Part shown: positions 1-64,000 of the stretch, piece by piece
Position numbering within the stretch: position 1 is the stretch's first letter
How the letters are laid out: every line of letters starts with the position of its first letter
Source: Alkaliphilus sp. B6464
GTDB lineage: Bacteria > Bacillota > Clostridia > Peptostreptococcales > Natronincolaceae
Direction: 5' to 3'
Length of the DNA: 64,000 bases
Assembly: GCF_018141165.1 (NCBI RefSeq)
Contig: NZ_CP058557.1
Span: 2,046,001-2,110,000 of the forward strand
Notes under the pieces: generated by a model
What the model was told of the DNA's origin: nothing
The model's database searches: none
The model's input: only the letters and a program-made list of their open reading frames with translations
Position numbers and translations under genes: made by a program

Positions 1-543
1 AATGAGGTTGTACGCCTAATTAAACTTGTTGAAGAACTTAAATATTTAACTGATATAGATAATCGTAAAATTATATTAGAAAATAAAAGTTATAATTTGT
101 CTAGAGAAATAATAGAAGTTGTTGAAGGTTTTAAGTCACAATTTATAGAAAAGGAAATTACTTTAAATAGTAATATAATGGAGGATGTTTTTTTAGTAGG
201 AGATCGGGATAAAATTAGACAAGTGATAATTAATCTACTCTCAAATGCATTAAAATTTACTAATACAGGTGGTAGAGTAGAGGTTAAATTAGAGGATAAT
301 GGAAATGAGGTAGTTATTACAGTTAATGATAATGGTATTGGCGTAGATAAAAAGGATATACCTTATTTATTTGAAAGATTATATAGAAGTGATATTTCTA
401 GAAATAGAAAAACCGGAGGTATGGGCATAGGTCTTACTATTACTAAATCGTTAATAGAGGAACATGGTGGTAGAATTGAAGTGGAAAGTGAGAAGGATAG
501 AGGAACTAAAGTTATAGTTAAGTTACCCAAAAAAGTAAAATAA
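1..543 (+). CDS. Sensor histidine kinase, C-terminal part (5' end outside window)
   Basis: Open from the first base with no start in the window, so this is the last 180 residues of a longer kinase. The first 20 residues look like the end of the dimerisation/phosphoacceptor helix pair. The rest is a complete HATPase_c domain: N box around DKIRQVIINLLSNALKF, G1 box DNGIG, F box YLFERLYR and G2 box GMGIGLT, which together bind ATP to phosphorylate the upstream His. It would act at the membrane with a response regulator presumably encoded to the left. The signal sensed cannot be told. The kinase call is firm; the subfamily is open. Confidence 0.9.
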   Translation, partial: NEVVRLIKLVEELKYLTDIDNRKIILENKSYNLSREIIEVVEGFKSQFIEKEITLNSNIMEDVFLVGDRDKIRQVIINLLSNALKFTNTGGRVEVKLEDNGNEVVITVNDNGIGVDKKDIPYLFERLYRSDISRNRKTGGMGIGLTITKSLIEEHGGRIEVESEKDRGTKVIVKLPKKVK

Positions 544-654
544 GTAAATCCATATTACAAAAATAACTTTTTTGTTTTTTCAAAGCATTGAAATTTAAGG
601 ACTATTAGTTTATAGTATAATTATTCATATAAATATAAAGGAGGGGACGATATA

Positions 655-1806
655 TTGAAAAAATTTATTTTAATATTGGTCGCGTTATTGATAATTATAA
701 GTCCTAGTACCTTTAGTTATGCAGAGGGCGAAATAGGAACTACAGAGCAGGTTCAGTCAGAATTGGTAAAGGCAAAGATTTTAAATGTTGAACAATTAGA
801 AAATGATCCTGATAATCCAATTTTTACAAAGCTTATGATGGTAAAAGTTGAAATATTAAATGGTGAATATAAAGGAGAACAATTTGAAATACCTCATAAT
901 TTAACTGGAAGTTATGGATATGACATTGATGTAGAACCAGGAGATAAGGTATTAGTTACAGTTGAAAAGATAGAGGATGGTAGTGTAGAGGTATATATTT
1001 CTGAACACTTAAGGGATACATATGTTTACATTGTCGCCGCAATATTTGTTGCTCTAATATTAATTATTGGTAGAGTAAAAGGTTTAAAAACAATAATTAC
1101 TCTAATACTAACTATTTTATTAGTATTAAAGGGATTATTACCAGGATTACTAGCAGGCTATAATCCTATATTATTAACAATTGGTATAGCCTTTATTATT
1201 ACAGTTGTAACAATTTTAACTGTTGGTGGTATAAATAGGAAAAGCTATGCGGCAATTATTGGAGTGCTAGGTGGAGTTTTTGTAGCAGGTTTAATTGCTT
1301 ATGTTATAGGTTCCAAAGTTAAGCTGACAGGATTATCTAGTGAAGAAGCAGTAATGTTAATGTATATACCACAAGGAATAAAGTTTGATTTTAAAGGACT
1401 ATTATTTGCTGGTATTATTATGGGTGCTTTAGGGGCAGTGATGGATGTAGGTATGTCAATTTCCTCATCTATGGAGGAGATTAAAAATGCAGATCCTACT
1501 ATGTCAACAAAGACTTTAATAATGTCTGGTATGAATGTAGGTAAGGATATTATGGGTACTATGGCTAATACTCTTATATTAGCTTATACAGGAAGTTCTA
1601 TCCCTTTATTGCTACTATTTACTGCTTATGGAGAAGACTTTACTAAAATTATTAATCTAGATATTATAGCTACAGAAATTATACGTGCATTTGCAGGTAG
1701 TATAGGACTTATTTTATGTATCCCATTAACTGCATTAGTGGCAGGAGTGTTAATGGAGAAACATAAAACTGCTGAAGAAAATATAACTGATATGGATAAG
1801 ATATAG
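655..1806 (+). CDS. YibE/F family membrane protein
   Basis: 383 residues. The TTG start is chosen because AAGGAGGGG lies just upstream and the product then opens with a clean signal sequence ending near SYAEG. Residues about 25-120 form a small extracytoplasmic beta-rich domain. From about residue 122 on there are roughly seven hydrophobic helices, with glycine-rich segments typical of YibE/F proteins (PF07907), a membrane family of unknown function. It is followed by a palindrome that includes the stop codon. Neighbours give no functional clue. The assignment rests on domain layout recalled from the family. Confidence 0.75.
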   Translation: MKKFILILVALLIIISPSTFSYAEGEIGTTEQVQSELVKAKILNVEQLENDPDNPIFTKLMMVKVEILNGEYKGEQFEIPHNLTGSYGYDIDVEPGDKVLVTVEKIEDGSVEVYISEHLRDTYVYIVAAIFVALILIIGRVKGLKTIITLILTILLVLKGLLPGLLAGYNPILLTIGIAFIITVVTILTVGGINRKSYAAIIGVLGGVFVAGLIAYVIGSKVKLTGLSSEEAVMLMYIPQGIKFDFKGLLFAGIIMGALGAVMDVGMSISSSMEEIKNADPTMSTKTLIMSGMNVGKDIMGTMANTLILAYTGSSIPLLLLFTAYGEDFTKIINLDIIATEIIRAFAGSIGLILCIPLTALVAGVLMEKHKTAEENITDMDKI

Positions 1807-1821
1807 GGATCCCTATATCTT
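1798..1821 (+). terminator. Palindrome over the stop codon of the YibE/F gene
   Basis: A 24-base perfect palindrome (AAGATATAGGGA and its complement) spans the stop codon. There is no real loop and only a weak T stretch after it, so it is a possible terminator at best. Confidence 0.4.
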
Positions 1822-1905
1822 ATTCAATATAAACAATGGCTCAGTTAACATTGGGTCTTAGGATTATTAGATATCAGATTAATGTATTAAAGAGGATGAT
1901 TGAAA

Positions 1906-3681
1906 ATGGATTTAAGAAAAATTGTATCCAGTGTTCAAAATATTTCAGAAGCAATATCTAGTGTTATAAAAGTAGATGTAACGGTTGTTGACAATAAGCT
2001 AAATAGGATTGCTGGTACAGGGTGCTATAAGTGGAGAATTGGGGAGACAGTAAGTAATAACTCTGTTTTTGGATTTGCACTAAGACAAGGAGAAAGTTTT
2101 ATTATAGAAAATCCAGGAGAGCATAGTGCGTGTTTAAAGTGCGATAATATAGGAGACTGCAATGAATATGCAGAGGTTTGTTGTCCTATTAAGATAGAAA
2201 ATCATATAGTTGGTGTTATTGGATTAATTGCATTTGAGGAAGATCAAAGAAGTGCTATTGTTAGCAATCAGAAAAATCTAATTAAGTTTTTAAACAAGAT
2301 GGCAGAATTGATTTCATCTAAGCTTTTAGAACAAGAAAATACGGATAAAATTAAGCTTTTAGCAAGGGAGCTAGAAATTGTACTAAATTCTGTAGATAAA
2401 GGAATTATTGCTGTTGACAATATTGGTCAGGTACTGCGTTATAATAAAAAGGCAATTGAATTATTTAAAATTGATGAAAATATTGCTGATAAAATGAATA
2501 TTCGTGATTTTATTGGAGATTTTGATTTTACATTACTGGTAAATGAATGTGCAGGAGTAAAGAATATTGAATTTATATATAATAGAGCTAAGCATCGGTT
2601 TAGAGGTGTTTTTGATGCTAATATTATTAGCCTAGAAAATAAAACTTTTGGTTTCTTGTTTACCTTTAGTAATCTTTCTGAAGTATTAAACATTGTAAAC
2701 GACATTACTACTGGAAATATTATGACTAACTTTGAGGATATTATAGGGAATAGTATCTCATTTAAAAATGTAAAGATTAAGGCAGAAAGAGCTGCAAGAT
2801 CAACTTCTACTATATTAATTCAGGGCGAGAGCGGAACTGGAAAAGAGTTATTTGCAAGAGCAATACATCTACATAGTTATCAGAATAATGGGCCATTTAT
2901 TGCTATAAATTGTGCTGCAATTCCAGAACAACTTTTGGAAAGTGAACTTTTTGGATATGAGGAAGGAGCATTTACAGGTGCTATAAGAGGAGGTAAGGCC
3001 GGGAAATTTGAATTGGCCAATAAAGGAACTATTTTTCTTGATGAGATAGGAGATATGCCCCTACATTTACAAACTAAGCTTTTAAGGGTACTACAAGACC
3101 ATGTAATAGAAAAGGTAGGGGGCAAGGAACTTATACCAATAGATGTAAGAATAATCGCGGCAACTAATAAGGATTTAGAAAAAAAGGTTTTAGACGGAGA
3201 ATTTAGACAAGATTTATTTTATAGAATTAATGTTATACCTATTAATATTCCACCTCTTAGATATAGATTGGACGACATATTTATATTGGTCGAATATTTA
3301 TTGGGAAAATGCAATGATAAGTTAGGAAAACACATTAATCAAGTTGATGAAAATGTATTTAATATTTTTATGAATTATGAGTGGCCAGGAAATGTAAGAG
3401 AGCTAGAAAATACTATAGAATATGCTGTTAATATGTGTACTACTAATATTATAGAAGAAAAAGACTTGCCTAATAGGCTAATAAGAAAGAATAGGATGCG
3501 AGATAAGAGTTGTTTTGAAGGCATAACTCCTATTAAAGAATTAGAAAAAAAAGAAATTGAAAAGGCACTTCTATATTTTCAAAATAGAAATCAGTCTATT
3601 AACTGTGCAGCAAAGGCATTGGGTATAAGTAGGGCGACCTTATATAGAAAGATAAAAGAATACGAAATAAAGATAATATAA
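1906..3681 (+). CDS. Sigma-54-dependent transcriptional activator (GAF/PAS-AAA+-Fis)
   Basis: About 591 residues; ATG 1906 sits a good distance after AGAGG, better than the TTG at 1900. The N-terminal 130 residues resemble a GAF-type sensor with a cysteine-rich patch (CLKCDNIGDC...CC) that could bind a ligand or metal. A PAS-like segment follows at about 155-260. The AAA+ domain has Walker A GESGTGKE, the sigma-54-contacting GAFTGA motif and DEIGDMPL; a Fis-type HTH closes the protein. It probably activates the next gene, an L-cysteine desulfidase with a sigma-54 promoter, and may sense cysteine or a related compound (inference). A long terminator hairpin separates the two genes. Confidence 0.92.
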   Translation: MDLRKIVSSVQNISEAISSVIKVDVTVVDNKLNRIAGTGCYKWRIGETVSNNSVFGFALRQGESFIIENPGEHSACLKCDNIGDCNEYAEVCCPIKIENHIVGVIGLIAFEEDQRSAIVSNQKNLIKFLNKMAELISSKLLEQENTDKIKLLARELEIVLNSVDKGIIAVDNIGQVLRYNKKAIELFKIDENIADKMNIRDFIGDFDFTLLVNECAGVKNIEFIYNRAKHRFRGVFDANIISLENKTFGFLFTFSNLSEVLNIVNDITTGNIMTNFEDIIGNSISFKNVKIKAERAARSTSTILIQGESGTGKELFARAIHLHSYQNNGPFIAINCAAIPEQLLESELFGYEEGAFTGAIRGGKAGKFELANKGTIFLDEIGDMPLHLQTKLLRVLQDHVIEKVGGKELIPIDVRIIAATNKDLEKKVLDGEFRQDLFYRINVIPINIPPLRYRLDDIFILVEYLLGKCNDKLGKHINQVDENVFNIFMNYEWPGNVRELENTIEYAVNMCTTNIIEEKDLPNRLIRKNRMRDKSCFEGITPIKELEKKEIEKALLYFQNRNQSINCAAKALGISRATLYRKIKEYEIKII

Positions 3682-3683
3682 AC

Positions 3684-3736
3684 AAAAGCAGTCTCAAAAT
3701 GATACGAAATATCATTTTGAGACTGCTTTTATAAAA
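3684..3736 (+). terminator. Rho-independent terminator of the activator gene
   Basis: An about 20-bp perfect stem (AAAAGCAGTCTC... with its complement) around a 7-base loop, ending in TTTT. Its inner AAAATGAT/ATCATTTT arms recur in the next palindrome, so the hairpin may double as an activator site. Confidence 0.85.
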
Positions 3737-3741
3737 CTATT

Positions 3742-3770
3742 ATCATTTTGAGAAAAAGTATTAAAATGAT
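3742..3770 (+). promoter_or_regulatory. Candidate upstream activator site
   Basis: ATCATTTT (3742-3749) and its inverse AAAATGAT (3763-3770) lie 25-55 bases before the -24 element. The same two octamers form the inner part of the preceding terminator. Dyad repeats at this position fit a binding site for the adjacent Fis-type activator; this is inference. Confidence 0.5.
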
Positions 3771-3793
3771 GGCTATTTTTCAATGATTTTATG

Positions 3794-3810
3794 TTGGCAT
3801 GGTAATTGCT
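3794..3810 (+). promoter_or_regulatory. Sigma-54 (-24/-12) promoter
   Basis: TTGGCATGGTAATTGCT matches the consensus YTGGCACGrNNNTTGCW at all but one fixed position. GG at 3796-3797 and GC at 3808-3809 have the obligatory 10-base spacing. It lies about 50 bases before the desulfidase start and just after a sigma-54 activator gene. Confidence 0.9.
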
Positions 3811-3858
3811 TTTTAAATCTATATAGTGAAATATAGACTTAAGAGGAGGTCGATTAGC

Positions 3859-5148
3859 ATGCAATTAGAAGAATTGATATTAAGAACATTAAAAGAGGAA
3901 GTAGTACCAGCAATGGGATGTACAGATCCAGTAGCTGTAGCTTTAGCATGCGCAAAGGCTATGGAGTTAGTTAATCATCAAGAAATATTAAGTTTAGATA
4001 TTTGGCTTAGTCCAAATATTTATAAAAATGGATTAGCTGTAGGAATACCTAATACTAATGAAGTAGGATTACCCATTGCGTCAGCACTAGGGGCAATGGG
4101 TGGACGGAGTGAAAAGGGCCTCGAAGTACTAGAAGGGATTACTGATAAGGAAATAGAATTGGCAAATAAATTGATCGAAAGCGATAGAATTTCTATAAAT
4201 ATTAAAGATACAACAGAAAAAATATATATAGAAGTAAAATTGTATACTGAAAAAGGATATTCTATCGTAATTATACAGAACAAACATAATGAATTTGTTT
4301 ATCTAGAAACAGACAAAAAAATAATATTAAATAAAATACAAACTAATAATGAAAATATAAAATCAATAAATCCTTTATATGAATTAAATATAAAAGATAT
4401 TATAAGTGAAATTGAAAGGATAGATTATGAAAAGCTTAGTTTCATGTTAGAAGGTTTAGAAATGAATGAGAAAATAGCAATGGCTGGACTAAGTAAAAAG
4501 TCTGGTATGTCAGTAGGATTAACAATCTACGAAAATGTACAAAAAGGAATTTTAGCTGATGATTTAATGAATAGAGCTATGATGTTAACGGCAGCAGGAG
4601 CTGATGCTAGGATGTCTGGTATTAATATGCCAGTTATGAGTAGCAACGGAAGTGGAAATAATGGTTTAACTGCTATTTTGCCTATTTTAGCTTATCATAA
4701 AAAATTCTCTGTTGATAACGAAAAATTAGCTAGAGCTATAGCTATTAGTCATATTTTAAATAGTTATATTAAGCACTATATAGGTAGATTATCAGCTTTA
4801 TGTGGTTGTGGAGTAGCTGCTGCAACGGGAGCAAGTGTGGCTATAGCATGGTTAATGGGAGCTAAAGAACAACAAATAGATGCTGTAGTTAAAAATATGC
4901 TAGCAAATATAAGTGGTATGATTTGTGATGGTGCTAAAGTAGGTTGTGCATTAAAACTTGCAACTTCTGCATCGGCAGCAATTCAATCAGCATTATTGGC
5001 TTTAAATGATCAAGTTGTTCCTAATAAAAATGGAATGATAGCAAATACCGCTGAGGATACTATTAGAAATCTAGGTATATTATCGGAGGAAGGAATGAAC
5101 GTTACAGACCATGTAATATTAAAAGTTATGAGACAAATGGAAGCATAA
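3859..5148 (+). CDS. cyuA: L-cysteine desulfidase, CyuA/YhaM (UPF0597) family
   Basis: 429 residues from ATG 3859, preceded by GAGGAGGT; an upstream in-frame ATG has no ribosome site. The family breaks L-cysteine down to pyruvate, ammonia and sulfide using an oxygen-sensitive Fe-S cluster. The opening VVPAMGCTDPVAVALA and the later cysteines in LCGCGVAAATGAS and MICDGAKVGC fit the serine-dehydratase-alpha-like fold and cluster ligands. The cytosolic enzyme is transcribed alone from a sigma-54 promoter and most likely induced by cysteine through the neighbouring activator. Related L-serine dehydratases are the main alternative, but the single-chain length favours CyuA. Confidence 0.85.
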   Translation: MQLEELILRTLKEEVVPAMGCTDPVAVALACAKAMELVNHQEILSLDIWLSPNIYKNGLAVGIPNTNEVGLPIASALGAMGGRSEKGLEVLEGITDKEIELANKLIESDRISINIKDTTEKIYIEVKLYTEKGYSIVIIQNKHNEFVYLETDKKIILNKIQTNNENIKSINPLYELNIKDIISEIERIDYEKLSFMLEGLEMNEKIAMAGLSKKSGMSVGLTIYENVQKGILADDLMNRAMMLTAAGADARMSGINMPVMSSNGSGNNGLTAILPILAYHKKFSVDNEKLARAIAISHILNSYIKHYIGRLSALCGCGVAAATGASVAIAWLMGAKEQQIDAVVKNMLANISGMICDGAKVGCALKLATSASAAIQSALLALNDQVVPNKNGMIANTAEDTIRNLGILSEEGMNVTDHVILKVMRQMEA

Positions 5149-5171
5149 TATTAATTTAAAAGATTAAGAGA

Positions 5172-5515
5172 GTGTAAATAATTTTGGCAACGATTTTTAT
5201 CATCGGATAGTATGCCTTTAACCCAAGTAGCATAGGCTGTTCATCACCCGTTATGGTTTAGTCGCTAAGTTTCTCTAGGAGGTAATGCATCATCTTTTCT
5301 AGATATGAGGCACTATCCGTTCTTCGAACATAATAATAAGTTGATTGATGTATTGGACCTAGTTTCTATGATGCTGGGTTCATTTTTTTATGATATTTTT
5401 ACTGGATAGATAAAGCATCTTTGAATTAGTGCCTTAGTATACGCTGTGGCGATTGCCTATTTTAATCCAGTTAAACCTTCTACACCACTTTTTTAAAATT
5501 AATTTTAAAAAGTGG
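5172..5515 (+). ncRNA. Unidentified structured RNA candidate
   Basis: The 470 bases between cyuA and the next gene have no convincing reading frame but several nested stems. GTGTA (5172) can pair with TACAC (5481). CGGATAGT..GCC (5204-5216) pairs with GGCACTATCCG (5309-5319). ACTGGAT (5401) pairs with ATCCAGT (5465). AACCC..AGCATAG (from about 5219) can alternatively pair with CTATGATGCTGGGTT (about 5377-5392). It ends in an A/T hairpin at 5485-5515. GC content is higher than in flanking spacers. I could not match it to tmRNA, RNase P RNA, SRP RNA or a riboswitch I know. raiA RNA or 6S RNA are untested possibilities, and a leader for the following gene is also possible. Strand is taken from the flanking genes. 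Confidence 0.5.
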
Positions 5516-5618
5516 TTGATTATCTTGACTTAAATTTCTTTTTATATAGTGTAAGACGAAACAAGTTGGCCAACAGAGAAAGTCTTAAAAAAATAAAAAA
5601 ACTAAAGGAGGAAATGTA

Positions 5619-6032
5619 ATGGTAACTTATTCAATACCAAGTCGTTCAGATGGCATAACTATAATTACACAATTAAGTGCTCAAAGATATGGTCAAGAAA
5701 CAGCTCATACATTCTTAAAAGGAGCAAAAGCTCGTGAATTTGCAAGAGGACTTAGAGATTCATCTGTAAAGAGCGTACTTACGCTAATATTAGGCTTAAC
5801 AAGTGTTTATACCGGTATTTATGCAGGGGTATATACATTGTATAAACAAAGTATTATTGATCAAATCATGGATTATTCAGATACTTACCCAGGAGTTTAT
5901 ATAAAAGTAATTGATTCAACTTATGGCCGATTCTATGCTGTAGAGCCTTGGGAAGATACATCAAGGGCTACTGTAAGTTTAGTAAACTCCGAAACTACTT
6001 CTGAAAGGATTGCAGAAGTGATTCGCTATTAG
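5619..6032 (+). CDS. Hypothetical protein
   Basis: 137 residues, start supported by AAAGGAGG. I do not recognise the family. The first 55 residues are polar, with a run of alternating charges (FLKGAKAREFARGLRD). One hydrophobic stretch (about 56-78, LTLILGLTSVYTGIYAGVYTL) could be a membrane helix. The C-terminal third is beta-like and acidic. It stands alone behind the structured RNA region and is followed by a hairpin. A TTGACT element near 5527 and a GTTGGCCAAC palindrome at about 5566 may belong to its promoter region. Confidence 0.7.
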   Translation: MVTYSIPSRSDGITIITQLSAQRYGQETAHTFLKGAKAREFARGLRDSSVKSVLTLILGLTSVYTGIYAGVYTLYKQSIIDQIMDYSDTYPGVYIKVIDSTYGRFYAVEPWEDTSRATVSLVNSETTSERIAEVIRY

Positions 6033-6076
6033 TCAAAGTATAAAATAACTTAATGTATATAGTGTATTATATTTAA

Positions 6077-6108
6077 AAGGCGCATCTTTATGATGTGCCT
6101 TCTCTGCC
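6077..6108 (+). terminator. Rho-independent terminator
   Basis: AAGGCGCATC/GATGTGCCTT stem with a 5-base loop, followed by a pyrimidine-rich tail, just after the hypothetical gene. Confidence 0.7.
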
Positions 6109-6238
6109 TTTTTATATAAGAAACTCAACACCTGTATTTTATGCTTTTAGGTATACTTGAATCCATATATTACATATGATATTATTGCGAGTATGAACTA
6201 CATTAAAATTTGATTAGAAGGGAGTTGACAAAAGTTAT

Positions 6239-6556
6239 ATGACTTATAATGAGAGTACAATTAAAGTATTTATAATAATTGGTTTTTTAATTCTAATAAG
6301 TGCTATTATACAAAAAAAATTCCCTTATCTATATGAAAAAATAGTAGTTTGGGATAATTCAAAAAATATCTTTAAATTCAAATCTAAATTCATCTCAAAA
6401 TTAATAACTGCATGTTCTTTTTTTATATACTCAATATTTATGGCTCGATTTCCTAGCTTAAGGAGAGTTGAAGTCGCATTTGTATTTGTTATTTTATATC
6501 ACATTTACATTTGGATTTTTACAAAAATACTTCAAAATAAAGATAAACAAAAATGA
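6239..6556 (+). CDS. Small membrane protein, unknown function
   Basis: 105 residues with three hydrophobic stretches (about 8-27, 60-75 and 78-100) separated by a lysine-rich loop. GGGAG lies 14 bases upstream, a rather long spacing. Base composition is very AT-rich. No family recognised. It is followed by what looks like the tail of a broken gene, so this stretch may be a small region of turnover. Confidence 0.5.
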   Translation: MTYNESTIKVFIIIGFLILISAIIQKKFPYLYEKIVVWDNSKNIFKFKSKFISKLITACSFFIYSIFMARFPSLRRVEVAFVFVILYHIYIWIFTKILQNKDKQK

Positions 6557-6590
6557 TTATATTAGATAATTGAAAATTTATTTTCTTTAA

Positions 6591-6773
6591 AGTAATATCG
6601 CTCCGGTAATTTATAATGATATAGAACACATGATTATAGTAACAAAGGATGCAAATGGCTATTATTCCAAAAGTGAGATTGTACTTAATGAAGAAGAAAC
6701 TAACGTTATAAAAGTTAAAGATTTAAGTAATATAATAATCACATTCTCATATAAAGAACCCACTGATGTTTAA
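6591..6773 (+). pseudogene. Orphan C-terminal gene fragment
   Basis: An open frame without a start or ribosome site encodes about 60 residues of ordinary protein composition (DIEHMIIVTKDANGYYSK... ending in KEPTDV). It opens right after an in-frame stop. It looks like the 3' remnant of a lost gene; the parent family is unknown. The stop codon lies within the following terminator hairpin. Confidence 0.35.
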
Positions 6774-6784
6774 ATTAGTGGGTT
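6757..6784. terminator. Bidirectional terminator
   Basis: AACCCACT (6757) and AGTGGGTT (6777) form a stem between convergent transcription units; T/A runs lie on both sides. Confidence 0.75.
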
Positions 6785-6795
6785 TTAGTATAATA

Positions 6796-7800
6796 CTATT
6801 TATTTTTCATTGCCTCTTCTGCAAATTTTGTAGTAACAACTTTATCGTATGGCACTCGCTGGTTTAGCTCTCCCGCTTCTGTCATGACATCTTGAAGCCT
6901 ATTCAGACCTTCTTCTGTCATTATAAGATCTGGAGCCCAAGCGCCTATAGAACGGTATCTGTCTGCTACATTGGCCAATACATCTAAATCAGCATCTGGA
7001 AAGTGGGGTTGTAGCGACTTTGCTATCTCTTCCGCACTATGACTTTCAACCCATAGCGTCCCTTTATATATTGCATTACTAAACTTTTGTATTATATCAG
7101 GATTCTTTTCTATATAGCTCTTTTTGGCACTGTATGCTGTATAAGGAATATATCCACTTTCTTCTCCGACTGAAGCAACTACAAATCCTTTACCTTCTTT
7201 TTCCATCAAAGATGCTACTGGCTCGAAGAGTGTTGTGTAATCCCCTTCTCCACCAGCAAAGGCACCAGCCATTACATCGAACTGAATGTCGGTACGTACA
7301 TTTAAGTCTTTACCAGGTACTAAGCCATTTTTCTTTAAAACATACTCTAATGTCATGTTAGGCATTCCGCCCTTACGTCCACCAAGTAGTTCTTTTCCTC
7401 TAAGATCTTCTAATTTAAAATTAGGGTTTGGCTCTCTAGCCACTATAAATGAGCCATCACGTTGAGTTAGTTGGGCAAAGTTAATAGCGTAATCCTCTTT
7501 ACCTTGATTATAAACATAGATTGAAGCTTCAGGACCCATAAAGCCAATTTCCACTTGATTACTTAATAGAGCTGCCATGGTCTTATCAGCACCTTTACCA
7601 TCTATAATCTCGACCTTTAACCCTTCTTCTTCAAAGAACCCTTCAGTAACTGCGATATAATGGGGTGCATAAAATACGGAATGGGTTACTTCCATTACTT
7701 GTATTTTAGTAAGTTTTGTCTTACCACTGCATCCTGATAAGATCATGGTAGTAATCATTAGCAAAACAATTAGAAAGCTAAGATACTTTTTGTGTATCAA
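6796..7800 (-). CDS. ABC transporter substrate-binding lipoprotein, NMT1/SsuA-like
   Basis: 334 residues. A signal peptide ends in a lipobox (MILSGCSG), so the mature protein is anchored by a lipidated Cys on the outer face. The rest has the layout of NMT1/THI5-like periplasmic-binding proteins: GYFEEEGLKVEI-type strand, DKTMAALLSNQVEIGFMGPEA, and a GGRKGGMPNMTLEYVLKKNG hinge. These proteins deliver sulfonates, nitrate, taurine or thiamine precursors. No permease or ATPase gene adjoins it, so the partner is elsewhere or lost and the ligand cannot be assigned. Confidence 0.85.
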   Translation of the reverse strand: MIHKKYLSFLIVLLMITTMILSGCSGKTKLTKIQVMEVTHSVFYAPHYIAVTEGFFEEEGLKVEIIDGKGADKTMAALLSNQVEIGFMGPEASIYVYNQGKEDYAINFAQLTQRDGSFIVAREPNPNFKLEDLRGKELLGGRKGGMPNMTLEYVLKKNGLVPGKDLNVRTDIQFDVMAGAFAGGEGDYTTLFEPVASLMEKEGKGFVVASVGEESGYIPYTAYSAKKSYIEKNPDIIQKFSNAIYKGTLWVESHSAEEIAKSLQPHFPDADLDVLANVADRYRSIGAWAPDLIMTEEGLNRLQDVMTEAGELNQRVPYDKVVTTKFAEEAMKNK

Positions 7801-7989
7801 TTTAATCCCCTCCAGCTTAAAAATAGAAAACTATGTAATCTATTATATTCTTATGTAAAATTTGTGTTACTTCATTGATAAACAAAGATAGTCGTTTAGA
7901 AGGGGTTTTACGACTGTTTGCTATCAAATGAATAAGAATGAAAAAACTGGCATAAAATCTTAGTATAGCGGACTAGAGGGGGGATTAGA

Positions 7990-8310
7990 TTGTTCAATAT
8001 AAAGGTTAATTATGGAACTAAAAGTAGATATGGTTATATAAAAGGAGAAATTGATAATTTTAGCTGGTTTGCATTAGTTCATAAGGATGAAGTAGAATTT
8101 GGAATAAATCCCGAAAATTTAGAAATAGGTAAAGGTAGAGTATCTAGATTATGTTTATATAAGGATATACCTATGTCAAACTATACAAAGAGACTAATTT
8201 ATGCTAATTATAAAAGAGAATGGGATGTATTTAATAGAACCTATGAAGAAATGATAATGGATTTAGTTGGATATTTAGATAGAATATATTCTATTAAGGC
8301 AGTAAAATAG
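7990..8310 (+). CDS. Conserved hypothetical protein (DUF7678-like)
   Basis: 106 residues; the TTG start follows GAGGGGGG. The N-terminal half is beta-rich (KSRYGYIKGEIDNFSWFALVH...), with a GINPENLEIGKGRVSRL segment that I recall from small clostridial proteins of unknown function. The C-terminal half is helical. No membrane segment or catalytic motif is visible. It stands between divergent and co-directional unrelated genes. Confidence 0.6.
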   Translation: MFNIKVNYGTKSRYGYIKGEIDNFSWFALVHKDEVEFGINPENLEIGKGRVSRLCLYKDIPMSNYTKRLIYANYKREWDVFNRTYEEMIMDLVGYLDRIYSIKAVK

Positions 8311-8426
8311 TATAAAGCTTAAATCAAATAATTTCTGGTATAAGTTTTGCAAATTTAATAAAATATGGTATTATTTATATTGTATGGTACATAGTCACAA
8401 AAATTGCTCTGAGACGAGGTGTATTA

Positions 8427-8969
8427 ATGAACTTACCAAACATATTGACTACCGTGCGTTTTATGCTTATACCATTATTTGTAGGAGTATTTTTTTCACC
8501 TTTAGAAAAAAGCTTATTATATTCTGTTATAATCTTTATTCTTGCAGGAATTACAGATGTTTTAGATGGATATATTGCAAGAAAATATGATGTTATAACT
8601 AAGTGGGGACAAGCTATGGATCCATTAGCAGATAAATTAATGCAGCTAACAGTACTTATCTGCTTTACATTAAAGCAGTTTATACCAATATGGGTTATAA
8701 GCATATATGGAATAAAGGAGATTTCTATGATACTGGGAGGAATTGTTCTATATACTAAGAAAGATAAATTAGTAGTCCCAGCAAATTCCTATGGAAAGAT
8801 AGCCACTATAGTTTTTTATATCGCTATTTTAGCTATAGCTTTTGATTTTATATATGGTAAAGCCTTGATTATAATTGCAGCATTACTTACTTTATATGCA
8901 TTTGTAAGATATGCACTCTTAGGAATACAGGAAATAAAAAAACCGCCAATCTCTGGAACACCTGAGTAA
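8427..8969 (+). CDS. pgsA: CDP-diacylglycerol--glycerol-3-phosphate 3-phosphatidyltransferase
   Basis: 180 residues, typical length for PgsA, which makes phosphatidylglycerophosphate from CDP-diacylglycerol in the membrane. It contains the full CDP-alcohol phosphotransferase motif D-x2-DG-x2-AR-x8-G-x3-D-x3-D (DVLDGYIARK...GQAMDPLAD). Several membrane helices follow. The N-terminal MNLPNILTTVRF is typical for PgsA. The start is supported by GAGACGAGGTG. Cardiolipin-type relatives share the motif, but length and N-terminus favour PgsA. Confidence 0.85.
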   Translation: MNLPNILTTVRFMLIPLFVGVFFSPLEKSLLYSVIIFILAGITDVLDGYIARKYDVITKWGQAMDPLADKLMQLTVLICFTLKQFIPIWVISIYGIKEISMILGGIVLYTKKDKLVVPANSYGKIATIVFYIAILAIAFDFIYGKALIIIAALLTLYAFVRYALLGIQEIKKPPISGTPE

Positions 8970-9048
8970 AAATTAGTATTATAATATAATTATGGTGATG
9001 TTATTTAAAGATTATGTTATATAATAAAAAATAAATTTGAGAAACCTA

Positions 9049-9076
9049 TTGACAAATCCTGTTAAATGGTTATAAT
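9049..9076 (+). promoter_or_regulatory. Sigma-A-type promoter of the valS leader
   Basis: TTGACA (9049-9054), a 16-base spacer and TATAAT (9071-9076), placed directly upstream of the T-box leader. Confidence 0.8.
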
Positions 9077-9104
9077 AATATTAAATTTTATTAAGTAATC
9101 AACA

Positions 9105-9342
9105 ATGATGAAGAGGAGTAAATAGTACACCCTTAAGAGATAAAAACCCATAGGCTGAAAGGTTTTTTAGGGCAAAGGCTATTGAAGGTAGCTTCTGAGT
9201 TTCTACGCTGAATAGAGTAGGTGTAGACGGGTAAACCGTTATATTTATTTAAGTGTCTATTTACATTATTTTTTGTAAATAGAAATTAAGGTGGTACCGC
9301 GAATATATCCTTCGTCCTTATTTTGGACGGAGGATTTTTTTA
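9105..9342 (+). promoter_or_regulatory. T-box riboswitch (tRNA-Val sensing) with terminator
   Basis: The leader between promoter and valS has the T-box hallmarks. Stem I carries AGAGAT and GGCTGAAAGG loop motifs. The universal AAGGTGGTACCGCG sequence sits at about 9289-9302. A terminator with 11-bp stem (9307-9317 with 9325-9335) ends in T6. GAAGGTAGCTTC at about 9184-9195 holds GTA (9188-9190), a valine codon at the expected specifier position. Uncharged tRNA-Val should stabilise the antiterminator and switch on valS. A tRNA-Val with matching UAC anticodon is encoded at 55845. Confidence 0.93.
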
Positions 9343-9378
9343 TTTAAGAAAATATAAAATTTGAAGGAGGAATAGGTA

Positions 9379-12033
9379 ATGGAAAATAATTTAGAAAAGA
9401 ATTATAATCCTCAGGCGTTTGAAGAACGTATTTATAAACATTGGATGGATGCTAATTATTTTAAAGCAAAAGTAGATCCAGAAAAACAACCATTCAGCAT
9501 TGTTCTGCCGCCACCAAACATAACAGGACAACTCCATATGGGTCATGCACTAGATCATACACTTCAAGATATTTTAATTCGTTGGAAAAGGATGCAGGGT
9601 TATGAAGCATTATGGCAGCCAGGCACAGACCATGCAAGTATAGCAACAGAGGTAAAGGTAGTTGAAAGTATTAAGGAAGAAGAAGGACTAAGTAAGCTGG
9701 ATGTAGGTAGAGAAGGATTTTTAGAAAGAGCCTGGAAGTGGAAAGAGGAGTATGGGGGAAGAATAGTAGATCAAATGAAAAAATTAGGGGACTCTTGTGA
9801 CTGGTCTAGAGAACGATTTACATTAGATGAAGGACTTAGTAATGCAGTAACAGAGGTATTTGTTAAATTATATGAAAAGGGATTAATATATAGAGGAAAT
9901 CGTATTATTAATTGGTGTCCAGAGTGTAAAACTTCTCTTTCAGATGTAGAAGTTGAACATGATGAGAAGGCAGGACATTTTTGGCATATAAACTATCCAA
10001 TTAAGGATAGTGATGAAGTAATAGAAATTGCAACAACAAGACCAGAAACTATGCTTGGTGATACAGCTATTGCAGTACATCCAGAAGATGAAAGATATAA
10101 GCACTTAATTGGTAAATATGCAATTTTACCTCTAGTTAATAGAGAAATTATCATAGTAGCCGATGAATATGTAGATCCTAAATTTGGAACAGGAGCTGTA
10201 AAAATTACTCCAGCCCATGATCCTAACGACTTTGAAGTAGGACTAAGACATAATCTTCCTCAAATTATTGTTATGAATGATGATGCTACAATAAATGCAA
10301 AGGGTGGCAAATATGCAGGTATGTCAAGATACGAGGCAAGGAAGGCTATTGTAAAGGATTTAGAGGAACAAGGATTGTTAGTTAAAATTAAGGAGCATAG
10401 CCATAATGTAGGCCAATGCTATAGATGTGATACAGTAGTAGAACCTTTAACATCAGATCAATGGTTTGTAAAAATGGAACCTCTTGCAGCACCAGCTATT
10501 GAAGCTGTTAAGGATGGAAGAATTAAATTTGTTCCAGATCGTTTCTCTAAAACCTATCTACATTGGTTAGAAAATATTAGAGACTGGTGTATTTCTAGAC
10601 AATTATGGTGGGGTCATCGTATTCCAGCTTATTATTGTTCTGATTGTGGACACCTAGTTGTTTCAAAGGAAGCACCAACTACTTGTGAAAAATGTAATTC
10701 AAATAACTTTAAACAGGATGAGGATGTATTAGATACTTGGTTTAGCTCAGCTCTATGGCCATTTTCCACATTAGGTTGGCCAGAGGCAACTAAGGAACTT
10801 GAATATTTCTACCCAACAGATGTATTAGTAACAGGATATGATATTATTTTCTTCTGGGTAGTTCGTATGGCTTTTTCAGGACTAGAGTTTATGAATGAGA
10901 TACCATTTAAACATGTATTTATTCATGGACTTGTAAGAGATGCAGAAGGTAGAAAAATGAGCAAATCCTTAGGGAATGGTATTGATCCCCTTGAAATTAT
11001 AGATCAATATGGAGCAGATGCATTAAGATTTACTTTAGTTACGGGAAATTCCCCGGGAAATGACATGCGATTCCATATGGAAAAATTAGAATCTAGTCGA
11101 AATTTTGCAAATAAGCTATGGAATGCTACAAGATTTGTATTAATGAACTTAGATGTTGATTATATTGATAAGGACAGTGTAGAGGCTGAACTTACTGTAG
11201 TAGATAGATGGATAATTTCTAGACTTAATAAAGTATCCAGAGAAATAACAGAAAACATGGATAAATTTGAGTTAGGTCTTGCTGTACAAAAACTTTATGA
11301 TTTTATATGGAATGAGTATTGTGACTGGTATATCGAGTTAGTAAAGCCAAGACTTTATGGCGAAGACATTAATAAGAAAAGAGCAGCACAATATACTCTA
11401 ACTTATATATTAGAGAATATTTTAAAACTGTTACATCCGTTTATGCCATTTATAACAGAAGAGATATGGCAAAATTTACCTACTGTGAAAGATAGTGTAA
11501 TTGTAGCAGAGTGGCCTAAGTACAAAGAAAATGAAATATGCAGTTTAGCAGAAGAGCAAATGGAATTAATCATGAATGCAATTAAAAGCATTCGTAATGT
11601 TAGAGCAGAGATGAATGTTATCCCTTCAAGAAAAGCAAAGCTTATTGCTCTAACTACAAAGGATGAAATTGCTAAAACAATATTAGACAACGAGGAATAT
11701 TTTAGGACTTTAGCAAGTGTTTCAGAAATTGAGTTGGCAAAAAGTAAAGATCAAATACCTTCTGATGCTGTATCTACAGTTATTCAAGGAGCCGAGCTGT
11801 TTTTACCTTTAGATGACTTAATTGACTTTGAAAAGGAAATTGAAAGATTAGAAAAGGAAAAGTCAAAACTAGAGGGAGAAATTAAAAGAGTAGTAGGTAA
11901 ACTTTCTAACGAAGGATTTGTTAGTAAGGCGCCAGCTCATTTAATAGAGGAAGAAAAGCAGAAACAGGCAAAGTATGAGCAAATGCTAAACAGTGTGTTA
12001 GAAAGATTAGAATCACTAAAAAATAGAGGATAA
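9379..12033 (+). CDS. valS: Valyl-tRNA synthetase
   Basis: 884 residues, the usual bacterial length. This class Ia synthetase charges tRNA-Val. Signature HIGH motif ([15 protein letters not shown]), the editing domain ([13 protein letters not shown]), a KMSKS motif ([11 protein letters not shown]), and a C-terminal coiled coil ([22 protein letters not shown]) that contacts tRNA are all present. AAGGAGGAA precedes the start. Expression is governed by the T-box leader, and a strong terminator separates it from folC. Confidence 0.98.
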
Positions 12034-12046
12034 ACAATATAAACAG

Positions 12047-12074
12047 TAGCCTGCATTTAATGTAGGCTATTTTT
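12047..12074 (+). terminator. Rho-independent terminator after valS
   Basis: TAGCCTGCAT/ATGTAGGCTA 10-bp stem, TTA loop, then TTTTT. Confidence 0.9.
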
Positions 12075-12165
12075 ACTTAATAAAAAATAAGATTTAATAT
12101 ATATCCAAACTTTGATATTATAATTAAAAGACTAAATATTATAACATTTAGAATGGAGTGGAAAA

Positions 12166-13458
12166 ATGAATTATCAGGAAGCCTTGGATTACATTCATGG
12201 AACTTATAAATTTGGTAGCAAATTAGGTTTAGAAAATATAAAGTATTTATTAAGCCTATTGGGTGATCCACATAAAAAACTAAAAATTATACATGTAGCA
12301 GGGACAAATGGCAAAGGATCGACCTCTTCATATATACACAGCATATTAAAAGAAGCAGGATATCGTGTTGGACTATATACCTCACCATACCTTGAGGAAT
12401 TTACCGAAAGAATGAGGATAAATGGTGAAAATATTCCGAAGGATAAACTGGCTAATATAACTGCTATTGTTAAAGAGAAAATAGAAGGAATGGTTAATGA
12501 AGGGAAAAATCATCCTACGGAGTTTGAGGTTGTAACAGCTATAGCATTTTACTATTATGCTAAGGAAAATATAGATTTTCTTGTATTAGAAGTAGGGCTT
12601 GGTGGCAGATTGGATGCGACTAATGTTGTAGAAGATCCACTTCTATCTGTAATTACACCTATTGGACTGGATCATACAGAATATTTAGGAGATACACTAG
12701 ATAAAATTGCATATGAAAAAGGCGGTATAATTAAAGAAAATAGCTTGGTATTATCTTATCCTCAGGAAGCGGAAGTTATAGATGTATTTAGAAATTTATG
12801 CGCGGAAAGAAATAGTAAACTTTTCGTAACAAGCTTTAACGAGTTAACCATACATAAAAGTACTATAGAAGAACAAGTTTTTTCAGTAAATATATTAGGT
12901 AATGTTTATGATAATATAAAAATACAATTAGTTGGAATCCACCAAATATATAATGCTTGCACAGCTATTGGTGCAGTTGAAGTTTTGCGTAAGTATAGAA
13001 ATATTAATATTAGCGATGAAGCAGTATTAGGTGGGCTTTATAATGCAAAATGGCCAGGTCGCTTCGAAGTTTTACAAAGAGATCCGGTAGTAATTATTGA
13101 TGGAGCACATAATCTACATGGTGCAGAAGCGCTTAGAAAAAGTATAGGGGCTTTACTAAAAGATTATAAAATTACTTTTGTTATAGGAATGCTTCAAGAC
13201 AAGGATGTGGAAGGAGTGCTTAAGGATCTTATACCTTTAATGAGTAAGATTATTGCTACAAGGCCAGCTAATCCAAGAGCTATGAATGCAATAGATTTGG
13301 CAGATAAGTTAAAGGTATTTGGAAAAGAAACCTATGTAAGTGAAGATATTAAGGAAGCGATAAACATGGCTATTGAAGAAACAGAAGCAAATGAAGCAAT
13401 TATTTTTGCAGGGTCACTTTATATGATAGGAGAAGTAAGAAAATTATTAATTAAATAA
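12166..13458 (+). CDS. folC: Folylpolyglutamate synthase / dihydrofolate synthase
   Basis: 430 residues. It adds glutamate to dihydropteroate or folates (ATP-dependent Mur-ligase-like fold). The P-loop VAGTNGKGSTSSYIHSIL, the folate-binding loop LYTSPYLEEFTERM, and PIGLDHTEYLGDT in the centre are present; WPGRFEVLQ..VIIDGAHN marks the C-terminal domain. The start follows GGAGTGG. valS-folC adjacency is common in Firmicutes. Whether it is bifunctional cannot be told from sequence alone. Confidence 0.93.
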   Translation: MNYQEALDYIHGTYKFGSKLGLENIKYLLSLLGDPHKKLKIIHVAGTNGKGSTSSYIHSILKEAGYRVGLYTSPYLEEFTERMRINGENIPKDKLANITAIVKEKIEGMVNEGKNHPTEFEVVTAIAFYYYAKENIDFLVLEVGLGGRLDATNVVEDPLLSVITPIGLDHTEYLGDTLDKIAYEKGGIIKENSLVLSYPQEAEVIDVFRNLCAERNSKLFVTSFNELTIHKSTIEEQVFSVNILGNVYDNIKIQLVGIHQIYNACTAIGAVEVLRKYRNINISDEAVLGGLYNAKWPGRFEVLQRDPVVIIDGAHNLHGAEALRKSIGALLKDYKITFVIGMLQDKDVEGVLKDLIPLMSKIIATRPANPRAMNAIDLADKLKVFGKETYVSEDIKEAINMAIEETEANEAIIFAGSLYMIGEVRKLLIK

Positions 13459-13641
13459 GCCGTAGATTTAGGTGTTAGATTTAAAATCTCTTATAAGGAC
13501 AATAGGCAATATTATTATTTTAATAAAGAAAAGATATAACACGTATCCTCTGTCACATATATAAAATGCAATCATAAGATAATAAATATAGTTGAGTAGT
13601 CGGAAATATATTTTGTATACTTTTGATTGAGAGGTGATGGG

Positions 13642-14589
13642 ATGAAGTGTTTATCCAATGACACTTTAATCATTTCTAACTTCTCCGATGATTCTATTTC
13701 CGTTATAGATTTAGTCGGAGGAAGAGAAATCCAAAGAATTAAATTATGCTATAATGGACAACGCTCTTCATCTTCACAATTCGGGCCTCACCATATTGCT
13801 CTGGATGAAAGAAGTAAACTTTTGTATGTCCCTAATAGCTGGCACAGTAGTGTTTCTGTAGTAGATTTAATTAGTGAGAAGATAATTGATACTATCTTTG
13901 TAGGAAGTTGCCCAAGTCAAGTTATCCTATGCCCCAAATACAATCATATATACGTGGCAAATACGGATTCTAATAGTCTGTCGATTTTAAGTATGGATAA
14001 TCTGAAATTAATTATACAGCTTCCTACAGGAGAAATGCCTCACGGTATGGCTATGACAAATGATCAGGAGCGCATTTTTATAGGTAATTATGGTTCTGGC
14101 GAGATAACTGAGATTGAAACTAGAACAAACGAGAGACTTAAAAACCATAAGGTGAAATGTAACCCATGGCATTTAAGAATTGATGCTAGTGGTGAGTTTT
14201 TATTTGCAGTTAATTATAGTGATCAATTTAGTCGAAAAGGAAAGGTAGTTATTTACGAAACAAAAACATTAAAAGAAATAAAAACAATAACTATTGGCAA
14301 AATGCCAGTTGAAGCAACTAGTGATAAAACAAATGAATACTTATATATTACAGATTCTGATATGAGCTGCGTTCATATATATGATATACAAAATAATAAA
14401 TATTCTGGAGAGATTAAAGTTAACTCTATGCCCCATGGTATAGAGTTAGATAGCGAAAAAGGAAGACTCTTTGTTACTAGTATACAGAAAAATACGGTTG
14501 ATATAGTTGATACACATACAAGAAAAGTGATACAAAGTATATCAGTAGGTAAAGAGCCTACTAGCATAATTAAAAAATCCTTTAATTAA
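13642..14589 (+). CDS. YncE/YVTN-type beta-propeller protein
   Basis: About 315 residues from ATG 13642 (GAGGTGATG lies just upstream; the in-frame TTG at 13627 would overlap it). The chain is a series of about 40-residue propeller repeats with recurring patterns such as LYVPNSWHSSVSVVDL, IYVANTDSNSLSIL, IFIGNYGSGEITEIET and LFVTSIQKNTVDIVDT, enough for a seven-bladed disc. No signal peptide is seen, so it may be cytosolic or carried with spore layers (inference only). It is transcribed alone; ligand and partner unknown. Confidence 0.8.
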   Translation: MKCLSNDTLIISNFSDDSISVIDLVGGREIQRIKLCYNGQRSSSSQFGPHHIALDERSKLLYVPNSWHSSVSVVDLISEKIIDTIFVGSCPSQVILCPKYNHIYVANTDSNSLSILSMDNLKLIIQLPTGEMPHGMAMTNDQERIFIGNYGSGEITEIETRTNERLKNHKVKCNPWHLRIDASGEFLFAVNYSDQFSRKGKVVIYETKTLKEIKTITIGKMPVEATSDKTNEYLYITDSDMSCVHIYDIQNNKYSGEIKVNSMPHGIELDSEKGRLFVTSIQKNTVDIVDTHTRKVIQSISVGKEPTSIIKKSFN

Positions 14590-14624
14590 ATCCTACTCTA
14601 GTGTTATTACTTATACAACTCATA

Positions 14625-14664
14625 TAGCTGGCATATTTCTACATAGTAGATATTATGCCAGCTA
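14625..14664. terminator. Bidirectional terminator
   Basis: TAGCTGGCATA (14625) and TATGCCAGCTA (14654) form an 11-bp stem between convergent genes. Confidence 0.75.
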
Positions 14665-14681
14665 ATACTTTAAACATAAAA

Positions 14682-15209
14682 CTATTCAATTAATAGATTG
14701 ATAATTTGACCATACAGGCTTGGAGCACTTTCACGCCATTTTTCACAAATTTGTTTTGCATGTTTATTATTAGCTACACTTAATTTTAAATTAATAATAG
14801 GCATGTCTTTCTCAATTACTCCAAGCTTAACTAAATATTCATCATCTTTTATCTTTATGTAATCAGCCTTAACTTGTGTGTTCTTTATAAACTTTTCTTT
14901 TTGAACATTTAACAATTGATCTATTCGATCAATTTGAGATTTGGGGATACGATTAACAAAATAACTTAATGCGCTTTTTCCCTTTTCTGTAATTATAAAA
15001 ATATGTTCATTATCCTTTTGTTTTTCAATAATAAACTTTGAATCCTTTAGCTCACCTAAAAATTGTTGAAGCATAAAATAATTCATAATATCATTTTCTA
15101 AAACAAACTGAGTAATCTGTGGGTTTGACATTGGAAACTCAATACGATCAAATATATGAAGAAGAAGCAGTTTGTTTTCTGCTAACTGTTGAGAGTTATT
15201 GGTAAACAT
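14682..15209 (-). CDS. DUF4364 family winged-helix protein
   Basis: 175 residues. The first 90 residues look like a PadR/MarR-type winged helix (ENKLLLLHIFDRIEFPMSNPQITQFVLEN...YFMLQQFLGELKDSKFI...HIFIITEKGKSAL). The C-terminal part has alternating strands and a conserved-looking NNKHAKQICEKWRE. This is the layout of DUF4364 proteins, found widely in Clostridia and presumed transcription regulators. Single gene; target unknown. Confidence 0.8.
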   Translation of the reverse strand: MFTNNSQQLAENKLLLLHIFDRIEFPMSNPQITQFVLENDIMNYFMLQQFLGELKDSKFIIEKQKDNEHIFIITEKGKSALSYFVNRIPKSQIDRIDQLLNVQKEKFIKNTQVKADYIKIKDDEYLVKLGVIEKDMPIINLKLSVANNKHAKQICEKWRESAPSLYGQIINLLIE

Positions 15210-15965
15210 AAATACACCTCTTTCTAAAAACGTTTAACCTTTATATAATATATTAATCTATTTATAGCTATTTTTAAAGTATAATTGTTGAAATGAATTA
15301 TAATATATGACTTTTAATCTAAAAAACAAGATGATATTTAAAGAGGCACTGAAAAAGCATAGTTTTTCCGGTACCTTCTTTAAATAGACTATTTTTTAAT
15401 ATATTGGATCTACTATAGGTGATAAAGGTGTAAATGGCATTGTAAAAGAAGACAAACTAGGCTTCTACAATATATATTTAAGCTAAGCGTTGAGATATTG
15501 ATAGAAGAGTTAGAATATCCGAATTAGAAAAAGTTCTATACAAAACTAATAATTTTAATGAAATTGTTGTATGTGTCGGAATATGTTCTATAATGCCATA
15601 TGGTTATCATTGAATAATATGAAAACATATAGTAGTATGTTATTGAGTACAAGTCATGGTAAAATATGTAATAAAATATTAAATTTGGTATATAAACTTG
15701 TATTCTTATAAATGATTATTATAACTTGTAGTTCTTCCTTATACATGCTTTGATGTTTAAAATAATGTGATTAACATTAATGGTATATTTCACCACATAC
15801 TTTTTTGGTTTTATAAAATCATATTTTAATATTTATCAAAGAATAACTTGCTAATACTCTAAATTATGATTTTATAATAAATATGAATATATACATGTAT
15901 ATATATAAATCAAACTAAATGGTGCATCATTTAGTAAAAAAATCAAATTTATGGAGGGTATAATA
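15210..15965. other. Gene-free, AT-rich stretch with decayed sequence
   Basis: No intact gene. A 48-base imperfect palindrome sits at 15337-15384 (TTTAAAGAGG... against CCTTCTTTAAA). Two short open frames lacking starts follow: one ends GIVKEDKLGFYNIYLS near 15486, another contains RISELEKVLYKTNNFNEIVV near 15510-15610. Both look like gene remnants. The last 150 bases probably hold the promoter of the secreted-protein gene. Confidence 0.5.
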
Positions 15966-16346
15966 ATGAAAAAAAGTAAATTGCTTATTAATTTAGCTTT
16001 ATGTCTTGTCGTTTTGATTTGTTTTTCAGTTAGCGTGAATGCTGAAACTGCTTCTGTTGTTCTAGATGCAAGTGAATCGTCTGATTCTACAGATATTATT
16101 GGCCTTAGTGATTATGTAAATTATGAGGCAGCTAATTCGCCTAACTCACTGTTTAGTGTTTATGCTACTGTACATCGTTCTTTTCCCGGAAAAGGGTGGA
16201 GTAAAGAAAGAGAATCGCTTATGGCTAAAGGTACCGGCTCTAAAGGCAAAGTTACCGCTACTCAAGATGCAAATTGGCAATTAGAATTAAATCCTAAAGG
16301 ATGGGGCTTTATAGGGTGTGAAGCTGTAGGTTCAATTTGGTATTAA
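15966..16346 (+). CDS. Secreted small protein, bacteriocin-like candidate
   Basis: 126 residues from ATG 15966, eight bases after GGAGG. A textbook signal peptide (KKSKLLINLALCLVVLICFSVSVNAE) gives a mature protein of about 100 residues. An acidic/serine-rich linker is followed by a C-terminal 60-residue part rich in Gly, Trp and Lys (FPGKGWSKERESL..GTGSKGKVTATQDANWQLEL..GWGFIGCEAVGSIWY). The layout, with an ABC transporter operon directly downstream, resembles lactococcin-972-type secreted bacteriocins, but the sequence is not a clear family member. It could instead be a substrate or sensor for that transporter. Confidence 0.7.
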   Translation: MKKSKLLINLALCLVVLICFSVSVNAETASVVLDASESSDSTDIIGLSDYVNYEAANSPNSLFSVYATVHRSFPGKGWSKERESLMAKGTGSKGKVTATQDANWQLELNPKGWGFIGCEAVGSIWY

Positions 16347-16380
16347 ACAGATGTTTATTAACTATTTCTAGCATATAATC

Positions 16381-16416
16381 ATTAGATGGAGAAGAAATTC
16401 TCCATCTAATAATTTT
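16381..16416 (+). terminator. Hairpin between secreted-protein gene and ABC operon
   Basis: A perfect 13-bp stem (ATTAGATGGAGAA and its complement, 4-base loop) with a short T-rich tail. It may give partial termination, so the secreted protein is made in excess over the transporter. Confidence 0.75.
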
Positions 16417-16446
16417 ATAAAATTTGCAATTTAAAGGGGAATTTAA

Positions 16447-18390
16447 ATGATTACTTTAATAAGAAATAATTTTAAGTTATTTTTTAAAAGTATATATTTA
16501 GCATTAGGATTCTTTATATTTTCTATTGTAGTAAATGTGTATTTAATTGAAGGTATTTATAAATTGTCAATACATAAAGATGCACTATATTATCTAATTC
16601 ATAGTCAAAAAATTAGTATAATTTATTTTGTTTTCTTTGTATTTATATCCTATGAATACTTAGTAAAAAGTAAAAATGAAAGCATATTAGAATGTTTTTC
16701 AGTGATAAACAATGGAAAATTTGAATTGTATTTTTCTAAATTAGCAGTATTGGTGATTACAATATTAATAATGACTTTAAATATAATGATATATAATTAT
16801 ATTGTATATTTTGTTATGAATGTAAATTCATTACCTTATGCGTATCATATATTCTTAAATAATTTTTTAAATGTTTTTTTAGTATCATTTTTAGGTGTTT
16901 GTATAGGGACTGTAACTTCATTATATTTAAAAAGATTTCCGGCATATCTTATAATGATATTCTCAACAGTTTTAATAAGTCCTATTTGTGAATTCGTACC
17001 TTATGTACTCTTTATGGGTTTTGAAGTAAATATATATCCACTTAGAGAAATATTTGATATTTTACCTCCAAATTTAGATTGGGTTGAAGAAGAACTATAT
17101 GGATTGTCAATAGAGCCTTATAGATGGAACTTGTTAATATTTTGGATATGTTTTTTGAGTTCCTTTGTATTGTTAAAATTAAGCACTAAAAAATATAAAT
17201 TATTAAATTTTGTAGCCATAATATTACTATCTTTTTCACTTATCAATTTGTATTCATATACTAAACCAGGTAGCATCGTAAAGAAAGATTATAACCCTAA
17301 CAGTTTTGTGGCCTTTGATGAATTGTATTATATAAAGGATGTTCAAAAAGAAGAAAATGTAGAATTTAATATTTTAGCATATGATATGGATCTTACTATA
17401 GGCAGGCAATTACATAGTGATATAAAAATCTCCTTAGATGAAAAAGAATATTTAAATAGCTATAAATTTACCCTATATAGAAATTATAATGTTGAAAAAA
17501 TACTTAGTAAAAAAAATGAAATATTAGAATTCAGAAGAGAAGGGGATTATCTAGAAGTATTCAACCCTACTAATGAAAAACTAGAAGAAATAAGAATTTT
17601 ATATAGTGGATATAGTCCAGTATTTTATAGCAATTCTCAGGGAGTTTTACTTCCAGGCTGTTTTCCGTACTATCCAATAGAAGGATATAAAAAAATATAT
17701 TTGAAGGAACAATCTGTATATATTCCAATAATAAGAGATGATAGTATTAAATTTAATGTATCCATAAAATCTAACTTAGATATTTACTCAAATTTACAAA
17801 AAGAGAATAATAATTTCTTTGGTGAAGCACAAGCGGTTACCTTAATTGGAGGTTTTGTAGAAGAAAAGAATATTGGAAATAATATTTTTTATGGCTTAAC
17901 TTTAGAAAAATTAAATACAAATGCTTTATTAGATATTAACAATATATTGCAACCATACAAAAACATGTTTCTAGAAAATGAGGAACTTAATATTACTGGC
18001 AAAAAAATTTTTCAATCTCCAGCTACATTTACTAGTCGTGTAATGGATAATGGTTTAGTAAGTTTTAAAGACCATATTTTTGTATATAGTTTAAATAAAG
18101 AAAATTTAATACATGATTTCTTGCAATCTACTATACCACAAGATATTAAAAAAATAGAAATTAAAACTATATTCTTTGATTATCTTTTATATAAGAATAG
18201 AATTCTTAATATCCCTAAAGAAAAATTAGAAAATAACAAATCTTATAAATTGCATAATTTATTTTTGAAAAAAATAAATGAATTAGGAGAAGATTATGTT
18301 CTTAAAAATACTTATGATTTTTTAAGAAATAAAAATGATACAAGAGATTCAACTACATTTATTAGAGATTTAACAAAAGGAGGTAGTTAA
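16447..18390 (+). CDS. ABC-2 type permease with M1-peptidase-like extracytoplasmic domain
   Basis: 647 residues. Residues 1 to about 265 hold six or more hydrophobic helices in ABC-2 permease style. Residues about 270-647 form a large soluble domain. Its order of features (N-terminal strands, SGYSPVFYSNSQGVLLPGCFPYYP, then a helical end KINELGEDYVLKNTYDFLRNK) resembles clostridial permeases fused to M1 aminopeptidase domains. No HEXXH zinc motif exists anywhere in it, so the domain is probably non-catalytic. GGGGA precedes the start. The ATPase gene begins one base after the stop. The M1 resemblance is judged by eye. Confidence 0.65.
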   Translation: MITLIRNNFKLFFKSIYLALGFFIFSIVVNVYLIEGIYKLSIHKDALYYLIHSQKISIIYFVFFVFISYEYLVKSKNESILECFSVINNGKFELYFSKLAVLVITILIMTLNIMIYNYIVYFVMNVNSLPYAYHIFLNNFLNVFLVSFLGVCIGTVTSLYLKRFPAYLIMIFSTVLISPICEFVPYVLFMGFEVNIYPLREIFDILPPNLDWVEEELYGLSIEPYRWNLLIFWICFLSSFVLLKLSTKKYKLLNFVAIILLSFSLINLYSYTKPGSIVKKDYNPNSFVAFDELYYIKDVQKEENVEFNILAYDMDLTIGRQLHSDIKISLDEKEYLNSYKFTLYRNYNVEKILSKKNEILEFRREGDYLEVFNPTNEKLEEIRILYSGYSPVFYSNSQGVLLPGCFPYYPIEGYKKIYLKEQSVYIPIIRDDSIKFNVSIKSNLDIYSNLQKENNNFFGEAQAVTLIGGFVEEKNIGNNIFYGLTLEKLNTNALLDINNILQPYKNMFLENEELNITGKKIFQSPATFTSRVMDNGLVSFKDHIFVYSLNKENLIHDFLQSTIPQDIKKIEIKTIFFDYLLYKNRILNIPKEKLENNKSYKLHNLFLKKINELGEDYVLKNTYDFLRNKNDTRDSTTFIRDLTKGGS

Positions 18391-18391
18391 A

Positions 18392-19231
18392 GTGTTAGAG
18401 ATTTTAGATTTAAATAAATCATTTAAAAAAAAAGAAGTATTGAAAGGGATCTCTATAAGTTTAAAAACTGGGGTATATGGACTTTTAGGTCCAAATGGAG
18501 CAGGCAAAACAACGTTAATTAGGTGTATAGTTAACTTATATGATATCACTAAAGGAAATATAAGATTTCAAGGAATAGACGTTACTAATAATAATGCATT
18601 TTCAAAAAACATAGGATATCTTCCTCAAAAATTTGGATTATTTAAAGAATTAACTGCATATGATAATCTTCAATACTTTGCTGCTCTAAAAAAAATACCT
18701 AAGGAGTCTATGGATGCTTGTATTAAAGAGAGTTTGGAAAAAGTTAATTTACAAGATAGAATTAATAATAAAGTATCAACTTTATCTGGTGGGATGGTTA
18801 GAAGACTAGGTATTGCTCAAGCAATATTAGGAGATCCTCAAATAATAATTTTTGATGAACCAACTGCTGGACTTGACCCAGAAGAAAGAATAAGATTTAA
18901 AAATCTTTTGTCCTCTATAAAAGAGGACAAGATAATTATAATTTCTACCCATATTGTAGAAGATGTTGAAACATGTTGCAATAAAATGATAATCATGAAT
19001 GATGGAAAAATATTTAAAATGGGAAATAGCGAAGAAATTATATCTATAGCAAGAGGAAAAGTTTTTGAAGTAAAACAAGGAATAGGAATCGATTCTAATT
19101 GGTATGTTGAAAAAACTTTTTTTAGAAATGGAGAAGAGTTTTTAAGGATACTTTCAAACAAAAAACAAGGACACAAAAGTTTAGAACCTACTATCGAAGA
19201 TGGATATATGTGCATATTGAAAGGAATATAA
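18392..19231 (+). CDS. ABC transporter ATP-binding protein
   Basis: 279 residues, GTG start after AAGGAGGTAG. Walker A GPNGAGKTT, Q-loop LPQKFGLF, signature LSGGMVRRLGIAQAI, Walker B IIIFDEPTAGLD and H-loop STHIVED are all intact, so it should hydrolyse ATP. It is the only ATPase of a four-gene cluster with the M1-like permease, a second membrane protein and the secreted small protein upstream. The unit may export that protein or protect against it; direction is unknown. Confidence 0.93.
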   Translation: MLEILDLNKSFKKKEVLKGISISLKTGVYGLLGPNGAGKTTLIRCIVNLYDITKGNIRFQGIDVTNNNAFSKNIGYLPQKFGLFKELTAYDNLQYFAALKKIPKESMDACIKESLEKVNLQDRINNKVSTLSGGMVRRLGIAQAILGDPQIIIFDEPTAGLDPEERIRFKNLLSSIKEDKIIIISTHIVEDVETCCNKMIIMNDGKIFKMGNSEEIISIARGKVFEVKQGIGIDSNWYVEKTFFRNGEEFLRILSNKKQGHKSLEPTIEDGYMCILKGI

Positions 19232-19235
19232 TATC

Positions 19236-19880
19236 ATGAACATAAAACCGATATATTTTTCTTTCAAAAACTTAAAGATATATTATTTTATTCCTTTATT
19301 TATTTTATATGTTTTTCTACCTATTGTAAGTGTTGGAATAGTTTATATGTCAGGTAGTATAGAGAATTCTTATTTTCTGATATTTAGAGAAGTGGAAAAG
19401 TATATACCTATTTTATCTTTGTGGTGGATTACTTTTATATTTAAAGAATATATTGAAGGAGATGGAAATGAAATCTTATATTGTATTGACGAGTCCGGCA
19501 AAGTTAAGGTTTTTCAAATACTTTTAATATTCATCTGGTATATTATACATATTAGTATACTTTTTTTAGGGTACAGTATATTTTTGGATAATGTATTTTT
19601 AGAGTTCTTGAAAACAGTTATTCAATGTTTCTTTTTTACCTCGTTATTATATATGCTAATCTATACTTTAAAGTCAACTACTATTAGTTTTATGGTTTTA
19701 CTTATATATGAATTGTTTGCAATTTTTATAAATTCTGAGATCGCTAATTATATAAGTATATTTGAGAATGGTGAAAAAATAATTTTAAGAACTATTACCA
19801 CAAAGTATTCGTTGGTCTTATTAGTGTCACTTGTTTTCTTAATGATTGGTGTGTATAAAAACAAGAAATTCTATTATTAA
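19236..19880 (+). CDS. ABC transporter membrane subunit, small
   Basis: 214 residues starting four bases after the ATPase stop. About six hydrophobic helices alternate with short charged loops, as in ABC-2 type membrane components (residue 48 on: EVEKYIPILSLWWITFIFKEYIEGDGNEILYC is near-identical in style to the first permease loop KNESILECF). It probably forms the channel as a heterodimer with the larger permease. It is followed by a strong terminator. Confidence 0.7.
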   Translation: MNIKPIYFSFKNLKIYYFIPLFILYVFLPIVSVGIVYMSGSIENSYFLIFREVEKYIPILSLWWITFIFKEYIEGDGNEILYCIDESGKVKVFQILLIFIWYIIHISILFLGYSIFLDNVFLEFLKTVIQCFFFTSLLYMLIYTLKSTTISFMVLLIYELFAIFINSEIANYISIFENGEKIILRTITTKYSLVLLVSLVFLMIGVYKNKKFYY

Positions 19881-19984
19881 AATATGATTTCTATATATTG
19901 TTACTGTTCTTAGGAATAACAAATCATTTGTCTTATACACTGCTGAAAAGTATTAGACGGCATATATATAATTTGCAAACTAAA

Positions 19985-20017
19985 AAATGAGATGCTCACT
20001 AGAGCATCTCATTTTTT
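19985..20017. terminator. Bidirectional terminator
   Basis: Perfect 13-bp stem AAATGAGATGCTC/GAGCATCTCATTT with T6 after it; ends the ABC operon and the convergent SASP gene. Confidence 0.92.
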
Positions 20018-20050
20018 ATGATAAATATTTTATATTAAACTATAATTTTA

Positions 20051-20254
20051 TTATTTTCCACTCATTTGTCTTTGAGCCATTTCAACCAAACGTTTTGTCA
20101 TATATCCACCAACGTATCCGTTTTGTCTAGCTGTCAAATTACCCTTGTCTACTTGATCATAATTAGAAAGACCTAACTCACTAGCTATTTCTAACTTCAT
20201 TTGATTAAGAGCTTGGCGAGCTTCTGGAACAACAACTTTATTTCTTGAAGCCAT
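20051..20254 (-). CDS. Alpha/beta-type small acid-soluble spore protein
   Basis: 67 residues. The start at MASRNKVVVPEAR is chosen because GAGGAG lies eight bases upstream; an upstream in-frame ATG would add a non-homologous 34-residue leader. The protein has the family core: helix 1 ALNQMKLEIASELGL, with EIA being the GPR protease cleavage site, and helix 2 with GYVGGYMTKRLVEMA. It coats spore DNA in the A-like form and is degraded during germination. Expression should be forespore-specific. Direct evidence that the organism sporulates. Confidence 0.95.
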   Translation of the reverse strand: MASRNKVVVPEARQALNQMKLEIASELGLSNYDQVDKGNLTARQNGYVGGYMTKRLVEMAQRQMSGK

Positions 20255-20399
20255 AATTTTCTCCTCCTCATCTGAATTATATTTTAGCAACATCTTTTGA
20301 TGTTGTATATATAATTTAACCACTTTTGATAATGAATATGTTAGAAGTTTTTTCATAGATTAATTAATTATGCCAATGCTTTAAAGTGCTTCAAATTTC

Positions 20400-20435
20400 A
20401 ATAAAAACATAGGGCGAAAAATTATCCACCCTATG
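20400..20435 (-). terminator. Terminator of the small minus-strand gene
   Basis: CATAGGG (20408) pairs with CCCTATG (20429); on the minus strand TTTTTAT follows. Confidence 0.8.
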
Positions 20436-20443
20436 TAGAGGTT

Positions 20444-20620
20444 TTATTTGGAGTGTAATTCTACAATCGTTTCTTTACCATGGTCATAGATATTCTCTAA
20501 CTGGCCTGGCTTAGGCTTAAATTCTCTGTTAAAATGTCGACTATCATATCTAAAAGTACGAGAACTAGCTTCTACACGGTGACCATTCACATTTGTCCAT
20601 TGGCTTTTACGAATAGACAT
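20444..20620 (-). CDS. Hypothetical small basic protein
   Basis: 58 residues starting MSIRKSQWTNVNG, seven bases after GAAAGGAG. Hydrophilic and rich in Arg, His and aromatic residues (SRTFRYDSRHFNREFKPKPGQ). No family recognised. It has its own terminator and sits upstream of the SASP gene in the same orientation. A spore-related role is only a guess from position. Confidence 0.65.
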   Translation of the reverse strand: MSIRKSQWTNVNGHRVEASSRTFRYDSRHFNREFKPKPGQLENIYDHGKETIVELHSK

Positions 20621-20722
20621 AAATACACTCCTTTCGTAATTAGAATGAATAAAATCATTCATAATTAGTTTTAACTTAAAATTTTTTAAAATGTGTATTA
20701 ATTATTGGTAATATTAAAGTTA

Positions 20723-21661
20723 TTATTTTTTTATAATCCATTGTACTGCGCCTACAATAATGCCCGTGAAGGGAAGAAGAATTAGAGTACTAAAAACATT
20801 AAAAATTGTATGAGCATTAGCAATTTGTCTTGATGGATTAAGTGGTGATAAAGAAACTGATATTGCACATAATAAATTGATAAAGGGAAAAATTAAAACT
20901 ACACCCATAATATTAAAAAAAAGATGTACAAAAGCAGTTTGTTTAGCAGCTCTATTTAAAGATAAACTTGATATTATAGATGTTATACAAGTGCCAACAT
21001 TCATACCAAGCATAATTGATACAGCGGAATACATGGATATTGACCCATTACTAGCTAATGTTTGTAGAATTGCTACACCTGTACTACTGCTTTGTAGTAT
21101 GGATATAGCAGAAAAGCCTATTAAAGCACCTAATATAGGCATTTTTCCAAACTCTTCTAAAATTTTTTGAAATGCTAATATATCTTTTAGAGGTGAGAGA
21201 CCTTCAGTTAATAGATCAATACCAATAAAGATAAGAGAAAAACCTATTAGCACTTCTCCTATATAACAAATTTTTTTATTTTTAGATGTCAAATTAATTA
21301 AAATACCCAATATAAATGGAATAAATGAGTATTTACCCATATTAAACGCTATTAACTGGGATGTTACAGTTGTGCCTATATTGGCTCCCATAATAATTGG
21401 TGTAGCTTGGTAAAGTGTGAGTAAATTAGACTGAACAAGGCCAACTAAGATAACTGTCATACCGCTGCTGGACTGTAAGATACCTGTAATGATACAGCCT
21501 ATTAAAACTCCGAGTAATGGATGAATTTTTAGATTAATAAGCATATATCTAAATCTACTAGATGTAAATCGATCTAATCCTTCTGTAAGAAATCTCATAC
21601 CTAATAAAAATAATCCTAAACCTATAGATGTAGCAGAAATAATCTCAAACAATAAAAACAC
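20723..21661 (-). CDS. Na/Pi cotransporter family protein
   Basis: 312 residues made of two inverted repeats typical of PF02690. Each has a QSSS segment (GILQSSSGMTVILVGL and SILQSSSTGVAILQTLA) and a glycine-rich partner (MGANIGTTVTSQL and LGMNVGTCITSI). Eight or so hydrophobic helices. It lacks the C-terminal PhoU-like domain of longer relatives. Predicted to move phosphate with sodium. The start is uncertain: the GTG at 21661 overlaps the GGGGGG, and a TTG at 21652 is better spaced. Confidence 0.9.
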   Translation of the reverse strand: MFLLFEIISATSIGLGLFLLGMRFLTEGLDRFTSSRFRYMLINLKIHPLLGVLIGCIITGILQSSSGMTVILVGLVQSNLLTLYQATPIIMGANIGTTVTSQLIAFNMGKYSFIPFILGILINLTSKNKKICYIGEVLIGFSLIFIGIDLLTEGLSPLKDILAFQKILEEFGKMPILGALIGFSAISILQSSSTGVAILQTLASNGSISMYSAVSIMLGMNVGTCITSIISSLSLNRAAKQTAFVHLFFNIMGVVLIFPFINLLCAISVSLSPLNPSRQIANAHTIFNVFSTLILLPFTGIIVGAVQWIIKK

Positions 21662-21707
21662 CCCCCAGGTTAAATATACGTAGGAGGGTTTACATATAAA
21701 ACAATAA

Positions 21708-22940
21708 TTAAAAAATTAGTTGAAGCTTTAATAATCTTTGCTTAAGCTCTTCTATTATTTCAATTTCTTCGGCCTGGCTATTCGCATTGAATGTAACAGA
21801 TAGTCGTAAATAGGCCCCAGCGTCATCCCAAGGCACTGTAGATATTAATGAATTTCTTATTAGATAATCTGAAACTTCTTCCGCAGTCTCGAAAATAATA
21901 CCTGATTTAGTTCCTTTTGGTATGGTGACATAACAATAGAAAGTTCCTTTAGGTTTTTTAGCGGAGAATCCTACTTCGTTTAAGGCGCTAACTAATAGGT
22001 CAAGACGTCTAGAATATCTTTCACAATTTCTTAAGCTAATTTCATTATTATTTAATGCATAAATAGCTGCTTTCTGTATAGCTCTAAACTGACCAGAATC
22101 CGTATTATCTTTTACTGTTCCATAAACTTTAATAGCTAATGGGTCACCTACAATAAATGCTAATCTCCAACCTGTCATATTATATCCCTTAGATAAACTA
22201 TGAAGTTCCACTCCGACATCTTTAGCTCCTTCAACAGATAGAAAGCTTAAAGGTTCACATCCATCAAAGGTAATAGGAGCATAGGCGGCATCAGACACAA
22301 CAATGATATTGTTTTTATATGCAAATTCTACTACTTCTTTATAAAATTCTTTAGTTGCGACTTGTCCAGTTGGGTTATTAGGATAGTTAATATATAATAG
22401 CTTAGCTCGTTTTAAAATATTTTTAGGAATTGTAGAAAAATTAGGATAGAAGTTATTTTCTTTATATAGAGGTAGGGTATATACATCACCTCCAAGATAA
22501 CGAGTATATGTTGAAATTATAGGATAACCTGGAGTTGTTGTGAGGGTAATGTCTCCATGATTAATAAAACACATAGGTAGCATTGATAAAATGGATTTAG
22601 ACCCCATTCCATGAATTATATCGGTTGAAGGATTGATGTTTTTTAGACCATAGATTTCTTCTAGGTATTTTGCAGCCGCTTCTTGAAATTCGGGAATACC
22701 ATTATCCGCATATAGACGATTTTCTGGCCTGCCAGCTTCCAATGACAGTGTATTTACAACTCCTATATCTGCCGGTTTATCTGGTTCACCTATACCAAGA
22801 TCTATTAAAGATAGATGAGGGTGCATCTTTATGGCATCTTCTTTTGCTTTTTTAATCTTTGCAAATTTGTATGCTTCTGTTTTTTTACTAAACATTTTAC
22901 CACCAAGACGTTCTGAAATCTTGTCGGTATAAAAGCTCAT
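21708..22940 (-). CDS. dapL: Class I/II aminotransferase, probable LL-diaminopimelate aminotransferase
   Basis: 410 residues. A PLP enzyme with LGIGEPDKPAD, the YPNNPTG segment, SDAAYAPITF and the PLP lysine in SLSKGYNMTGWR. These elements and the length match DapL, which converts tetrahydrodipicolinate to LL-diaminopimelate for lysine and peptidoglycan. AAGGAGGAG precedes the ATG. Its neighbourhood (PdaB-like, MurE-like) fits cell-wall work. Close relatives with alanine or other donors exist, so substrate is likely but not proven. Confidence 0.8.
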   Translation of the reverse strand: MSFYTDKISERLGGKMFSKKTEAYKFAKIKKAKEDAIKMHPHLSLIDLGIGEPDKPADIGVVNTLSLEAGRPENRLYADNGIPEFQEAAAKYLEEIYGLKNINPSTDIIHGMGSKSILSMLPMCFINHGDITLTTTPGYPIISTYTRYLGGDVYTLPLYKENNFYPNFSTIPKNILKRAKLLYINYPNNPTGQVATKEFYKEVVEFAYKNNIIVVSDAAYAPITFDGCEPLSFLSVEGAKDVGVELHSLSKGYNMTGWRLAFIVGDPLAIKVYGTVKDNTDSGQFRAIQKAAIYALNNNEISLRNCERYSRRLDLLVSALNEVGFSAKKPKGTFYCYVTIPKGTKSGIIFETAEEVSDYLIRNSLISTVPWDDAGAYLRLSVTFNANSQAEEIEIIEELKQRLLKLQLIF

Positions 22941-23106
22941 CCTGTCTCCTCCTTACTATTTTAATTAATAAATAAATGTTATCTCAATGAAATAGAATCC
23001 TTCCAATTATTCTATTAACCTAACATTGATTTTGATACAGTAATTATGCATAAAACAAGTTACAAGGAATAAACTTTAATATAATCTTTAGTACAGGGGG
23101 AGTAAT

Positions 23107-23871
23107 ATGAAGGTATATATTTTACAGAAAAGGATTCTATCAATTTTGCTATGTACTGTGCTAGTCTTAGGGGGATTGATATTTTACTCGAGAACTACTG
23201 AGGACGGGATAATAGGTGTTTTTTCAAACCAAAAGAGATTGCCTATTTATAGTGTAGAAACCAACGATAAAAAGATAGCCATAAGCTTTGATGCAGCATG
23301 GGGTGATGAATTTACAGATAATATACTAGATACATTAGACAAGTATAATATTAAAACAACATTTTTTTTAGTAGCATTTTGGGTAGACAAATATCCAGAT
23401 ATGGTAAAGAAAATTTATGATAGGGGACATGAAATAGGTAATCATTCAACTACTCATCCTCATATGTCTAAGTTAACTAAGGAACAAATAGCTAATGAAT
23501 TAAAGACTACTGGAGATAAAATTGCAAAAATAACTGGGAAAGATCCTGTAGTTTTTAGACCACCGTTTGGTGATTATAACAATCTGTTAATTGAGACAGC
23601 AGAAGAGCTAAACTATCATACAATTCAGTGGGATGTGGATTCCTTAGACTGGAAAGAAATGGGAGTACAACCGGTAGTAGATAGAGTTACTAGAAATGTA
23701 AAAAAGGGTTCTATAGTATTGTTTCATAATAATGCTAAATATGTAAGTGAATTTTTACCTCTAGTTCTTGAAAAATTGCAGGAACAAGGATATGAAATAG
23801 TTCCCGTATCAGAGTTAATTTATAAAGAAAATTATACAATTGATAATACAGGAAGACAACAAAAAAATTAA
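23107..23871 (+). CDS. pdaB: Polysaccharide deacetylase, PdaB-like
   Basis: 254 residues: an N-terminal membrane anchor (residues about 9-27), then a NodB deacetylase domain. Motif 1 is SFDAAWGDE, motif 2 is HSTTHPHMSKL with the metal His pair, motif 3 is RPPFGDYN, and LFHN marks motif 5. The SFDAAWG variant is typical of PdaB, a sporulation protein needed for spore cortex maintenance. A hairpin terminator follows. Other clostridial NodB proteins are similar, so the symbol is by resemblance. Confidence 0.85.
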   Translation: MKVYILQKRILSILLCTVLVLGGLIFYSRTTEDGIIGVFSNQKRLPIYSVETNDKKIAISFDAAWGDEFTDNILDTLDKYNIKTTFFLVAFWVDKYPDMVKKIYDRGHEIGNHSTTHPHMSKLTKEQIANELKTTGDKIAKITGKDPVVFRPPFGDYNNLLIETAEELNYHTIQWDVDSLDWKEMGVQPVVDRVTRNVKKGSIVLFHNNAKYVSEFLPLVLEKLQEQGYEIVPVSELIYKENYTIDNTGRQQKN

Positions 23872-23872
23872 A

Positions 23873-23900
23873 ATCCCTCCTATAGCGAGGGTATTTTTTT
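23873..23900 (+). terminator. Rho-independent terminator
   Basis: ATCCCTC/GAGGGTAT stem followed by T7, directly after the deacetylase stop. Confidence 0.8.
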
Positions 23901-23983
23901 GATTGTGTATAATTGGACTTTGAAATACAAAACATAAACAATATTAACTCTAACCGATTAGGATAGTGGGAGGATATACACTA

Positions 23984-25477
23984 ATGATGATAGATGGCAT
24001 AAAAATTAAAGGAATAACTTCGGATTCTAGACAAGTTAGAAAAGATTATGTATTTGTAGCTTTAACAGGCCAAAATAAAGATGGAAATGAATTTATTAAT
24101 GAAGCGGTAGAAAGTGGTGCGGTTATTGTTTATACAGAAAAGGATATTTATAGAAAAGATTGTATCGTGAAAAAGGTTAATAATGGGAGAATAAAGCTTG
24201 CTGAGCTGTGCAATGAATTTTATGGTTATCCATCAGAGAAATTATTAGTTATTGGAGTTACAGGTACAAATGGTAAAACAACAACTACTAATTTAATTTA
24301 TCATATTCTTAAGGAAGCTGGGATTGCTGTTGGCATAATAGGGACCTTACATATTAAAATTGGTAAAGAACAATACCCATCAAAATTAACTACTCCAATT
24401 ACAGAGGATATTTACTATTATTTAAATAGAATGGTAGAAGAAAACATAAGGGTTGCAGTATTAGAAGTATCTTCCCATGGTTTAAAAAATGATAGAGTTT
24501 ATGGAATTAAATTTGATATTGCAATACATACAAATATTAATCAGGATCATTTAAACTTTCATAAAACTATTACTGATTATATTAAGTCTAAAAAGAAACT
24601 ATTTGATAGTTTAGCAGCAGGTAAAATTGCTTTAATAAATCATGATGATAATTATGGACTAAAAATGTTGGAAGGAAATAATGAAATATTAATTATTAGT
24701 TATGGATTGAGCTCTAAATCTACGGTTACTGCTTCTAGTATCGATATGGATTTTTTAACATCTTTTAACTATTGTCTACAAAGAGGCATTACAACATTAT
24801 CTGGAGTAGAAATAGAAGTATTTGAATATCCAATTACCTCTAACCTATTAGGAAATCATAATATTTACAATGCTTTATCAGCTATTAGTACATGCTTATT
24901 ATTAGATGTTCCAATTGAAAAAATAGCAAAGGCCATAAAAAGTTATCCACCTGTAACAAGAAGGATGGAAATTGTCTACAAAGATAAATATACTGTTATA
25001 GATGATTATTGTCATAATCCTGCTAGTTATGAAGCGGTATTTCATACTATACAAACCCTTCAGTATAATAACCTTTATATTGTAAATGGTGTTAGAGGAA
25101 ATAGAGGATTAGATATTAATCGTAGAAATGCTGAGGTCTTAAAACAATGGTATGAAATACTAAATGTAAAAAAACTTATTATTACAGATAGTGTAGATTG
25201 TGTAGATAATCTTAATCGGGTAAGTAATGAAGAAAGACAAGTATATTTTGAAGTACTAAAAGATAGTTTATTTTTGTTTAAATATGAAGCATCCTTAAGA
25301 AATGCTATAAAAGAAATACTTAAGGAATTAAAGCCTAATGATATACTTTTATTGTTGGGAGCACAATCTATGGATAAGGGGAAGGGTATATTTTTAGACT
25401 TAATTAATGAAAAAGAAAGTATTAATATAATTCAGCAACAATCAAAAATATACGATAATATTTTTGATAATCATTAA
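23984..25477 (+). CDS. MurE-like Mur ligase, divergent paralogue
   Basis: About 497 residues. ATG 23984 is preferred, since GGGAGGA ends ten bases before it. It carries the Mur P-loop VTGTNGKTTTTNLI, the TTP segment (KLTTPITED), EVSSHGL, TNINQDHLNFH and the C-terminal domain. The DNPR motif that selects diaminopimelate in MurE is absent, with DSVDCVDNLNRVS in that region. The usual DYAHTP is DYCHNPAS. It may join a different amino acid or act on a different substrate. Its context gives no second murein gene, so this is probably an accessory ligase, not the housekeeping MurE. Confidence 0.8.
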   Translation: MMIDGIKIKGITSDSRQVRKDYVFVALTGQNKDGNEFINEAVESGAVIVYTEKDIYRKDCIVKKVNNGRIKLAELCNEFYGYPSEKLLVIGVTGTNGKTTTTNLIYHILKEAGIAVGIIGTLHIKIGKEQYPSKLTTPITEDIYYYLNRMVEENIRVAVLEVSSHGLKNDRVYGIKFDIAIHTNINQDHLNFHKTITDYIKSKKKLFDSLAAGKIALINHDDNYGLKMLEGNNEILIISYGLSSKSTVTASSIDMDFLTSFNYCLQRGITTLSGVEIEVFEYPITSNLLGNHNIYNALSAISTCLLLDVPIEKIAKAIKSYPPVTRRMEIVYKDKYTVIDDYCHNPASYEAVFHTIQTLQYNNLYIVNGVRGNRGLDINRRNAEVLKQWYEILNVKKLIITDSVDCVDNLNRVSNEERQVYFEVLKDSLFLFKYEASLRNAIKEILKELKPNDILLLLGAQSMDKGKGIFLDLINEKESINIIQQQSKIYDNIFDNH

Positions 25478-25610
25478 TTTTTTAGTCATTAAAAATTTAG
25501 TATTATTTTTCACTAAAGAAAACATAATTTAGTCCCACTCTGAATAAACATGTTTATAGATTAGTCCAAAAATATTATAAACATAAGAATAGAAGGGAGA
25601 GTGGGGTAAG

Positions 25611-26267
25611 ATGACACTTGATCATCTTATGGATACGAATGTTGTAACAATAGTGGGAAAGGTTGTTGGAGAAAAAGAGTTTAGTCATGAGATTTATGGA
25701 GAGGGGTTTTATACATATAATATAGAAATACCTCGACTAAGTGATGCAGTAGATCAGCTACCTTTAACAGTGTCAGAAAGGCTATTGGTGGGGTTAGACT
25801 TAGAAGATGGGGACATGATTAGGATAGAGGGGCAGTTAAGGTCCTATAACAAATTTATAGATGGTAGTAACCGTCTAGTATTAACTATATTTGCTAGGGA
25901 TATTATTCCCTTTGAAGGGGAGGAAGAATTAAAAAATCCTAATGAGATTTTCTTAGAAGGATATATTTGCAAAGCTCCCGTCTATAGAGAAACACCTTTT
26001 GGTAGGGAAATTACAGACCTGCTAATTGCAGTAAATAGACTTTATAATAAGTCGGACTACATACCGACAATAGCTTGGGGAAGAAATGCAAGGTTTTCTT
26101 CTAAGTTAAATGTTGGTGATAGAATTCGGATCTGGGGACGGATACAAAGTAGGCAATATCAGAAAAAATTATCAGATGGAAATGTTTTAAATAAAATTGC
26201 ATATGAGGTATCTATTTCTAAAATGGAAAAAGTTGATGAAAACGAAGAAGAGCACGCTATCCCTTAG
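25611..26267 (+). CDS. SSB-like protein with two OB folds (3' end regenerated by the integrated element)
   Basis: 218 residues. Two tandem SSB/OB-type halves are visible (about 10-105 and 108-210: VVTIVGKVVGEKEFSHE..YTYNIEIPRLS and EIFLEGYICKAPVYRETPFGREITDLLIAVNR). It should bind single-stranded DNA; an acidic SSB-type tail is not evident. The last 219 bases (26049-26267) are repeated perfectly at 43989-44207. A phage-like element has inserted here, so the 3' end now attached probably came with the element, while the original 3' end and its terminator lie 17.9 kb away. Confidence 0.85.
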   Translation: MTLDHLMDTNVVTIVGKVVGEKEFSHEIYGEGFYTYNIEIPRLSDAVDQLPLTVSERLLVGLDLEDGDMIRIEGQLRSYNKFIDGSNRLVLTIFARDIIPFEGEEELKNPNEIFLEGYICKAPVYRETPFGREITDLLIAVNRLYNKSDYIPTIAWGRNARFSSKLNVGDRIRIWGRIQSRQYQKKLSDGNVLNKIAYEVSISKMEKVDENEEEHAIP

Positions 26268-26276
26268 GATGGTGTG
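26049..26276 (+). repeat. Left 228-bp direct repeat (attL side)
   Basis: Perfect copy of 43989-44216 at an offset of 17940. It covers the last 72 codons of the SSB-like gene and nine bases beyond the stop. Sequence diverges immediately outside both ends. Confidence 0.97.
26051..26068 (+). other. Putative recombination core (attL)
   Basis: GTCGG-ACTACATA-CCGAC: 5-bp inverted arms around an 8-bp spacer, two bases inside the left edge of the repeat. This is the layout of a tyrosine recombinase crossover site, and its place at the repeat edge implies that the element carries the rest of the repeat. Inference. Confidence 0.55.
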
Positions 26277-26416
26277 AGTCATGCTATATATATAAAATAT
26301 ATGTATTTAGCAGATTATATACAGATTCTTCAAAGGATTGATTTTTCAATGTTTTAAGTTTAAGCACACTTTACTGTTATGTTGCATGATTCATAAGAAC
26401 AGGAGAGTGTGTTTTT

Positions 26417-27340
26417 ATGTTGGAATTGCAAGAGTTAGTGGAAGAATTTTTGTTTGATTGTGAGGCAAGGGGTTTAAGCAAGGAAACATTAAAAAGTTAT
26501 AATTTTTACATGAAAACGTTTATGAGATTTTGCTTAGACAAAGAAGTTAAAAATGTAGATCAACTTAATAGCAGGGTACTAAAACAGTACAGTGTATCGT
26601 TAATTAAGAGAGGATACGAAGAAAGTTATATTAATACATTATTAACTGTACTGAAATCATTAATAAGTTATTTGGTAGAAGAAAAGTATATTGATGAAAG
26701 AATAGAAGTTAAAAATGTAAAAGAAAAAACAAAAGTTATACAAACATTTTCCGATTTTGAAGTTGAAAAGATGTTAGAAACTTTAAAGGGTAATAGTTAC
26801 ATTGAAATTAGAGATAGGGCAGTTATTTACATGCTTGTAGACTGTGGACTTCGAGCAGGTGAGGTAATTAGATTAAGAGAAAAGGATATTAAGGAAAATA
26901 ATACTTTATTTATTCAAGGGAAAGGTAAGAAGGAAAGATTTGTACCATTTTCTGCACAGTTAAAAAGGGCTATGTTAAAGTATGAAAGGGCTAAAAATAG
27001 TTTCTTTATAGATAAAAAACATACACCAGATTATTATTTTTTAGGTAGATATGGACAACCCTTAAGTAATTTTATAATACAAGATATATGTAGGAAAGTA
27101 GGAGAAAGGGCAAATATAACTGAAACAAGAGTGTTTCCACATAATTTCAGGCACTACTATGCCGTCAAAAATCTACGTGAAGGATTGGACTTATATAGTT
27201 TGTCACGTTTATTAGGTCATTCCGATATTGCAACTACTTCTATATATACTTCTTCGCTAAGAAACGAAGAATTATTTGATATTGTGAAGGAAAGAACTCC
27301 ACTTACCACTTTTAACAAAAGAGGTGGTAGGAGAATATGA
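26417..27340 (+). CDS. int: Tyrosine recombinase/integrase
   Basis: 307 residues. The N-terminal SAM-like core-binding domain (EEFLFDCEARGLSKETLKSY) is followed by the catalytic domain with Arg in CGLRAGEV, Lys in GKGKKERFVPF, HNFRHYYA, LLGHSDI and the nucleophile Tyr in TSIYTSS. All catalytic residues are present. It is small, XerC/D-like. A GGAG site lies just upstream, next to the right arm of an inverted repeat (AGCACACT near 26363 against AGTGTGTTT near 26405), which might modulate translation. Its stop overlaps the next start by ATGA. Confidence 0.95.
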   Translation: MLELQELVEEFLFDCEARGLSKETLKSYNFYMKTFMRFCLDKEVKNVDQLNSRVLKQYSVSLIKRGYEESYINTLLTVLKSLISYLVEEKYIDERIEVKNVKEKTKVIQTFSDFEVEKMLETLKGNSYIEIRDRAVIYMLVDCGLRAGEVIRLREKDIKENNTLFIQGKGKKERFVPFSAQLKRAMLKYERAKNSFFIDKKHTPDYYFLGRYGQPLSNFIIQDICRKVGERANITETRVFPHNFRHYYAVKNLREGLDLYSLSRLLGHSDIATTSIYTSSLRNEELFDIVKERTPLTTFNKRGGRRI

Positions 27341-28039
27341 AATTAACTAAATATAACTACCATCAGTTTGTAAAGTTAAATCCTACTCAAAAGGTTATAC
27401 TGGACTGTGTATTGTCTTATGCTTACGGTAATAAAAACTATGCTTTTCCATCACAAGAAACCATAGCAGAAGAAATAAACGTATGTAGACACACTGTAAT
27501 GCGTAATTTAAGGAAAATAGAACAAATTAGGATAAGGTAGTCTACCTTTTATGATTAGGAAGCCTAGAAGGTCAAATACGGGCAAATACGAGCATACAAT
27601 TTACATATTCCCTTGGCTTAATAAGCCGAATGATTATATAAGACAGATGCAACTAGAAATTATTAATGAATTAATAAGAAAGTATTCTGATGAAGCAATA
27701 GAAGAATATGAAAATAGTAGCCATGTAACAGAAAATGAACGGAAGATTAATAGACAGAACTATGTATTATCTATCTATAGCAAAATCAACAAAATAAAGA
27801 AATATGCTAATTCAAAAGCAAATGATGTGTTGAAAGTACTTGTAAGAGTTGGAAATACACTAGCAGAAGGTAATATTATATATAGTTTGGAGAAGTATTT
27901 AATGCAATCATTTAAAGAGATCGGTTATGAGATGCGAACAACTAAAGCAATACAAGAATTATATTTTATGTTAATAGGCGATAATGATCTATTTGAAATC
28001 AATTTAGATGGATATATTGATGATTTATTAAGTATATAG
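27337..28039 (+). pseudogene. HTH/replication-initiator-like gene, frameshifted
   Basis: The first frame (27337-27540) encodes 67 residues with a DnaD/RepA-type winged helix (YAFPSQETIAEEINVCRHTVMRNLRKIEQ). It overlaps the integrase stop and ends in TAG. The natural continuation (RKPRRSNTGKYEHTIYIFPWLNKPND...) lies in the next frame, open 27536-28039 with an ATG at 27551 and no ribosome site. Such HTH_36 proteins are plasmid or phage replication initiators or regulators. A one-base change would join the two. Programmed frameshifting is possible, but no slippery site was noticed. Confidence 0.6.
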
Positions 28040-28170
28040 TTCTATTTACTGTAAAATCAAATATTATATTTAGCCTTGTAGTTATTATTTACAAAAAATA
28101 GTAATTAGAAGGCTAATTGTAATACCATTCGTCATGGAGTACGAACGGAAAAATCTGTTGGTTAGAGTAT

Positions 28171-28285
28171 TCGACTTTAAAGTCGAGTAAAGCCATCGTC
28201 AAAAATGACGAAGGTGTCTCATCTGACAAAATTGTCAAACGAGAAATTGGTGCCACAATCGTCAAATTTGACGAACGTGAGACTC
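28171..28285 (+). other. Cluster of short palindromes, candidate origin or regulatory RNA
   Basis: Within the gene-free 28040-28648 lie TCGACTTTAAAGTCGA (28171), CGTCA..TGACG (28197/28206), TGACA..TGTCA (28224/28233) and CGTCAAATTTGACG (28260). The last two are enclosed by GTCTCA (28216) and TGAGAC (28278). The repeated GTCA/TGAC arms look purposeful. Position after an initiator-like gene suggests a replication origin with initiator sites; a folded RNA is equally possible. The remaining bases to 28648 show an ACTACAAT/ATTGTAGT pair (28360/28394) and no gene. Confidence 0.5.
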
Positions 28286-28353
28286 ACACTCCTTTAAAAC
28301 GTTGGAATATAGGCTAACTACATTCTGAGTAGGGTTTTTTATCCTAGAATTAT

Positions 28354-28365
28354 AGTCGGACTACA
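28354..28365 (+). other. Internal copy of the att core half
   Basis: AGTCGGACTACA matches 12 consecutive bases of the putative crossover core. A weaker copy, GCGGACTACA, lies at 28442. They may be integrase binding or regulatory sites. Confidence 0.4.
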
Positions 28366-28648
28366 ATTGGGAGCGCAAAAACACTACTGGCATTGTAGTA
28401 TAATAAGAGATATTAATATAATAAGAGATATTAAGTTATATGCGGACTACAAGTAGTTAGTTCACATACGAATGTTGAAAATAAAACTGAAGTACTTTAA
28501 ATTTAAGGGAGTTGCCATTTTTGGCGATATCCTTTTGAGGGACAGCCGATTTTAAATCTAAATAATCTAAACTATATTCAAAATTTTCCTCGTCATTATA
28601 TTTATGGTATAATATGACAAGATACTATACTTTTAGGGAGGTATAAGC

Positions 28649-28930
28649 ATGAAGCAAATAGGCAAATATAAAGCCAATGAGTACATTGTTAATGTTTTTA
28701 ATAGTATGAGAATAAATACAGGGTTTGAAAATGAAACTATGCTTGAAATTATAGCCGAACATATGGGAAACGTATTAGAAAATATAGATGATGATATAAT
28801 GTTAAACAAAGATGATATTAATGTAGTTATATCAATAGAACAGGATCAAAAAGACAAAAACGTAATTAATGTAAATATTTTAGCAGCAATGACTAACGAA
28901 AATATAATAAATATAGAAGAATTATTCTAA
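28649..28930 (+). CDS. Hypothetical element protein
   Basis: 93 residues with GGGAGG before the start and a terminator after the stop. Acidic (IDDDIMLNKDD), with a helical N-terminus (NEYIVNVFNSMRINTGFENETMLEIIAEHMGNVLENI) and two C-terminal strands. No transmembrane segment, no recognised family. Its own promoter region contains TATGGTATAAT near 28603. Early-region location suggests a regulatory or replication role; nothing more can be said. Confidence 0.6.
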   Translation: MKQIGKYKANEYIVNVFNSMRINTGFENETMLEIIAEHMGNVLENIDDDIMLNKDDINVVISIEQDQKDKNVINVNILAAMTNENIINIEELF

Positions 28931-28951
28931 ATTAGCATTAGAAGTGATTAA

Positions 28952-28978
28952 GAGGTGGAATTAACCACTTCTTTTTTT
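28952..28978 (+). terminator. Rho-independent terminator
   Basis: GAGGTGG/CCACTTC stem (one wobble pair) followed by T7. Confidence 0.85.
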
Positions 28979-29119
28979 ATTGGATACAATACACCTTATA
29001 ACGCATTAAACGCGAATACGGGCAATTGTGAGCGAATTAGAGGTATAAGAAAAGGTAGTACAAAATTTCGGACACCTTTAATATAGTTTTATGTATTATT
29101 TATTACCAATGTCGACTTT

Positions 29120-29407
29120 TTGCTCGATATTAAACTTCCTATTTTATGTATTGGTAATGTTAATCCCATGAAAATGGCTAGATGTATAGTAGAATTGGAA
29201 AGAATTTATGGGATAAAAGAAGGGAACAATCAATGGAACAAAGATAATCTTGGTGGCAAGACTCAGAAAGAATTAGCTCAACAAATAGGTGTAACTGACC
29301 AGCAATTACGTGACTACAAAAAACTAAACATGCTAATCCCAGAACTTCAAGAGTTAGTTGAAACCGACCAACTTAAAGCAACAACTGCATATAAAATATG
29401 GCGATAA
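29120..29407 (+). pseudogene. ParB-like protein fragment
   Basis: Open frame of 95 codons from a TTG without ribosome site. NPMKMARCIVELERIYGI...TQKELAQQIGVTDQQLRDYKKLNMLIPELQELVETDQLKATTAYKIW is the central HTH part of ParB/Noc-like phage or plasmid proteins. The N-terminal ParB nuclease-like domain is missing, and the frame stops right after the segment KATTAYKIW, where relatives continue. So both ends are lost; it is a remnant of a partition or methylase-associated gene. Confidence 0.65.
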
Positions 29408-29409
29408 AA

Positions 29410-29440
29410 AAGGTATCCTAACTCAGGACACCTTAATTTT
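29410..29440. terminator. Bidirectional terminator
   Basis: AAGGTATCCT (29410) pairs with AGGACACCTT (29425) with one mismatch, then AATTTTTT; it also overlaps the end of the repressor gene on the other strand. Confidence 0.75.
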
Positions 29441-29633
29441 TTATGTCTATTATATCGTTTGGAGTGCAATCAAGAGCGATACATATTTTCTCTAATACGT
29501 CAAAAGAAATACTTTTATTCTTCCCCTTTGTAAGATTGGATAAATTGTTGTAAGCAATGTTAGTTTCTTTAGATAACCAGTACATTGTTTTATCATTTGT
29601 TTTTAAAACTTCTTCTAATTTAATTTTTACCAT
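29433..29633 (-). CDS. XRE-family transcriptional repressor
   Basis: 66 residues, essentially one Cro/CI HTH domain (LEEVLKTNDKTMYWLSKETNIAYNNLSNLTKGKNKSISFDVLEKICIALDCTPNDII). GGGAGG lies upstream of the ATG. It is transcribed away from the rightward gene at 29777. The intervening 140 bases are packed with ATACTAT-type repeats, so it very likely represses its neighbour and itself. In phage satellites the comparable repressor is removed by a helper-phage protein; whether that applies here is unknown. Confidence 0.9.
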   Translation of the reverse strand: MVKIKLEEVLKTNDKTMYWLSKETNIAYNNLSNLTKGKNKSISFDVLEKICIALDCTPNDIIDIKN

Positions 29634-29693
29634 TTATAACTACCTCCCTATAGCTATAGTATAGGAAAGTATAACATTTTGCAATATAGTACC

Positions 29694-29740
29694 TTGACAT
29701 ACTATATACAATACTATATTATAGTATCTATAGATAGTAT
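29694..29740 (+). promoter_or_regulatory. Rightward promoter with overlapping operators
   Basis: TTGACA (29694), a 17-base spacer and TATTAT (29717). The dyad ATACTATATTATAGTAT (29711-29727) covers the -10 box. More TAGTAT/ATACTA copies occur at 29658-29672, 29700-29708 and 29735-29741. These are probable sites for the divergent XRE repressor. Confidence 0.75.
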
Positions 29741-29776
29741 AATTACAAATACGATGAAAATAAGGGAGGAATAGAA

Positions 29777-30190
29777 ATGGGCAAAAGCATAATAAACAAC
29801 AGAGAAGTAAGTAGAGAAGTTTTTTTGATGTATAAATTTTTAACTAAAGGTGATAAAGATTTAGAAATGTTATTTTCTATGATATTAGATGAGTGTAAAA
29901 TAACAGGATCAGCAATAGTTAGATTTCAAAAATACATTAGAGAAAATAGAAATACAGACTTTGATAAAATCTTAAAAGCCTGTAGTGATAAAGATGTATT
30001 AGAATGCAAGGATTTACTTGAGGAATTGTTTTTAGAGTCAATAGACATGGATTTAGTAGTTGCTAGAATGGATAGTCAAGGTTGGAATTTAGAAAGTTTA
30101 ATATTAGAACACAAAAGACATCCAGAGAAGAGAATACATAGAATATTGAACATTCCATACTCATCGTTTGTAAATAGAAAGGCTGCCTAA
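29777..30190 (+). CDS. Hypothetical protein under the repressor-controlled promoter
   Basis: 137 residues, AAGGGAGGAA before the ATG. Entirely helical in appearance, soluble and charged (LTKGDKDLEMLFSMILDECKITGSAIVRFQKYIRENRNTDFDKILKACSDKDVLECKDLLEELF). The C-terminal HPEKRIHRILNIPYSSFVNRK looks like a short HTH. It is the first gene rightward of the switch, the position of a Cro-like, antirepressor or replication-trigger gene. No family recognised. Confidence 0.7.
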   Translation: MGKSIINNREVSREVFLMYKFLTKGDKDLEMLFSMILDECKITGSAIVRFQKYIRENRNTDFDKILKACSDKDVLECKDLLEELFLESIDMDLVVARMDSQGWNLESLILEHKRHPEKRIHRILNIPYSSFVNRKAA

Positions 30191-31349
30191 TGGTGGTCTT
30201 TTTCTATTGGATATTATCATAATTTAGGAAAATAGAAACTATCATCAATCCCAGTGTTTTCAATGACTATAGCGATTAGGACTAAAAATTAAATAATGAA
30301 TAGAAGTGTAGATGATGTTCAAATTTTAACGTTTATAAAGGTTTTGTTCATTTCCCTTTAGGGAAGAAGATAATGGTCAATAAGGGAAGATAACATCCAA
30401 TAGAAAAAAGTACTGCAACGGTTGTTTTAATAAAAAACGAAAAAGTGATATTAATGAAAATGCTAAAAAATACTACAAAAACAAGAAAAAACTATAATTT
30501 TATACAATTAGAAAGCACCATCAAGCCCAGTATTTGCAACAGGTTCGTAAAAAAATATATTTTTCTTATATGAAGAGATACACATAATTAATAGATTTTC
30601 ACGTTTTGCAATCCAACTTTTTTGAACATTAGTTATTGCAATAGTTTGAGTGCGAACTTAATTCCTTGTATATGATATATGACAAAATTAAGACAGAAAA
30701 AACGGAACAACACGCAAAATAACCACCATTATAAAATATACCTAAACCTAGTAAACACAATGGGTCGGCTGTAAGTATGGTCATTGCTAAAGTGGGAATC
30801 GAACAAAATGCTGTAGCAGTTGTTGGAAGGAAAAAGAGAAGGAACAAACGAGAAAAAAAGTCCAAATACGAGATTTGACAAAAATGTAGTAAAACTAGAA
30901 TTCTCATGACTAAAATATAATGCAAGTCGTTCAAATCAAGTGTTTCCAATATGTATAGAAATAGCTAATTTCCTTGTATATAGTATATAAAGCATGTTTT
31001 TACTTATGTTTTTATAATTTATTTTTTAAATAAACAATACATAAAATTACAAAATAATTATTACTCAAAATCGCACTCTAAAATCGTTTTTAAGAAATAA
31101 ATTGCTCTATTAAAGTGTTTACTCATTTGTAAAATTTAAACGCTATATGGGCTTGCTAGTAAAAATTCGAAGCCTGTAACCGTTGAAAATACATAACTCA
31201 ATTTTAATAAAATTAACCTTAATATTAGTACTTTATAACTAGAGTGTTAATATTAGAGTTAATTCTCTACTTTTAGTTACTTTCTCCATTGCGGGGAAGT
31301 AATAAATTCTACTTTACCATAATAGTTTAAATGTTTTTTTAACATTACT
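30191..31349. other. Gene desert with decayed minus-strand ORFs
   Basis: No intact gene. Three degenerate related segments occur at 30233-30265, 30509-30541 and about 30930-30956. Read on the minus strand they give IVIENTGIDDSF, EPVANTGLDGAF followed by a stop, and IGNT-stop-FER. They look like the C-terminal ends of successive copies of one small gene. TCCTTGTATAT motifs recur at 30662 and 30973. The last 350 bases are featureless AT-rich sequence. Confidence 0.45.
30508..30907 (-). pseudogene. Decayed small membrane-protein gene
   Basis: On the minus strand a frame with hydrophobic helices (LFLLFFLPTTATAF..TLAMTIL..LLGLGIFYNGGYF..SVFSVLILSYIIYKEL) runs to a stop at 30629. A second frame continues as KSWIAKRENLLIMCISSYKKN...EPVANTGLDGAF and ends at 30508. 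A frameshift separates them and no ribosome site precedes the first ATG (30907). Best read as a pseudogene of an unrecognised membrane protein. Confidence 0.35.
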
Positions 31350-31356
31350 ATAAGTT

Positions 31357-31470
31357 GTCGATTACTTTCGGGTAGCAAATCCCGAGTCCTCCTAAAGCAA
31401 CCTTAATCGACTGTGCTGTGGGAATTGATGCGTAGCAAGGTGGACGAAATTACGACCACCATTTCTTTTT
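31357..31470 (+). ncRNA. Structured leader RNA candidate upstream of the capsid genes
   Basis: GTCGATTA (31357) pairs with TAATCGAC (31404), enclosing TCGGG/CCCGA (31368/31381). GGTGG/CCACC (31439/31456) is followed by ATTTCTTTTT, like a terminator. A further TAATGCC/GGCATATTA hairpin lies at about 31474-31496. The sequence is less AT-rich than its surroundings and has no reading frame. It could be a leader controlling capsid expression, or an RNA used in packaging; both are speculation. Confidence 0.45.
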
Positions 31471-31500
31471 AATATAATGCCTTATGGCATATTATATATA

Positions 31501-31582
31501 CCTTCATTGTTTAAAAAGGTAAGTAGTAGTTGTTTGACTGCTGCTTATTTTTTTAATGCAAAAAATTGCTAAACAATGAAGG
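31501..31582 (+). promoter_or_regulatory. Terminator nested in a 13-bp inverted repeat
   Basis: AAGTAGTAGT/ACTGCTGCTT (31521/31537) with a T7 run is a Rho-independent terminator. It is enclosed by CCTTCATTGTTTA (31501) and its exact complement (31570). The right arm ends about 20 bases before the scaffold gene's ribosome site. The arrangement suggests attenuation or antitermination of the structural genes. Confidence 0.65.
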
Positions 31583-31614
31583 AAAACAAAATTATTATAA
31601 TGGAGGTATGTTGT

Positions 31615-32028
31615 ATGTTTGAATTTGAAGAAAAAGAAAGTTTTACACTAGATGAAGTTAAAAGGCTAGTAGCAGGTTGGAAAAGTGAATATGACCAACT
31701 AATGCAAGAAAAGGAAACAACTATTAATGATCTTAACACAAAGGTGGAGGGTATTGCCGAGTTAGAAAGGGCAAATAAGGACTTAACTATTAAGCATCTA
31801 GCACTACAAAATGGAATAAGTGAAGATATGTTGGACTTAGTTGCAGACGATAATTTAGAAGTTGTTAGCGCTAAGATTGCAAAATTAAAAGAACTAACTA
31901 AAAAACAGAATATCGACAATAGTTATAAACCAGATCAGAAACGTAAAGATGATGATTACTCTAAGGCAGAAAAGAGTAACGATGTTGAAGGAATGTTGAA
32001 ATCTAAATTAGGAAGATTATTTGGATAG
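31615..32028 (+). CDS. Phage scaffold-like protein
   Basis: 137 residues from ATG 31615, with GGAGG about eight bases upstream. Long central coiled coil (EVKRLVAGWKSEYDQLMQEKETTINDLNTKVEGIAELERANKDL), then IKHLALQNGISEDMLDLV..DNLEVVSAKIAKLKELT and a hydrophilic, lysine-rich tail ending LKSKLGRLFG. This is the plan of DUF4355-type phage scaffold proteins, which guide capsid assembly and leave before DNA entry. It stands directly before the capsid gene. A hairpin containing its stop codon follows. Confidence 0.75.
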   Translation: MFEFEEKESFTLDEVKRLVAGWKSEYDQLMQEKETTINDLNTKVEGIAELERANKDLTIKHLALQNGISEDMLDLVADDNLEVVSAKIAKLKELTKKQNIDNSYKPDQKRKDDDYSKAEKSNDVEGMLKSKLGRLFG

Positions 32029-32052
32029 TATGTTGAAATACTATCTTTTTTT
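32024..32052 (+). terminator. Terminator between scaffold and capsid genes
   Basis: GATAGTAT/ATACTATC stem with GTTGAA loop and T7; the scaffold stop codon lies in the left arm. Confidence 0.85.
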
Positions 32053-32094
32053 ATTACTAAAATTAAACTTTAAAAATGAAAGGAAATGATAATA

Positions 32095-32973
32095 ATGATT
32101 TTATCAAATAATGAGAACATTAAACAATTAGACTTAACAAAGGAATTAGTATTACTAGATCATACGGAGATGCCTTTTACATCTTTATTATTAAAGAATG
32201 GTAGACAAAAGGCAACTTCTACTATTGTAAGTTGGGATTATGAGCAATTAGACAGTAGCAGAAAATTAGCCTTAGAAGGTGCAGATATTACAGATTTCCA
32301 AGAGTCTGATAGAACAACTGGAGATAGTAACGTGTGTCAAATTATGAATAAGGCAGTTAGTGTATCTGATACGGCTCAAGCAGTGTCTATCGAACACATT
32401 AACAACTTATTCGCCCATGAATTAACTAACAGAATGGTTGAGATTAAGAGAGATTTAGAATGGTATTTAATTAATGGTGTTAGAGACGAAGGTACAACAG
32501 GAAATCCAAGGCAAATGAATGGATTACTACAATTTGTTAAGCCACAAAATAAAACAGAAGTCACAAAAGCATTAGATATTAAGCAGTTACAAAATATGGC
32601 TAAGGCTATGAAACAAGCAGGTACAGCAAGTCAAAATCTTGTATTACTGTGCGACTATAATACATACGATATTGTAGCAGACTTATTTGTAGATAAAACT
32701 TACTATGCAGGTGTAACTAATGAATTTGGTTCTCCAGTTAAAAAGTTAAACTTAACCTATGCTACTGTAGTACCTTATTTAGTTAACGATATGCCAGTAG
32801 ATACCTGTTTAATGGCTAATATGAATTACTTAAAATTTGCAGAGTTAAGAGCATTAGCATATAGTGATCTTGCTAAAACAGGAAGTTCTAAAAAGGGCTA
32901 TATTGAAATGGAGAATACTTTAAAAGTATTACATCCAGATGCGATTATGCAATATAGCAAGAAGCAAGCATAA
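32095..32973 (+). CDS. Phage major capsid protein, DUF5309/SU10-like
   Basis: 292 residues from ATG 32095 (AAGGAA is correctly spaced; the in-frame ATG at 32086 is too close). N-terminal LTKELVLLDHTEMPFTSLLLKNGRQKATSTIVSWDYEQLDS, then GADITDFQESDRTTGDSNVCQIMNKAVSVSDTAQAV and KRDLEWYLINGVRDEGTTGNPRQMNGLLQF match the pattern I know for the DUF5309 group of HK97-fold capsid proteins. It would form the head shell. Position after a scaffold gene agrees. No separate protease gene is seen nearby. Confidence 0.85.
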   Translation: MILSNNENIKQLDLTKELVLLDHTEMPFTSLLLKNGRQKATSTIVSWDYEQLDSSRKLALEGADITDFQESDRTTGDSNVCQIMNKAVSVSDTAQAVSIEHINNLFAHELTNRMVEIKRDLEWYLINGVRDEGTTGNPRQMNGLLQFVKPQNKTEVTKALDIKQLQNMAKAMKQAGTASQNLVLLCDYNTYDIVADLFVDKTYYAGVTNEFGSPVKKLNLTYATVVPYLVNDMPVDTCLMANMNYLKFAELRALAYSDLAKTGSSKKGYIEMENTLKVLHPDAIMQYSKKQA

Positions 32974-32990
32974 TTTAACAAACAGTAATA

Positions 32991-33020
32991 GGTAGGGGCT
33001 TAGTTGTCCCTATCTTTTTT
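32991..33020 (+). terminator. Terminator after the capsid gene
   Basis: GGTAGGGG/TCCCTATC stem (two wobble pairs) and T6. The following TAATGCAAATTATTGC resembles the sequence after the terminator at 31521-31554. Confidence 0.85.
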
Positions 33021-33052
33021 TAATGCAAATTATTGCCTAAGGAGGTTAGAAG

Positions 33053-33226
33053 ATGAACGAAAGAATTGAATATAAATTAGAACGTATAAGAAAAAAAATA
33101 AAACTTAAAGATGTTGCAAAAGAAATAGGTATTAGCACTGGAACAGTAAGTAGATACGAGAATAACAAAAGAGAAATGACGGAAGAACATATACAAAAAT
33201 ATAAAAAATATATAGAAGAAAATTAA
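33053..33226 (+). CDS. Small XRE-family HTH protein
   Basis: 57 residues, strong AAGGAGGT seven bases upstream. The whole protein is one HTH_3 domain (ERIEYKLERIRKKIKLKDVAKEIGISTGTVSRYENNKREMTEEHIQKYKKYI). Being set between the capsid gene and the helicase, it is a candidate late-gene regulator. A TAATGCAANNNATTGC palindromic motif occurs just before this gene and before the scaffold gene and could be its operator (inference). Confidence 0.85.
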   Translation: MNERIEYKLERIRKKIKLKDVAKEIGISTGTVSRYENNKREMTEEHIQKYKKYIEEN

Positions 33227-33307
33227 GAGGCAGGGAAAATTAATTAATTATATTAAATAGAAAGCATTTTGCAGAATGGCGAAAAGGTGGAAGGGAGATA
33301 TCAAAAG

Positions 33308-33493
33308 ATGGAAAAAACACATTTGGTAGTATTTAATCCAAGAATGGCGCGACTTTTGTTGAAAATGGGATATATGATAACCGATATTAAACCACATAAA
33401 AATGTTGAGAATGCAAGTGTATTTATATTCTTAAATGAAGAAGGACTAGAAGAAGAACTTAACAAGATGATAAATGAATTTAAAAATAAGTAA
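33308..33493 (+). CDS. DUF5659-like small protein
   Basis: 61 residues from ATG 33308 (GGGAG nine bases upstream; an in-frame ATG 39 bases earlier lacks a site). KTHLVVFNPRMARLLLKMGYMITDIKPHKNVENASVFIFLNEEGLEEELNKMI has the strand-helix-strand outline of DUF5659 proteins, small phage and plasmid proteins of unknown role. It precedes the helicase by 14 bases and is likely co-transcribed. Confidence 0.7.
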   Translation: MEKTHLVVFNPRMARLLLKMGYMITDIKPHKNVENASVFIFLNEEGLEEELNKMINEFKNK

Positions 33494-33507
33494 AAGAGGG
33501 GTATTGT

Positions 33508-34983
33508 ATGAAAAAATATGTAAGCGATGTAATTACAACTAAACATATAAATAATTGGAATAATGGAGATGTAATATTAATTACAGCTCCAACAGGCAGG
33601 GGAAAAAGTACATTAATTTTAAGAGATTTGCAGGAGATAGCAAAGTTAGAGAATGAAAAAATATTACTATTAACTAATAGGGATTTATTGAAAAATCAAT
33701 TTAAAAATATAATTACAACTACAGATACGATTAAGGTTATTAATTATCAGTTGTTGGAGAATATTATCCTTAATCAAAAAGAAATTAAAGAGTTGAGTAA
33801 TTATAAATATATAATTTGTGATGAAGCCCACTATTTTTTTACAGATAGTGGCTTTAATAATTTAACAGACTTATCTTTAAAATGGATACTAGAACAATAC
33901 GATAAAATAAGAATTATGATGAGTGCTACAGCATCTACAATTACAAACTATATTAAACAAATTGGAATAGAATTTAAGGAATATAAACTTAAACATGACT
34001 ATAGTTACATAGATACATTATATTTTTATGAAGATGATCAAGTATTAAAAAAGATGTTGTTTGAATTGCCTAGTAATGAAAAAGCATTATACTTTACATT
34101 AGCAAAAAAGGCATATGAAACAAGTCAAGAGTTAGATAATGCTAGTTTCCTATGTAGTAAGCATAATAAAAGATATAGTCAGTATGTAGATAATGAAATT
34201 AGAAAACAGATAGTTGAACAGGATATGTTTTCTAGTCAAATACTATGTACTACTACAACATTAGATAATGGTGTAAATATCAAAGATAATCAAGTCAAAC
34301 ATATAATTATAGATGTGTTTGATGTAGATACGATAGAACAATGCTTAGGCAGAAGAAGAATAGGACAAGGCGAAAAAACAAATGTATATATTAAAAAATA
34401 TTCCAATCAATCATTATCAGGAAAAAGACAGGGATTAATTAATACAATGCGATATGCTAATATGTTGAGAAATGAAGGTATAGAAGAATTGATTAAACAA
34501 TATCCTAGAAAAAGTTATGGTAATTTAATATATGATGTTGTAGATAATGGTAACGTACAAAAGAGAATAAACGAAATAATGTATTTCAAGTGTGAAGATA
34601 CCATTAATTTTTGTGATGACTTGTTGAGCAGTAATAAAAAGGACAATTATGCAAGGTATATAGCAAAGAGATTTAAGTATGATTATAAAAATACTTTCAA
34701 TTTAGATGATATGTATAATTGTTTGACTTTATCGGACAAGTTGGAAAAATTAATCGGCATTAAATTATATAAACAAGACCAGTTAAAATTAATTGATGAT
34801 ATAGATGTTAGAGTTGACGGAAAACAGCAAAGGTCAATATCTAAATTAAATGAAGGATTGAAAATGTTAAAATTACCTTATTTGATTATTAAGAATGTTG
34901 ACAAGGATAGAAAGTTACTAAACGGTGAGGACAATCCAAACAGAGATAAGACATATTGGCAAGTAATTAAAAGTTTGGGGTAA
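33508..34983 (+). CDS. DEAD/DEAH-box superfamily 2 helicase
   Basis: 491 residues. Motif I APTGRGKST (about 28-36), Ia LLLTNRDLLKNQ, motif II DEAH, motif III MSATAST, motif V TTTTLDNGVNI and motif VI QCLGRRRIGQG are intact. The remaining about 170 residues form an unassigned C-terminal extension ending in NPNRDKTYWQVIKSLG. Likely used for DNA replication or transcription of the element. It is one of few non-structural enzymes in it. Confidence 0.9.
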   Translation: MKKYVSDVITTKHINNWNNGDVILITAPTGRGKSTLILRDLQEIAKLENEKILLLTNRDLLKNQFKNIITTTDTIKVINYQLLENIILNQKEIKELSNYKYIICDEAHYFFTDSGFNNLTDLSLKWILEQYDKIRIMMSATASTITNYIKQIGIEFKEYKLKHDYSYIDTLYFYEDDQVLKKMLFELPSNEKALYFTLAKKAYETSQELDNASFLCSKHNKRYSQYVDNEIRKQIVEQDMFSSQILCTTTTLDNGVNIKDNQVKHIIIDVFDVDTIEQCLGRRRIGQGEKTNVYIKKYSNQSLSGKRQGLINTMRYANMLRNEGIEELIKQYPRKSYGNLIYDVVDNGNVQKRINEIMYFKCEDTINFCDDLLSSNKKDNYARYIAKRFKYDYKNTFNLDDMYNCLTLSDKLEKLIGIKLYKQDQLKLIDDIDVRVDGKQQRSISKLNEGLKMLKLPYLIIKNVDKDRKLLNGEDNPNRDKTYWQVIKSLG

Positions 34984-35275
34984 AAATCTGCGATAAGCAT
35001 TATATATATGCTTTACGCAAAAAAATCCCCCAAGATTAAAATAGTTAAAATCCAACGTGAAGGGGTTTTAAGCGTAGCGTAAACCACTGAACAACAAGCA
35101 ATGTGAAGCGGAGCGAAACATTGTGCGTTAGGGGGTTGTAGGGGTTCACCCCTATATGTAACATTAATTCATACAGACTATTATTTGCGGGAACAAGTTC
35201 CCTTTACCTTCACCTGCTAAAGCAGGTTCAGGATATATTAATTAAATAATTATTTGAGAAATGGAGGTTTTACAG
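34984..35275. other. Non-coding spacer with hairpins
   Basis: GCGATAAGCAT/ATGCTTTACGC hairpin at 34990-35018, a GC-rich stretch (about 35068-35158) containing TAGGGGTTCACCCCTA, and ACCTGC/GCAGGT near 35205-35221. No open frame. It separates helicase from terminase genes. Confidence 0.5.
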
Positions 35276-35686
35276 ATGAATGACACAAATATATGGAGAG
35301 AAATACAATATATTAAAAATCCCAACAGGAAAGCATATTTCCAATGGAAGAATAAAATACAAAACATAAAAAGGGACTATGGTGCATTGTCGGAAGAAGA
35401 ATTTTTAGAGTATATTGGTGGCAAGGGCGAATTCATGAATTATATGAAGCGATGGGAAAGTAGCCCAGAATATAAACGATTAGTATTCTTATTAAAGGAA
35501 GATAGTTTTGCTACTGATTTGCTAGAAACATATAACAAAGTAAAAGAATTGGCATTAACTGGTGATAGTCAAGCAATTAAGAATATGATTATGTTGCAGA
35601 AGGAGATTAAGAAGTATAGACAGGATATAGATAGTTTTAATGCTATAGAAGAAGAAAAAGAAGAAGATGATGGGTTAGAGATATAG
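35276..35686 (+). CDS. Probable terminase small subunit
   Basis: 136 residues from ATG 35276 (GGAGG eight bases before). N-terminal half has short helices (NPNRKAYFQWKNKIQNIKRDYGALSEEEFLEYIGG). A central helix (ATDLLETYNKVKELALTGDSQAIKNMIMLQKEIKKYRQDI) resembles the oligomerisation region of small terminases. The end is very acidic (EEEKEEDD). The identity comes mostly from its position directly before TerL; no clear DNA-binding motif is seen. Confidence 0.6.
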   Translation: MNDTNIWREIQYIKNPNRKAYFQWKNKIQNIKRDYGALSEEEFLEYIGGKGEFMNYMKRWESSPEYKRLVFLLKEDSFATDLLETYNKVKELALTGDSQAIKNMIMLQKEIKKYRQDIDSFNAIEEEKEEDDGLEI

Positions 35687-35720
35687 GGGTGTAGTCAAAA
35701 GTGGCTATACCCTTTTATAT
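35685..35720 (+). terminator. Terminator-like hairpin between terminase genes
   Basis: GGGTGTAG/CTATACCC stem with 10-base loop, then TTTTATAT. Confidence 0.65.
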
Positions 35721-35745
35721 TGCTCATAAATAGGAAGGTGATATT

Positions 35746-37329
35746 ATGGCTAAGAAAAAACTAAGCACTAAAGAAAAACTAGCAATTATTAATAATGATA
35801 TAGAATTGTGGTTAAGTAATTTTGTGAAGATACCATCTAATACAGGTGAAATGATACCTTTTAAGATAAATGCAGAGCAAAAGGATTTTGTAGAAAATAA
35901 GGAAAGGTATAATATAATCCTAAAATCAAGACAGTTAGGTTTTAGTACGTTGTCATTAGGTATAATGCTATATTATGCCCATCAAAGACCTAACACTACT
36001 TATATATTAATAGCAGATAAGGGTGATAGTAGCAGTAACTTGTTTGAACGTTTAAAGATGATGTATGAGTCAATTCCAGATCAATACAGATTAAAACAAA
36101 GAAGAAGTAATAGAGATGAATTGGTATTTGAAAATAATAGTCGTATTGCAGTAATGGTTGCAGGTTCAAAGGAATTAGGAAGATCATTTACAGCACAAAT
36201 AATACATTGTTCTGAATTTGCGTTCTGGGGTGGTAATCAACAAGAGCGTGGATTAGTTGCCTTAGAACAAGCATTAGCAAAGAATGATGATGCAATGATT
36301 ATATTAGAAAGTACAGCAAATGGAATCGGTAACAACTACTATAATATATTTGGTAATGCAGAAAAGAGAAGAAGTAAGTATAAACATTTCTTTTATGGGT
36401 GGACTAATAAGTCGCACTTAGACCAATTTAGACCAGAAATTAATGAAGCAGTAGAATGGTATAGGTCAATTAATAAGGGTGCTAAATTAAAGAATGATCC
36501 ATTAGAATTATATCCATATGAACAGAAACTACTAAAAGAAACTAATGTTACTTTATTACAACTCATGTGGCGACAATGGAAAATTCAAGATATGGGCGAA
36601 GATATGTTTAAACAGGAATACCCTGCATATCCGATTGAAGCCTTTATAAGTACTGATACAGGTGTATTTGATGCAAATATTATTACTGAAAGAATGTATA
36701 ATATCCCCGAACCATTAAAGGTTGTTGAGGGGTTACCTGCATCACTACAAAAGTTTATAGGAAATGGACTTAATATATATCAATTGCCTAAGCCTAAAGA
36801 TTGGTACTTTGGTGGAATAGATACAGCAGCAGGATTAAAGGGCGACTATTCAAGTATAACAATATTAGATGCAGAAGGTGAGCAAGTTGCTACATTTAAT
36901 AGAAATGATATTCCAGTTTATAAGTTTGTAGACATTGTTGTCCAACTTGGACAATTTTATAATTACTGTATGTATCTACCCGAACGTAACACCTATGGGC
37001 TAGATTTAATTAACAGATTGACTAGGGAAAAGAATTATATACAGGTGCTAAAGATAAAGAAATTCGATAAAATTAAAGGTCGCAGGACTTGGGAATATGG
37101 TTGGTATAGTGATAGTGTTTCAAAAACTAAAATGGTTAATGATTTGAAAGAAGCCTTTGAGATAGGCACTATATTAGTTAATGATAAAGAAACATTAGAG
37201 CAGATGAAAATATTTACAGAGAATAAAGGTAGTTTTGGTAATGCAAATGGTAAGGGAAATTATGACGATTTAGTGGACGGTTTGGGACTTGCAGTACAGA
37301 GTTTGAAACAAGGGCGATATTATATATAA
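35746..37329 (+). CDS. terL: Phage terminase large subunit
   Basis: 527 residues. ATPase domain with the deviant Walker A KSRQLGFSTLS and Walker B IIHCSEFAFW, coupling motif ESTANG. The C-terminal RNase H-like nuclease shows GGIDTAAGLKGDYSS and YDDLVDGLGLAVQ, whose acidic residues bind metal. This motor cuts and pumps DNA into the prohead through the portal. Length and motif order are normal, so it looks functional. AAGGTG precedes the start. Confidence 0.96.
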   Translation: MAKKKLSTKEKLAIINNDIELWLSNFVKIPSNTGEMIPFKINAEQKDFVENKERYNIILKSRQLGFSTLSLGIMLYYAHQRPNTTYILIADKGDSSSNLFERLKMMYESIPDQYRLKQRRSNRDELVFENNSRIAVMVAGSKELGRSFTAQIIHCSEFAFWGGNQQERGLVALEQALAKNDDAMIILESTANGIGNNYYNIFGNAEKRRSKYKHFFYGWTNKSHLDQFRPEINEAVEWYRSINKGAKLKNDPLELYPYEQKLLKETNVTLLQLMWRQWKIQDMGEDMFKQEYPAYPIEAFISTDTGVFDANIITERMYNIPEPLKVVEGLPASLQKFIGNGLNIYQLPKPKDWYFGGIDTAAGLKGDYSSITILDAEGEQVATFNRNDIPVYKFVDIVVQLGQFYNYCMYLPERNTYGLDLINRLTREKNYIQVLKIKKFDKIKGRRTWEYGWYSDSVSKTKMVNDLKEAFEIGTILVNDKETLEQMKIFTENKGSFGNANGKGNYDDLVDGLGLAVQSLKQGRYYI

Positions 37330-37551
37330 CGTTTCAAAGACTAGACTTGTGTGTAGGTCACGATGGCATCGTTGGCTAAGTTGCACATTCTAGTGCATCT
37401 TTAAAAATAACAAATTAATGGTGGTATAAGAACATTTATACTAGATTTTCAGTGATAGCGCATTTTTGCGCCGTCAAATTTAACGGATAGGGTTCGACAC
37501 TAATGGCGAAAGATTATTGGCAGTAAATATATTAAAAATATGGAGGTATAT
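37330..37551. other. Non-coding spacer
   Basis: Carries GCGCATTTTTGCGC (37457-37470) and GTCAAATTTAACG just after it, similar in arms to the GTCA palindromes at 28197-28273. No gene. Right before the ART-like gene. Confidence 0.4.
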
Positions 37552-38928
37552 ATGAAAAATAATAATTTTAAATATGAAATAAATAAACTTTGGGAAGATG
37601 CATATAATTGGATATTGATGAAACATAATGCATCAGAAAAATATATTAATGTGGTAAAATATTACGAACTGACGAAAAGCATAGGAAGTGTGTGGAATTT
37701 AGGAGAATACAAAAAACTTACTTCCCAATATGAAAAAACTATATTAGATTATGAAGAAATGTTAAAAAAAATAGATAGAATTATTTTAAATTATAGTAAA
37801 AAATACAGTCATATAGATTCAGAAATTTTTATGTACAATTGGGTGATTCATGCGTTTGTAAATGCAGTTATGGAAAATAGTAATTTTTATATAGATAAAC
37901 AACTAAACAGAAATTATTCAAAAGAAAGAGAAGAAAAAAACAAAAAAATGATCTGTATATTTCGGGAATTAATGGAAGATGCAGATTATTCAAATTTTGA
38001 TAATAATCTAAAAGTAGATAGGGTAGATAACAAAATAATTTATAGCGTTAAAAATATACCTTTATTTTCTGATATATTAACACTACAAAAAAAAGAGGAG
38101 TTGTGGCACGGAACAACTCTATTTAATGCAATTTCAATAATTCAAATGGATCTATTAAAGTCGAGTAATAATATTAGTTTTAATAAAAATAAAATTTTCT
38201 TTAGTGATAATGTAGATGATTCGATTAGTTATGGAAAAAGGTGGAGTAAAAATTCAGAAATTGTATTATTTAAGTTTGATTTAAGTAATTTAAATATATA
38301 TAAAAGAGAACATACTTTAGTTAGTAGGGAAGGAAATTTATATTTTATTGAATGTGATAAATTAAACATTAAAGATTATCTAAAAGAGGTTTATCTAGTA
38401 GATTTAGAAGGTAATGTGAAAAAGATTAGTATGGAGAAAGTCGAAGAAATTGCTAAATTAAAAAATAAAGATTGTATAGCGGCAATTATGGCTGAAAAAA
38501 TGTTAAAGGAGAAGGGCATTTCTCTTTTTCATGAATTTGACAAGATGTCAAATATACAGAACTTTAATACTATCAATAGTGAAAATCTTAGATTATATCA
38601 TTCCACATCTATTGAAAATTACAAGAAAATACTAATGGATGGCATTATGAAACCATGTAAAATAATAAAGTCAGATAAATTCAATTACGGAAAAATATTT
38701 CTTTCAGATGATATTAATTATGCTAGGAATTTTGGAAGAGGTGAAAGTGCCATAAATAAAACAAATAATTATATTATGCTAGAAATTGATTTAACAGGCT
38801 ATGATGTATTTGTGCATTATTTTCCAAATGAATATTTTGTAATTGGTGACATCAAAGCAGATGCTATTAAGAAGATATATAGGTTTGAAAATGATAAGTT
38901 GATTGATACATTAGACTTAGAGGAATAA
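37552..38928 (+). CDS. Protein with two ADP-ribosyltransferase-like domains
   Basis: 458 residues from ATG 37552 (GGAGG five bases upstream; an ATG at 37540 overlaps that site). About 180 helical, lysine-rich residues come first. Then two copies of one pattern follow: ELWHGTTLFNAISIIQMD..KIFFSDNVDDSISYGKRW (about 183-225) and RLYHSTSIENYKKILMDG..KIFLSDDINYARNFGRG (about 347-400), each ending in a strand-rich part. The (W/Y)H(G/S)T..I...KIF(F/L)SD pattern is that of ART-fold proteins binding NAD. Catalytic Glu/Gln cannot be fixed by eye. It lies between terL and portal, so it may be virion-borne or a toxin. AT content is higher than in neighbours. Confidence 0.6.
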   Translation: MKNNNFKYEINKLWEDAYNWILMKHNASEKYINVVKYYELTKSIGSVWNLGEYKKLTSQYEKTILDYEEMLKKIDRIILNYSKKYSHIDSEIFMYNWVIHAFVNAVMENSNFYIDKQLNRNYSKEREEKNKKMICIFRELMEDADYSNFDNNLKVDRVDNKIIYSVKNIPLFSDILTLQKKEELWHGTTLFNAISIIQMDLLKSSNNISFNKNKIFFSDNVDDSISYGKRWSKNSEIVLFKFDLSNLNIYKREHTLVSREGNLYFIECDKLNIKDYLKEVYLVDLEGNVKKISMEKVEEIAKLKNKDCIAAIMAEKMLKEKGISLFHEFDKMSNIQNFNTINSENLRLYHSTSIENYKKILMDGIMKPCKIIKSDKFNYGKIFLSDDINYARNFGRGESAINKTNNYIMLEIDLTGYDVFVHYFPNEYFVIGDIKADAIKKIYRFENDKLIDTLDLEE

Positions 38929-38953
38929 AACATTAATTGTAGGAGGTTATCGT

Positions 38954-40252
38954 GTGAGTTTAGAAAAATATATAAATGTAAAATATGAAGGTGATTCGTT
39001 ATGGTTTGAGCAGGAAGTTGCTGATAGTTGGCAAATGCAAAGGATAAATAGGATATTAGAGAATAAAGACTACCTTGCAGGAAAACATAAAATTAAAATG
39101 CGAGTAGATGAAGTATATAATGGTAAGACGTTTGAAACTAGAAAGATAGCATTAAATTATGCTAAGACTTTACTAGAATTTGAAACGTCTTTTTTATTGA
39201 AGAATGATGTTACATTAACAAGTAATGATTTGGAAGCCCTAGAGCAATATAAGAAGGTTTATAGGGAAGGTAAATATAATAAAATAGATTATAGAATATT
39301 ATCTAATATGGTTAGATATGGTGAATGTTACGAATACGTCTATATTGACGAGAATAAACGAATTAAGAGTAATATTATTGCAGGTGAGGACAGTTATCCT
39401 ATATATGACCATACAGGGCAAATGGTGGCATTTATAGAGTACTATATTTTCGATGGTACAAGTTATTATGCTATTTACAGTGATGATAAAGTAGAACAAT
39501 ATAATGATATTGATGGAGATTTACACAAAGTAGGAGAATATAAAAATCTAAGTGGATTGCCTATACCATATGTATTATCAAGCGAATTAGATGAATTAGT
39601 AGGCAATGCAAGTCTAAGGGAATATATAGATATATTGGACAGTATGGAAGATTTAATAAGCAAATATATGGATAGTTTCTATAAATTTCTTAATCCTATT
39701 CCAGTTGTGAAGGGAACAAAGTTGAGTAGTAAAGATGGACAGATAGATCAGAATGTTGTCGGTTATGCTATGCAGTTAATGGATGATGCAGAGTTTAAAT
39801 TTGTTAATAGTAAGATGGACTTTAATAGTTTTAAGACGTTGTGGCAGACTTTGAAGCAGTCATTGCTGGATATATCTATGACACCTGGTGTTAGTATGAA
39901 TAGCCAAGATGTATCTAATCTATCTGAAACAAGTATAAGAATGTTGTATGGTATGGCTGAGATTAAGGGGTCTATGAATAGCAGATACCTACATGAAGGA
40001 TTTGAAAAGAGATGGGGCAAGATTAAGGCATTATTAAGAGTATTAGGAAATGATATAATAGAAGATGCTTATATAGATTGTCAATATAATCCTAATATAC
40101 CTCAAAATGATAAGGAAGTAATAGAGAACCTTAAAACATTAAAAGAGATAAACGGTATAAGTCTAGAGAGATTATTGGAAGTAAGTCCATACACTAATGA
40201 TGTTAATGAGGAATTAGATAAGATAGATAGTGTTAACCGAGTTGAAGGATAA
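38954..40252 (+). CDS. Phage portal protein, SPP1 gp6-like
   Basis: 432 residues, GTG start after AGGAGG. N-terminal RINRILENKDYLAGKHKI, RKIALNYAKTLLEFETSFLLKNDVTL, a central beta part (YEYVYIDENKRIKSNIIAGEDSYPIYD), and the helical crown FYKFLNPIPVVKGTKL..ISMTPGVSMNSQDVSNLSETSIRMLYGMAEIKGSM are all typical of SPP1-type portals. Twelve copies would form the DNA entry ring. The gene follows terL as in tailed phages, except for the ART-like gene in between. Confidence 0.93.
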   Translation: MSLEKYINVKYEGDSLWFEQEVADSWQMQRINRILENKDYLAGKHKIKMRVDEVYNGKTFETRKIALNYAKTLLEFETSFLLKNDVTLTSNDLEALEQYKKVYREGKYNKIDYRILSNMVRYGECYEYVYIDENKRIKSNIIAGEDSYPIYDHTGQMVAFIEYYIFDGTSYYAIYSDDKVEQYNDIDGDLHKVGEYKNLSGLPIPYVLSSELDELVGNASLREYIDILDSMEDLISKYMDSFYKFLNPIPVVKGTKLSSKDGQIDQNVVGYAMQLMDDAEFKFVNSKMDFNSFKTLWQTLKQSLLDISMTPGVSMNSQDVSNLSETSIRMLYGMAEIKGSMNSRYLHEGFEKRWGKIKALLRVLGNDIIEDAYIDCQYNPNIPQNDKEVIENLKTLKEINGISLERLLEVSPYTNDVNEELDKIDSVNRVEG

Positions 40253-41003
40253 AGTTAACGATTGATGTTGTAGTATGTTTGTGATGTTTGGTAGTTGATT
40301 GTTTGGATTAGTCGGCTAGTTGGAGTGTGTGGCTAGTCGGCTGTTTTGTTTTATGTGGTGATGGGGTGTGAGGGAATGGCTTAATGATATAGATTATCAA
40401 TTGAAAGTATTTCAGTTATAAACTCACGCCTGTTATAATAGGTATTTCGGATTTTTCCGAAGTACATTTATAAACTATATATTAAAGGATATAAGATATA
40501 TTAATAATCATATAACTGAAAATCCTTATCAATTAGAATGATGAATAAACCTAAGTATTGGAAAAAGAGCAGTATATGAATTGTAATAGATATGCAACTA
40601 TGTGTATAATTAAACTACACAGAAGTATAGAAAAGATTGATTTTATATTAAATTATAGCAGAATAGGTTTACATAATAATATTTTAAGAGTAAAAACAAC
40701 TAAAAAGTAATAGGGAATAGTAGACTAAAAAGCATAAATGGCTAAATATCAATATATAAGCAACTTTTATATAAGACGCAACTATACCGTAAATGTAGTT
40801 TTAGGGAATAGTTGATTATATTAGGGCTAAAACTCTAAATGTATAAACTAATTAATATACATCGATTGATTACCGCATTGTTCAAAAATATTAGCCAGAG
40901 TAGACTATTTTACACACATGAAAAAATTCGACAATTTTAGAAATATTAACCTGCATTATTACCAACTATGGTATAATATAGAAAAATAAAAGGGAGGGGT
41001 TTT
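40253..41003. other. Non-coding region with a G/T-rich block
   Basis: 40256-40375 is strikingly rich in G and T on the plus strand, with two copies of TAGTCGGCT (40309 and 40332). The rest is AT-rich without a supported gene; one 44-codon frame (40577-40711) lacks a ribosome site. A promoter for the next gene probably lies near 40960-40980 (TATGGTATAATATAG). Confidence 0.5.
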
Positions 41004-41594
41004 ATGGAGGGTCTACTAATGCTTGTAATGTTATGTTTAGGAATGGGAATTATTTTCTTGTTTATTAACAAATCTAAAAATGAACAGAGGGTTAAAAATG
41101 AAAAACTAGAACAAGGTATTTACGGGGACATAAGATCCATTCATTTACATGGGTTAAAATATCCTTCTAATGTAGTTTTTAATGTCAAATTATATAATGA
41201 TTATCTATTATTTACATATGAGAATGAACAAATTAAGTTAGATTTAAGAAAAATTAAAAGTGCATCTATTGAAAATGTTAAAGAAATAAATGAAAGCAAA
41301 GGATTTTCCGTTGGAAATGCAACATTAGGAGGTATACTATTTGGGCAATTAGGAGCTATTATTGGTGGTTTTAGTGGATCACAAAACCTTAAATTTAAAA
41401 TTTTGATCATTAATTATATTGATTCAGAGAATAATCTAAAACATATCAGTTTTATGCCTGATTATTTTTTAAATGTAACAAATAAAAGTATGACAGATTA
41501 TAGAAATGGATTCTTATCTGAGTTTTATAATGAATTAAAGAAAAAAATTGATAAATTTAGCGAGTATAAAGAAATTCAATTAGAAGAACTTTAA
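41004..41594 (+). CDS. Membrane-anchored protein with glycine-rich hairpin
   Basis: 196 residues. One N-terminal membrane helix (LLMLVMLCLGMGIIFLFI), then a soluble beta-rich domain resembling bacterial PH-like folds. Its centre has GFSVGNATLGGILFGQLGAIIGGFSGS, very like TKGGIGSVVTGSLIARDMGAIIGGLIGS in the 62978 protein of the second element. AGGGAGGGG precedes the start. Probably an accessory gene expressed from the integrated state; function unknown. Confidence 0.65.
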   Translation: MEGLLMLVMLCLGMGIIFLFINKSKNEQRVKNEKLEQGIYGDIRSIHLHGLKYPSNVVFNVKLYNDYLLFTYENEQIKLDLRKIKSASIENVKEINESKGFSVGNATLGGILFGQLGAIIGGFSGSQNLKFKILIINYIDSENNLKHISFMPDYFLNVTNKSMTDYRNGFLSEFYNELKKKIDKFSEYKEIQLEEL

Positions 41595-41624
41595 TGGTGT
41601 AATATGCTAAAGGAGGATTTTAAT

Positions 41625-42020
41625 ATGAATAAAAAATTATTAGGTATTTTATTATGTATTCTTTTAGTTTTAACTGCCTGTCAATCTAAAATTCCAGATG
41701 GTGTAAGTGAGGAGTTTTATAAAGAGGTAAAAGGTCTTGTGGTGCATTTAGTTGAAAATATAGATGAATATAAAAGCGGAAAACCCCATAGTTTAATGTC
41801 AACTCCAGAGTATAAAAAAGTATTAGAGATGCAAAACAATTATGAGAATTACAACGGAGCAGAACAAGATATAATAGACTATCTCTGGCTTTTGTATGAT
41901 TCAGTGAACTTTTATTATAGTGATTCTAGTAGTTTTGATATTGACGATATAATTGAAATTGGAACTAAGCTTAGTGAACTGATGAATTTTAAAATTGATG
42001 TGCCTAAATTAATTAAATAA
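41625..42020 (+). CDS. Small lipoprotein
   Basis: 131 residues from ATG 41625, seven bases after AGGAGG. Signal peptide with lipobox (VLTACQS), so a surface lipoprotein. The mature part is helical and acidic, without recognisable domain. Linked to the preceding membrane-protein gene (31 bases apart) and closed by a strong terminator, so the two form an accessory pair inside a structural-gene region. Phage lipoproteins at such positions can block superinfection; that is only an analogy. Confidence 0.75.
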   Translation: MNKKLLGILLCILLVLTACQSKIPDGVSEEFYKEVKGLVVHLVENIDEYKSGKPHSLMSTPEYKKVLEMQNNYENYNGAEQDIIDYLWLLYDSVNFYYSDSSSFDIDDIIEIGTKLSELMNFKIDVPKLIK

Positions 42021-42035
42021 AATATTAATTCTGTA

Positions 42036-42066
42036 ATAGACCATGAAAACTTATGGTCTATTTTTT
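42036..42066 (+). terminator. Rho-independent terminator
   Basis: ATAGACCAT/ATGGTCTAT stem with an 8-base loop and T6. Confidence 0.92.
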
Positions 42067-42191
42067 ATGTTCAAATTAGTAAAATTCAACTTGAAGGTTA
42101 CTAAATATTCAAGGTCGATTATATTCGACTATGCAAATAAATAGTTAAAGGGACATAAAGTCCATTTTAAAATACAGGAGGTTTTATATCA

Positions 42192-42536
42192 ATGACAAAT
42201 TTAGAGCGTCTTAAAATGGAAATTAAGGGCATAGATTTTCCAGTGGAAGAATTACAAGTATATCTATTAGAGAATGACCTACAGCATGATGCAGAGTATG
42301 AGCCAACTTCTAACACAAATAAGAAAAATATCTATCGTACAGCAGTAGCCATATTAGAAAGTATTGCAAATAATCCTCGACTAATGAAAAATTACAAGAC
42401 CGAGGATGTAACTACAACACATTTCCATACTAACTTATTAAATCAGATAGATAACCTAAATCGTAAAATTAGAAATATGGTTGATGATGATCTTAATACT
42501 GAAAATGATGCTAAGTTTATATACCTATTCAAATAA
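42192..42536 (+). CDS. Head-tail connector-like protein
   Basis: 114 residues, GGAGG upstream. Helical: ERLKMEIKGIDFPVEELQVYLLENDLQ..YEPTSNTNKKNIYRTAVAILESIANNPRLMKNYKTEDVTTTHFHTNLLNQIDNLNRKIRNM. The pattern of a short four-helix protein right after portal-side genes and before another small structural gene is that of gp6/gp15-type connectors, which cap the portal. Family assignment by context and shape. Confidence 0.6.
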   Translation: MTNLERLKMEIKGIDFPVEELQVYLLENDLQHDAEYEPTSNTNKKNIYRTAVAILESIANNPRLMKNYKTEDVTTTHFHTNLLNQIDNLNRKIRNMVDDDLNTENDAKFIYLFK

Positions 42537-42547
42537 AGGGGGATAAT

Positions 42548-43531
42548 ATGAATTTATTTAACATACCAATAGACAACGATATTACCTATTTACTTAGTGA
42601 ACTAGGGCATAATATTAAAATTAATAATGTAGCAGCCAAAGGTATTATTAATAATGCAAGTATGGAACGGACTTTTGACGATAAAAGACTAATTACAAAT
42701 GCGGAGTTAAAAAGAGGTTATTATATTAATTATAATGACCTTAATTTTTTAGTATTGAACGAGATTAATGATAAGCGACTTTCTTCCTATTATAAGGGGA
42801 TTATTAGACATTGTAATTTTGACTTAAAATTTATTATAGATAATAAACTATACTTATTCTACAGTTGCATAGAAGGGGATAAATTTTCTTTGCAAAAAGG
42901 AATAATTACATATTCAGCCGATACAATTACAGTTACATTACCTTATACACCTATTACTAACCAACTTAAAATAGGCGATAGTTTTATTTCAATGGGTAGT
43001 GTATGGAAAATAGAAGGAATTGACTATACTAAGGTAGGAATAATTAATTTGTACTCTAAAAAAGATGCTATAAGCACTACAGACGATGATCTTCAAAATA
43101 AAATTGCTGATAGATATGATAGAGGAGTAGATAGATTAAATGGCAACATTACACCTATTTTACCTTTTGATGAAGTGGAAGAACCAGAAGAACCAACATT
43201 ACCAGAAACTCCAGTTGAACCAGAGCCACCTGCCGATAATTTCACGTATGAATTACAGGGTAGTAGTACATTAACACTTAATCAAACTGGAATATATACA
43301 GCCGTTAAAAAGAATAATAATGAAGTTGTAGAAGCAGGATTTAACTGGACAATAGACTATAAAGGCAATGCAACAAGTACAGTATCTATTGTAGAAGAAA
43401 CTAATACAAATATTAAATTAAAAGGAAGTAGTAATAATAGTCATGTAGGAAAATATTTTAGATTAATTGCTACAGATACAGAAACAGGGGATATAGTTGA
43501 AAAGGATATTATGATTAAGAGTTTATTTTAA
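42548..43531 (+). CDS. Phage structural protein with C-terminal Ig-like domain
   Basis: 327 residues beginning 12 bases after the connector gene. The first 210 residues are beta-rich (ITNAELKRGYYINYNDLNFLVLNEIND..) and include a virion-adaptor-like section (PITNQLKIGDSFISMGSVWKIEGIDY). A proline/glutamate linker (EEPEEPTLPETPVEPEPP) leads to an Ig-like domain (FTYELQGSSTLTLNQTGIYTAV...GKYFRLIATDTETG). Such domains decorate phage surfaces and bind sugars. It is the last gene of the element. It may be a head-closure protein with a surface domain. Confidence 0.6.
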   Translation: MNLFNIPIDNDITYLLSELGHNIKINNVAAKGIINNASMERTFDDKRLITNAELKRGYYINYNDLNFLVLNEINDKRLSSYYKGIIRHCNFDLKFIIDNKLYLFYSCIEGDKFSLQKGIITYSADTITVTLPYTPITNQLKIGDSFISMGSVWKIEGIDYTKVGIINLYSKKDAISTTDDDLQNKIADRYDRGVDRLNGNITPILPFDEVEEPEEPTLPETPVEPEPPADNFTYELQGSSTLTLNQTGIYTAVKKNNNEVVEAGFNWTIDYKGNATSTVSIVEETNTNIKLKGSSNNSHVGKYFRLIATDTETGDIVEKDIMIKSLF

Positions 43532-43560
43532 AAGGGGTAACAGAGTTGTTATACCCCTTT
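43531..43560 (+). terminator. Hairpin after the last structural gene
   Basis: AAAGGGGTA/TACCCCTTT stem at the stop codon; no T run follows, so termination efficiency is uncertain. Confidence 0.6.
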
Positions 43561-43713
43561 GAGGTATCTACCCGTCGAATATGATGGCTGAGGGTTGAAT
43601 ATGACACTCAGGTGTTGCATATTTACAAGTCGTGTCAGTAAGTGAGACTTTTAATTGACTTTGCAATTAGACAAGTATATTATTATAGATAAGATTGTTC
43701 AAAAAATTAAATA

Positions 43714-43878
43714 AGTTGCCACCTTTTTAAGATGCTACCAACATCTAAAAAGGAATTATACCTTTAAGTGCTACCAACACAAAAAGATACTAGGCAACTA
43801 TGTATATAGATTATAACCATTACATAGTTACTTAGTCAATATTAAGTGTCAGTTCTCTTAGAGGATTGGCACTTTTTT
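43714..43878 (+). ncRNA. Candidate small RNA with twin CTACCAA loops and terminator
   Basis: AGTTGCC (43714) pairs with GGCAACT (43793). Inside, CCTTTTT/AAAAAGG and AGATG/CATCT display the loop CTACCAA (43735-43741); a second hairpin GTG/CAC displays the same CTACCAA (43771-43777). A 13-bp terminator stem (43845/43861) with T6 follows. No reading frame. The arrangement looks like a folded transcript at the right end of the element; role unknown. Confidence 0.55.
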
Positions 43879-43988
43879 AATTTAACGAATCAATAATAAT
43901 CTAATAAAATGAATCTAGCAATATTACAGTGAAAATGTTTGAAAATAAAACTTAATAAACATTGAAAAATAGCCATTTTAACAAAATA

Positions 43989-44207
43989 AAGTCGGACTAC
44001 ATACCGACAATAGCTTGGGGAAGAAATGCAAGGTTTTCTTCTAAGTTAAATGTTGGTGATAGAATTCGGATCTGGGGACGGATACAAAGTAGGCAATATC
44101 AGAAAAAATTATCAGATGGAAATGTTTTAAATAAAATTGCATATGAGGTATCTATTTCTAAAATGGAAAAAGTTGATGAAAACGAAGAAGAGCACGCTAT
44201 CCCTTAG
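43989..44207 (+). pseudogene. Displaced 3' fragment of the SSB-like gene
   Basis: Identical to the last 72 codons plus stop of the gene at 25611 but cut off from its start by the integrated element. A TTG at 43962 is in frame but lacks a ribosome site. This is probably the original chromosomal 3' end, because the native terminator follows here. Confidence 0.9.
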
Positions 44208-44216
44208 GATGGTGTG
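43989..44216 (+). repeat. Right 228-bp direct repeat (attR side)
   Basis: Perfect copy of 26049-26276; the putative crossover core GTCGG-8-CCGAC is at 43991-44008. Confidence 0.97.
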
Positions 44217-44232
44217 TTCTTCTTCGTTTTTA
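44181..44232 (+). terminator. Native terminator of the SSB-like gene
   Basis: AACGAAGAAGA (44181) pairs perfectly with TCTTCTTCGTT (44218), T-run after it; the stop codon is in the loop. At the left repeat the right arm is missing, so the intact gene copy has lost its terminator. Confidence 0.85.
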
Positions 44233-44311
44233 TATTAGAATAAGAATTTTTTATTAAAAACTTTTCAAATAATAGAATAAATAATATAATCATTTGAAAG
44301 GAGGTATTAAA

Positions 44312-44449
44312 ATGACTAAATACATCGTACCAATCCTAATTTTATTTATTATATTAATATCTATACAATACTCTATAAATAAGGTTATTGTTTTATTAAA
44401 AGAGATTAAGGAAATATTAATCCAGCAAAAAAACAATAAGCATAATTAA
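44312..44449 (+). CDS. Small single-pass membrane protein
   Basis: 45 residues with AAAGGAGG before the ATG. One N-terminal helix (IVPILILFIILISI), then a charged helix with Lys/Glu alternation ending in QQKNNKHN. Chromosomal, just outside the element. Function unknown; similar tiny helices act as membrane regulators or stress proteins, without evidence here. Confidence 0.6.
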   Translation: MTKYIVPILILFIILISIQYSINKVIVLLKEIKEILIQQKNNKHN

Positions 44450-44582
44450 TTAAAGTTAAAACAAATAAAATTTTATAAAATAATTAGCATATAAAAATCT
44501 AATACTTATTGTAGGAATATTTGACAAGGATTTTTATTTGCATTAAAATATTAATAATATGGTTTTATTGGAGGGAAAGTTA

Positions 44583-45122
44583 ATGGATATAGATAAAAAG
44601 GTATGGGAAGTACTTTGTTCAGAAGAAGACATTTCAAATAGACTTAAGGAATTAGGACAAGAAATTTCTGATGTTTATAGAGATAAGAAATTATATGTTG
44701 TTTCATTACTTAGAGGTAGTTTTGTTTTTACGGCAGACTTAGTAAGAAAGCTGGATATTCCAGTTAAAATAGACTTTATGACAACATCTAGTTATGGTCA
44801 TGGAACAGAAAGCAGTGGCTCAGTAAAAATTGTTAATGATATAAAAGAAAATTTAGAGGATTACCATATACTAGTAGTAGATGATATTACAGACTCAGGT
44901 TTAACTATGAAATATGTAATAGAGCATTTAAAAACAAAAAATCCTGTTAGTGTAAAATGTTGTGTATTATTAGACAAACCAGAACGTAGGAAAGTAGAAA
45001 TTGAGCCGGATTATGTAGGATTTACTATTCCAGATAAATTTGTTGTAGGATATGGATTAAACTATGGAGATTATTACCGCAATATTCCTTATGTATTCGT
45101 TGTAACAGATAAAGATAGATAG
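44583..45122 (+). CDS. hpt: Hypoxanthine phosphoribosyltransferase
   Basis: 179 residues from ATG 44583 (GGAGGG upstream; an in-frame ATG at 44559 precedes that site). Purine salvage enzyme making IMP or GMP from PRPP. The PRPP-binding motif ILVVDDITDSGLT, the flexible-loop SSYGHGTESSGSVKI and the LLRGSFVF loop are in place; VGYGLNYGDYYRNIPYV closes the hood. Normal length for the family. Confidence 0.96.
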   Translation: MDIDKKVWEVLCSEEDISNRLKELGQEISDVYRDKKLYVVSLLRGSFVFTADLVRKLDIPVKIDFMTTSSYGHGTESSGSVKIVNDIKENLEDYHILVVDDITDSGLTMKYVIEHLKTKNPVSVKCCVLLDKPERRKVEIEPDYVGFTIPDKFVVGYGLNYGDYYRNIPYVFVVTDKDR

Positions 45123-45137
45123 AAGAATATGAAACAG

Positions 45138-45165
45138 AGCACTTCTTAAAAAAGAGGTGCTTTAT
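45138..45165 (+). terminator. Terminator after hpt
   Basis: AGCACTTCTT/AAGAGGTGCT stem (one wobble pair), followed by TTATG; weak T-run. Confidence 0.7.
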
Positions 45166-45289
45166 GCTATGCATAAATCTTTTAATCTTAATAAAATAGT
45201 TTTAATGTATGCAGTACAAGTATTTAGTAATATAATAAAATAAATAAGTGGATTGGTAGATTAATAAATGAAGGGGAGAATAAAATATT

Positions 45290-46249
45290 ATGAATGATAT
45301 GTTAAATAAAAAAAGGTTAAAAGTATTAGATGCAAATCTATTATATCTTATTGGAGCTATATTGTTTTGGACCTTAGGGGCTTATGTTCAGGGAAGAAGT
45401 CTGCAAAGTGGATTAATAATTACACAATATGTTATTATACTTTTACCGCCTATAATCTACATCAAAGCAAAAAAACTAAACATAAAGGAAACTCTTAAAC
45501 TAAATAAAATAAGTTTTAAACATGGATTCTTGGTAGCTTGTATCACCATTTTAACTTATCCAGCGGCAGTTTTTGCAAATGCATTACTAATGACTATAAT
45601 GAGTCTAATAGGAAATCTAAATATACCACAATTACCTACTGCTGCAAGTAGTAGTGAATATTTAATACTTATGTTTGTTATATCTATATCAGCAGGTATT
45701 TGTGAAGAAGTATTTTTTAGAGGATTTATTTTATCTGGTTACGAAAGAATGGGAAAGAAAAAAGCAATTATTTTATCAGCAATTTTATTTGGATTCTTTC
45801 ATTTTAACTTGTATAATTTAATGGGCCCAATAGTGCTAGGTCTAGTTTTTGGGTATTTAGTTGTAGAAACAAACTCTATTTTTGCTGGCATGATTGGACA
45901 TATAGTTAATAATGGGTTTGCTGTTACTTTAGGGTTTATATTAAATTTAGTTTCTGAGGTTCTTCCAAATATGGATACGGCTAGCGAAGCTGCTGTTGAA
46001 CTACCGACGTCTATAGCTATGTTAAGTGGTACTATTGTGTTTGGAATTATTTCAGCAGTAACCGTGCTAATTGCTTATCAGCTTATTAAGATTATAAAAA
46101 AAGATCGTGCAGAATTAAATTCAAAAGTATGTAGTGATGAGACAAACGTAGAAGTAAAGGGAGTCGAATTTACGCCTTTAATTTTTACAGGTATTTTATT
46201 TATTATTATAGCAATAGTACAAATAAAAGAAATTATTTCTTTGGGTTAA
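45290..46249 (+). CDS. CPBP-family intramembrane glutamic protease (CAAX/Abi)
   Basis: 319 residues, about eight hydrophobic helices. The three family motifs are seen: EEVFFRGFIL with the catalytic glutamates, FGFFHFNLYN with a His, and GMIGHIVNNGF with a second His. The protease active site would lie in the membrane. Bacterial members work in bacteriocin self-immunity or peptide processing; the target here is not known. GGGG precedes the start and a strong terminator follows. Confidence 0.93.
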   Translation: MNDMLNKKRLKVLDANLLYLIGAILFWTLGAYVQGRSLQSGLIITQYVIILLPPIIYIKAKKLNIKETLKLNKISFKHGFLVACITILTYPAAVFANALLMTIMSLIGNLNIPQLPTAASSSEYLILMFVISISAGICEEVFFRGFILSGYERMGKKKAIILSAILFGFFHFNLYNLMGPIVLGLVFGYLVVETNSIFAGMIGHIVNNGFAVTLGFILNLVSEVLPNMDTASEAAVELPTSIAMLSGTIVFGIISAVTVLIAYQLIKIIKKDRAELNSKVCSDETNVEVKGVEFTPLIFTGILFIIIAIVQIKEIISLG

Positions 46250-46267
46250 GTATACAGAAAGAAAAAA

Positions 46268-46297
46268 AGGTGATCTAAAAAAGATCATCTTTTTTTA
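46268..46297 (+). terminator. Rho-independent terminator
   Basis: AGGTGATC/GATCATCT stem with T7. Confidence 0.9.
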
Positions 46298-46356
46298 TGG
46301 GTAATTTTAAATAAAATGAAACATACTAAATCTAAATACGAATGAGGAGGTTTTTT

Positions 46357-46947
46357 ATGAAAAATACAAATACGCTAATTATTTTTGGTCATCCAAATCC
46401 AGATAGTTTTAATGGAGCTATATTAAAAGCTATAGAAAATAAGCTTAAAGAAAAACAATATAAATTTATTTCTAAAAACTTATATCAATTAAATTTTAAT
46501 CCTATTTTAACTATGAACGATTTTGCGAGAATGAGAAATTCTACCGTAACTGAAGATATAGCAATAGAACATAGAGATATTGAGTGGGCCAAAAATATTA
46601 TATTTATATATCCTGTATGGTGGGCAGGTCAACCTGCTATTGTTAAAGGATGGATCGATCGAGTATTTAGTCGAGGATTTGCATATGCTCCACAACAAGA
46701 TGGAACCGTAAAAGGACTATTATCAGATAAGACAGTTATGGTTTTTACTACATCTGGTTCTAGTGAAGAAAATATGAATCAGTCAGGCATATCTGCCGCC
46801 ATGGAGAAAGTGATGATGGAAGGAATACTAGGATTCTGTGGTATAAGCACTATGCTATATAAAAATTTATATGAGATTCCTGCTACAACTGATGAACAAA
46901 GAAATATAATGCTAGATGAAATAGATTATTTAATAAATGCAATTTAA
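46357..46947 (+). CDS. NAD(P)H-dependent oxidoreductase, flavodoxin-like fold
   Basis: 196 residues from ATG 46357, six bases after GAGGAGG. FGHPNPDSFNGAI begins the flavin-phosphate loop; IFIYPVWWAGQPAIVKGWIDRVF is the classic quinone-reductase/KefG-type segment, and GLLSDKTVMVFTTSGSSE follows. A cytosolic FMN or FAD enzyme reducing quinones or aldehydes. Precise substrate not predictable. Confidence 0.9.
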   Translation: MKNTNTLIIFGHPNPDSFNGAILKAIENKLKEKQYKFISKNLYQLNFNPILTMNDFARMRNSTVTEDIAIEHRDIEWAKNIIFIYPVWWAGQPAIVKGWIDRVFSRGFAYAPQQDGTVKGLLSDKTVMVFTTSGSSEENMNQSGISAAMEKVMMEGILGFCGISTMLYKNLYEIPATTDEQRNIMLDEIDYLINAI

Positions 46948-46975
46948 AATCAGTATAAGCAGGAAGGAGAATTAG

Positions 46976-47677
46976 ATGATTATAAGGTTAGTAATAATTG
47001 CAGTTACACCTATTATTGCCTTAGCTATAGGTATATATTTGACTGATAGATATGATAAAGAGCCATGGACACTATTACTTCGTGTTTTTGCTTTAGGAGC
47101 GTTATCTGTAATACCAATAATGTTTGTGCAGAGAATTTTACTTTCGATTAATATTTTTCCTGGGATATTTTCTATAGCTTATACTGCATTTATTGTAGCT
47201 GGACTAACGGAAGAATTTTTTAAAAGATCTGCGGTTTTGTATGGTGCTTACAATAATAAAAACTTTAATGAAAAGCTTGATGGTATTGTTTATAGTGTGT
47301 TTGCGGCCTTGGGATTTGCCACAGTAGAGAATATTATGTATGTTGTTTTTCGTTATACAGGAAACTACTATGTTGGAATTATGAGAGGAATCTTATCTGT
47401 ACCTGCACATATGCTATTCGGTGTTACTATGGGCTACTATTTATCTTTAAGTAAATATACACAGGACACAGGATTAAAAACATACTATTATAAAAGATCA
47501 TTATTAATGCCTGTGATTTTACATGGCCTATTTAACTTTATTTTAATGGCACGAATTCCAATTTTGATGGTGTTTTTTATTCCATATGTTATTTATCTGT
47601 GGATTAGCAATTTAAGAAAATTAAACCAATATACACGAGATAGTAGAGATAGATACAATAGAATAGAGGATGAATAG
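46976..47677 (+). CDS. prsW: PrsW family intramembrane metalloprotease
   Basis: 233 residues, about seven helices, GGAGAA upstream. Catalytic motifs: GLTEEFFKR with the EE pair, GFATVENIMYV, SVPAHMLFGVTMG and ILHGLFNFIL, which together hold the zinc ligands. PrsW in Bacillus makes the first cut in the anti-sigma factor RsiW; the clostridial protein has a similar role for an ECF anti-sigma. No sigma/anti-sigma gene adjoins. Confidence 0.9.
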   Translation: MIIRLVIIAVTPIIALAIGIYLTDRYDKEPWTLLLRVFALGALSVIPIMFVQRILLSINIFPGIFSIAYTAFIVAGLTEEFFKRSAVLYGAYNNKNFNEKLDGIVYSVFAALGFATVENIMYVVFRYTGNYYVGIMRGILSVPAHMLFGVTMGYYLSLSKYTQDTGLKTYYYKRSLLMPVILHGLFNFILMARIPILMVFFIPYVIYLWISNLRKLNQYTRDSRDRYNRIEDE

Positions 47678-47683
47678 AAATAG

Positions 47684-47718
47684 AAAAGGTAGTAGAATTT
47701 TAAATTCTGCTACCTTTT
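47684..47718. terminator. Bidirectional terminator
   Basis: AAAAGGTAGTAGAAT against ATTCTGCTACCTTTT, 15 bp with one G-T pair, between convergent genes. Confidence 0.88.
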
Positions 47719-47766
47719 GTTATGTATAGAATTGTAAAAACTTTAATAATTAGATGTTTATAAATT

Positions 47767-48309
47767 TTATTTCTTCTGTCCTGCTATAATTTTAACCATA
47801 TCTTCTATTGTAGCATTAGTAGGAATTTCAAATGAACCGGATTTTAGTCTATGTGCAAGGTTTAAGTTTTCAGCCGCTTGTATAAAGTCTTTTGCATCAT
47901 CTATTAATCCGTTTTCTTTTAATATTTTTGCAATACCTGATCCAGGTGTGCCATTAGGGATAGACACCGTTTTTTGTTCTGAAGTAATAATATTATCAGA
48001 AGGTACATCGGTCTCCTCAGATTCTATATTATCGGTTGTGTCCTCAGGTGTAACTTTATCTTTATCACTATTATTTTTTTCAACTTCCTCATTTCCTACT
48101 ATATTAGATTGTTTATCATCATTTTCTGATATGGGATTATTATTTTTGTCTTTGGTAATATTAACTGGTTCATCTGCTAATACAGTATTTGAAGAATTAG
48201 AAAACCAACTTCCTAAGTTCCATGAAAGCACAACAAACATTACACTGGCTACAACTATAGCAAAAAAAACATCTGAAAAATCATGAAAAAAATCTTTTAT
48301 CTTCTCCAA
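47767..48309 (-). CDS. Membrane-anchored MltG-like (YceG N-terminal) protein
   Basis: 180 residues. The TTG start at 48309 is chosen because AAGGAG lies nine bases upstream; longer forms have no site. One membrane helix (VFFAIVVASVMFVVLSW), an acidic Asn/Asp/Glu-rich linker of about 80 residues, then a LysM-like part VSIPNGTPGSGIAKILKENGLIDDAKDFIQAAENLNLAHRLKSGSFEIPTNATIEDMVKIIAG. This corresponds to the first subdomain of MltG without its catalytic region. Clostridial short forms of this kind are common; role likely in murein binding. Confidence 0.78.
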   Translation of the reverse strand: MEKIKDFFHDFSDVFFAIVVASVMFVVLSWNLGSWFSNSSNTVLADEPVNITKDKNNNPISENDDKQSNIVGNEEVEKNNSDKDKVTPEDTTDNIESEETDVPSDNIITSEQKTVSIPNGTPGSGIAKILKENGLIDDAKDFIQAAENLNLAHRLKSGSFEIPTNATIEDMVKIIAGQKK

Positions 48310-48554
48310 CTGGATCAGCTCCTTATTAAAATCTATATACCTTAGAATATCATAAAGAAATAAAATCATCAATATTGATATGATAATAAAAAAATTGGTA
48401 ATATATAAAACAATGTAAATATATATCTGAAATTAAGGTATTTAAAAATGAAATAATGGTAAATTACATAATATCTATATTACAAGTTATAATATGATTA
48501 AAGCTGTAATATACAATTAATAACAAAGTCAATATATTTAGGGAGGATTAATTA

Positions 48555-48911
48555 ATGTCACGTAAATTAAAAAAAATTGTTACTGTAGATGAATTAGAAA
48601 AGATATTAAGAAGATCAAATAAAAAGCCAGTATTTATTTTTAAACATGATGAGTCTAGTCAGGATAGTGAAGATGCATATGATGAATATTTAAATTTCAT
48701 TAAAGATAGTGAGGATGATATTATATTTACCATAATATATGTGAGAGAAGATATTGAAGTATCTGATGCGGTCGAAGATGTTCTTGAAGTAACTCATGAG
48801 GCTCCACAATTAATTTTAGTAATAGATGAAGAAGCAGTTTGGGATGATACTGATGATAATATAAATGTAAAAAATTTAATAGAAGTTGTTGAAGAATTTA
48901 TATCTATATAA
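48555..48911 (+). CDS. YtxJ-like thioredoxin-fold protein lacking the active cysteine
   Basis: 118 residues, GGGAGG before the start. PVFIFKHDESSQDSEDAYDEYLNF corresponds to the YtxJ/DUF2847 segment FKHSTRCPIS, but with no Cys; TIIYVREDIEVSDAVEDVLEVTHEAPQLILVIDEEAVW matches the rest. Classic members serve in bacillithiol redox. The whole protein here has no cysteine, so thiol chemistry is excluded and a structural or binding role is more likely. Very acidic. Confidence 0.72.
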   Translation: MSRKLKKIVTVDELEKILRRSNKKPVFIFKHDESSQDSEDAYDEYLNFIKDSEDDIIFTIIYVREDIEVSDAVEDVLEVTHEAPQLILVIDEEAVWDDTDDNINVKNLIEVVEEFISI

Positions 48912-49023
48912 TGTCTGCCCTGTGGACAGTGGACGAAATTGCTTTTAAAGTTGATTTCCATCGTTCACAGTGATAAAATAGGTAAAGAAGTTTATTCTTA
49001 AAGTGCAGACAGGGGGACAGAAG

Positions 49024-49545
49024 ATGAAGAATGAAATAATCGAATGGATAAAAACTATTATATTATCCCTAGTTATTGCGTTAATAATTACGACTTTTGT
49101 AAAACCAACCATTGTAAAAAATTATTCCATGAGTCCAACACTACAAGAGAATGATTTTTTAATTATCAATAGGTTTCTATATAAAAGGAGTGCACCTAAA
49201 AGAGGAGATATAGTTGTTTTTCAGTCTAGTTTAAAGACAGACAATGGTAAGGATAAGTTATTAATTAAACGTGTTATAGCAGTTCCAGGAGACGAAATAA
49301 TAATTAAAGAAGGTCAAGTTTATGTTAATGGTACTATGTTAGAGGAAGATTATATTTCAGAAACGTATACTGAGGGTGATATAGATATAATCGTGCCAGA
49401 AAATAAGATTTTTGTAATGGGAGATAATAGAGGAAATAGTTTGGATAGCCGTGATGAGATTTTAGGTTTGGTAGATTTTGATGTAATTATGGGTAAAGCT
49501 TTTGTTCGATTATTCCCATTTAATAAAATTGGATTATTAAAATAA
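49024..49545 (+). CDS. lepB: Signal peptidase I
   Basis: 173 residues from ATG 49024, after AGGGGGACAG. Single N-terminal membrane helix (WIKTIILSLVIALIITTFV), catalytic Ser in NYSMSPTL, catalytic Lys in LIKRVIAVPGD, and the GDNRGNSLDSRD box near the end. It cleaves signal peptides at the outer face of the membrane, including possibly the secreted 126-residue protein at 15966. Short Gram-positive form. Confidence 0.96.
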   Translation: MKNEIIEWIKTIILSLVIALIITTFVKPTIVKNYSMSPTLQENDFLIINRFLYKRSAPKRGDIVVFQSSLKTDNGKDKLLIKRVIAVPGDEIIIKEGQVYVNGTMLEEDYISETYTEGDIDIIVPENKIFVMGDNRGNSLDSRDEILGLVDFDVIMGKAFVRLFPFNKIGLLK

Positions 49546-49554
49546 TGATTTTGG

Positions 49555-49583
49555 ATTCCTAACATTAGTTAGGAATTTTTTTT
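49555..49583 (+). terminator. Terminator after lepB
   Basis: ATTCCTAA/TTAGGAAT stem with CATTAG loop and T8. Confidence 0.92.
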
Positions 49584-49661
49584 GTTATTAATTTTGGTGC
49601 TAATAAAAAAATAGAAATTGGAGCAACATATATATGAAGTATATTAAGTGGAGGTGTATAT

Positions 49662-50090
49662 ATGAATATAAGAGATGTTATGACTAATAAGGTTTATGCT
49701 GCTTTACCAGATGCTTCTATTACTGAAGTAGCAAAAAAAATGAAGGAATTGAATGTAGGATCTATTCCAGTATGTGATAATCAAGATCAGCCTATAGGTA
49801 TTATTACAGATAGAGATATAGTATTAAGAGGAGTAGTTGAAGGATTAGATAATACATCAAGTGTCAGTGATATAATGTCTAAAGGAATAGTATCTGTTAC
49901 TCCAGATACTCATGTGCATGAGGCAGCTAAAATAATGGGAGAAAATCAAATAAGAAGGCTACCAGTTATTGAAAATGGTAAAATTGTAGGAATGGTATCT
50001 ATCGGTGATTTAGCAGTAAGAAATATTTATGAAAATGAGGCGGGGGAAGCACTAAGCAATATCTCTACCCCCAGTAGACCTATGATATAG
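49662..50090 (+). CDS. CBS-domain pair protein
   Basis: 142 residues: two CBS domains (MNIRDVMTNKVYAALPDASITEVAKKM..GIITDRDI and VSDIMSKGIVSVTPDTHVHEAAKIM..IVGMVSIGDLA) fill the chain. Such Bateman pairs bind adenosyl nucleotides and act as sensors. GGAGGTG precedes the start. A short Ser/Pro tail follows. No fused effector, so it probably works through partner binding. Confidence 0.93.
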   Translation: MNIRDVMTNKVYAALPDASITEVAKKMKELNVGSIPVCDNQDQPIGIITDRDIVLRGVVEGLDNTSSVSDIMSKGIVSVTPDTHVHEAAKIMGENQIRRLPVIENGKIVGMVSIGDLAVRNIYENEAGEALSNISTPSRPMI

Positions 50091-50093
50091 CAG

Positions 50094-50126
50094 ATAGTCC
50101 CTGTTCTTAAGCAGGGACTATTATTC
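50094..50126 (+). terminator. Terminator after the CBS gene
   Basis: ATAGTCCCTG/CAGGGACTAT perfect 10-bp stem, 8-base loop, T-rich tail. Confidence 0.88.
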
Positions 50127-50300
50127 TGTATAATATCAGAGACTTTTGATTTCGATTGAAACTTATGATACTTTAATAATATGTTAATTTATAATGTTAA
50201 GTGGGTAACAGTATTCATGGGGTGTTTTAGCACATATAAATAATAATATATTTAATATACTATAATACAATACATAAAAAGCAAAATGGGGGGATTATAA

Positions 50301-51977
50301 ATGATTCAAGATAAAGAGCAATGTACTATTAAAGTTACTTTAGAAAATGAAGGTTCTTTTCAATATGAAAAAGGTATTTCCTTAGAAGAAATTAGTTACG
50401 ATTTTCAAAAAAATGAACCATATCAAATAGTAGCGGCTATTGTTGATAATCAATTAAGAGAATTAAGTTACAGCTTAAATGAAGATTGTGATATTAAATT
50501 TATAAATGAATGTTCTCCTATAGGGGCTAGAATCTACCAAAGAAGCTTGGCTTTTATTTTTATAAGAGCTTGTATGGAATTATTTTCTGGATGTAGAGTT
50601 TCTGTAGAACATTCATTAAGTAAAGGTCTATATTGTGAGGTTCATTATAAAAGGCAAATTGATGAAACTGATACACAACGTATAGAGTATCGTATGAAGG
50701 AAATTGTTGAAGAAGATGTCCCTTTGACAAAAAGTAGAATCCCTGTAGATGAAGCCATAGATATTTTTAGAGAATACGGACAAATGGGAAAAGTAAATTT
50801 AATGAAGTATAGAGAAAAACCTTATATAAATATATATCAATGTGGCTGGTTAAAAAATTATTTTTATGGATATATGGTACCTTCTACGAGGTATATGAAA
50901 AAGTTTAAATTAAAATTTTATAGCCCTGGTATCATAATACAATTACCTATAAAAGAGGCAGATGGTCAAATTCCCAACTTTGAAGAGCAACCAAAGTTAT
51001 TTAAAGTTTTTAGAGAAACAGAAAAGTGGGGAGAAATTTTGGAAATTGATCATGTTGCTACGTTAAATGATTTAATAGTAACAAGAAAAGAAGGAGAATT
51101 TATTCGTATTGCAGAGGCATTACATGAAAAGAAGATTGCACAAATTGCAGATACTATTACAGAACATATAGATGAAAAAAAGTTGATTTTAATTGCAGGA
51201 CCATCTTCTTCTGGAAAAACTACATTTTCTAAGAGATTAGAGATTCAACTAAAGGTAAATGGCTTGAAACCTGTTTCTATTTCGCTAGACGATTATTTTG
51301 TAAATAGAGAGGATACACCTTTAGATGATAAGGGTGAGTTTGACTTTGAGGCTCTGAATGCTATTGATCTAGAACTATTTAATAGGGATCTGGAGCGAAT
51401 ATTAGCTGGAGAAGAGGTTGAAATCCCTACATTTAACTTTCATCTGGGCAAGAGAGAATATAGAGGGAACAAGATTAAAATTAATAAAGATCAACCTTTA
51501 ATATTAGAAGGAATCCATTGTCTAAATGATAAGCTAACAGAATCTATACCTAGAAATAAGAAATTTAAAATATACATAAGTGCTTTGACCCAGTTAAATA
51601 TTGATGAACATAATCGTATACCTACTACAGATACAAGACTTATTAGGAGGTTAGTCAGAGATAGTAAGTTTAGGTCTAATGATGCTAACAGAACATTATT
51701 TCTATGGCAATCTGTTAGAAGAGGTGAAGAAAAAAATATTTTTCCTTTCCAAGAAGAAGCAGATGTTATGTTTAATTCGGCACTGTTCTATGAATTAAGT
51801 GTACTTAAAAAGTATGCAGAACCATTGTTGCGACAAGTTGACACAACTAGTCCATATCATGCAGAGGCAAAACGATTATTAAAGTTTCTAAATTATTTTG
51901 TTAATCTAGAAAAAGAAGAAGATGTGCCTAAAACCTCAATATTGAGAGAGTTTATAGATGGTGGTAGTTTTCATTAG
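50301..51977 (+). CDS. Nucleoside (uridine) kinase with N-terminal TGS/ThrRS-like domains
   Basis: 558 residues, GGGGGG ten bases before ATG. The first 70 residues are a TGS-like domain, then a ThrRS/AlaRS second-additional-domain-like portion (up to about 280: VEHSLSKGLYCEVHYKRQ). The kinase domain has the P-loop IAGPSSSGKTTFSKRL, ISLDDYFVNREDTP, and EGIHCLND. This fusion is a standard clostridial gene, presumably phosphorylating uridine or cytidine; why it carries tRNA-synthetase-like domains is unknown. Full-length for the family. Confidence 0.92.
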   Translation: MIQDKEQCTIKVTLENEGSFQYEKGISLEEISYDFQKNEPYQIVAAIVDNQLRELSYSLNEDCDIKFINECSPIGARIYQRSLAFIFIRACMELFSGCRVSVEHSLSKGLYCEVHYKRQIDETDTQRIEYRMKEIVEEDVPLTKSRIPVDEAIDIFREYGQMGKVNLMKYREKPYINIYQCGWLKNYFYGYMVPSTRYMKKFKLKFYSPGIIIQLPIKEADGQIPNFEEQPKLFKVFRETEKWGEILEIDHVATLNDLIVTRKEGEFIRIAEALHEKKIAQIADTITEHIDEKKLILIAGPSSSGKTTFSKRLEIQLKVNGLKPVSISLDDYFVNREDTPLDDKGEFDFEALNAIDLELFNRDLERILAGEEVEIPTFNFHLGKREYRGNKIKINKDQPLILEGIHCLNDKLTESIPRNKKFKIYISALTQLNIDEHNRIPTTDTRLIRRLVRDSKFRSNDANRTLFLWQSVRRGEEKNIFPFQEEADVMFNSALFYELSVLKKYAEPLLRQVDTTSPYHAEAKRLLKFLNYFVNLEKEEDVPKTSILREFIDGGSFH

Positions 51978-52059
51978 AAAAAGTGTTGACTAAATCTGCT
52001 TAATCTTATATATTCAATTTGCAAGCTATTGTATAAACTTATTGATAGAAGGTGAAGTA

Positions 52060-52977
52060 ATGCAGGCGCAACTTGAAAAAATATTAGATAAAAACAGAAA
52101 TAAAATACAATATGGAAATCTACCTACGTATATTCCCGAACTTACAAAAGCTAATAAGGATGCCCTAGGAATTTATATTAGCCAACTAGATGGTGAAGAA
52201 TTTGGAGCAGGAGACTATGGATATAAATTTACTATCCAGAGTATATCTAAAGTAATTACACTAATAATGGCATTAGAGGACTGGGGACCTGCCTACATTT
52301 TTGAAAAGGTAGGTATGGAGCCTACAGGAGATGCTTTTAATTCAATGATGAAATTAGAGATAGTGAGACCTTCTAAACCTTTTAATCCAATGATTAATGC
52401 AGGAGCTATTGCAGTTACTTCTATGATAAAGGGGAACTCACCAGAAGAAAAGATAGATCGTATTATGAATTTTTTTAAACTCATTACACAAAATCCAACT
52501 CTTGAAATAAACAAATCAATATATATGTCTGAGAAAAGAACCGGAGATAGAAATAGGGCAATGGCATACTTTATGAAGGATGTTGGAGTCATTAACGAAG
52601 ATGTGGAAGGAAATCTAGATGTATACTTTAGACAGTGTTCTATAGAAGTCACTTGTAAGGATATATCTAAAATAGGTTTATTTTTAAGTAATAATGGTAT
52701 TCTTAAAGAAACGGGACAACAACTAATCAATCCAGAATATAGCAAAATTGCTAAAGCATTTATGGTTACATGCGGTATGTACAATGCATCAGGTGAATTT
52801 GCTATAAATGTGGGTATACCAGCTAAGAGTGGTGTTGGTGGAGGTATTATGGCTGTAGTACCAGGAAGGATGGGTATAGGGGTTGTAGGACCTGCCCTAG
52901 ATGAAAAAGGAAATAGTATTGCGGGTATAGGAGTATTAAAAGATATTTCAAAGGAGCTAGATTTAAGTATTTTTTAG
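52060..52977 (+). CDS. glsA: Glutaminase A
   Basis: 305 residues from ATG 52060 (GAAGGTGA upstream). It hydrolyses glutamine to glutamate and ammonia in the cytosol. Serine beta-lactamase-like fold, with the catalytic SISK (QSISKVITLIMALED), NPMINAGAIAVTS, and KSGVGGGIMAVVPGRMGIGVVGPALDEKGNS. Length and motif spacing fit the family. Followed by a strong terminator. Confidence 0.96.
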   Translation: MQAQLEKILDKNRNKIQYGNLPTYIPELTKANKDALGIYISQLDGEEFGAGDYGYKFTIQSISKVITLIMALEDWGPAYIFEKVGMEPTGDAFNSMMKLEIVRPSKPFNPMINAGAIAVTSMIKGNSPEEKIDRIMNFFKLITQNPTLEINKSIYMSEKRTGDRNRAMAYFMKDVGVINEDVEGNLDVYFRQCSIEVTCKDISKIGLFLSNNGILKETGQQLINPEYSKIAKAFMVTCGMYNASGEFAINVGIPAKSGVGGGIMAVVPGRMGIGVVGPALDEKGNSIAGIGVLKDISKELDLSIF

Positions 52978-52984
52978 CATAAAA

Positions 52985-53019
52985 AAAGAAGACGTGAAAA
53001 AATCATGTCTTCTTTTATT
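52985..53019 (+). terminator. Terminator after glsA
   Basis: AAAGAAGACGTGA/TCATGTCTTCTTT, 13-bp stem, followed by TATTT. Confidence 0.85.
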
Positions 53020-53026
53020 TCCGATT

Positions 53027-53059
53027 GAGTAAGCAATCTAGGGGAAGATTGCATTACTC
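53027..53059. repeat. Inverted repeat in the gap before the SASP gene
   Basis: GAGTAAGCAATCT (53027) and AGATTGCATTACTC (53046), loop AGGGGA. No T-run, so not a plain terminator. The rest of the 304-base gap to 53281 is AT-rich, with a G-rich patch at 53081-53096; nothing else recognised. Confidence 0.5.
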
Positions 53060-53281
53060 CATTTAATATATATTTATATATTAAAAGGGGGAGTGGGAAA
53101 ATAGTATTGATATCACAACACAAATTAATTTACCACTAATTAATATTAAAATCAACAAAAAAATATAATATTACAATTAATTAAATATATTATTTAATTT
53201 TAGTAATTATATTTTGGAATTTATGACTAATTGTATAATATTCTTTCGATAATTCCATAATAAGGATATGGAGGGATATTT

Positions 53282-53476
53282 ATGACAAAGAATAAGTTAA
53301 CAAGAAATATAGATGAGTTTACCCCTGATATGATGATGAAATATGAAATTGCTGAAGAACTTGGACTAATAGATAAGGTAAAACGGCTAGGTTGGGGTGG
53401 ACTTACTGCTAAGGAAACAGGTAGAATTGGTGGTTTAATGACAGTAAGGAAAAAACAAAAGAAAAAGGGGAAATAA
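53282..53476 (+). CDS. Alpha/beta-type SASP, divergent
   Basis: 64 residues, GGAGGG upstream. YEIAEELGLIDKVKRLGWGGLTAKETGRIGGLM keeps the GPR cleavage site (EIA) and the second glycine-containing DNA-binding helix, but the N-terminus is unusual and the end very basic (RKKQKKKGK). It is a variant SASP that should coat spore DNA. The methyltransferase gene starts four bases after its stop, so the two may be co-expressed in the forespore. Confidence 0.85.
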   Translation: MTKNKLTRNIDEFTPDMMMKYEIAEELGLIDKVKRLGWGGLTAKETGRIGGLMTVRKKQKKKGK

Positions 53477-53479
53477 GTA

Positions 53480-54223
53480 ATGGTTGATCAGTACTGTGGA
53501 TTTGCTCATCTTTATGATAGATTGATGGAGGATGTAGACTACGAAGATTGGGCGAATTATGTTGAGAAAGTTATGGTGCAAAATAGAAATAAACCACATA
53601 AAATATTAGAGATAGCGTGTGGAACTGGAAATGTTACTATTCCACTTGCAAAGAAAGGCTACAATATATTAGGGTTAGATATATCTAAGGATATGCTTAT
53701 GATTGCAAAAAATAAGGCATTGGAGAATAATACAAATATACTTTTTATTGAGCAAGATATGATTAACTTAGAATTAGAAGAAAAGTTTGATTGTATTTTG
53801 AGTATGTGTGATGGAATAAATTACATTGTTGATATAAATGATTTAATGAAAGTATTCCAAGGAGTGTACAATGCCCTAGAGGATGGGGGAGTTTTTATTT
53901 TCGATATTAGCTCTCATTATAAAATTAAAAATATTTTAGGCAATAATACATTTGGTGAAAATTTAGAAGATCTATGTTATTTATGGGAAAATTACTTTGA
54001 TGAAGGAAGTAATACTATAGAGATGGATTTAACTTTTTTTATTCAAGACGGAAAGTATTATAAAAAAGAAGAAGAGTACCATGTTCAAAGAGCGTACAAG
54101 AGCCAAGAAATTATAAAAATATTAAATGAATTAGACTTTAAAGATATAAAAGAATATGATGGATTTACATTTAATCCCTCAAAAGATAATAGTGAACGTA
54201 TATTTTTTGTAGCAAAGAAGTAA
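53480..54223 (+). CDS. Class I SAM-dependent methyltransferase
   Basis: 247 residues. FAHLYDRLMEDVDYEDWANYVEKV opens the domain; SAM motif I is ILEIACGTGNVTIPLAKKGY, motif II DISKDMLMIA, then EQDMINLELEEKFDCILSM and GVFIFDIS. Length and the YDRLM..Y start are like YqeM-type methyltransferases. Substrate unknown. Its start is four bases after the SASP stop, with the ribosome site (AAAGGGG) inside the SASP tail codons, so translation is probably coupled. Confidence 0.9.
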   Translation: MVDQYCGFAHLYDRLMEDVDYEDWANYVEKVMVQNRNKPHKILEIACGTGNVTIPLAKKGYNILGLDISKDMLMIAKNKALENNTNILFIEQDMINLELEEKFDCILSMCDGINYIVDINDLMKVFQGVYNALEDGGVFIFDISSHYKIKNILGNNTFGENLEDLCYLWENYFDEGSNTIEMDLTFFIQDGKYYKKEEEYHVQRAYKSQEIIKILNELDFKDIKEYDGFTFNPSKDNSERIFFVAKK

Positions 54224-54393
54224 AATATGAATAAATGATAAGAAAGTGTCAACAATATCAGTTGCAGTATATTATATATGTATCATTCAGTCAATGTAAT
54301 AAAATATTGACATAGAATATGCTGTATGATAGACTGGAAAAGAATAAAGGTACATAAACCTAGGTTCAATAATGTTTTAGGAGGAATTTTCTA

Positions 54394-54594
54394 ATGGAAA
54401 AAGGTACAGTTAAATGGTTTAACTCAGAAAAAGGATATGGATTCATTTCAAGAGAAAACGGAGATGATGTATTCGTACATTACTCAGCTATTACTATGGA
54501 TGGATTCAAAACATTAGAAGAAGGTCAAGCAGTTCAATTTGAAATTGTTCAAGGAGACAAAGGACCTCAAGCTACTAACGTATCAAGAGCATAA
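54394..54594 (+). CDS. csp: Cold-shock protein, CspA family
   Basis: 66 residues, the full family length. [22 protein letters not shown] holds RNP1 (KGYGFI), DVFVHYSAI holds RNP2. One OB fold that binds single-stranded RNA and DNA as a chaperone. AGGAGGAA precedes the start. The codons are more GC-balanced than in neighbours, as usual for a highly expressed gene. Confidence 0.97.
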
Positions 54595-54708
54595 TTAAAG
54601 TTGTTTCATCAAACTTAAAATAGAGTATGTAATCTACAGTTGTTGCAAACCCAGGGGTTTACATAGAGTTTTAGATTAGTACTTTTTATACCATGGTGAA
54701 ATACTAAA

Positions 54709-54738
54709 AACAGGTTGGATTACCAACTTGTTTTTTTT
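54709..54738 (+). terminator. Terminator after csp
   Basis: AACAGGTTGG/CCAACTTGTT with ATTA loop and T8. Confidence 0.88.
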
Positions 54739-54820
54739 ATAAAATAATAAATTGTATTGTATATAGATATACTATAAACAAGAGTATAACGAGATAAGAA
54801 TTGAAAAAGAGGTGACATTT

Positions 54821-55711
54821 GTGAAAAGTACAATAATAAGAGCAACAGCTGCATCTAATAAAATAAGGGTTTTTGTAGCTAACACAACAGCGATGATAGA
54901 TAAGGTACATAGGCTTCATGAAACATCGCCAGTAGCTATTGCCGCATTAGGTAGAACTTTAACAGCTACTTCGATTATGGGACTTATGTTAAAGTCTGAA
55001 AAAGAAAAGATAACCGTTAATATTAACGGCGGAGGTCCATTAGGGCCAATTGTAGTTGTAGGGAATTCTAAGGGTAATGTAAAAGGTTATGTTTCACATC
55101 CTAATACAGAAAGTACTAATTTATATCCTGGAAAGCTGGATGTAGGAAGTGCTGTTGGGAAAGATGGAAGTATTACAGTTATTAAAGATTTAGGACTTAG
55201 AGACCCGTATGTTGGATCCTATCCACTAGTTACTGGGGAAATAGCTGAAGATTTTGCTGCATATTTTACATTCTCAGAACAACAGCCATCAGGTGTAGCA
55301 TTAGGAGTTTTAATCGATGTAGACTATACAATAAAAGCGGCTGGTGGATATATAGTTCAAGTATTACCTGGTATAGATGATGAAACATTAACAAAGCTAG
55401 AAGATAAGCTTGCATCTCTAGAACCAATTACTTCTATTATTGAAAAGAAGTCAACTCCAGAAGAAATGTTAGATTATATTTTGGGAGAAATGGAGCCTAC
55501 TATTTTAGAGTCCTATGAAGTTGATTTTATCTGCGATTGCAACGAAGAAAGATTAGAGCAGGTTTTAATAAGTATTGGTGAAAAGGATTTAAGGGAAATA
55601 ACTGAAGAGGATAAAAAGGCAGAGTTAGTATGCCATTTTTGCAATAAAAAATATCAATTCAATGAAGAACAACTAAGAAAGTTATTAGATGAAGTGATAC
55701 AGAAAAATTAA
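54821..55711 (+). CDS. hslO: Redox-regulated chaperone Hsp33
   Basis: 296 residues from GTG 54821 (AGAGGTG upstream; the GTG at 54812 is inside that site). N-terminal fold with VHRLHETSPVAIAALGRTLTA and ININGGGPLGPIVV; C-terminal zinc switch CDCNEERLEQ..CHFC. Oxidation releases the zinc and turns on holdase activity against protein aggregation in the cytosol. All four cysteines are present. Monocistronic, followed by the tRNA cluster. Confidence 0.95.
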   Translation: MKSTIIRATAASNKIRVFVANTTAMIDKVHRLHETSPVAIAALGRTLTATSIMGLMLKSEKEKITVNINGGGPLGPIVVVGNSKGNVKGYVSHPNTESTNLYPGKLDVGSAVGKDGSITVIKDLGLRDPYVGSYPLVTGEIAEDFAAYFTFSEQQPSGVALGVLIDVDYTIKAAGGYIVQVLPGIDDETLTKLEDKLASLEPITSIIEKKSTPEEMLDYILGEMEPTILESYEVDFICDCNEERLEQVLISIGEKDLREITEEDKKAELVCHFCNKKYQFNEEQLRKLLDEVIQKN

Positions 55712-55844
55712 TACTATAAAACGGTAAAAAAACAAGAAAGAACATGAAAACTCAGTGTATTTTATTAAAATTAATGAAATTTATTTATTATCGGGTTTGT
55801 AGTGAGTGACAAAATATGTTATACTTAATTTTGTCATCATGTTT

Positions 55845-55920
55845 GGGCGCATAGCTCAGCTGGGAGAGCACCTGCCTTACAAGCAGGGGGTCACAGGTTC
55901 AAGTCCTGTTGCGCCCACCA
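55845..55920 (+). tRNA. tRNA-Val (UAC)
   Basis: GGGCGCA acceptor, TAGCTCAGCTGGGAGAGCA D-arm, TAC anticodon at 55878-55880 in the CTTACAA loop, GGTTCAAGTCC T-arm and encoded CCA. Matches the GTA specifier proposed for the valS T-box. Confidence 0.97.
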
Positions 55921-55996
55921 GCCCAGATAGCTCAGTCGGTAGAGCAGGGGACTGAAAATCCCCGTGTCGGTGGTTCGATTCCGCCTCTGGGCACCA
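55921..55996 (+). tRNA. tRNA-Phe (GAA)
   Basis: Abuts tRNA-Val without spacer. GCCCAGA acceptor, GAA anticodon at 55954-55956, GGTTCGATTCC T-arm and encoded CCA. Confidence 0.97.
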
Positions 55997-56001
55997 AATA
56001 A

Positions 56002-56076
<75 letters not shown>

Positions 56077-56092
56077 AATAAATACAAAAATA

Positions 56093-57247
56093 TTATTTTA
56101 TTTTTTCTACTGCTTGGTTGAATAAATCAGCAGTAGATTTTTTTATATCTTCTTTTACATGAATATAAATATCATCCGTTGTACTTACTCTTGAATGTCT
56201 TAGTCTTTTAGATATTTCTTGGCTAGATGCACCTAACTCAAATAATATAGTTGCGTGAGAATGTCTTAGGCCATGAAATGTTATAGGTTCAATTTCTCTC
56301 TTTATAGCAAAGCGTTTAGCAAGCTCTGAGAATCTCTGTGAAATGTAGGTAGGTCTTAGTGGTCTACCATCTTCCCAGCTACATACAAATTCTAACTCTA
56401 TTCCAGTTTTTAATTTGTATTTTTTATATTCTTTATCTATTTGCTTTAGTTTATCCAGTAGATCCTTTGTCATAGCTACGGTGTCTTTTGAAGATTCGGT
56501 TTTTGGTTCTTCTAACACTGGGCCCTCTTTTGTTTTTTCAACCATATTATGATTTATTTTTATCAGTTCTGCTTTGAAATCTATATCATATTTAAATCTT
56601 AATGCTGCAATCTCTCCTTCACGTAGACCTGTATTAAATGCTATGAAAGATGGTAAGTATATTTTTTCATCTTTTATATAATCAAGAAAATCATTTATTA
56701 TGTTTAAGCTCCAGGTATTCTTATTCCTTTTATCATCATCTGGAGATGTAGCATAGTCAACTGGATTTTTATCGATCATATCCCAACCTACAGCCTTACC
56801 CATAGCTTGTCTAAAAAGTTTATGAACTTTTAATATGGTTCCATCCATATATCTTCTTTTAGTTGTGCCATCTTTTAGAATAATCATTTCTAGTTTTAGA
56901 TCCGCATAAAATCGGTCTATAATGGGAGTTCTTAGCTTGTCTAATGTAATATGTCCTAAATGTTCTTTAACGCAATTTATGAGAGTTCTATAGCGCTTTT
57001 GAGTATTGTACTTTGTGTTAGCTATTACATAAGTATCATACCAGTATTCAAGATACTCGGATAATTTAATATCTCCATTTAAACTTAAATTTCCAGTCTT
57101 ATAGGCTTGAAGAATATCTCGCTCCCAATCCTTTGCATCTTTTTGTTTTTTAAATGTTTTAGTTTTTCTTATCTTTTTTCCTGTTGATGAATTAATACCT
57201 AAGAATACTTCAGCTTTGTACCCATCTCCAACTTTTCTTACTGACAT
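56093..57247 (-). CDS. int: Phage tyrosine integrase, Tn916/phage type
   Basis: 384 residues from MSVRKVGDG (GGAGGTG upstream; a longer frame begins 33 bases earlier without a site). AP2-like arm-binding N-terminus (GYKAEVFLGINSSTGKKIRKTKTFKKQKDAKDWE), core-binding helix, and catalytic FNTGLREGEIAALRF (Arg), HGLRHSHATILFELG, LRHSRVSTTDDIYIH (Tyr). The usual LGH is LRH. Located next to tRNA-Cys. Confidence 0.96.
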   Translation of the reverse strand: MSVRKVGDGYKAEVFLGINSSTGKKIRKTKTFKKQKDAKDWERDILQAYKTGNLSLNGDIKLSEYLEYWYDTYVIANTKYNTQKRYRTLINCVKEHLGHITLDKLRTPIIDRFYADLKLEMIILKDGTTKRRYMDGTILKVHKLFRQAMGKAVGWDMIDKNPVDYATSPDDDKRNKNTWSLNIINDFLDYIKDEKIYLPSFIAFNTGLREGEIAALRFKYDIDFKAELIKINHNMVEKTKEGPVLEEPKTESSKDTVAMTKDLLDKLKQIDKEYKKYKLKTGIELEFVCSWEDGRPLRPTYISQRFSELAKRFAIKREIEPITFHGLRHSHATILFELGASSQEISKRLRHSRVSTTDDIYIHVKEDIKKSTADLFNQAVEKIK

Positions 57248-57298
57248 TATTTTCACCTCCTTTCCAAGAAATAAGAACATAAGTTCTTGAAAAATATT

Positions 57299-57739
57299 TT
57301 AAAAATTAGCAAGTTGCTTTAATACAGTATGCGGGATACCTACACAACTGGCTATTTGTTCTAAAGTCATATTATTTAATTCTATTCCATCAAATTCTAT
57401 GTTACTCAATTTGAGAGCAAAATAATTAGCTTGTTTCTCTAGTTTATATCTATTTAGCAAGTGCGTATTATATGAATTTCGGATATTAGGATGTAATATG
57501 GCATGTCCTAATTCATGTCTTATGTAGAATTTTTCACTTTCTTCTGCTAAATCATTTCTTATAAATATTGTCTCTGTTTCTAGATAATTTCTAATATAAA
57601 TACTATTATTCCTACAGAGTATAGGGTCAGTTCTTTCCAATTTTACAATGTCTATTCCTAATAAAGTACATAGTTTATAGGGACAAGTTGTGTCGTAGGT
57701 GTCCAACAGACCAATAACCACTTCATTAATTTGCTGCAT
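57299..57739 (-). CDS. ImmA/IrrE-type metallopeptidase
   Basis: 146 residues, AAGGGGG ahead of the ATG. Zinc motif HELGHAILH, preceded by ETIFIRNDLAEESEKFYIR. ImmA-type proteases cut the companion XRE repressor and relieve repression after DNA damage. The repressor gene is 22 bases upstream and co-oriented, so the pair is the lysogeny switch of this element. Confidence 0.93.
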   Translation of the reverse strand: MQQINEVVIGLLDTYDTTCPYKLCTLLGIDIVKLERTDPILCRNNSIYIRNYLETETIFIRNDLAEESEKFYIRHELGHAILHPNIRNSYNTHLLNRYKLEKQANYFALKLSNIEFDGIELNNMTLEQIASCVGIPHTVLKQLANF

Positions 57740-57761
57740 TTAACATTCCCCCTTTGAATGT

Positions 57762-58184
57762 CTACTTCTTGTACTTATAGCTAACCATTCGCATTTGTTC
57801 TAGCAGAGCATTAGCAAATTCTAAAATTTCAACATCATCTAATCTATCTGCGTCAAATCCATCAGAGCCAAATATTTGATGTTTATCTACATATGCACGT
57901 GCTTCGTCAGCGTCTGTGAACTCTTCTGGTACTATAGGCAAATCACTTTCTATAGTTTTTTCATTTTTATTTACATTTTTATTATTAATATTATCTTTAA
58001 AGAAATCATAAACTGAAACTTCTAAGGCGTCTGCTATTTTTTGAAGTGTTTCTATTGAAGGGTTCTTACGTTTGTTGTTTTCTAAATTACTAATATAACT
58101 TGCATTAATCCCTGACATTCTGGACAACTGATTTACTCCTAAGCTTTTACTTTCCCTAATTTTACGTAAATTTTCCCCTATCAC
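57762..58184 (-). CDS. XRE-family phage repressor (ImmR/CI-like)
   Basis: 140 residues; GTG 58184 is preferred, since AAGGAG is eight or so bases before it, while the GTG at 58193 overlaps that site. N-terminal HTH (GENLRKIRESKSLGVNQLSRMSGINASYISNLENNKRKNPSIETLQKIADAL), then a linker and helical C-terminus (EEFTDADEARAYVDKHQIFGSDGF). Substrate of the adjacent protease in related systems. It probably keeps the element silent by binding CTACTAGA sites in its own promoter region. Confidence 0.93.
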   Translation of the reverse strand: MIGENLRKIRESKSLGVNQLSRMSGINASYISNLENNKRKNPSIETLQKIADALEVSVYDFFKDNINNKNVNKNEKTIESDLPIVPEEFTDADEARAYVDKHQIFGSDGFDADRLDDVEILEFANALLEQMRMVSYKYKK

Positions 58185-58398
58185 ACAAAACACTCCTTTA
58201 TATTCTAAATGTATTCTACTAGATTATATTATACTCTACTAGACTATAAAGTCAATAGATATATTAAGAAAAAAAGAGTAATTGTTTGTAAGACAATGAT
58301 ATTTCACTTATACGTTGTCTAACAGACTACAATACCACTTTTGTTTTCTGTTAGTCAATGATACCATATACTCACAGACAACAACAGGAGGTGAAAAC
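58185..58398. promoter_or_regulatory. Divergent promoter/operator region
   Basis: Leftward promoter: -35 TTGACT (58250-58255 on minus), 16-base spacer, -10 TATAAT (58228-58233). TCTACTAGA occurs twice (58216 and 58235), overlapping it. Rightward side: GTCTAACAGAC dyad near 58317, CTGTTAGTC near 58349 and a near-repeat AGACAATGATA/AGTCAATGATA (58292, 58354). Two operator families fit the two flanking XRE proteins. Confidence 0.75.
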
Positions 58399-58599
58399 AT
58401 GAACGAAATTAAAAGTATAAGACTACAATTAGGATTGTCTATATACGATATTGCAGAGATTACAGGATTAACAGCAGGTTACATATCAAACCTTGAAAAC
58501 AATCGCCGAACTAATCCATCTAAAGAATCTATGGAAAAAATAGCAGAAGCTTTAAATTCTACTGTACCAGATGTGTTTTTTTCAAAGAAAGCAGTTTAG
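58399..58599 (+). CDS. XRE-family Cro-like regulator
   Basis: 66 residues from ATG 58399, after AGGAGGTG. One HTH domain whose recognition part (GLTAGYISNLENNRRTNPSKESMEKIAEAL) is close to that of the divergent repressor, so the two likely share or compete for operators. First rightward gene, the Cro position. Confidence 0.92.
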   Translation: MNEIKSIRLQLGLSIYDIAEITGLTAGYISNLENNRRTNPSKESMEKIAEALNSTVPDVFFSKKAV

Positions 58600-58628
58600 A
58601 AAATAAATTGGAGGGGGGCATTAACAAA

Positions 58629-58802
58629 ATGAATCCAAGAATCTACACAGTTAAAGAATTTGCAGAGATTCTCGGTGTATCTGATGCAACGATAAGAAAA
58701 GTCGAAGCATTATGCCTTTTAGATGTGCTAGAAAATGATGCGCGACTTAGAGAAATCTACATAACGATAGTAAAAGAAATGGCGATTAAATACGGAGCTT
58801 AG
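58629..58802 (+). CDS. Small HTH protein, excisionase/MerR-like
   Basis: 57 residues from ATG 58629, GGAGGGGGG about 12 bases upstream. RIYTVKEFAEILGVSDATIRKVEALCLLDVLENDARLREIYITIVKEMAIKYG starts like a MerR/excisionase winged helix, but the second half is unlike either. Probable early regulator or excisionase; the family is uncertain. Confidence 0.6.
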   Translation: MNPRIYTVKEFAEILGVSDATIRKVEALCLLDVLENDARLREIYITIVKEMAIKYGA

Positions 58803-58816
58803 AAAGGGTGGTCAAG

Positions 58817-58885
58817 ATGATAACTATGGAAGTTCCTAAGCTCTTTAATTTAAAAGAAGTTGTAGAGCAATGTTTAGAACAATAA
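58817..58885 (+). CDS. Very short ORF related to the next gene
   Basis: 22 codons with AAAGGGTGG before the ATG: MITMEVPKLFNLKEVVEQCLEQ. The stretch VPKLFNL(K/R)E(V/A)V recurs at the end of the next gene, so one may derive from the other by partial duplication. Translation is plausible given the ribosome site. Confidence 0.4.
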   Translation: MITMEVPKLFNLKEVVEQCLEQ

Positions 58886-58920
58886 AAAATATAATAAAAT
58901 TTATAAAGGAGCTGGTAATT

Positions 58921-59052
58921 ATGACATTTAAACCAAATTCAGCGATTGTAAGAAGTTATGTAATTTTGATTTTAGCGGAGAAAATGGAATATGACGAAGT
59001 ACCGAAGTTATTTAATCTTCGTGAAGCAGTACAAGACGCATTAGAAATTTAA
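58921..59052 (+). CDS. Small phage protein
   Basis: 43 residues from ATG 58921 with AAGGAG upstream. Helical, ending EVPKLFNLREAVQDALEI, which matches the preceding micro-ORF. No function known. Very short frames like this are usual in phage early regions. Confidence 0.55.
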   Translation: MTFKPNSAIVRSYVILILAEKMEYDEVPKLFNLREAVQDALEI

Positions 59053-59183
59053 CTCTAGAAGGTTTTTTTATTTAGACGATAGGGAATTAGTGAAACACAG
59101 TAATAAGAATGCTGTGTCATAAAAGGTAATCTTTTATATTAATATATACTGGAGTATAATGGAAATGAAAGGGGCTGATATTA

Positions 59184-59858
59184 ATGGAGGTTTCAAATAT
59201 AATAATTATTTTGTTGTTTATATTACCTGGAATGCTCTCTGAAAAAATTGCACATGAGTTAGATTGTCCATCTAAACCAAGTCATTCAGACTTTAAAGTT
59301 ACAATTAACGGAGTAATGCTCAGTTTCCCTATATTATTTATTAATGGGATGTTTTTCGCCTTGGCATACCACATAGTTACTTTGGAGAGCTTTATTGAAA
59401 AATTTGATGATTTCTTTTTTCTTTTGCGCTTTACTTTAGCTGTTTTGTTTACTTCTTTTGCTTTGGGAGTCTCAAGGGAATATTTAAATAAATTATGGAC
59501 AATGTTCATAGATTATTTACGAGGAATGCGCAATAAGATGCCTTCTTCTACAAAAAATTGTTGGCAAAAATTTCTTATAGAAAAAAACGAATGTAGATTT
59601 CTAGAAGTTATTCAAGATGGACAGTCTTATAAAGGATTTGCCTATGAATATTCAACTCTAAATGAAGATATGTCGATTGTATTGGGGATTGACAAAAGTT
59701 TTTATGAACACGATGATTTTGATATAGATCGATTGTTTACTAAAGTGATTGGTACTTATATAGACATAGAGAAAAATGTCGTAATCAAAGATTACGACAT
59801 GAGTGAATATTACAAATGGAATGAAGAAAAAATATTAGAAAGTCAAGCTACTTCTTAG
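59184..59858 (+). CDS. DUF6338-like membrane protein
   Basis: 224 residues, AAAGG before ATG (59184). Three hydrophobic segments (residues 4-18, 42-66, 84-100), with LPGMLSEKIAHELDCP near the start, then a soluble C-terminal half (ECRFLEVIQDGQSYKGFAYEYSTLNEDMSIVLG) resembling a small beta domain. The order matches DUF6338 proteins of unknown function, often carried as cargo by mobile DNA. It stands between the regulatory and lysis genes, an accessory-gene location. Its 3' end overlaps a convergent ORF. Confidence 0.6.
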   Translation: MEVSNIIIILLFILPGMLSEKIAHELDCPSKPSHSDFKVTINGVMLSFPILFINGMFFALAYHIVTLESFIEKFDDFFFLLRFTLAVLFTSFALGVSREYLNKLWTMFIDYLRGMRNKMPSSTKNCWQKFLIEKNECRFLEVIQDGQSYKGFAYEYSTLNEDMSIVLGIDKSFYEHDDFDIDRLFTKVIGTYIDIEKNVVIKDYDMSEYYKWNEEKILESQATS

Positions 59859-59988
59859 GAGGTGGTGGAGGAACAGGTCTTGGTGGAGATACTGAATTAG
59901 GTACATCTCTTGTCTCTGGTATTCTAGGGGTTGGACTTGGTGGCGTTGGTCTTGGCGTTTGTGGTGCTGGTCTTTTATCGGTTCCCAT
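59848..59988 (-). CDS. Proline-rich small protein, convergent with the DUF6338-like gene
   Basis: 46 residues from ATG 59988, preceded on the minus strand by GAGGTGATATT. Nearly half proline (APQTPRPTPPSPTPRIPETRD and PPRPVPPPPPKK), with PXXP repeats. The 3' ends of this gene and the membrane-protein gene overlap by 11 bases. The composition suggests an extended, binding peptide; it could equally be low-complexity noise, but the ribosome site supports it. Confidence 0.5.
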   Translation of the reverse strand: MGTDKRPAPQTPRPTPPSPTPRIPETRDVPNSVSPPRPVPPPPPKK

Positions 59989-60126
59989 AATATCACCTCG
60001 CTTTTTCATTAGAATAGGGAGATAATAAAATGAATATGCTCCCACATCAAAATTCTACACGAATTAACCTAAACCTTTAACAAAATATCGCAATAATCGA
60101 CAGAGTATTATTATAATCAGATATGA

Positions 60127-60149
60127 AGCATCCGTCAGGGTGCTTTTTT
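60127..60149 (+). terminator. Rho-independent terminator
   Basis: AGCATCC/GGGTGCT with GTCA loop and T5. A second hairpin, AAGAAGGG/CCCTTCTT, follows at 60183-60210. Confidence 0.88.
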
Positions 60150-60303
60150 CATGGAAATTTATACGCAACATCAATAACATCCAAGAAGGGTGTATTTTTA
60201 TGCCCTTCTTTAATTTATTTCAAAAAAATTTAAATTAAAGCTTGACTTCCTTTCTTTTTTACCTATAATGTTTGTACTTTAAAAAAGAGAGGAGGGGATT
60301 GAT

Positions 60304-60450
60304 ATGCTTTTAATATTAACTAGTCTGGTTTTAATAGTAGTTGGGTTGGTGTGTTTCTGTAAACTAGATAGTGAAGGATATCAAAGAATTAGTTTTATGC
60401 TAACATATCTTACACTTATATTATATTTAGTAGACAAATTATCTATATAG
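60304..60450 (+). CDS. Small membrane protein upstream of the lysis genes
   Basis: 48 residues, strong GAGGAGGGG before the ATG. Two hydrophobic helices (LLILTSLVLIVVGLVCFC and ISFMLTYLTLILYLV) joined by a KLDSEGYQR turn. Size, topology and place before an amidase resemble an accessory holin or pinholin-type protein; this is inference. A short terminator-like element (AAGAACTTGG..CCAGGTTCTT) follows. Confidence 0.6.
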   Translation: MLLILTSLVLIVVGLVCFCKLDSEGYQRISFMLTYLTLILYLVDKLSI

Positions 60451-60508
60451 TTTCAAAAAAGAACTTGGTTATCCAGGTTCTTTTTATTTTTAGAAAGAAG
60501 GTGTATTT

Positions 60509-61240
60509 ATGAAGAAATATATAGTAGTTATAGATCCGGGCCATGGTGGAAGTGATCCAGGAGCAGTAGGACCTACAGGATTAAAAGAAAGCCATATAGC
60601 TTTTAAAATCGCATGCATGGTAGCAGAAATATTAATGCGATATGGCATAGAAAATATATTTACAAGAGTAGGAGATACAAGGGTTAGTTTGGACGAACGT
60701 GTAAAGATAGCGAACAAATCTAAAGCTGATTTTTTTGTATCTATTCATATAAATAGTGCAGGTAATCCTTTGGCTACAGGAACAGAAACATATGCTTATA
60801 AGCAGGGTGTAGAAGGAGATAGACTAGCACACTCTATACAAAACAATCTAGTACAAGCAATAGGATTAGCAGATCGTGGAGTTAAATATAACAGTCTGCA
60901 AGTTGTTAGAGAAACTAAAATACCAACTTGCCTAGTGGAAGTGGGTTTTATAAATAATCCTGCGGAGGAACAACTATTTAAAAATGATGAATTTTCAGAG
61001 AAGGCAGCTATAGGAATTTCAAAAGGAATATTAGAGCATATTGGCATTGATTATATGCAAAAGGAGGATAAATCTATGGATACACCACAATGGAAAAAGG
61101 AAGGAATAGAATATCTAGCAGAAAATAAATTAATGAGTGATCCGGAAGGATGGATTAAAAAAATAGAAGAACCTATGCCAGTATGGGCAATAGCAACTTT
61201 ATTTATGAATCTACATAAGGATTTGAAAGGAGATAAATAA
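60509..61240 (+). CDS. Phage endolysin, N-acetylmuramoyl-L-alanine amidase (Amidase_3)
   Basis: 243 residues, AAAGAAGG before ATG. Zinc amidase: VIDPGHGGSDPGAVGPTGLKESHIA (first His and Glu), FVSIHINSAGNPLATGTETY (second His), and CLVEVGFINNPAEE with the catalytic Glu. The last 60 residues (DTPQWKKEGIEYLAENKLMSDPEGWIKK..MPVWAIATLFMNLHK) resemble an SLH-like wall-binding piece. It cuts murein for host lysis. The stop overlaps the holin start by one base. Confidence 0.93.
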   Translation: MKKYIVVIDPGHGGSDPGAVGPTGLKESHIAFKIACMVAEILMRYGIENIFTRVGDTRVSLDERVKIANKSKADFFVSIHINSAGNPLATGTETYAYKQGVEGDRLAHSIQNNLVQAIGLADRGVKYNSLQVVRETKIPTCLVEVGFINNPAEEQLFKNDEFSEKAAIGISKGILEHIGIDYMQKEDKSMDTPQWKKEGIEYLAENKLMSDPEGWIKKIEEPMPVWAIATLFMNLHKDLKGDK

Positions 61241-61653
61241 TGGACGATAAAACAATAGTAAATAGTATAGCAGCATTTATAGGAACAGGGATTACATATT
61301 TTCTGGGTGGATGGGATTTAGCCTTAAAGACATTAGTTTTATTGGTTGTAATAGACTATATTACCGGGCTTATGAAAGCATGGAAAGATAAAAACTTAGA
61401 TAGTGATATAGGATTTGTTGGGATTGTAAGAAAGATGGCTATATTTTTAGTTGTCGTAGTAGCTAATCAGTTAGATTTAATTATTGCAATAGAAAATCCC
61501 ATCTTTAGAACTATGGCAGTTTTATTCTATACAGCAAATGAAGGTATAAGTGTAACGGAAAACATAGCACTATTGGGTGTACCTTTACCTCCTGGTATAC
61601 TAGATGCATTAAAGAAATTAAAAGATAATACAGAGAATAAGATGTTAGGGTAG
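61240..61653 (+). CDS. Phage holin (holin_4/toxin secretion type)
   Basis: 137 residues; its ATG begins on the last base of the amidase stop (TAATG), with AAAGGAG upstream. Three helices (SIAAFIGTGITYFLGG, LKTLVLLVVIDYITGLMKAW, MAIFLVVVVANQLDLII) and the family's VIDYITG signature. It makes the membrane lesion that releases or times the amidase. Lysin before holin is typical of this clostridial cassette. Confidence 0.92.
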   Translation: MDDKTIVNSIAAFIGTGITYFLGGWDLALKTLVLLVVIDYITGLMKAWKDKNLDSDIGFVGIVRKMAIFLVVVVANQLDLIIAIENPIFRTMAVLFYTANEGISVTENIALLGVPLPPGILDALKKLKDNTENKMLG

Positions 61654-61721
61654 TTGACAAATTAAATAGATATGGGCGATTTGGTTACATACTACGTGAT
61701 ATGTAACTATTTTAATATTAG

Positions 61722-61748
61722 GGTAGGGCTTAGGCTCTACCATTTTTT
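61722..61748 (+). terminator. Terminator after the holin gene
   Basis: GGTAGGGC/GCTCTACC stem with T7. The element at 62024-62053 is a near copy. Confidence 0.85.
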
Positions 61749-61838
61749 TATTTTTTGAGAAAATTTTTAAGAAAACTATTGATTTAGACCCAATTTGATT
61801 TATAAAATACTCCTAACAAACAAGAGAGGAGGGATAAA

Positions 61839-62018
61839 ATGTCGAGTTTAACTAACTTTAACATAAGTGTAGGGTCTTTAGCTATAACAGCTGGGTTAAT
61901 ATTACTAGGATTATATTACAGTTGGTCGAAAATAAAAGGAAAGACAGTTTCATTAATAGCTTTATTTTTATCTGTAGCGTTTATATTCTACGGTTTAGCT
62001 GTAATTTGGAATGCTTAA
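61839..62018 (+). CDS. Small two-helix membrane protein
   Basis: 59 residues, GAGAGGAGGG before ATG. Two helices (ISVGSLAITAGLILLGLYYSW and TVSLIALFLSVAFIFYGLAVIW) around a KIKGK turn. Like the 60304 ORF it lies in the lysis area, flanked by two almost identical terminators, suggesting a cassette. A holin or antiholin role is possible; no family match. Confidence 0.6.
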   Translation: MSSLTNFNISVGSLAITAGLILLGLYYSWSKIKGKTVSLIALFLSVAFIFYGLAVIWNA

Positions 62019-62023
62019 ATCAA

Positions 62024-62053
62024 GGGTGGGGCTTAGGCTGTACCCTATTTTTT
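62024..62053 (+). terminator. Terminator after the small membrane gene
   Basis: GGGTGGGGC/GGCTGTACCC imperfect stem with GCTTAGGCT, then ATTTTTT. Nearly repeats 61722-61748. Confidence 0.8.
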
Positions 62054-62129
62054 ATGTCTGTTTTTACTCTTTACACGGAACTGATGTTCTGGTAATATAT
62101 AATTAAGAACACACGTTTGGAGTGATGAC

Positions 62130-62375
62130 ATGGTAAATCAATCATTAAAGTACTCATTAAGTAACCATAAAGTAATAGAAATTATGTATATGAAAGACTT
62201 AGAAATAACTCAAAGAAGAATCCAGGTATTGAAGATGGATAATGAAATAATAAAAGCCTTGGACATAAGTAAGGGACAATTAAGGACCTTTAAAATAGAT
62301 AACATACTATCAGCAATAGATACAAAATTAATTGATAGTAGCGAAGGTATAAAGGGGAATTATCATGTTAACTGA
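62130..62375 (+). CDS. Small phage protein, partner of the LexA-like gene
   Basis: 81 residues, GGAG upstream of ATG 62130. LKYSLSNHKVIEIMYMKDLEITQRRIQVLKMDNEIIKALDISKGQLRTFKIDNILSA has the strand pattern of WYL-like domains (a bent sheet with RTFKIDNIL near the end). I recall similar short proteins next to LexA-like regulators in clostridial prophages. It overlaps the next gene by 11 bases, so they are co-translated. DNA or ligand sensing is possible. Confidence 0.6.
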   Translation: MVNQSLKYSLSNHKVIEIMYMKDLEITQRRIQVLKMDNEIIKALDISKGQLRTFKIDNILSAIDTKLIDSSEGIKGNYHVN

Positions 62376-62604
62376 AAGACAAATGGGAATTTTAAAAGCA
62401 ATACATCAATATATACAGGCTAATAGTATAAGTCCAACTGTAAGGAATATTGTAGATTTAGTAGGAGTAAAATCAAGTAGTACAGTACATGGACATCTTA
62501 GTAGTTTAGAAAAGGAAGGATATATAGCTAAGATAGATGGTAGTCCAAGGTCTATAAGTATAACCGAAAAGGGAATAAGTGCACTAGAAGAATATAAGAA
62601 ATAG
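62365..62604 (+). CDS. LexA DNA-binding-domain-only protein
   Basis: 79 residues. MLTERQMGILKAIHQYIQANSISPTVRNIVDLVGVKSSSTVHGHLSSLEKEGYIAKIDGSPRSISI is the LexA winged helix, but the S24 autoprotease domain is missing. It could bind SOS-box operators without being cleaved, thus tuning LexA genes or the element itself. AAAGGGG is present before the ATG. Terminator follows directly. Confidence 0.85.
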   Translation: MLTERQMGILKAIHQYIQANSISPTVRNIVDLVGVKSSSTVHGHLSSLEKEGYIAKIDGSPRSISITEKGISALEEYKK

Positions 62605-62607
62605 AAA

Positions 62608-62643
62608 AAAGGGCGATAATCTAATTAAAGACTATCGCTTTTT
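62608..62643 (+). terminator. Rho-independent terminator
   Basis: AAAAGGGCGATA/TATCGCTTTT stem. The terminator at 63777 has the same outer sequence. The remaining 330 bases to 62977 are AT-rich with no gene recognised. Confidence 0.8.
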
Positions 62644-62977
62644 ATGTTGCGGTTGGCATTGCCTACTGGTTGCTAACCATGGGGACATTTTCTAAAAAGT
62701 CAATAAACGATAATAAGATACTATAAAACAAATAGTTTTGTTTAAAACTGTTGGAATATCTACATTGCAAAAGAGTTTAAAATATAATAAACTATATTAG
62801 AATAAAAGATTTATTCATAACCTATATCTAATATTCTGATTTGGGAAAATGTAGAATTAATCTTACAAAAAATTTATATGTTCTTTATCTTGAATTACCA
62901 TTGATATTTCATTAATTGCTTGCTAATTAAGGATGTAGTACAATAATCTTATATTTAGATAGAAAAGGGGGATTTTT

Positions 62978-63760
62978 ATGGGATTATTCGGAAAAAAAGA
63001 AATGTGCTCAATTTGTAATAATCATGAAGGGAAAAACAAATTAAGTGGGCACGTTGCTTGTAATCACTGTTTTGCAAATGGCAGATACTTTTTAAGTCCA
63101 GTAGAGATTATGAATTCTAAAAATCTGGAGTTATCAGTAATGATAGATGCAGTTAATAAAGCCACAAGAAGTGAAGAACTAAGCAATGTATTCTCTACTA
63201 CACAGCAAATCGCAGATAATTTTTACATTGATGAAAATAACAGACTTTGGGCTGTTATCGTTGATACATTTAATGAAAAAAAGAGAATAGTATTTAAATT
63301 TGAGGATGTGGCTGCATTTGAATTACTACAGGATGGAGAAACAATAACTAAGGGAGGAATAGGATCTGTAGTTACTGGAAGTTTAATAGCTCGTGACATG
63401 GGGGCTATTATTGGAGGATTAATAGGTAGTAAGCAAACAAAAAAAGTAATCCAAAAATTTGAAATAAGAGTTGATTTGAAAGACTCATTTAAACCTTTTT
63501 ATATTAATTTATTAAAAGGAGTGGGCTGGGGAACTAGTATAAAATCAGACTCTCTTCCATATAAAACAGCTTGTAAGGATGCTGAGAATATACTATCAGC
63601 TTTATCAAGACTTACGGATTTAGGAGGAAGTGTTGAAGAATCGAGCGTAACTTCAACTAGTTTATCTGATGAGATTATAAAGTTAAAAGCATTATTTGAT
63701 GAAGGCATACTTACAGAAGAAGAGTTTAATGCTGCAAAGGCAAGATTATTGCAACAGTAA
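62978..63760 (+). CDS. Zinc-ribbon and SHOCT-domain protein
   Basis: 260 residues, GGGGG before the ATG. N-terminal treble-clef-like ribbon (CSICNNHEGKNKLSGHVACNHC, DUF4428-like). Central PH-like part with RIVFKFEDVAAFELLQDGETITKGGIGSVVTGSLIARDMGAIIGGLIGS, then the C-terminal SHOCT helix pair (DEIIKLKALFDEGILTEEEFNAAKARLL). SHOCT proteins oligomerise or bind nucleic acid; function otherwise unknown. It shares the glycine-rich hairpin with the 41004 protein. Confidence 0.85.
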   Translation: MGLFGKKEMCSICNNHEGKNKLSGHVACNHCFANGRYFLSPVEIMNSKNLELSVMIDAVNKATRSEELSNVFSTTQQIADNFYIDENNRLWAVIVDTFNEKKRIVFKFEDVAAFELLQDGETITKGGIGSVVTGSLIARDMGAIIGGLIGSKQTKKVIQKFEIRVDLKDSFKPFYINLLKGVGWGTSIKSDSLPYKTACKDAENILSALSRLTDLGGSVEESSVTSTSLSDEIIKLKALFDEGILTEEEFNAAKARLLQQ

Positions 63761-63776
63761 TATGATGTTTTGAAAT

Positions 63777-63812
63777 AAAAAAGTGATAATCTATTAGGAC
63801 TATCGCTTTTTA
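63777..63812 (+). terminator. Rho-independent terminator
   Basis: AAAAAGTGATA/TATCGCTTTTT stem, loop ATCTATTAGGAC. Confidence 0.82.
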
Positions 63813-63867
63813 TATTGTGGTTATAATCAAAAGTATTGATTTTAGCAATAATAATGGGGGAATTTAT

Positions 63868-64000
63868 GTGAAAATATGTGAGTATTGTGAAACAAAGACA
63901 CTAGATGATGTTATGCGATGTAAGAGTTGTGGCTCAAAAGAATTTAAAAATATATGTGAAAACTGTGGAGATATATTTTCTGGAACTACATGCCCTAAAT
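63868..64000 (+). CDS. Zinc-ribbon protein, N-terminal part (3' end outside window)
   Basis: GTG start with GGGGGAA upstream (an overlapping ATG at 63866 is followed at once by a stop). The 44 visible residues contain four CXXC-type pairs (CEYC, CKSC, CENC and a later Cys), suggesting two zinc ribbons. No further domain is visible before the window ends. Confidence 0.7.
   Translation, partial: MKICEYCETKTLDDVMRCKSCGSKEFKNICENCGDIFSGTTCPK

Follow-up and report, generated by a model that had tools for sequence, protein, structure and literature searches.

What is a small secreted protein doing in front of three genes for an ABC transporter whose permease carries a large outer domain resembling an aminopeptidase? 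This question is raised by a cassette of four open reading frames on the forward strand (15966-19880) of the window, the whole stretch of 64,000 nucleotides from Alkaliphilus sp. B6464 analysed here. The cassette encodes a secreted protein, a permease, an ABC ATPase and a small membrane protein, in that order, and the sequence GGAGGG (15953-15958) lies directly 5' of the peptide start. The features are as follows:

15210..20050, no strand: cassette-holding stretch, between the genes for DUF4364 and a small acid-soluble spore protein
15966..16346, +: secreted protein gene, 126 aa (open reading frame and relatives)
16044..16343, +: mature peptide part modelled with AlphaFold2, residues 27-126
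16381..16410, +: hairpin in the peptide-permease gap (folding; also in the relative G001)
16447..18390, +: permease, 647 aa, with a membrane half (residues 1-266, approximately) and an outer domain (267-647, approximately)
17245..18387, +: permease outer domain, M1-aminopeptidase-like, without HEXXH
18392..19231, +: ABC ATPase, 279 aa, GTG start (ABC_tran match)
19236..19880, +: second membrane protein, small (214 aa), without a family match

The first gene encodes, as the earlier note had proposed, a protein with a signal peptide: its start, MKKSKLLINLALCLVVLICFSVSVNA, is signal-like when read by eye, with a signal peptide of about 26 residues (1-26) and a mature part of about 100 aa. A Sec-like hydrophobic segment opens all 28 full-length peptides (by eye, at starts chosen by script), and their charge and cysteines vary and are not conserved. 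Neither Pfam nor NCBIfam gave a match above cut-off for the peptide, the permease or the small membrane protein. A pairwise search with the window peptide yielded a single match, an Alkaliphilus peptide (E 5.5e-15), the pairwise search of plasmids gave nothing real (best E 0.5), and a PDB sequence search with the peptide and permease profiles returned nothing meaningful. None of the 18 peptides of alignment A10 (two damaged) matched PF09683, the lactococcin 972 family, at E <= 1, and the window's genome had no match to this family at E <= 0.1. TIGR01653 was matched by one of 28 peptides (these 18 plus 10 of 13 new full-length ones), the one at locus L052, over residues 1-59, with an E value of 0.019 and 15.3 bits against a cut-off of 32.1. 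With both models unmatched at cut-off, membership of the lactococcin 972 family was ruled out. A phage or defence gene was also rejected, since the peptide, permease and small membrane protein had no PHROGs or PADLOC match and the ATPase matched generic entries only; the permease had no match in phage records.

The AlphaFold2 model of the mature peptide, built from two sequences, is all-beta with eight strands (mean pLDDT 79.2, pTM 0.72). In Foldseek, the top row was Ena2A (E 1.3e-3) and no row was found at E <= 0.001. The Ena rows scored Z 7.6-7.8, among many others, and XepA (Z 9.3) and YomS (Z 8.9) scored higher, with many unrelated proteins scoring alike for a model of this confidence. The solved lactococcin 972 structure was absent from the fold-match listings, which excludes nothing. 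The resemblance to subunits of Bacillus endospore appendages raises the question of whether the gene product has a structural or adhesive role in the envelope, as a protein of appendage or surface-layer type which the transporter assembles or for which it exports a companion. We consider this unlikely: the window's host carries spore-protein genes and presumably forms spores, as such a role would suit, but models that lack a clear match usually reach Z values of 7-8, and there is no evident reason for a structural protein to be plasmid-borne or as patchy in occurrence as this one (4/148, 8/391 and 12/398 genomes in three sets).

For the window permease, Pfam gave nothing at E <= 1, and the ABC2_membrane model was matched by one of 19 permease relatives (E 1.1e-4), the 'ABC-2' label resting on architecture and relatives. 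None of these 19 permeases had a Pfam M1 match, and the lactococcin 972-associated permease family was absent from the families that they matched at E <= 1 (18 from Pfam, seven from NCBIfam). A profile-profile comparison of 62 permeases with M1 exceeded the decoys both locally (E 6e-5, score 43.6, decoy maximum 23.0) and globally (E 2e-7, score 39.7, decoy maximum 7.5), and the outer domain aligned in order with the N-terminal and then the catalytic domain of M1 enzymes. When eight distant permeases were omitted, the local score was weaker (21.6 with 29 permeases, decoys up to 21.9; 28.1 with 54, reversed 26.3), and the global scores were 22.2 (29) and 21.1 (54), with decoys up to 7.9. On this profile evidence, the outer half of the permease is M1-like by distant descent. 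The zinc-binding HEXXH motif was found in none of the 62 ectodomains, the lone HELLH, in L007, being located at residues 2-6 and thus outside the ectodomain; an active aminopeptidase was therefore ruled out. In a structure prediction for this domain, of the kind that the earlier note had suggested, all seven Foldseek rows at E <= 0.001 corresponded to M1, in a single Deinococcus enzyme, but the model, built from four sequences, was of low confidence (pLDDT only 52.7), and VIA-align gave at most Z 6.9 against M1, with an rmsd of 15.8. The window ATPase matched ABC_tran (E 8.1e-33), and the small membrane protein was detected by profile at 55 of 58 transporter loci (not at L032, L060 and L161).

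These 58 loci were gathered via the permease, and peptide-only loci are therefore under-sampled, apart from those in the sets searched as whole genomes. A full-length, signal-bearing peptide relative was present at 28 loci and a damaged remnant at eight, and none was recognised at 22. In leave-one-out tests, the held-out peptide was the best match of its own locus at all 17 loci; the E value was 7.9e-9 for the window, with weak values of 0.041 for Halobacillus and 1.2 for Geobacillus, and the training set retained near relatives of some held-out peptides. As a forward test, 25 newly fetched loci were scanned with a profile built from 18 mature peptides, and at 16 of them it identified a peptide immediately upstream (E < 0.05), 12 of these peptides being full-length and four damaged. 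No transporter-less peptide match stronger than E 0.0079 was obtained in 398 genomes with a mature-only model and up to 10 candidates scored per genome. A pattern scan of genome contigs found only three loci. The earlier note had staked its reading on an outer domain of M1 type and on a peptide that recurs with the permease in other genomes; both were found, and its view of a dedicated transporter stands. Nevertheless, given the 22 loci without a recognised peptide, the transporter may also have other uses.

The hairpin that the earlier note had placed between the peptide gene and the transporter genes was recovered by folding, with a stem of 13 bp, a 4-nt loop and a weak T tail (gap fold z -4.1 against 200 shuffles), and it looks like a weak terminator or attenuator. 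Long hairpins were present in 10 of 24 peptide-transporter gaps, with 0.12 expected from shuffles. Rfam gave no match at the locus, and an RNA element was ruled out on this ground; a promoter scan found 41 promoters with 41.5 expected. The grouping of these genes exceeds chance, because distant genomes also have them together, a profile of the other peptides recognises the window peptide and long hairpins recur in the gap.

The DUF4364 and small acid-soluble spore protein genes adjoin each other, with the cassette absent, in the same-genus genome G002 and also in G004, G010 and G016, and related cassettes are carried by plasmids of Priestia, Geobacillus, Parageobacillus and Halobacillus. The empty site in the same genus and the plasmid forms argue for mobility of the cassette. 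Peptide copies in tandem were found in Priestia filamentosa and at locus L151, and arrays of cassettes in G985 and G1127. Sigma factor or anti-sigma genes, some annotated and some read from sequence, lie close to several related loci.

The peptide tends to decay before the transporter. All eight damaged peptides adjoin three open transporter genes, an order of loss not obviously expected of a structural protein. In the closest relative, G001 (permease 95% identical), the peptide gene is almost entirely deleted, with approximately its last 16 codons left, and the transporter has a dN/dS of 0.17-0.22. The transporter is clearly broken at three of the 22 peptide-less loci (L010, L036 and L142), L044 being a possible fourth, with a small membrane gene that is short near the contig end. 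Broken transporters thus numbered 0/28 with a full-length peptide and 3/30 among the other loci, a difference that is not significant (one-sided 0.13, by hand). G1127 is an exception to this order, as a full-length peptide adjoins a permease matching only over its first half, in an array that also holds one complete transporter. The same counts bear on the idea that the transporter is a general pump for envelope stress or drugs and that the peptide, instead of being a toxin, serves its M1-like domain as a soluble outer subunit, a lid or an inhibitor. Recurrent peptide-permease pairing and the nearby sigma factor or anti-sigma genes would fit, but a subunit would not be expected to be lost or damaged at 30 of 58 loci when about 26 of these 30 keep open transporter genes, and we find this idea quite improbable.

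Distances between peptides were rank-correlated with those between permeases (0.41) to an extent similar to that between permeases and their own ATPases (0.37). This shared divergence and the tight gene coupling could also mean that the transporter serves to export or mature the peptide and is not an immunity device. However, the Sec-like segment of the full-length peptides makes a dedicated exporter unnecessary, an M1-like domain without its zinc motif is unlikely to cut the peptide, and transporters persist at 22 loci without a recognised peptide; we therefore give this explanation little credence. The peptide tracked the membrane half (0.44) more closely than the ectodomain (0.33), and the partial correlation with the ectodomain, once the membrane half was allowed for, was 0.07 (p 0.16). 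The suggestion in the earlier note that the external domain might bind the peptide is thus not supported, nor is the ectodomain as the specificity part, and this lack of tracking beyond the membrane half also speaks against the peptide as a subunit of the M1-like domain.

We therefore favour, with moderate confidence, the reading of the four genes as a bacteriocin-like cassette, consisting of a folded toxin exported by Sec and an ABC pump that confers immunity on the producer. The 126-aa protein would be exported through Sec by its own signal peptide, fold outside the cell as a beta-sandwich of about 100 aa and damage related cells at their envelope. One ABC exporter would be formed by the three downstream genes, with two different membrane proteins and the ATPase, in which the permease outer domain would be a descendant of an M1 aminopeptidase that lost its zinc site. 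The pump would clear the toxin from the membrane, protecting the producer, and the hairpin after the peptide gene would result in more peptide message than pump message. In this scheme we infer the toxicity, the immunity, the target and the expression ratio. Somewhat more tentatively, these cassettes may represent a class of folded bacteriocins exported by Sec that is new to the literature, carried through Bacillota on plasmids and by insertion into chromosomes. Each would be paired with an ABC immunity pump of three parts, with a dead aminopeptidase as toxin extractor, and immunity would often outlast the toxin; no earlier account of a bacteriocin associated with an M1-bearing ABC-2 permease was found in the papers searched. 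If so, this would add an antagonism system that the searched family libraries do not name, provide a matched set of toxin and immunity variants ready for specificity tests, and reveal the reuse of an exopeptidase fold as the outer part of a pump. The recognition of toxins by ABC immunity pumps could be tested with the natural losses and tandem copies.

Among known systems, M1 zinc aminopeptidases share the order of their two domains with the permease outer domain, which differs in lacking HEXXH and in being joined to the membrane half of a transporter. The fold predicted for the peptide may be similar to that of XepA and YomS, two proteins of Bacillus subtilis prophages, but this fold is common and no sequence relation was found; neither protein is known to be tied to an ABC transporter. 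Lantibiotic LanFEG transporters are ABC immunity transporters of bacteriocins, with a pump of several components adjoining a bacteriocin gene, as in the cassette; the window ATPase scored 153 bits with the lantibiotic protection model TIGR03740, under its cut-off of 309.75, the membrane parts having no family match. XepA is exported and shows cytotoxicity in plate tests on bacteria, and YomS alone is not toxic (PMC6834076). Mr10EFGH is described as a several-component ABC immunity transporter for enterocins, likewise adjoining a bacteriocin gene (PMC10598978).

The closest parallel is provided by the lactococcin 972 and streptococcin B (scbABC) clusters. The earlier note had likened the arrangement to these clusters without assigning it to their class, and this assessment holds: the gene order is alike, and the peptide and permease lack a family sequence match at cut-off. 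The cassette also has an additional small membrane protein and the M1-like outer domain, and its peptide, predicted to have eight strands in about 100 residues, is longer than lactococcin 972. Members of the lactococcin 972 family are expected to kill related bacteria through lipid II binding. As precedents, lcn972 with orf2-orf3 is arranged like the cassette (PMC4055356), and scbBC is present without the lactococcin 972-like toxin gene scbA in 150 of 617 pneumococcal genomes; a point against our reading is that strains that retain scbBC are still killed, because these genes are not induced (PMC11796350). With the cassette, these clusters share a gene for a small secreted protein upstream of permease and ABC ATPase genes of presumed immunity or transport function, plasmid-borne forms, and natural strains in which the toxin gene is lost and the following genes are kept. 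Our best reading is that the cassette works like a lactococcin 972 cluster, outside that family.

All four open reading frames described in the earlier note, those of a secreted peptide and its transporter, lie on the plus strand of the window:

15966-16346, +, ORF of the signal-peptide protein (the peptide)
16447-18390, +, ORF of the permease
18392-19231, +, ORF of the ABC ATPase
19236-19880, +, ORF of a second small membrane protein

For the peptide, the first start given by the ORF finder is 15951; because this one overlaps the ribosome-binding site GGAGGG, the start at 15966 was preferred. The ATPase was the sole product assigned to a family (Pfam, NCBIfam); for the peptide, the permease and the small membrane protein, Pfam and NCBIfam gave no above-cut-off family, and PHROGs and PADLOC no match.

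The cassette is an insertion at this site. It is flanked by a DUF4364 gene and a spore-protein gene; the two are directly adjacent without it in four of the seven genomes searched (G002, of the same genus, and G004, G010 and G016); the closest relative, G001, has the transporter at the site, and the fetched stretches of G003 and G006 lacked this gene pairing. G+C content was 0.25–0.26 in the 2-kb blocks from 16 to 20 kb, versus 0.31–0.34 in the blocks at 10–14 and 20–24 kb. Relatives are present elsewhere in the G016 and G010 genomes; those at locus L010 are flanked by genes that we take, from their sequences, to resemble RNase R and SmpB. A YncE-like beta-propeller gene (window 13627-14589) adjoins the DUF4364 gene, and a similar gene of about 312–320 aa occupies the same place in G001, G002, G004, G010 and G016.

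Transporter relatives were found in 4/148 close-relative genomes, 8/391 of the window's class, 12/398 of the phylum and 32/398 of the class of genome G708 (probably Bacilli), counting the window's own genome where it was part of the sample. Named genome loci belonged to unclassified Clostridiaceae and one uncultured Alkaliphilus. Relatives also occurred on 12 of 72,556 plasmid records (Priestia, Planococcus, Geobacillus, Halobacillus and Parageobacillus), and the window permease had no match among 50,697 phage records. Four plasmid cassettes (Priestia, Halobacillus, Parageobacillus) adjoin a gene for a protein of about 250 aa whose N-terminal part is long and whose cysteine-rich end is phospholipase A2-like, possibly a second toxin (L008:7539-8297, L014:2230-2976, L016:6714-7454, L017:6245-7024; Pfam PLA2 models, E 0.001–0.004, below cut-off). 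On Priestia and Halobacillus plasmids the cassette repeatedly has S8 peptidase and YvrJ-family genes in its vicinity (L008:409-2492, L014:7950-8968, L016:375-2293), joined in L008 and L016 by a sigma-70 gene.

The co-occurrence of peptide and transporter, proposed as a check on the arrangement, was confirmed. The tally covered 58 transporter loci and omitted two Priestia plasmids that closely resemble L013 (L019 and L020), Planococcus L021 (split permease, unannotated ATPase) and the additional loci L162-L169. Of the 58 loci, 28 had a full-length peptide whose start is signal-like, eight a damaged remnant (L002, L034, L035, L053, L144, L145, L146 and L156) and 22 no recognised peptide. The status of L053 and L034 is less certain, since the former is cut by a contig end and the latter lacks only an in-frame start codon. 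The full-length peptide was upstream on the same strand in 26 of 28 cases; in L008 it lies between permease and ATPase, and L015 has two outward tandem copies. L159, weak by profile (E 0.74 in one run, 0.055 in another and under the reporting limit in a third), was counted because of its plain resemblance to L160.

In a leave-one-out analysis with a model lacking residues 1–24, each held-out peptide was the top match of its own locus (1625 segments, E 1e-24 to 1.2), close relatives being kept in the training set for the groups L034/L035/L037 and L054/L055/L058; the homology is independent of the signal peptide. By pairwise search, the window peptide matched only the Alkaliphilus one (E 5.5e-15; 2/148 genomes, including the window's own) and nothing convincing on plasmids; compared in this way, the family is far more divergent. 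A profile built from the first 18 peptides was applied to 25 new loci, drawn from 23 genomes in G708's class, and in 16 recovered a peptide directly upstream on the same strand (E < 0.05), four of them shortened (L144, L145, L146, L156). Seven more distant transporter loci (L162, L164-L169) gave no peptide at E < 0.05; L163 is part of the cassette array of genome G1127. L141 has a second match to the peptide profile (8186-8560, E 1.1e-4), located downstream of the transporter; its reading frame shows no obvious signal peptide. A distinct signal-bearing DUF6147-like protein is encoded near the transporter at L054:6749-7219 (above cut-off) and L011:2880-3389 (below it), and in L011 might substitute for the missing peptide.

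The full profile matched 25 of 398 phylum genomes at E <= 0.01 (at most the best 10 candidates per genome). With the signal part removed, strong matches were left only in four fetched non-window transporter loci among 26 scanned, the next best (E 0.0079) lying inside a 565-aa frame; this model was trained on those four loci and therefore shows only that no further peptides were seen at that sensitivity. Five plasmids with a transporter and no adjacent peptide (W01, W03-W06) had none elsewhere at E <= 0.1, and plasmid W02 and the genomes of L010 and L011 gave only weak matches (E 0.0175–0.088).

Across the 28 whole cassettes, peptide distances correlated with those of the permease (0.41), the small membrane protein (0.39) and the ATPase (0.30), and co-inheritance of peptide and transporter is supported. 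When the permease was split, the membrane half gave 0.44 and the ectodomain 0.33; the membrane half retained 0.32 beyond the ectodomain (p 0.0005), whereas the ectodomain added no correlation beyond the membrane half (0.07, p 0.16). Specific binding of the peptide by the external domain is not supported.

The description of this domain as M1-like and zinc-less is right, as a case of distant descent: profile scores with the largest permease set clearly exceed decoys, and HEXXH was absent from all 62 ectodomains. None of 19 permeases matched an M1 family, and one distant permease matched Peptidase_M1_N below cut-off (E 0.034). The ectodomain model, of low confidence (pLDDT 52.7), matched M1 enzymes over residues 52–381; among the 50 Foldseek matches listed, 43 were M1, two M61 and five chitinase or chitin-binding by title, and the seven rows at E <= 0.001 were all one Deinococcus enzyme. 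In VIA-align, Z for M1 enzymes reached at most 6.9, at an rmsd of 15.8. Against 20 M1 proteins of relatives, a profile of 29 permeases did not exceed the decoy locally (21.6 vs 21.9) but did so globally (22.2 vs 7.0); 54 permeases scored 28.1 vs 26.3 reversed, and the addition of eight distant permeases gave 43.6 vs 23.0 reversed and 20.0 shuffled (global, 39.7 vs 7.5). In this comparison the bridge to M1 enzymes is formed by permeases of a related, distinct gene set (L161, L162, L164-L169), which comprises an ATPase, a large permease (700–820 aa) and then a small permease, with no secreted peptide recognised. Several of these loci continue with genes read as ECF sigma factor, anti-sigma protein and second ATPase.

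The best peptide model, from two sequences, is all-beta with eight strands (pLDDT 79.2, pTM 0.72; pLDDT from 79 down to 42 over five models). Foldseek returned no row at E <= 0.001; the top VIA-align match was the last domain of the Thermococcus protease Tk-SP (Z 9.8), followed by XepA (9.3), PirA (9.0), a GOLD domain (9.0) and YomS (8.9). The predicted fold supports a beta-sandwich and says nothing on function; in the plate tests described in PMC6834076, XepA was cytotoxic and YomS alone was not.

We lean towards reading the cassette as a toxin with an immunity transporter. The hairpin noted earlier between peptide and permease is present (13-bp stem), and stems of 10–22 bp occur in 10 of 24 peptide-transporter gaps, the window's included, four of the 28 loci lacking a suitable gap (L008, L015, L138, L141). 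Dinucleotide shuffles predicted 0.12 (maximum 2 in 200) and random places in the same loci 0.54 (maximum 3 in 300). Stem sequences are mostly unlike, although L054, L055 and L058 share a core; the natural reading would be attenuation between toxin and immunity genes.

All three transporter genes are open at the 28 whole-peptide loci and beside the eight damaged peptides without exception, and one is clearly broken at three of the 22 peptide-less loci (L010, L036, L142) and possibly at a fourth (L044). Such a trend would be expected of an immunity gene, but the counts alone are not significant (0/28 vs 3/30, one-sided 0.13, by hand). In G001 the peptide gene is reduced to its last codons and the hairpin is kept; dN/dS against the window was 0.17–0.22 for the transporter and 0.06 for the adjoining DUF4364 gene, and some of the transporter divergence may be older than the peptide loss. 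The G1127 array is a counter-example: a whole peptide precedes a permease matching in its first half only, without its own ATPase, though the array also contains a complete transporter. At L145, L146 and L163, cassettes stand in tandem arrays that include damaged peptides plus an extra, divergent permease, which looks like duplication and diversification.

As a working model, the lactococcin 972 type comes closest, with a secreted protein toxin and a permease and ATPase for immunity, although that immunity role is itself unsettled, PMC4055356 referring to 'putative' immunity genes. The earlier description of the arrangement as lactococcin-972-like, with no exact class, stands: the working model is similar, and the cassette is set apart from the lactococcin 972 family because the sequence tests for that family failed and its transporter is of its own type.
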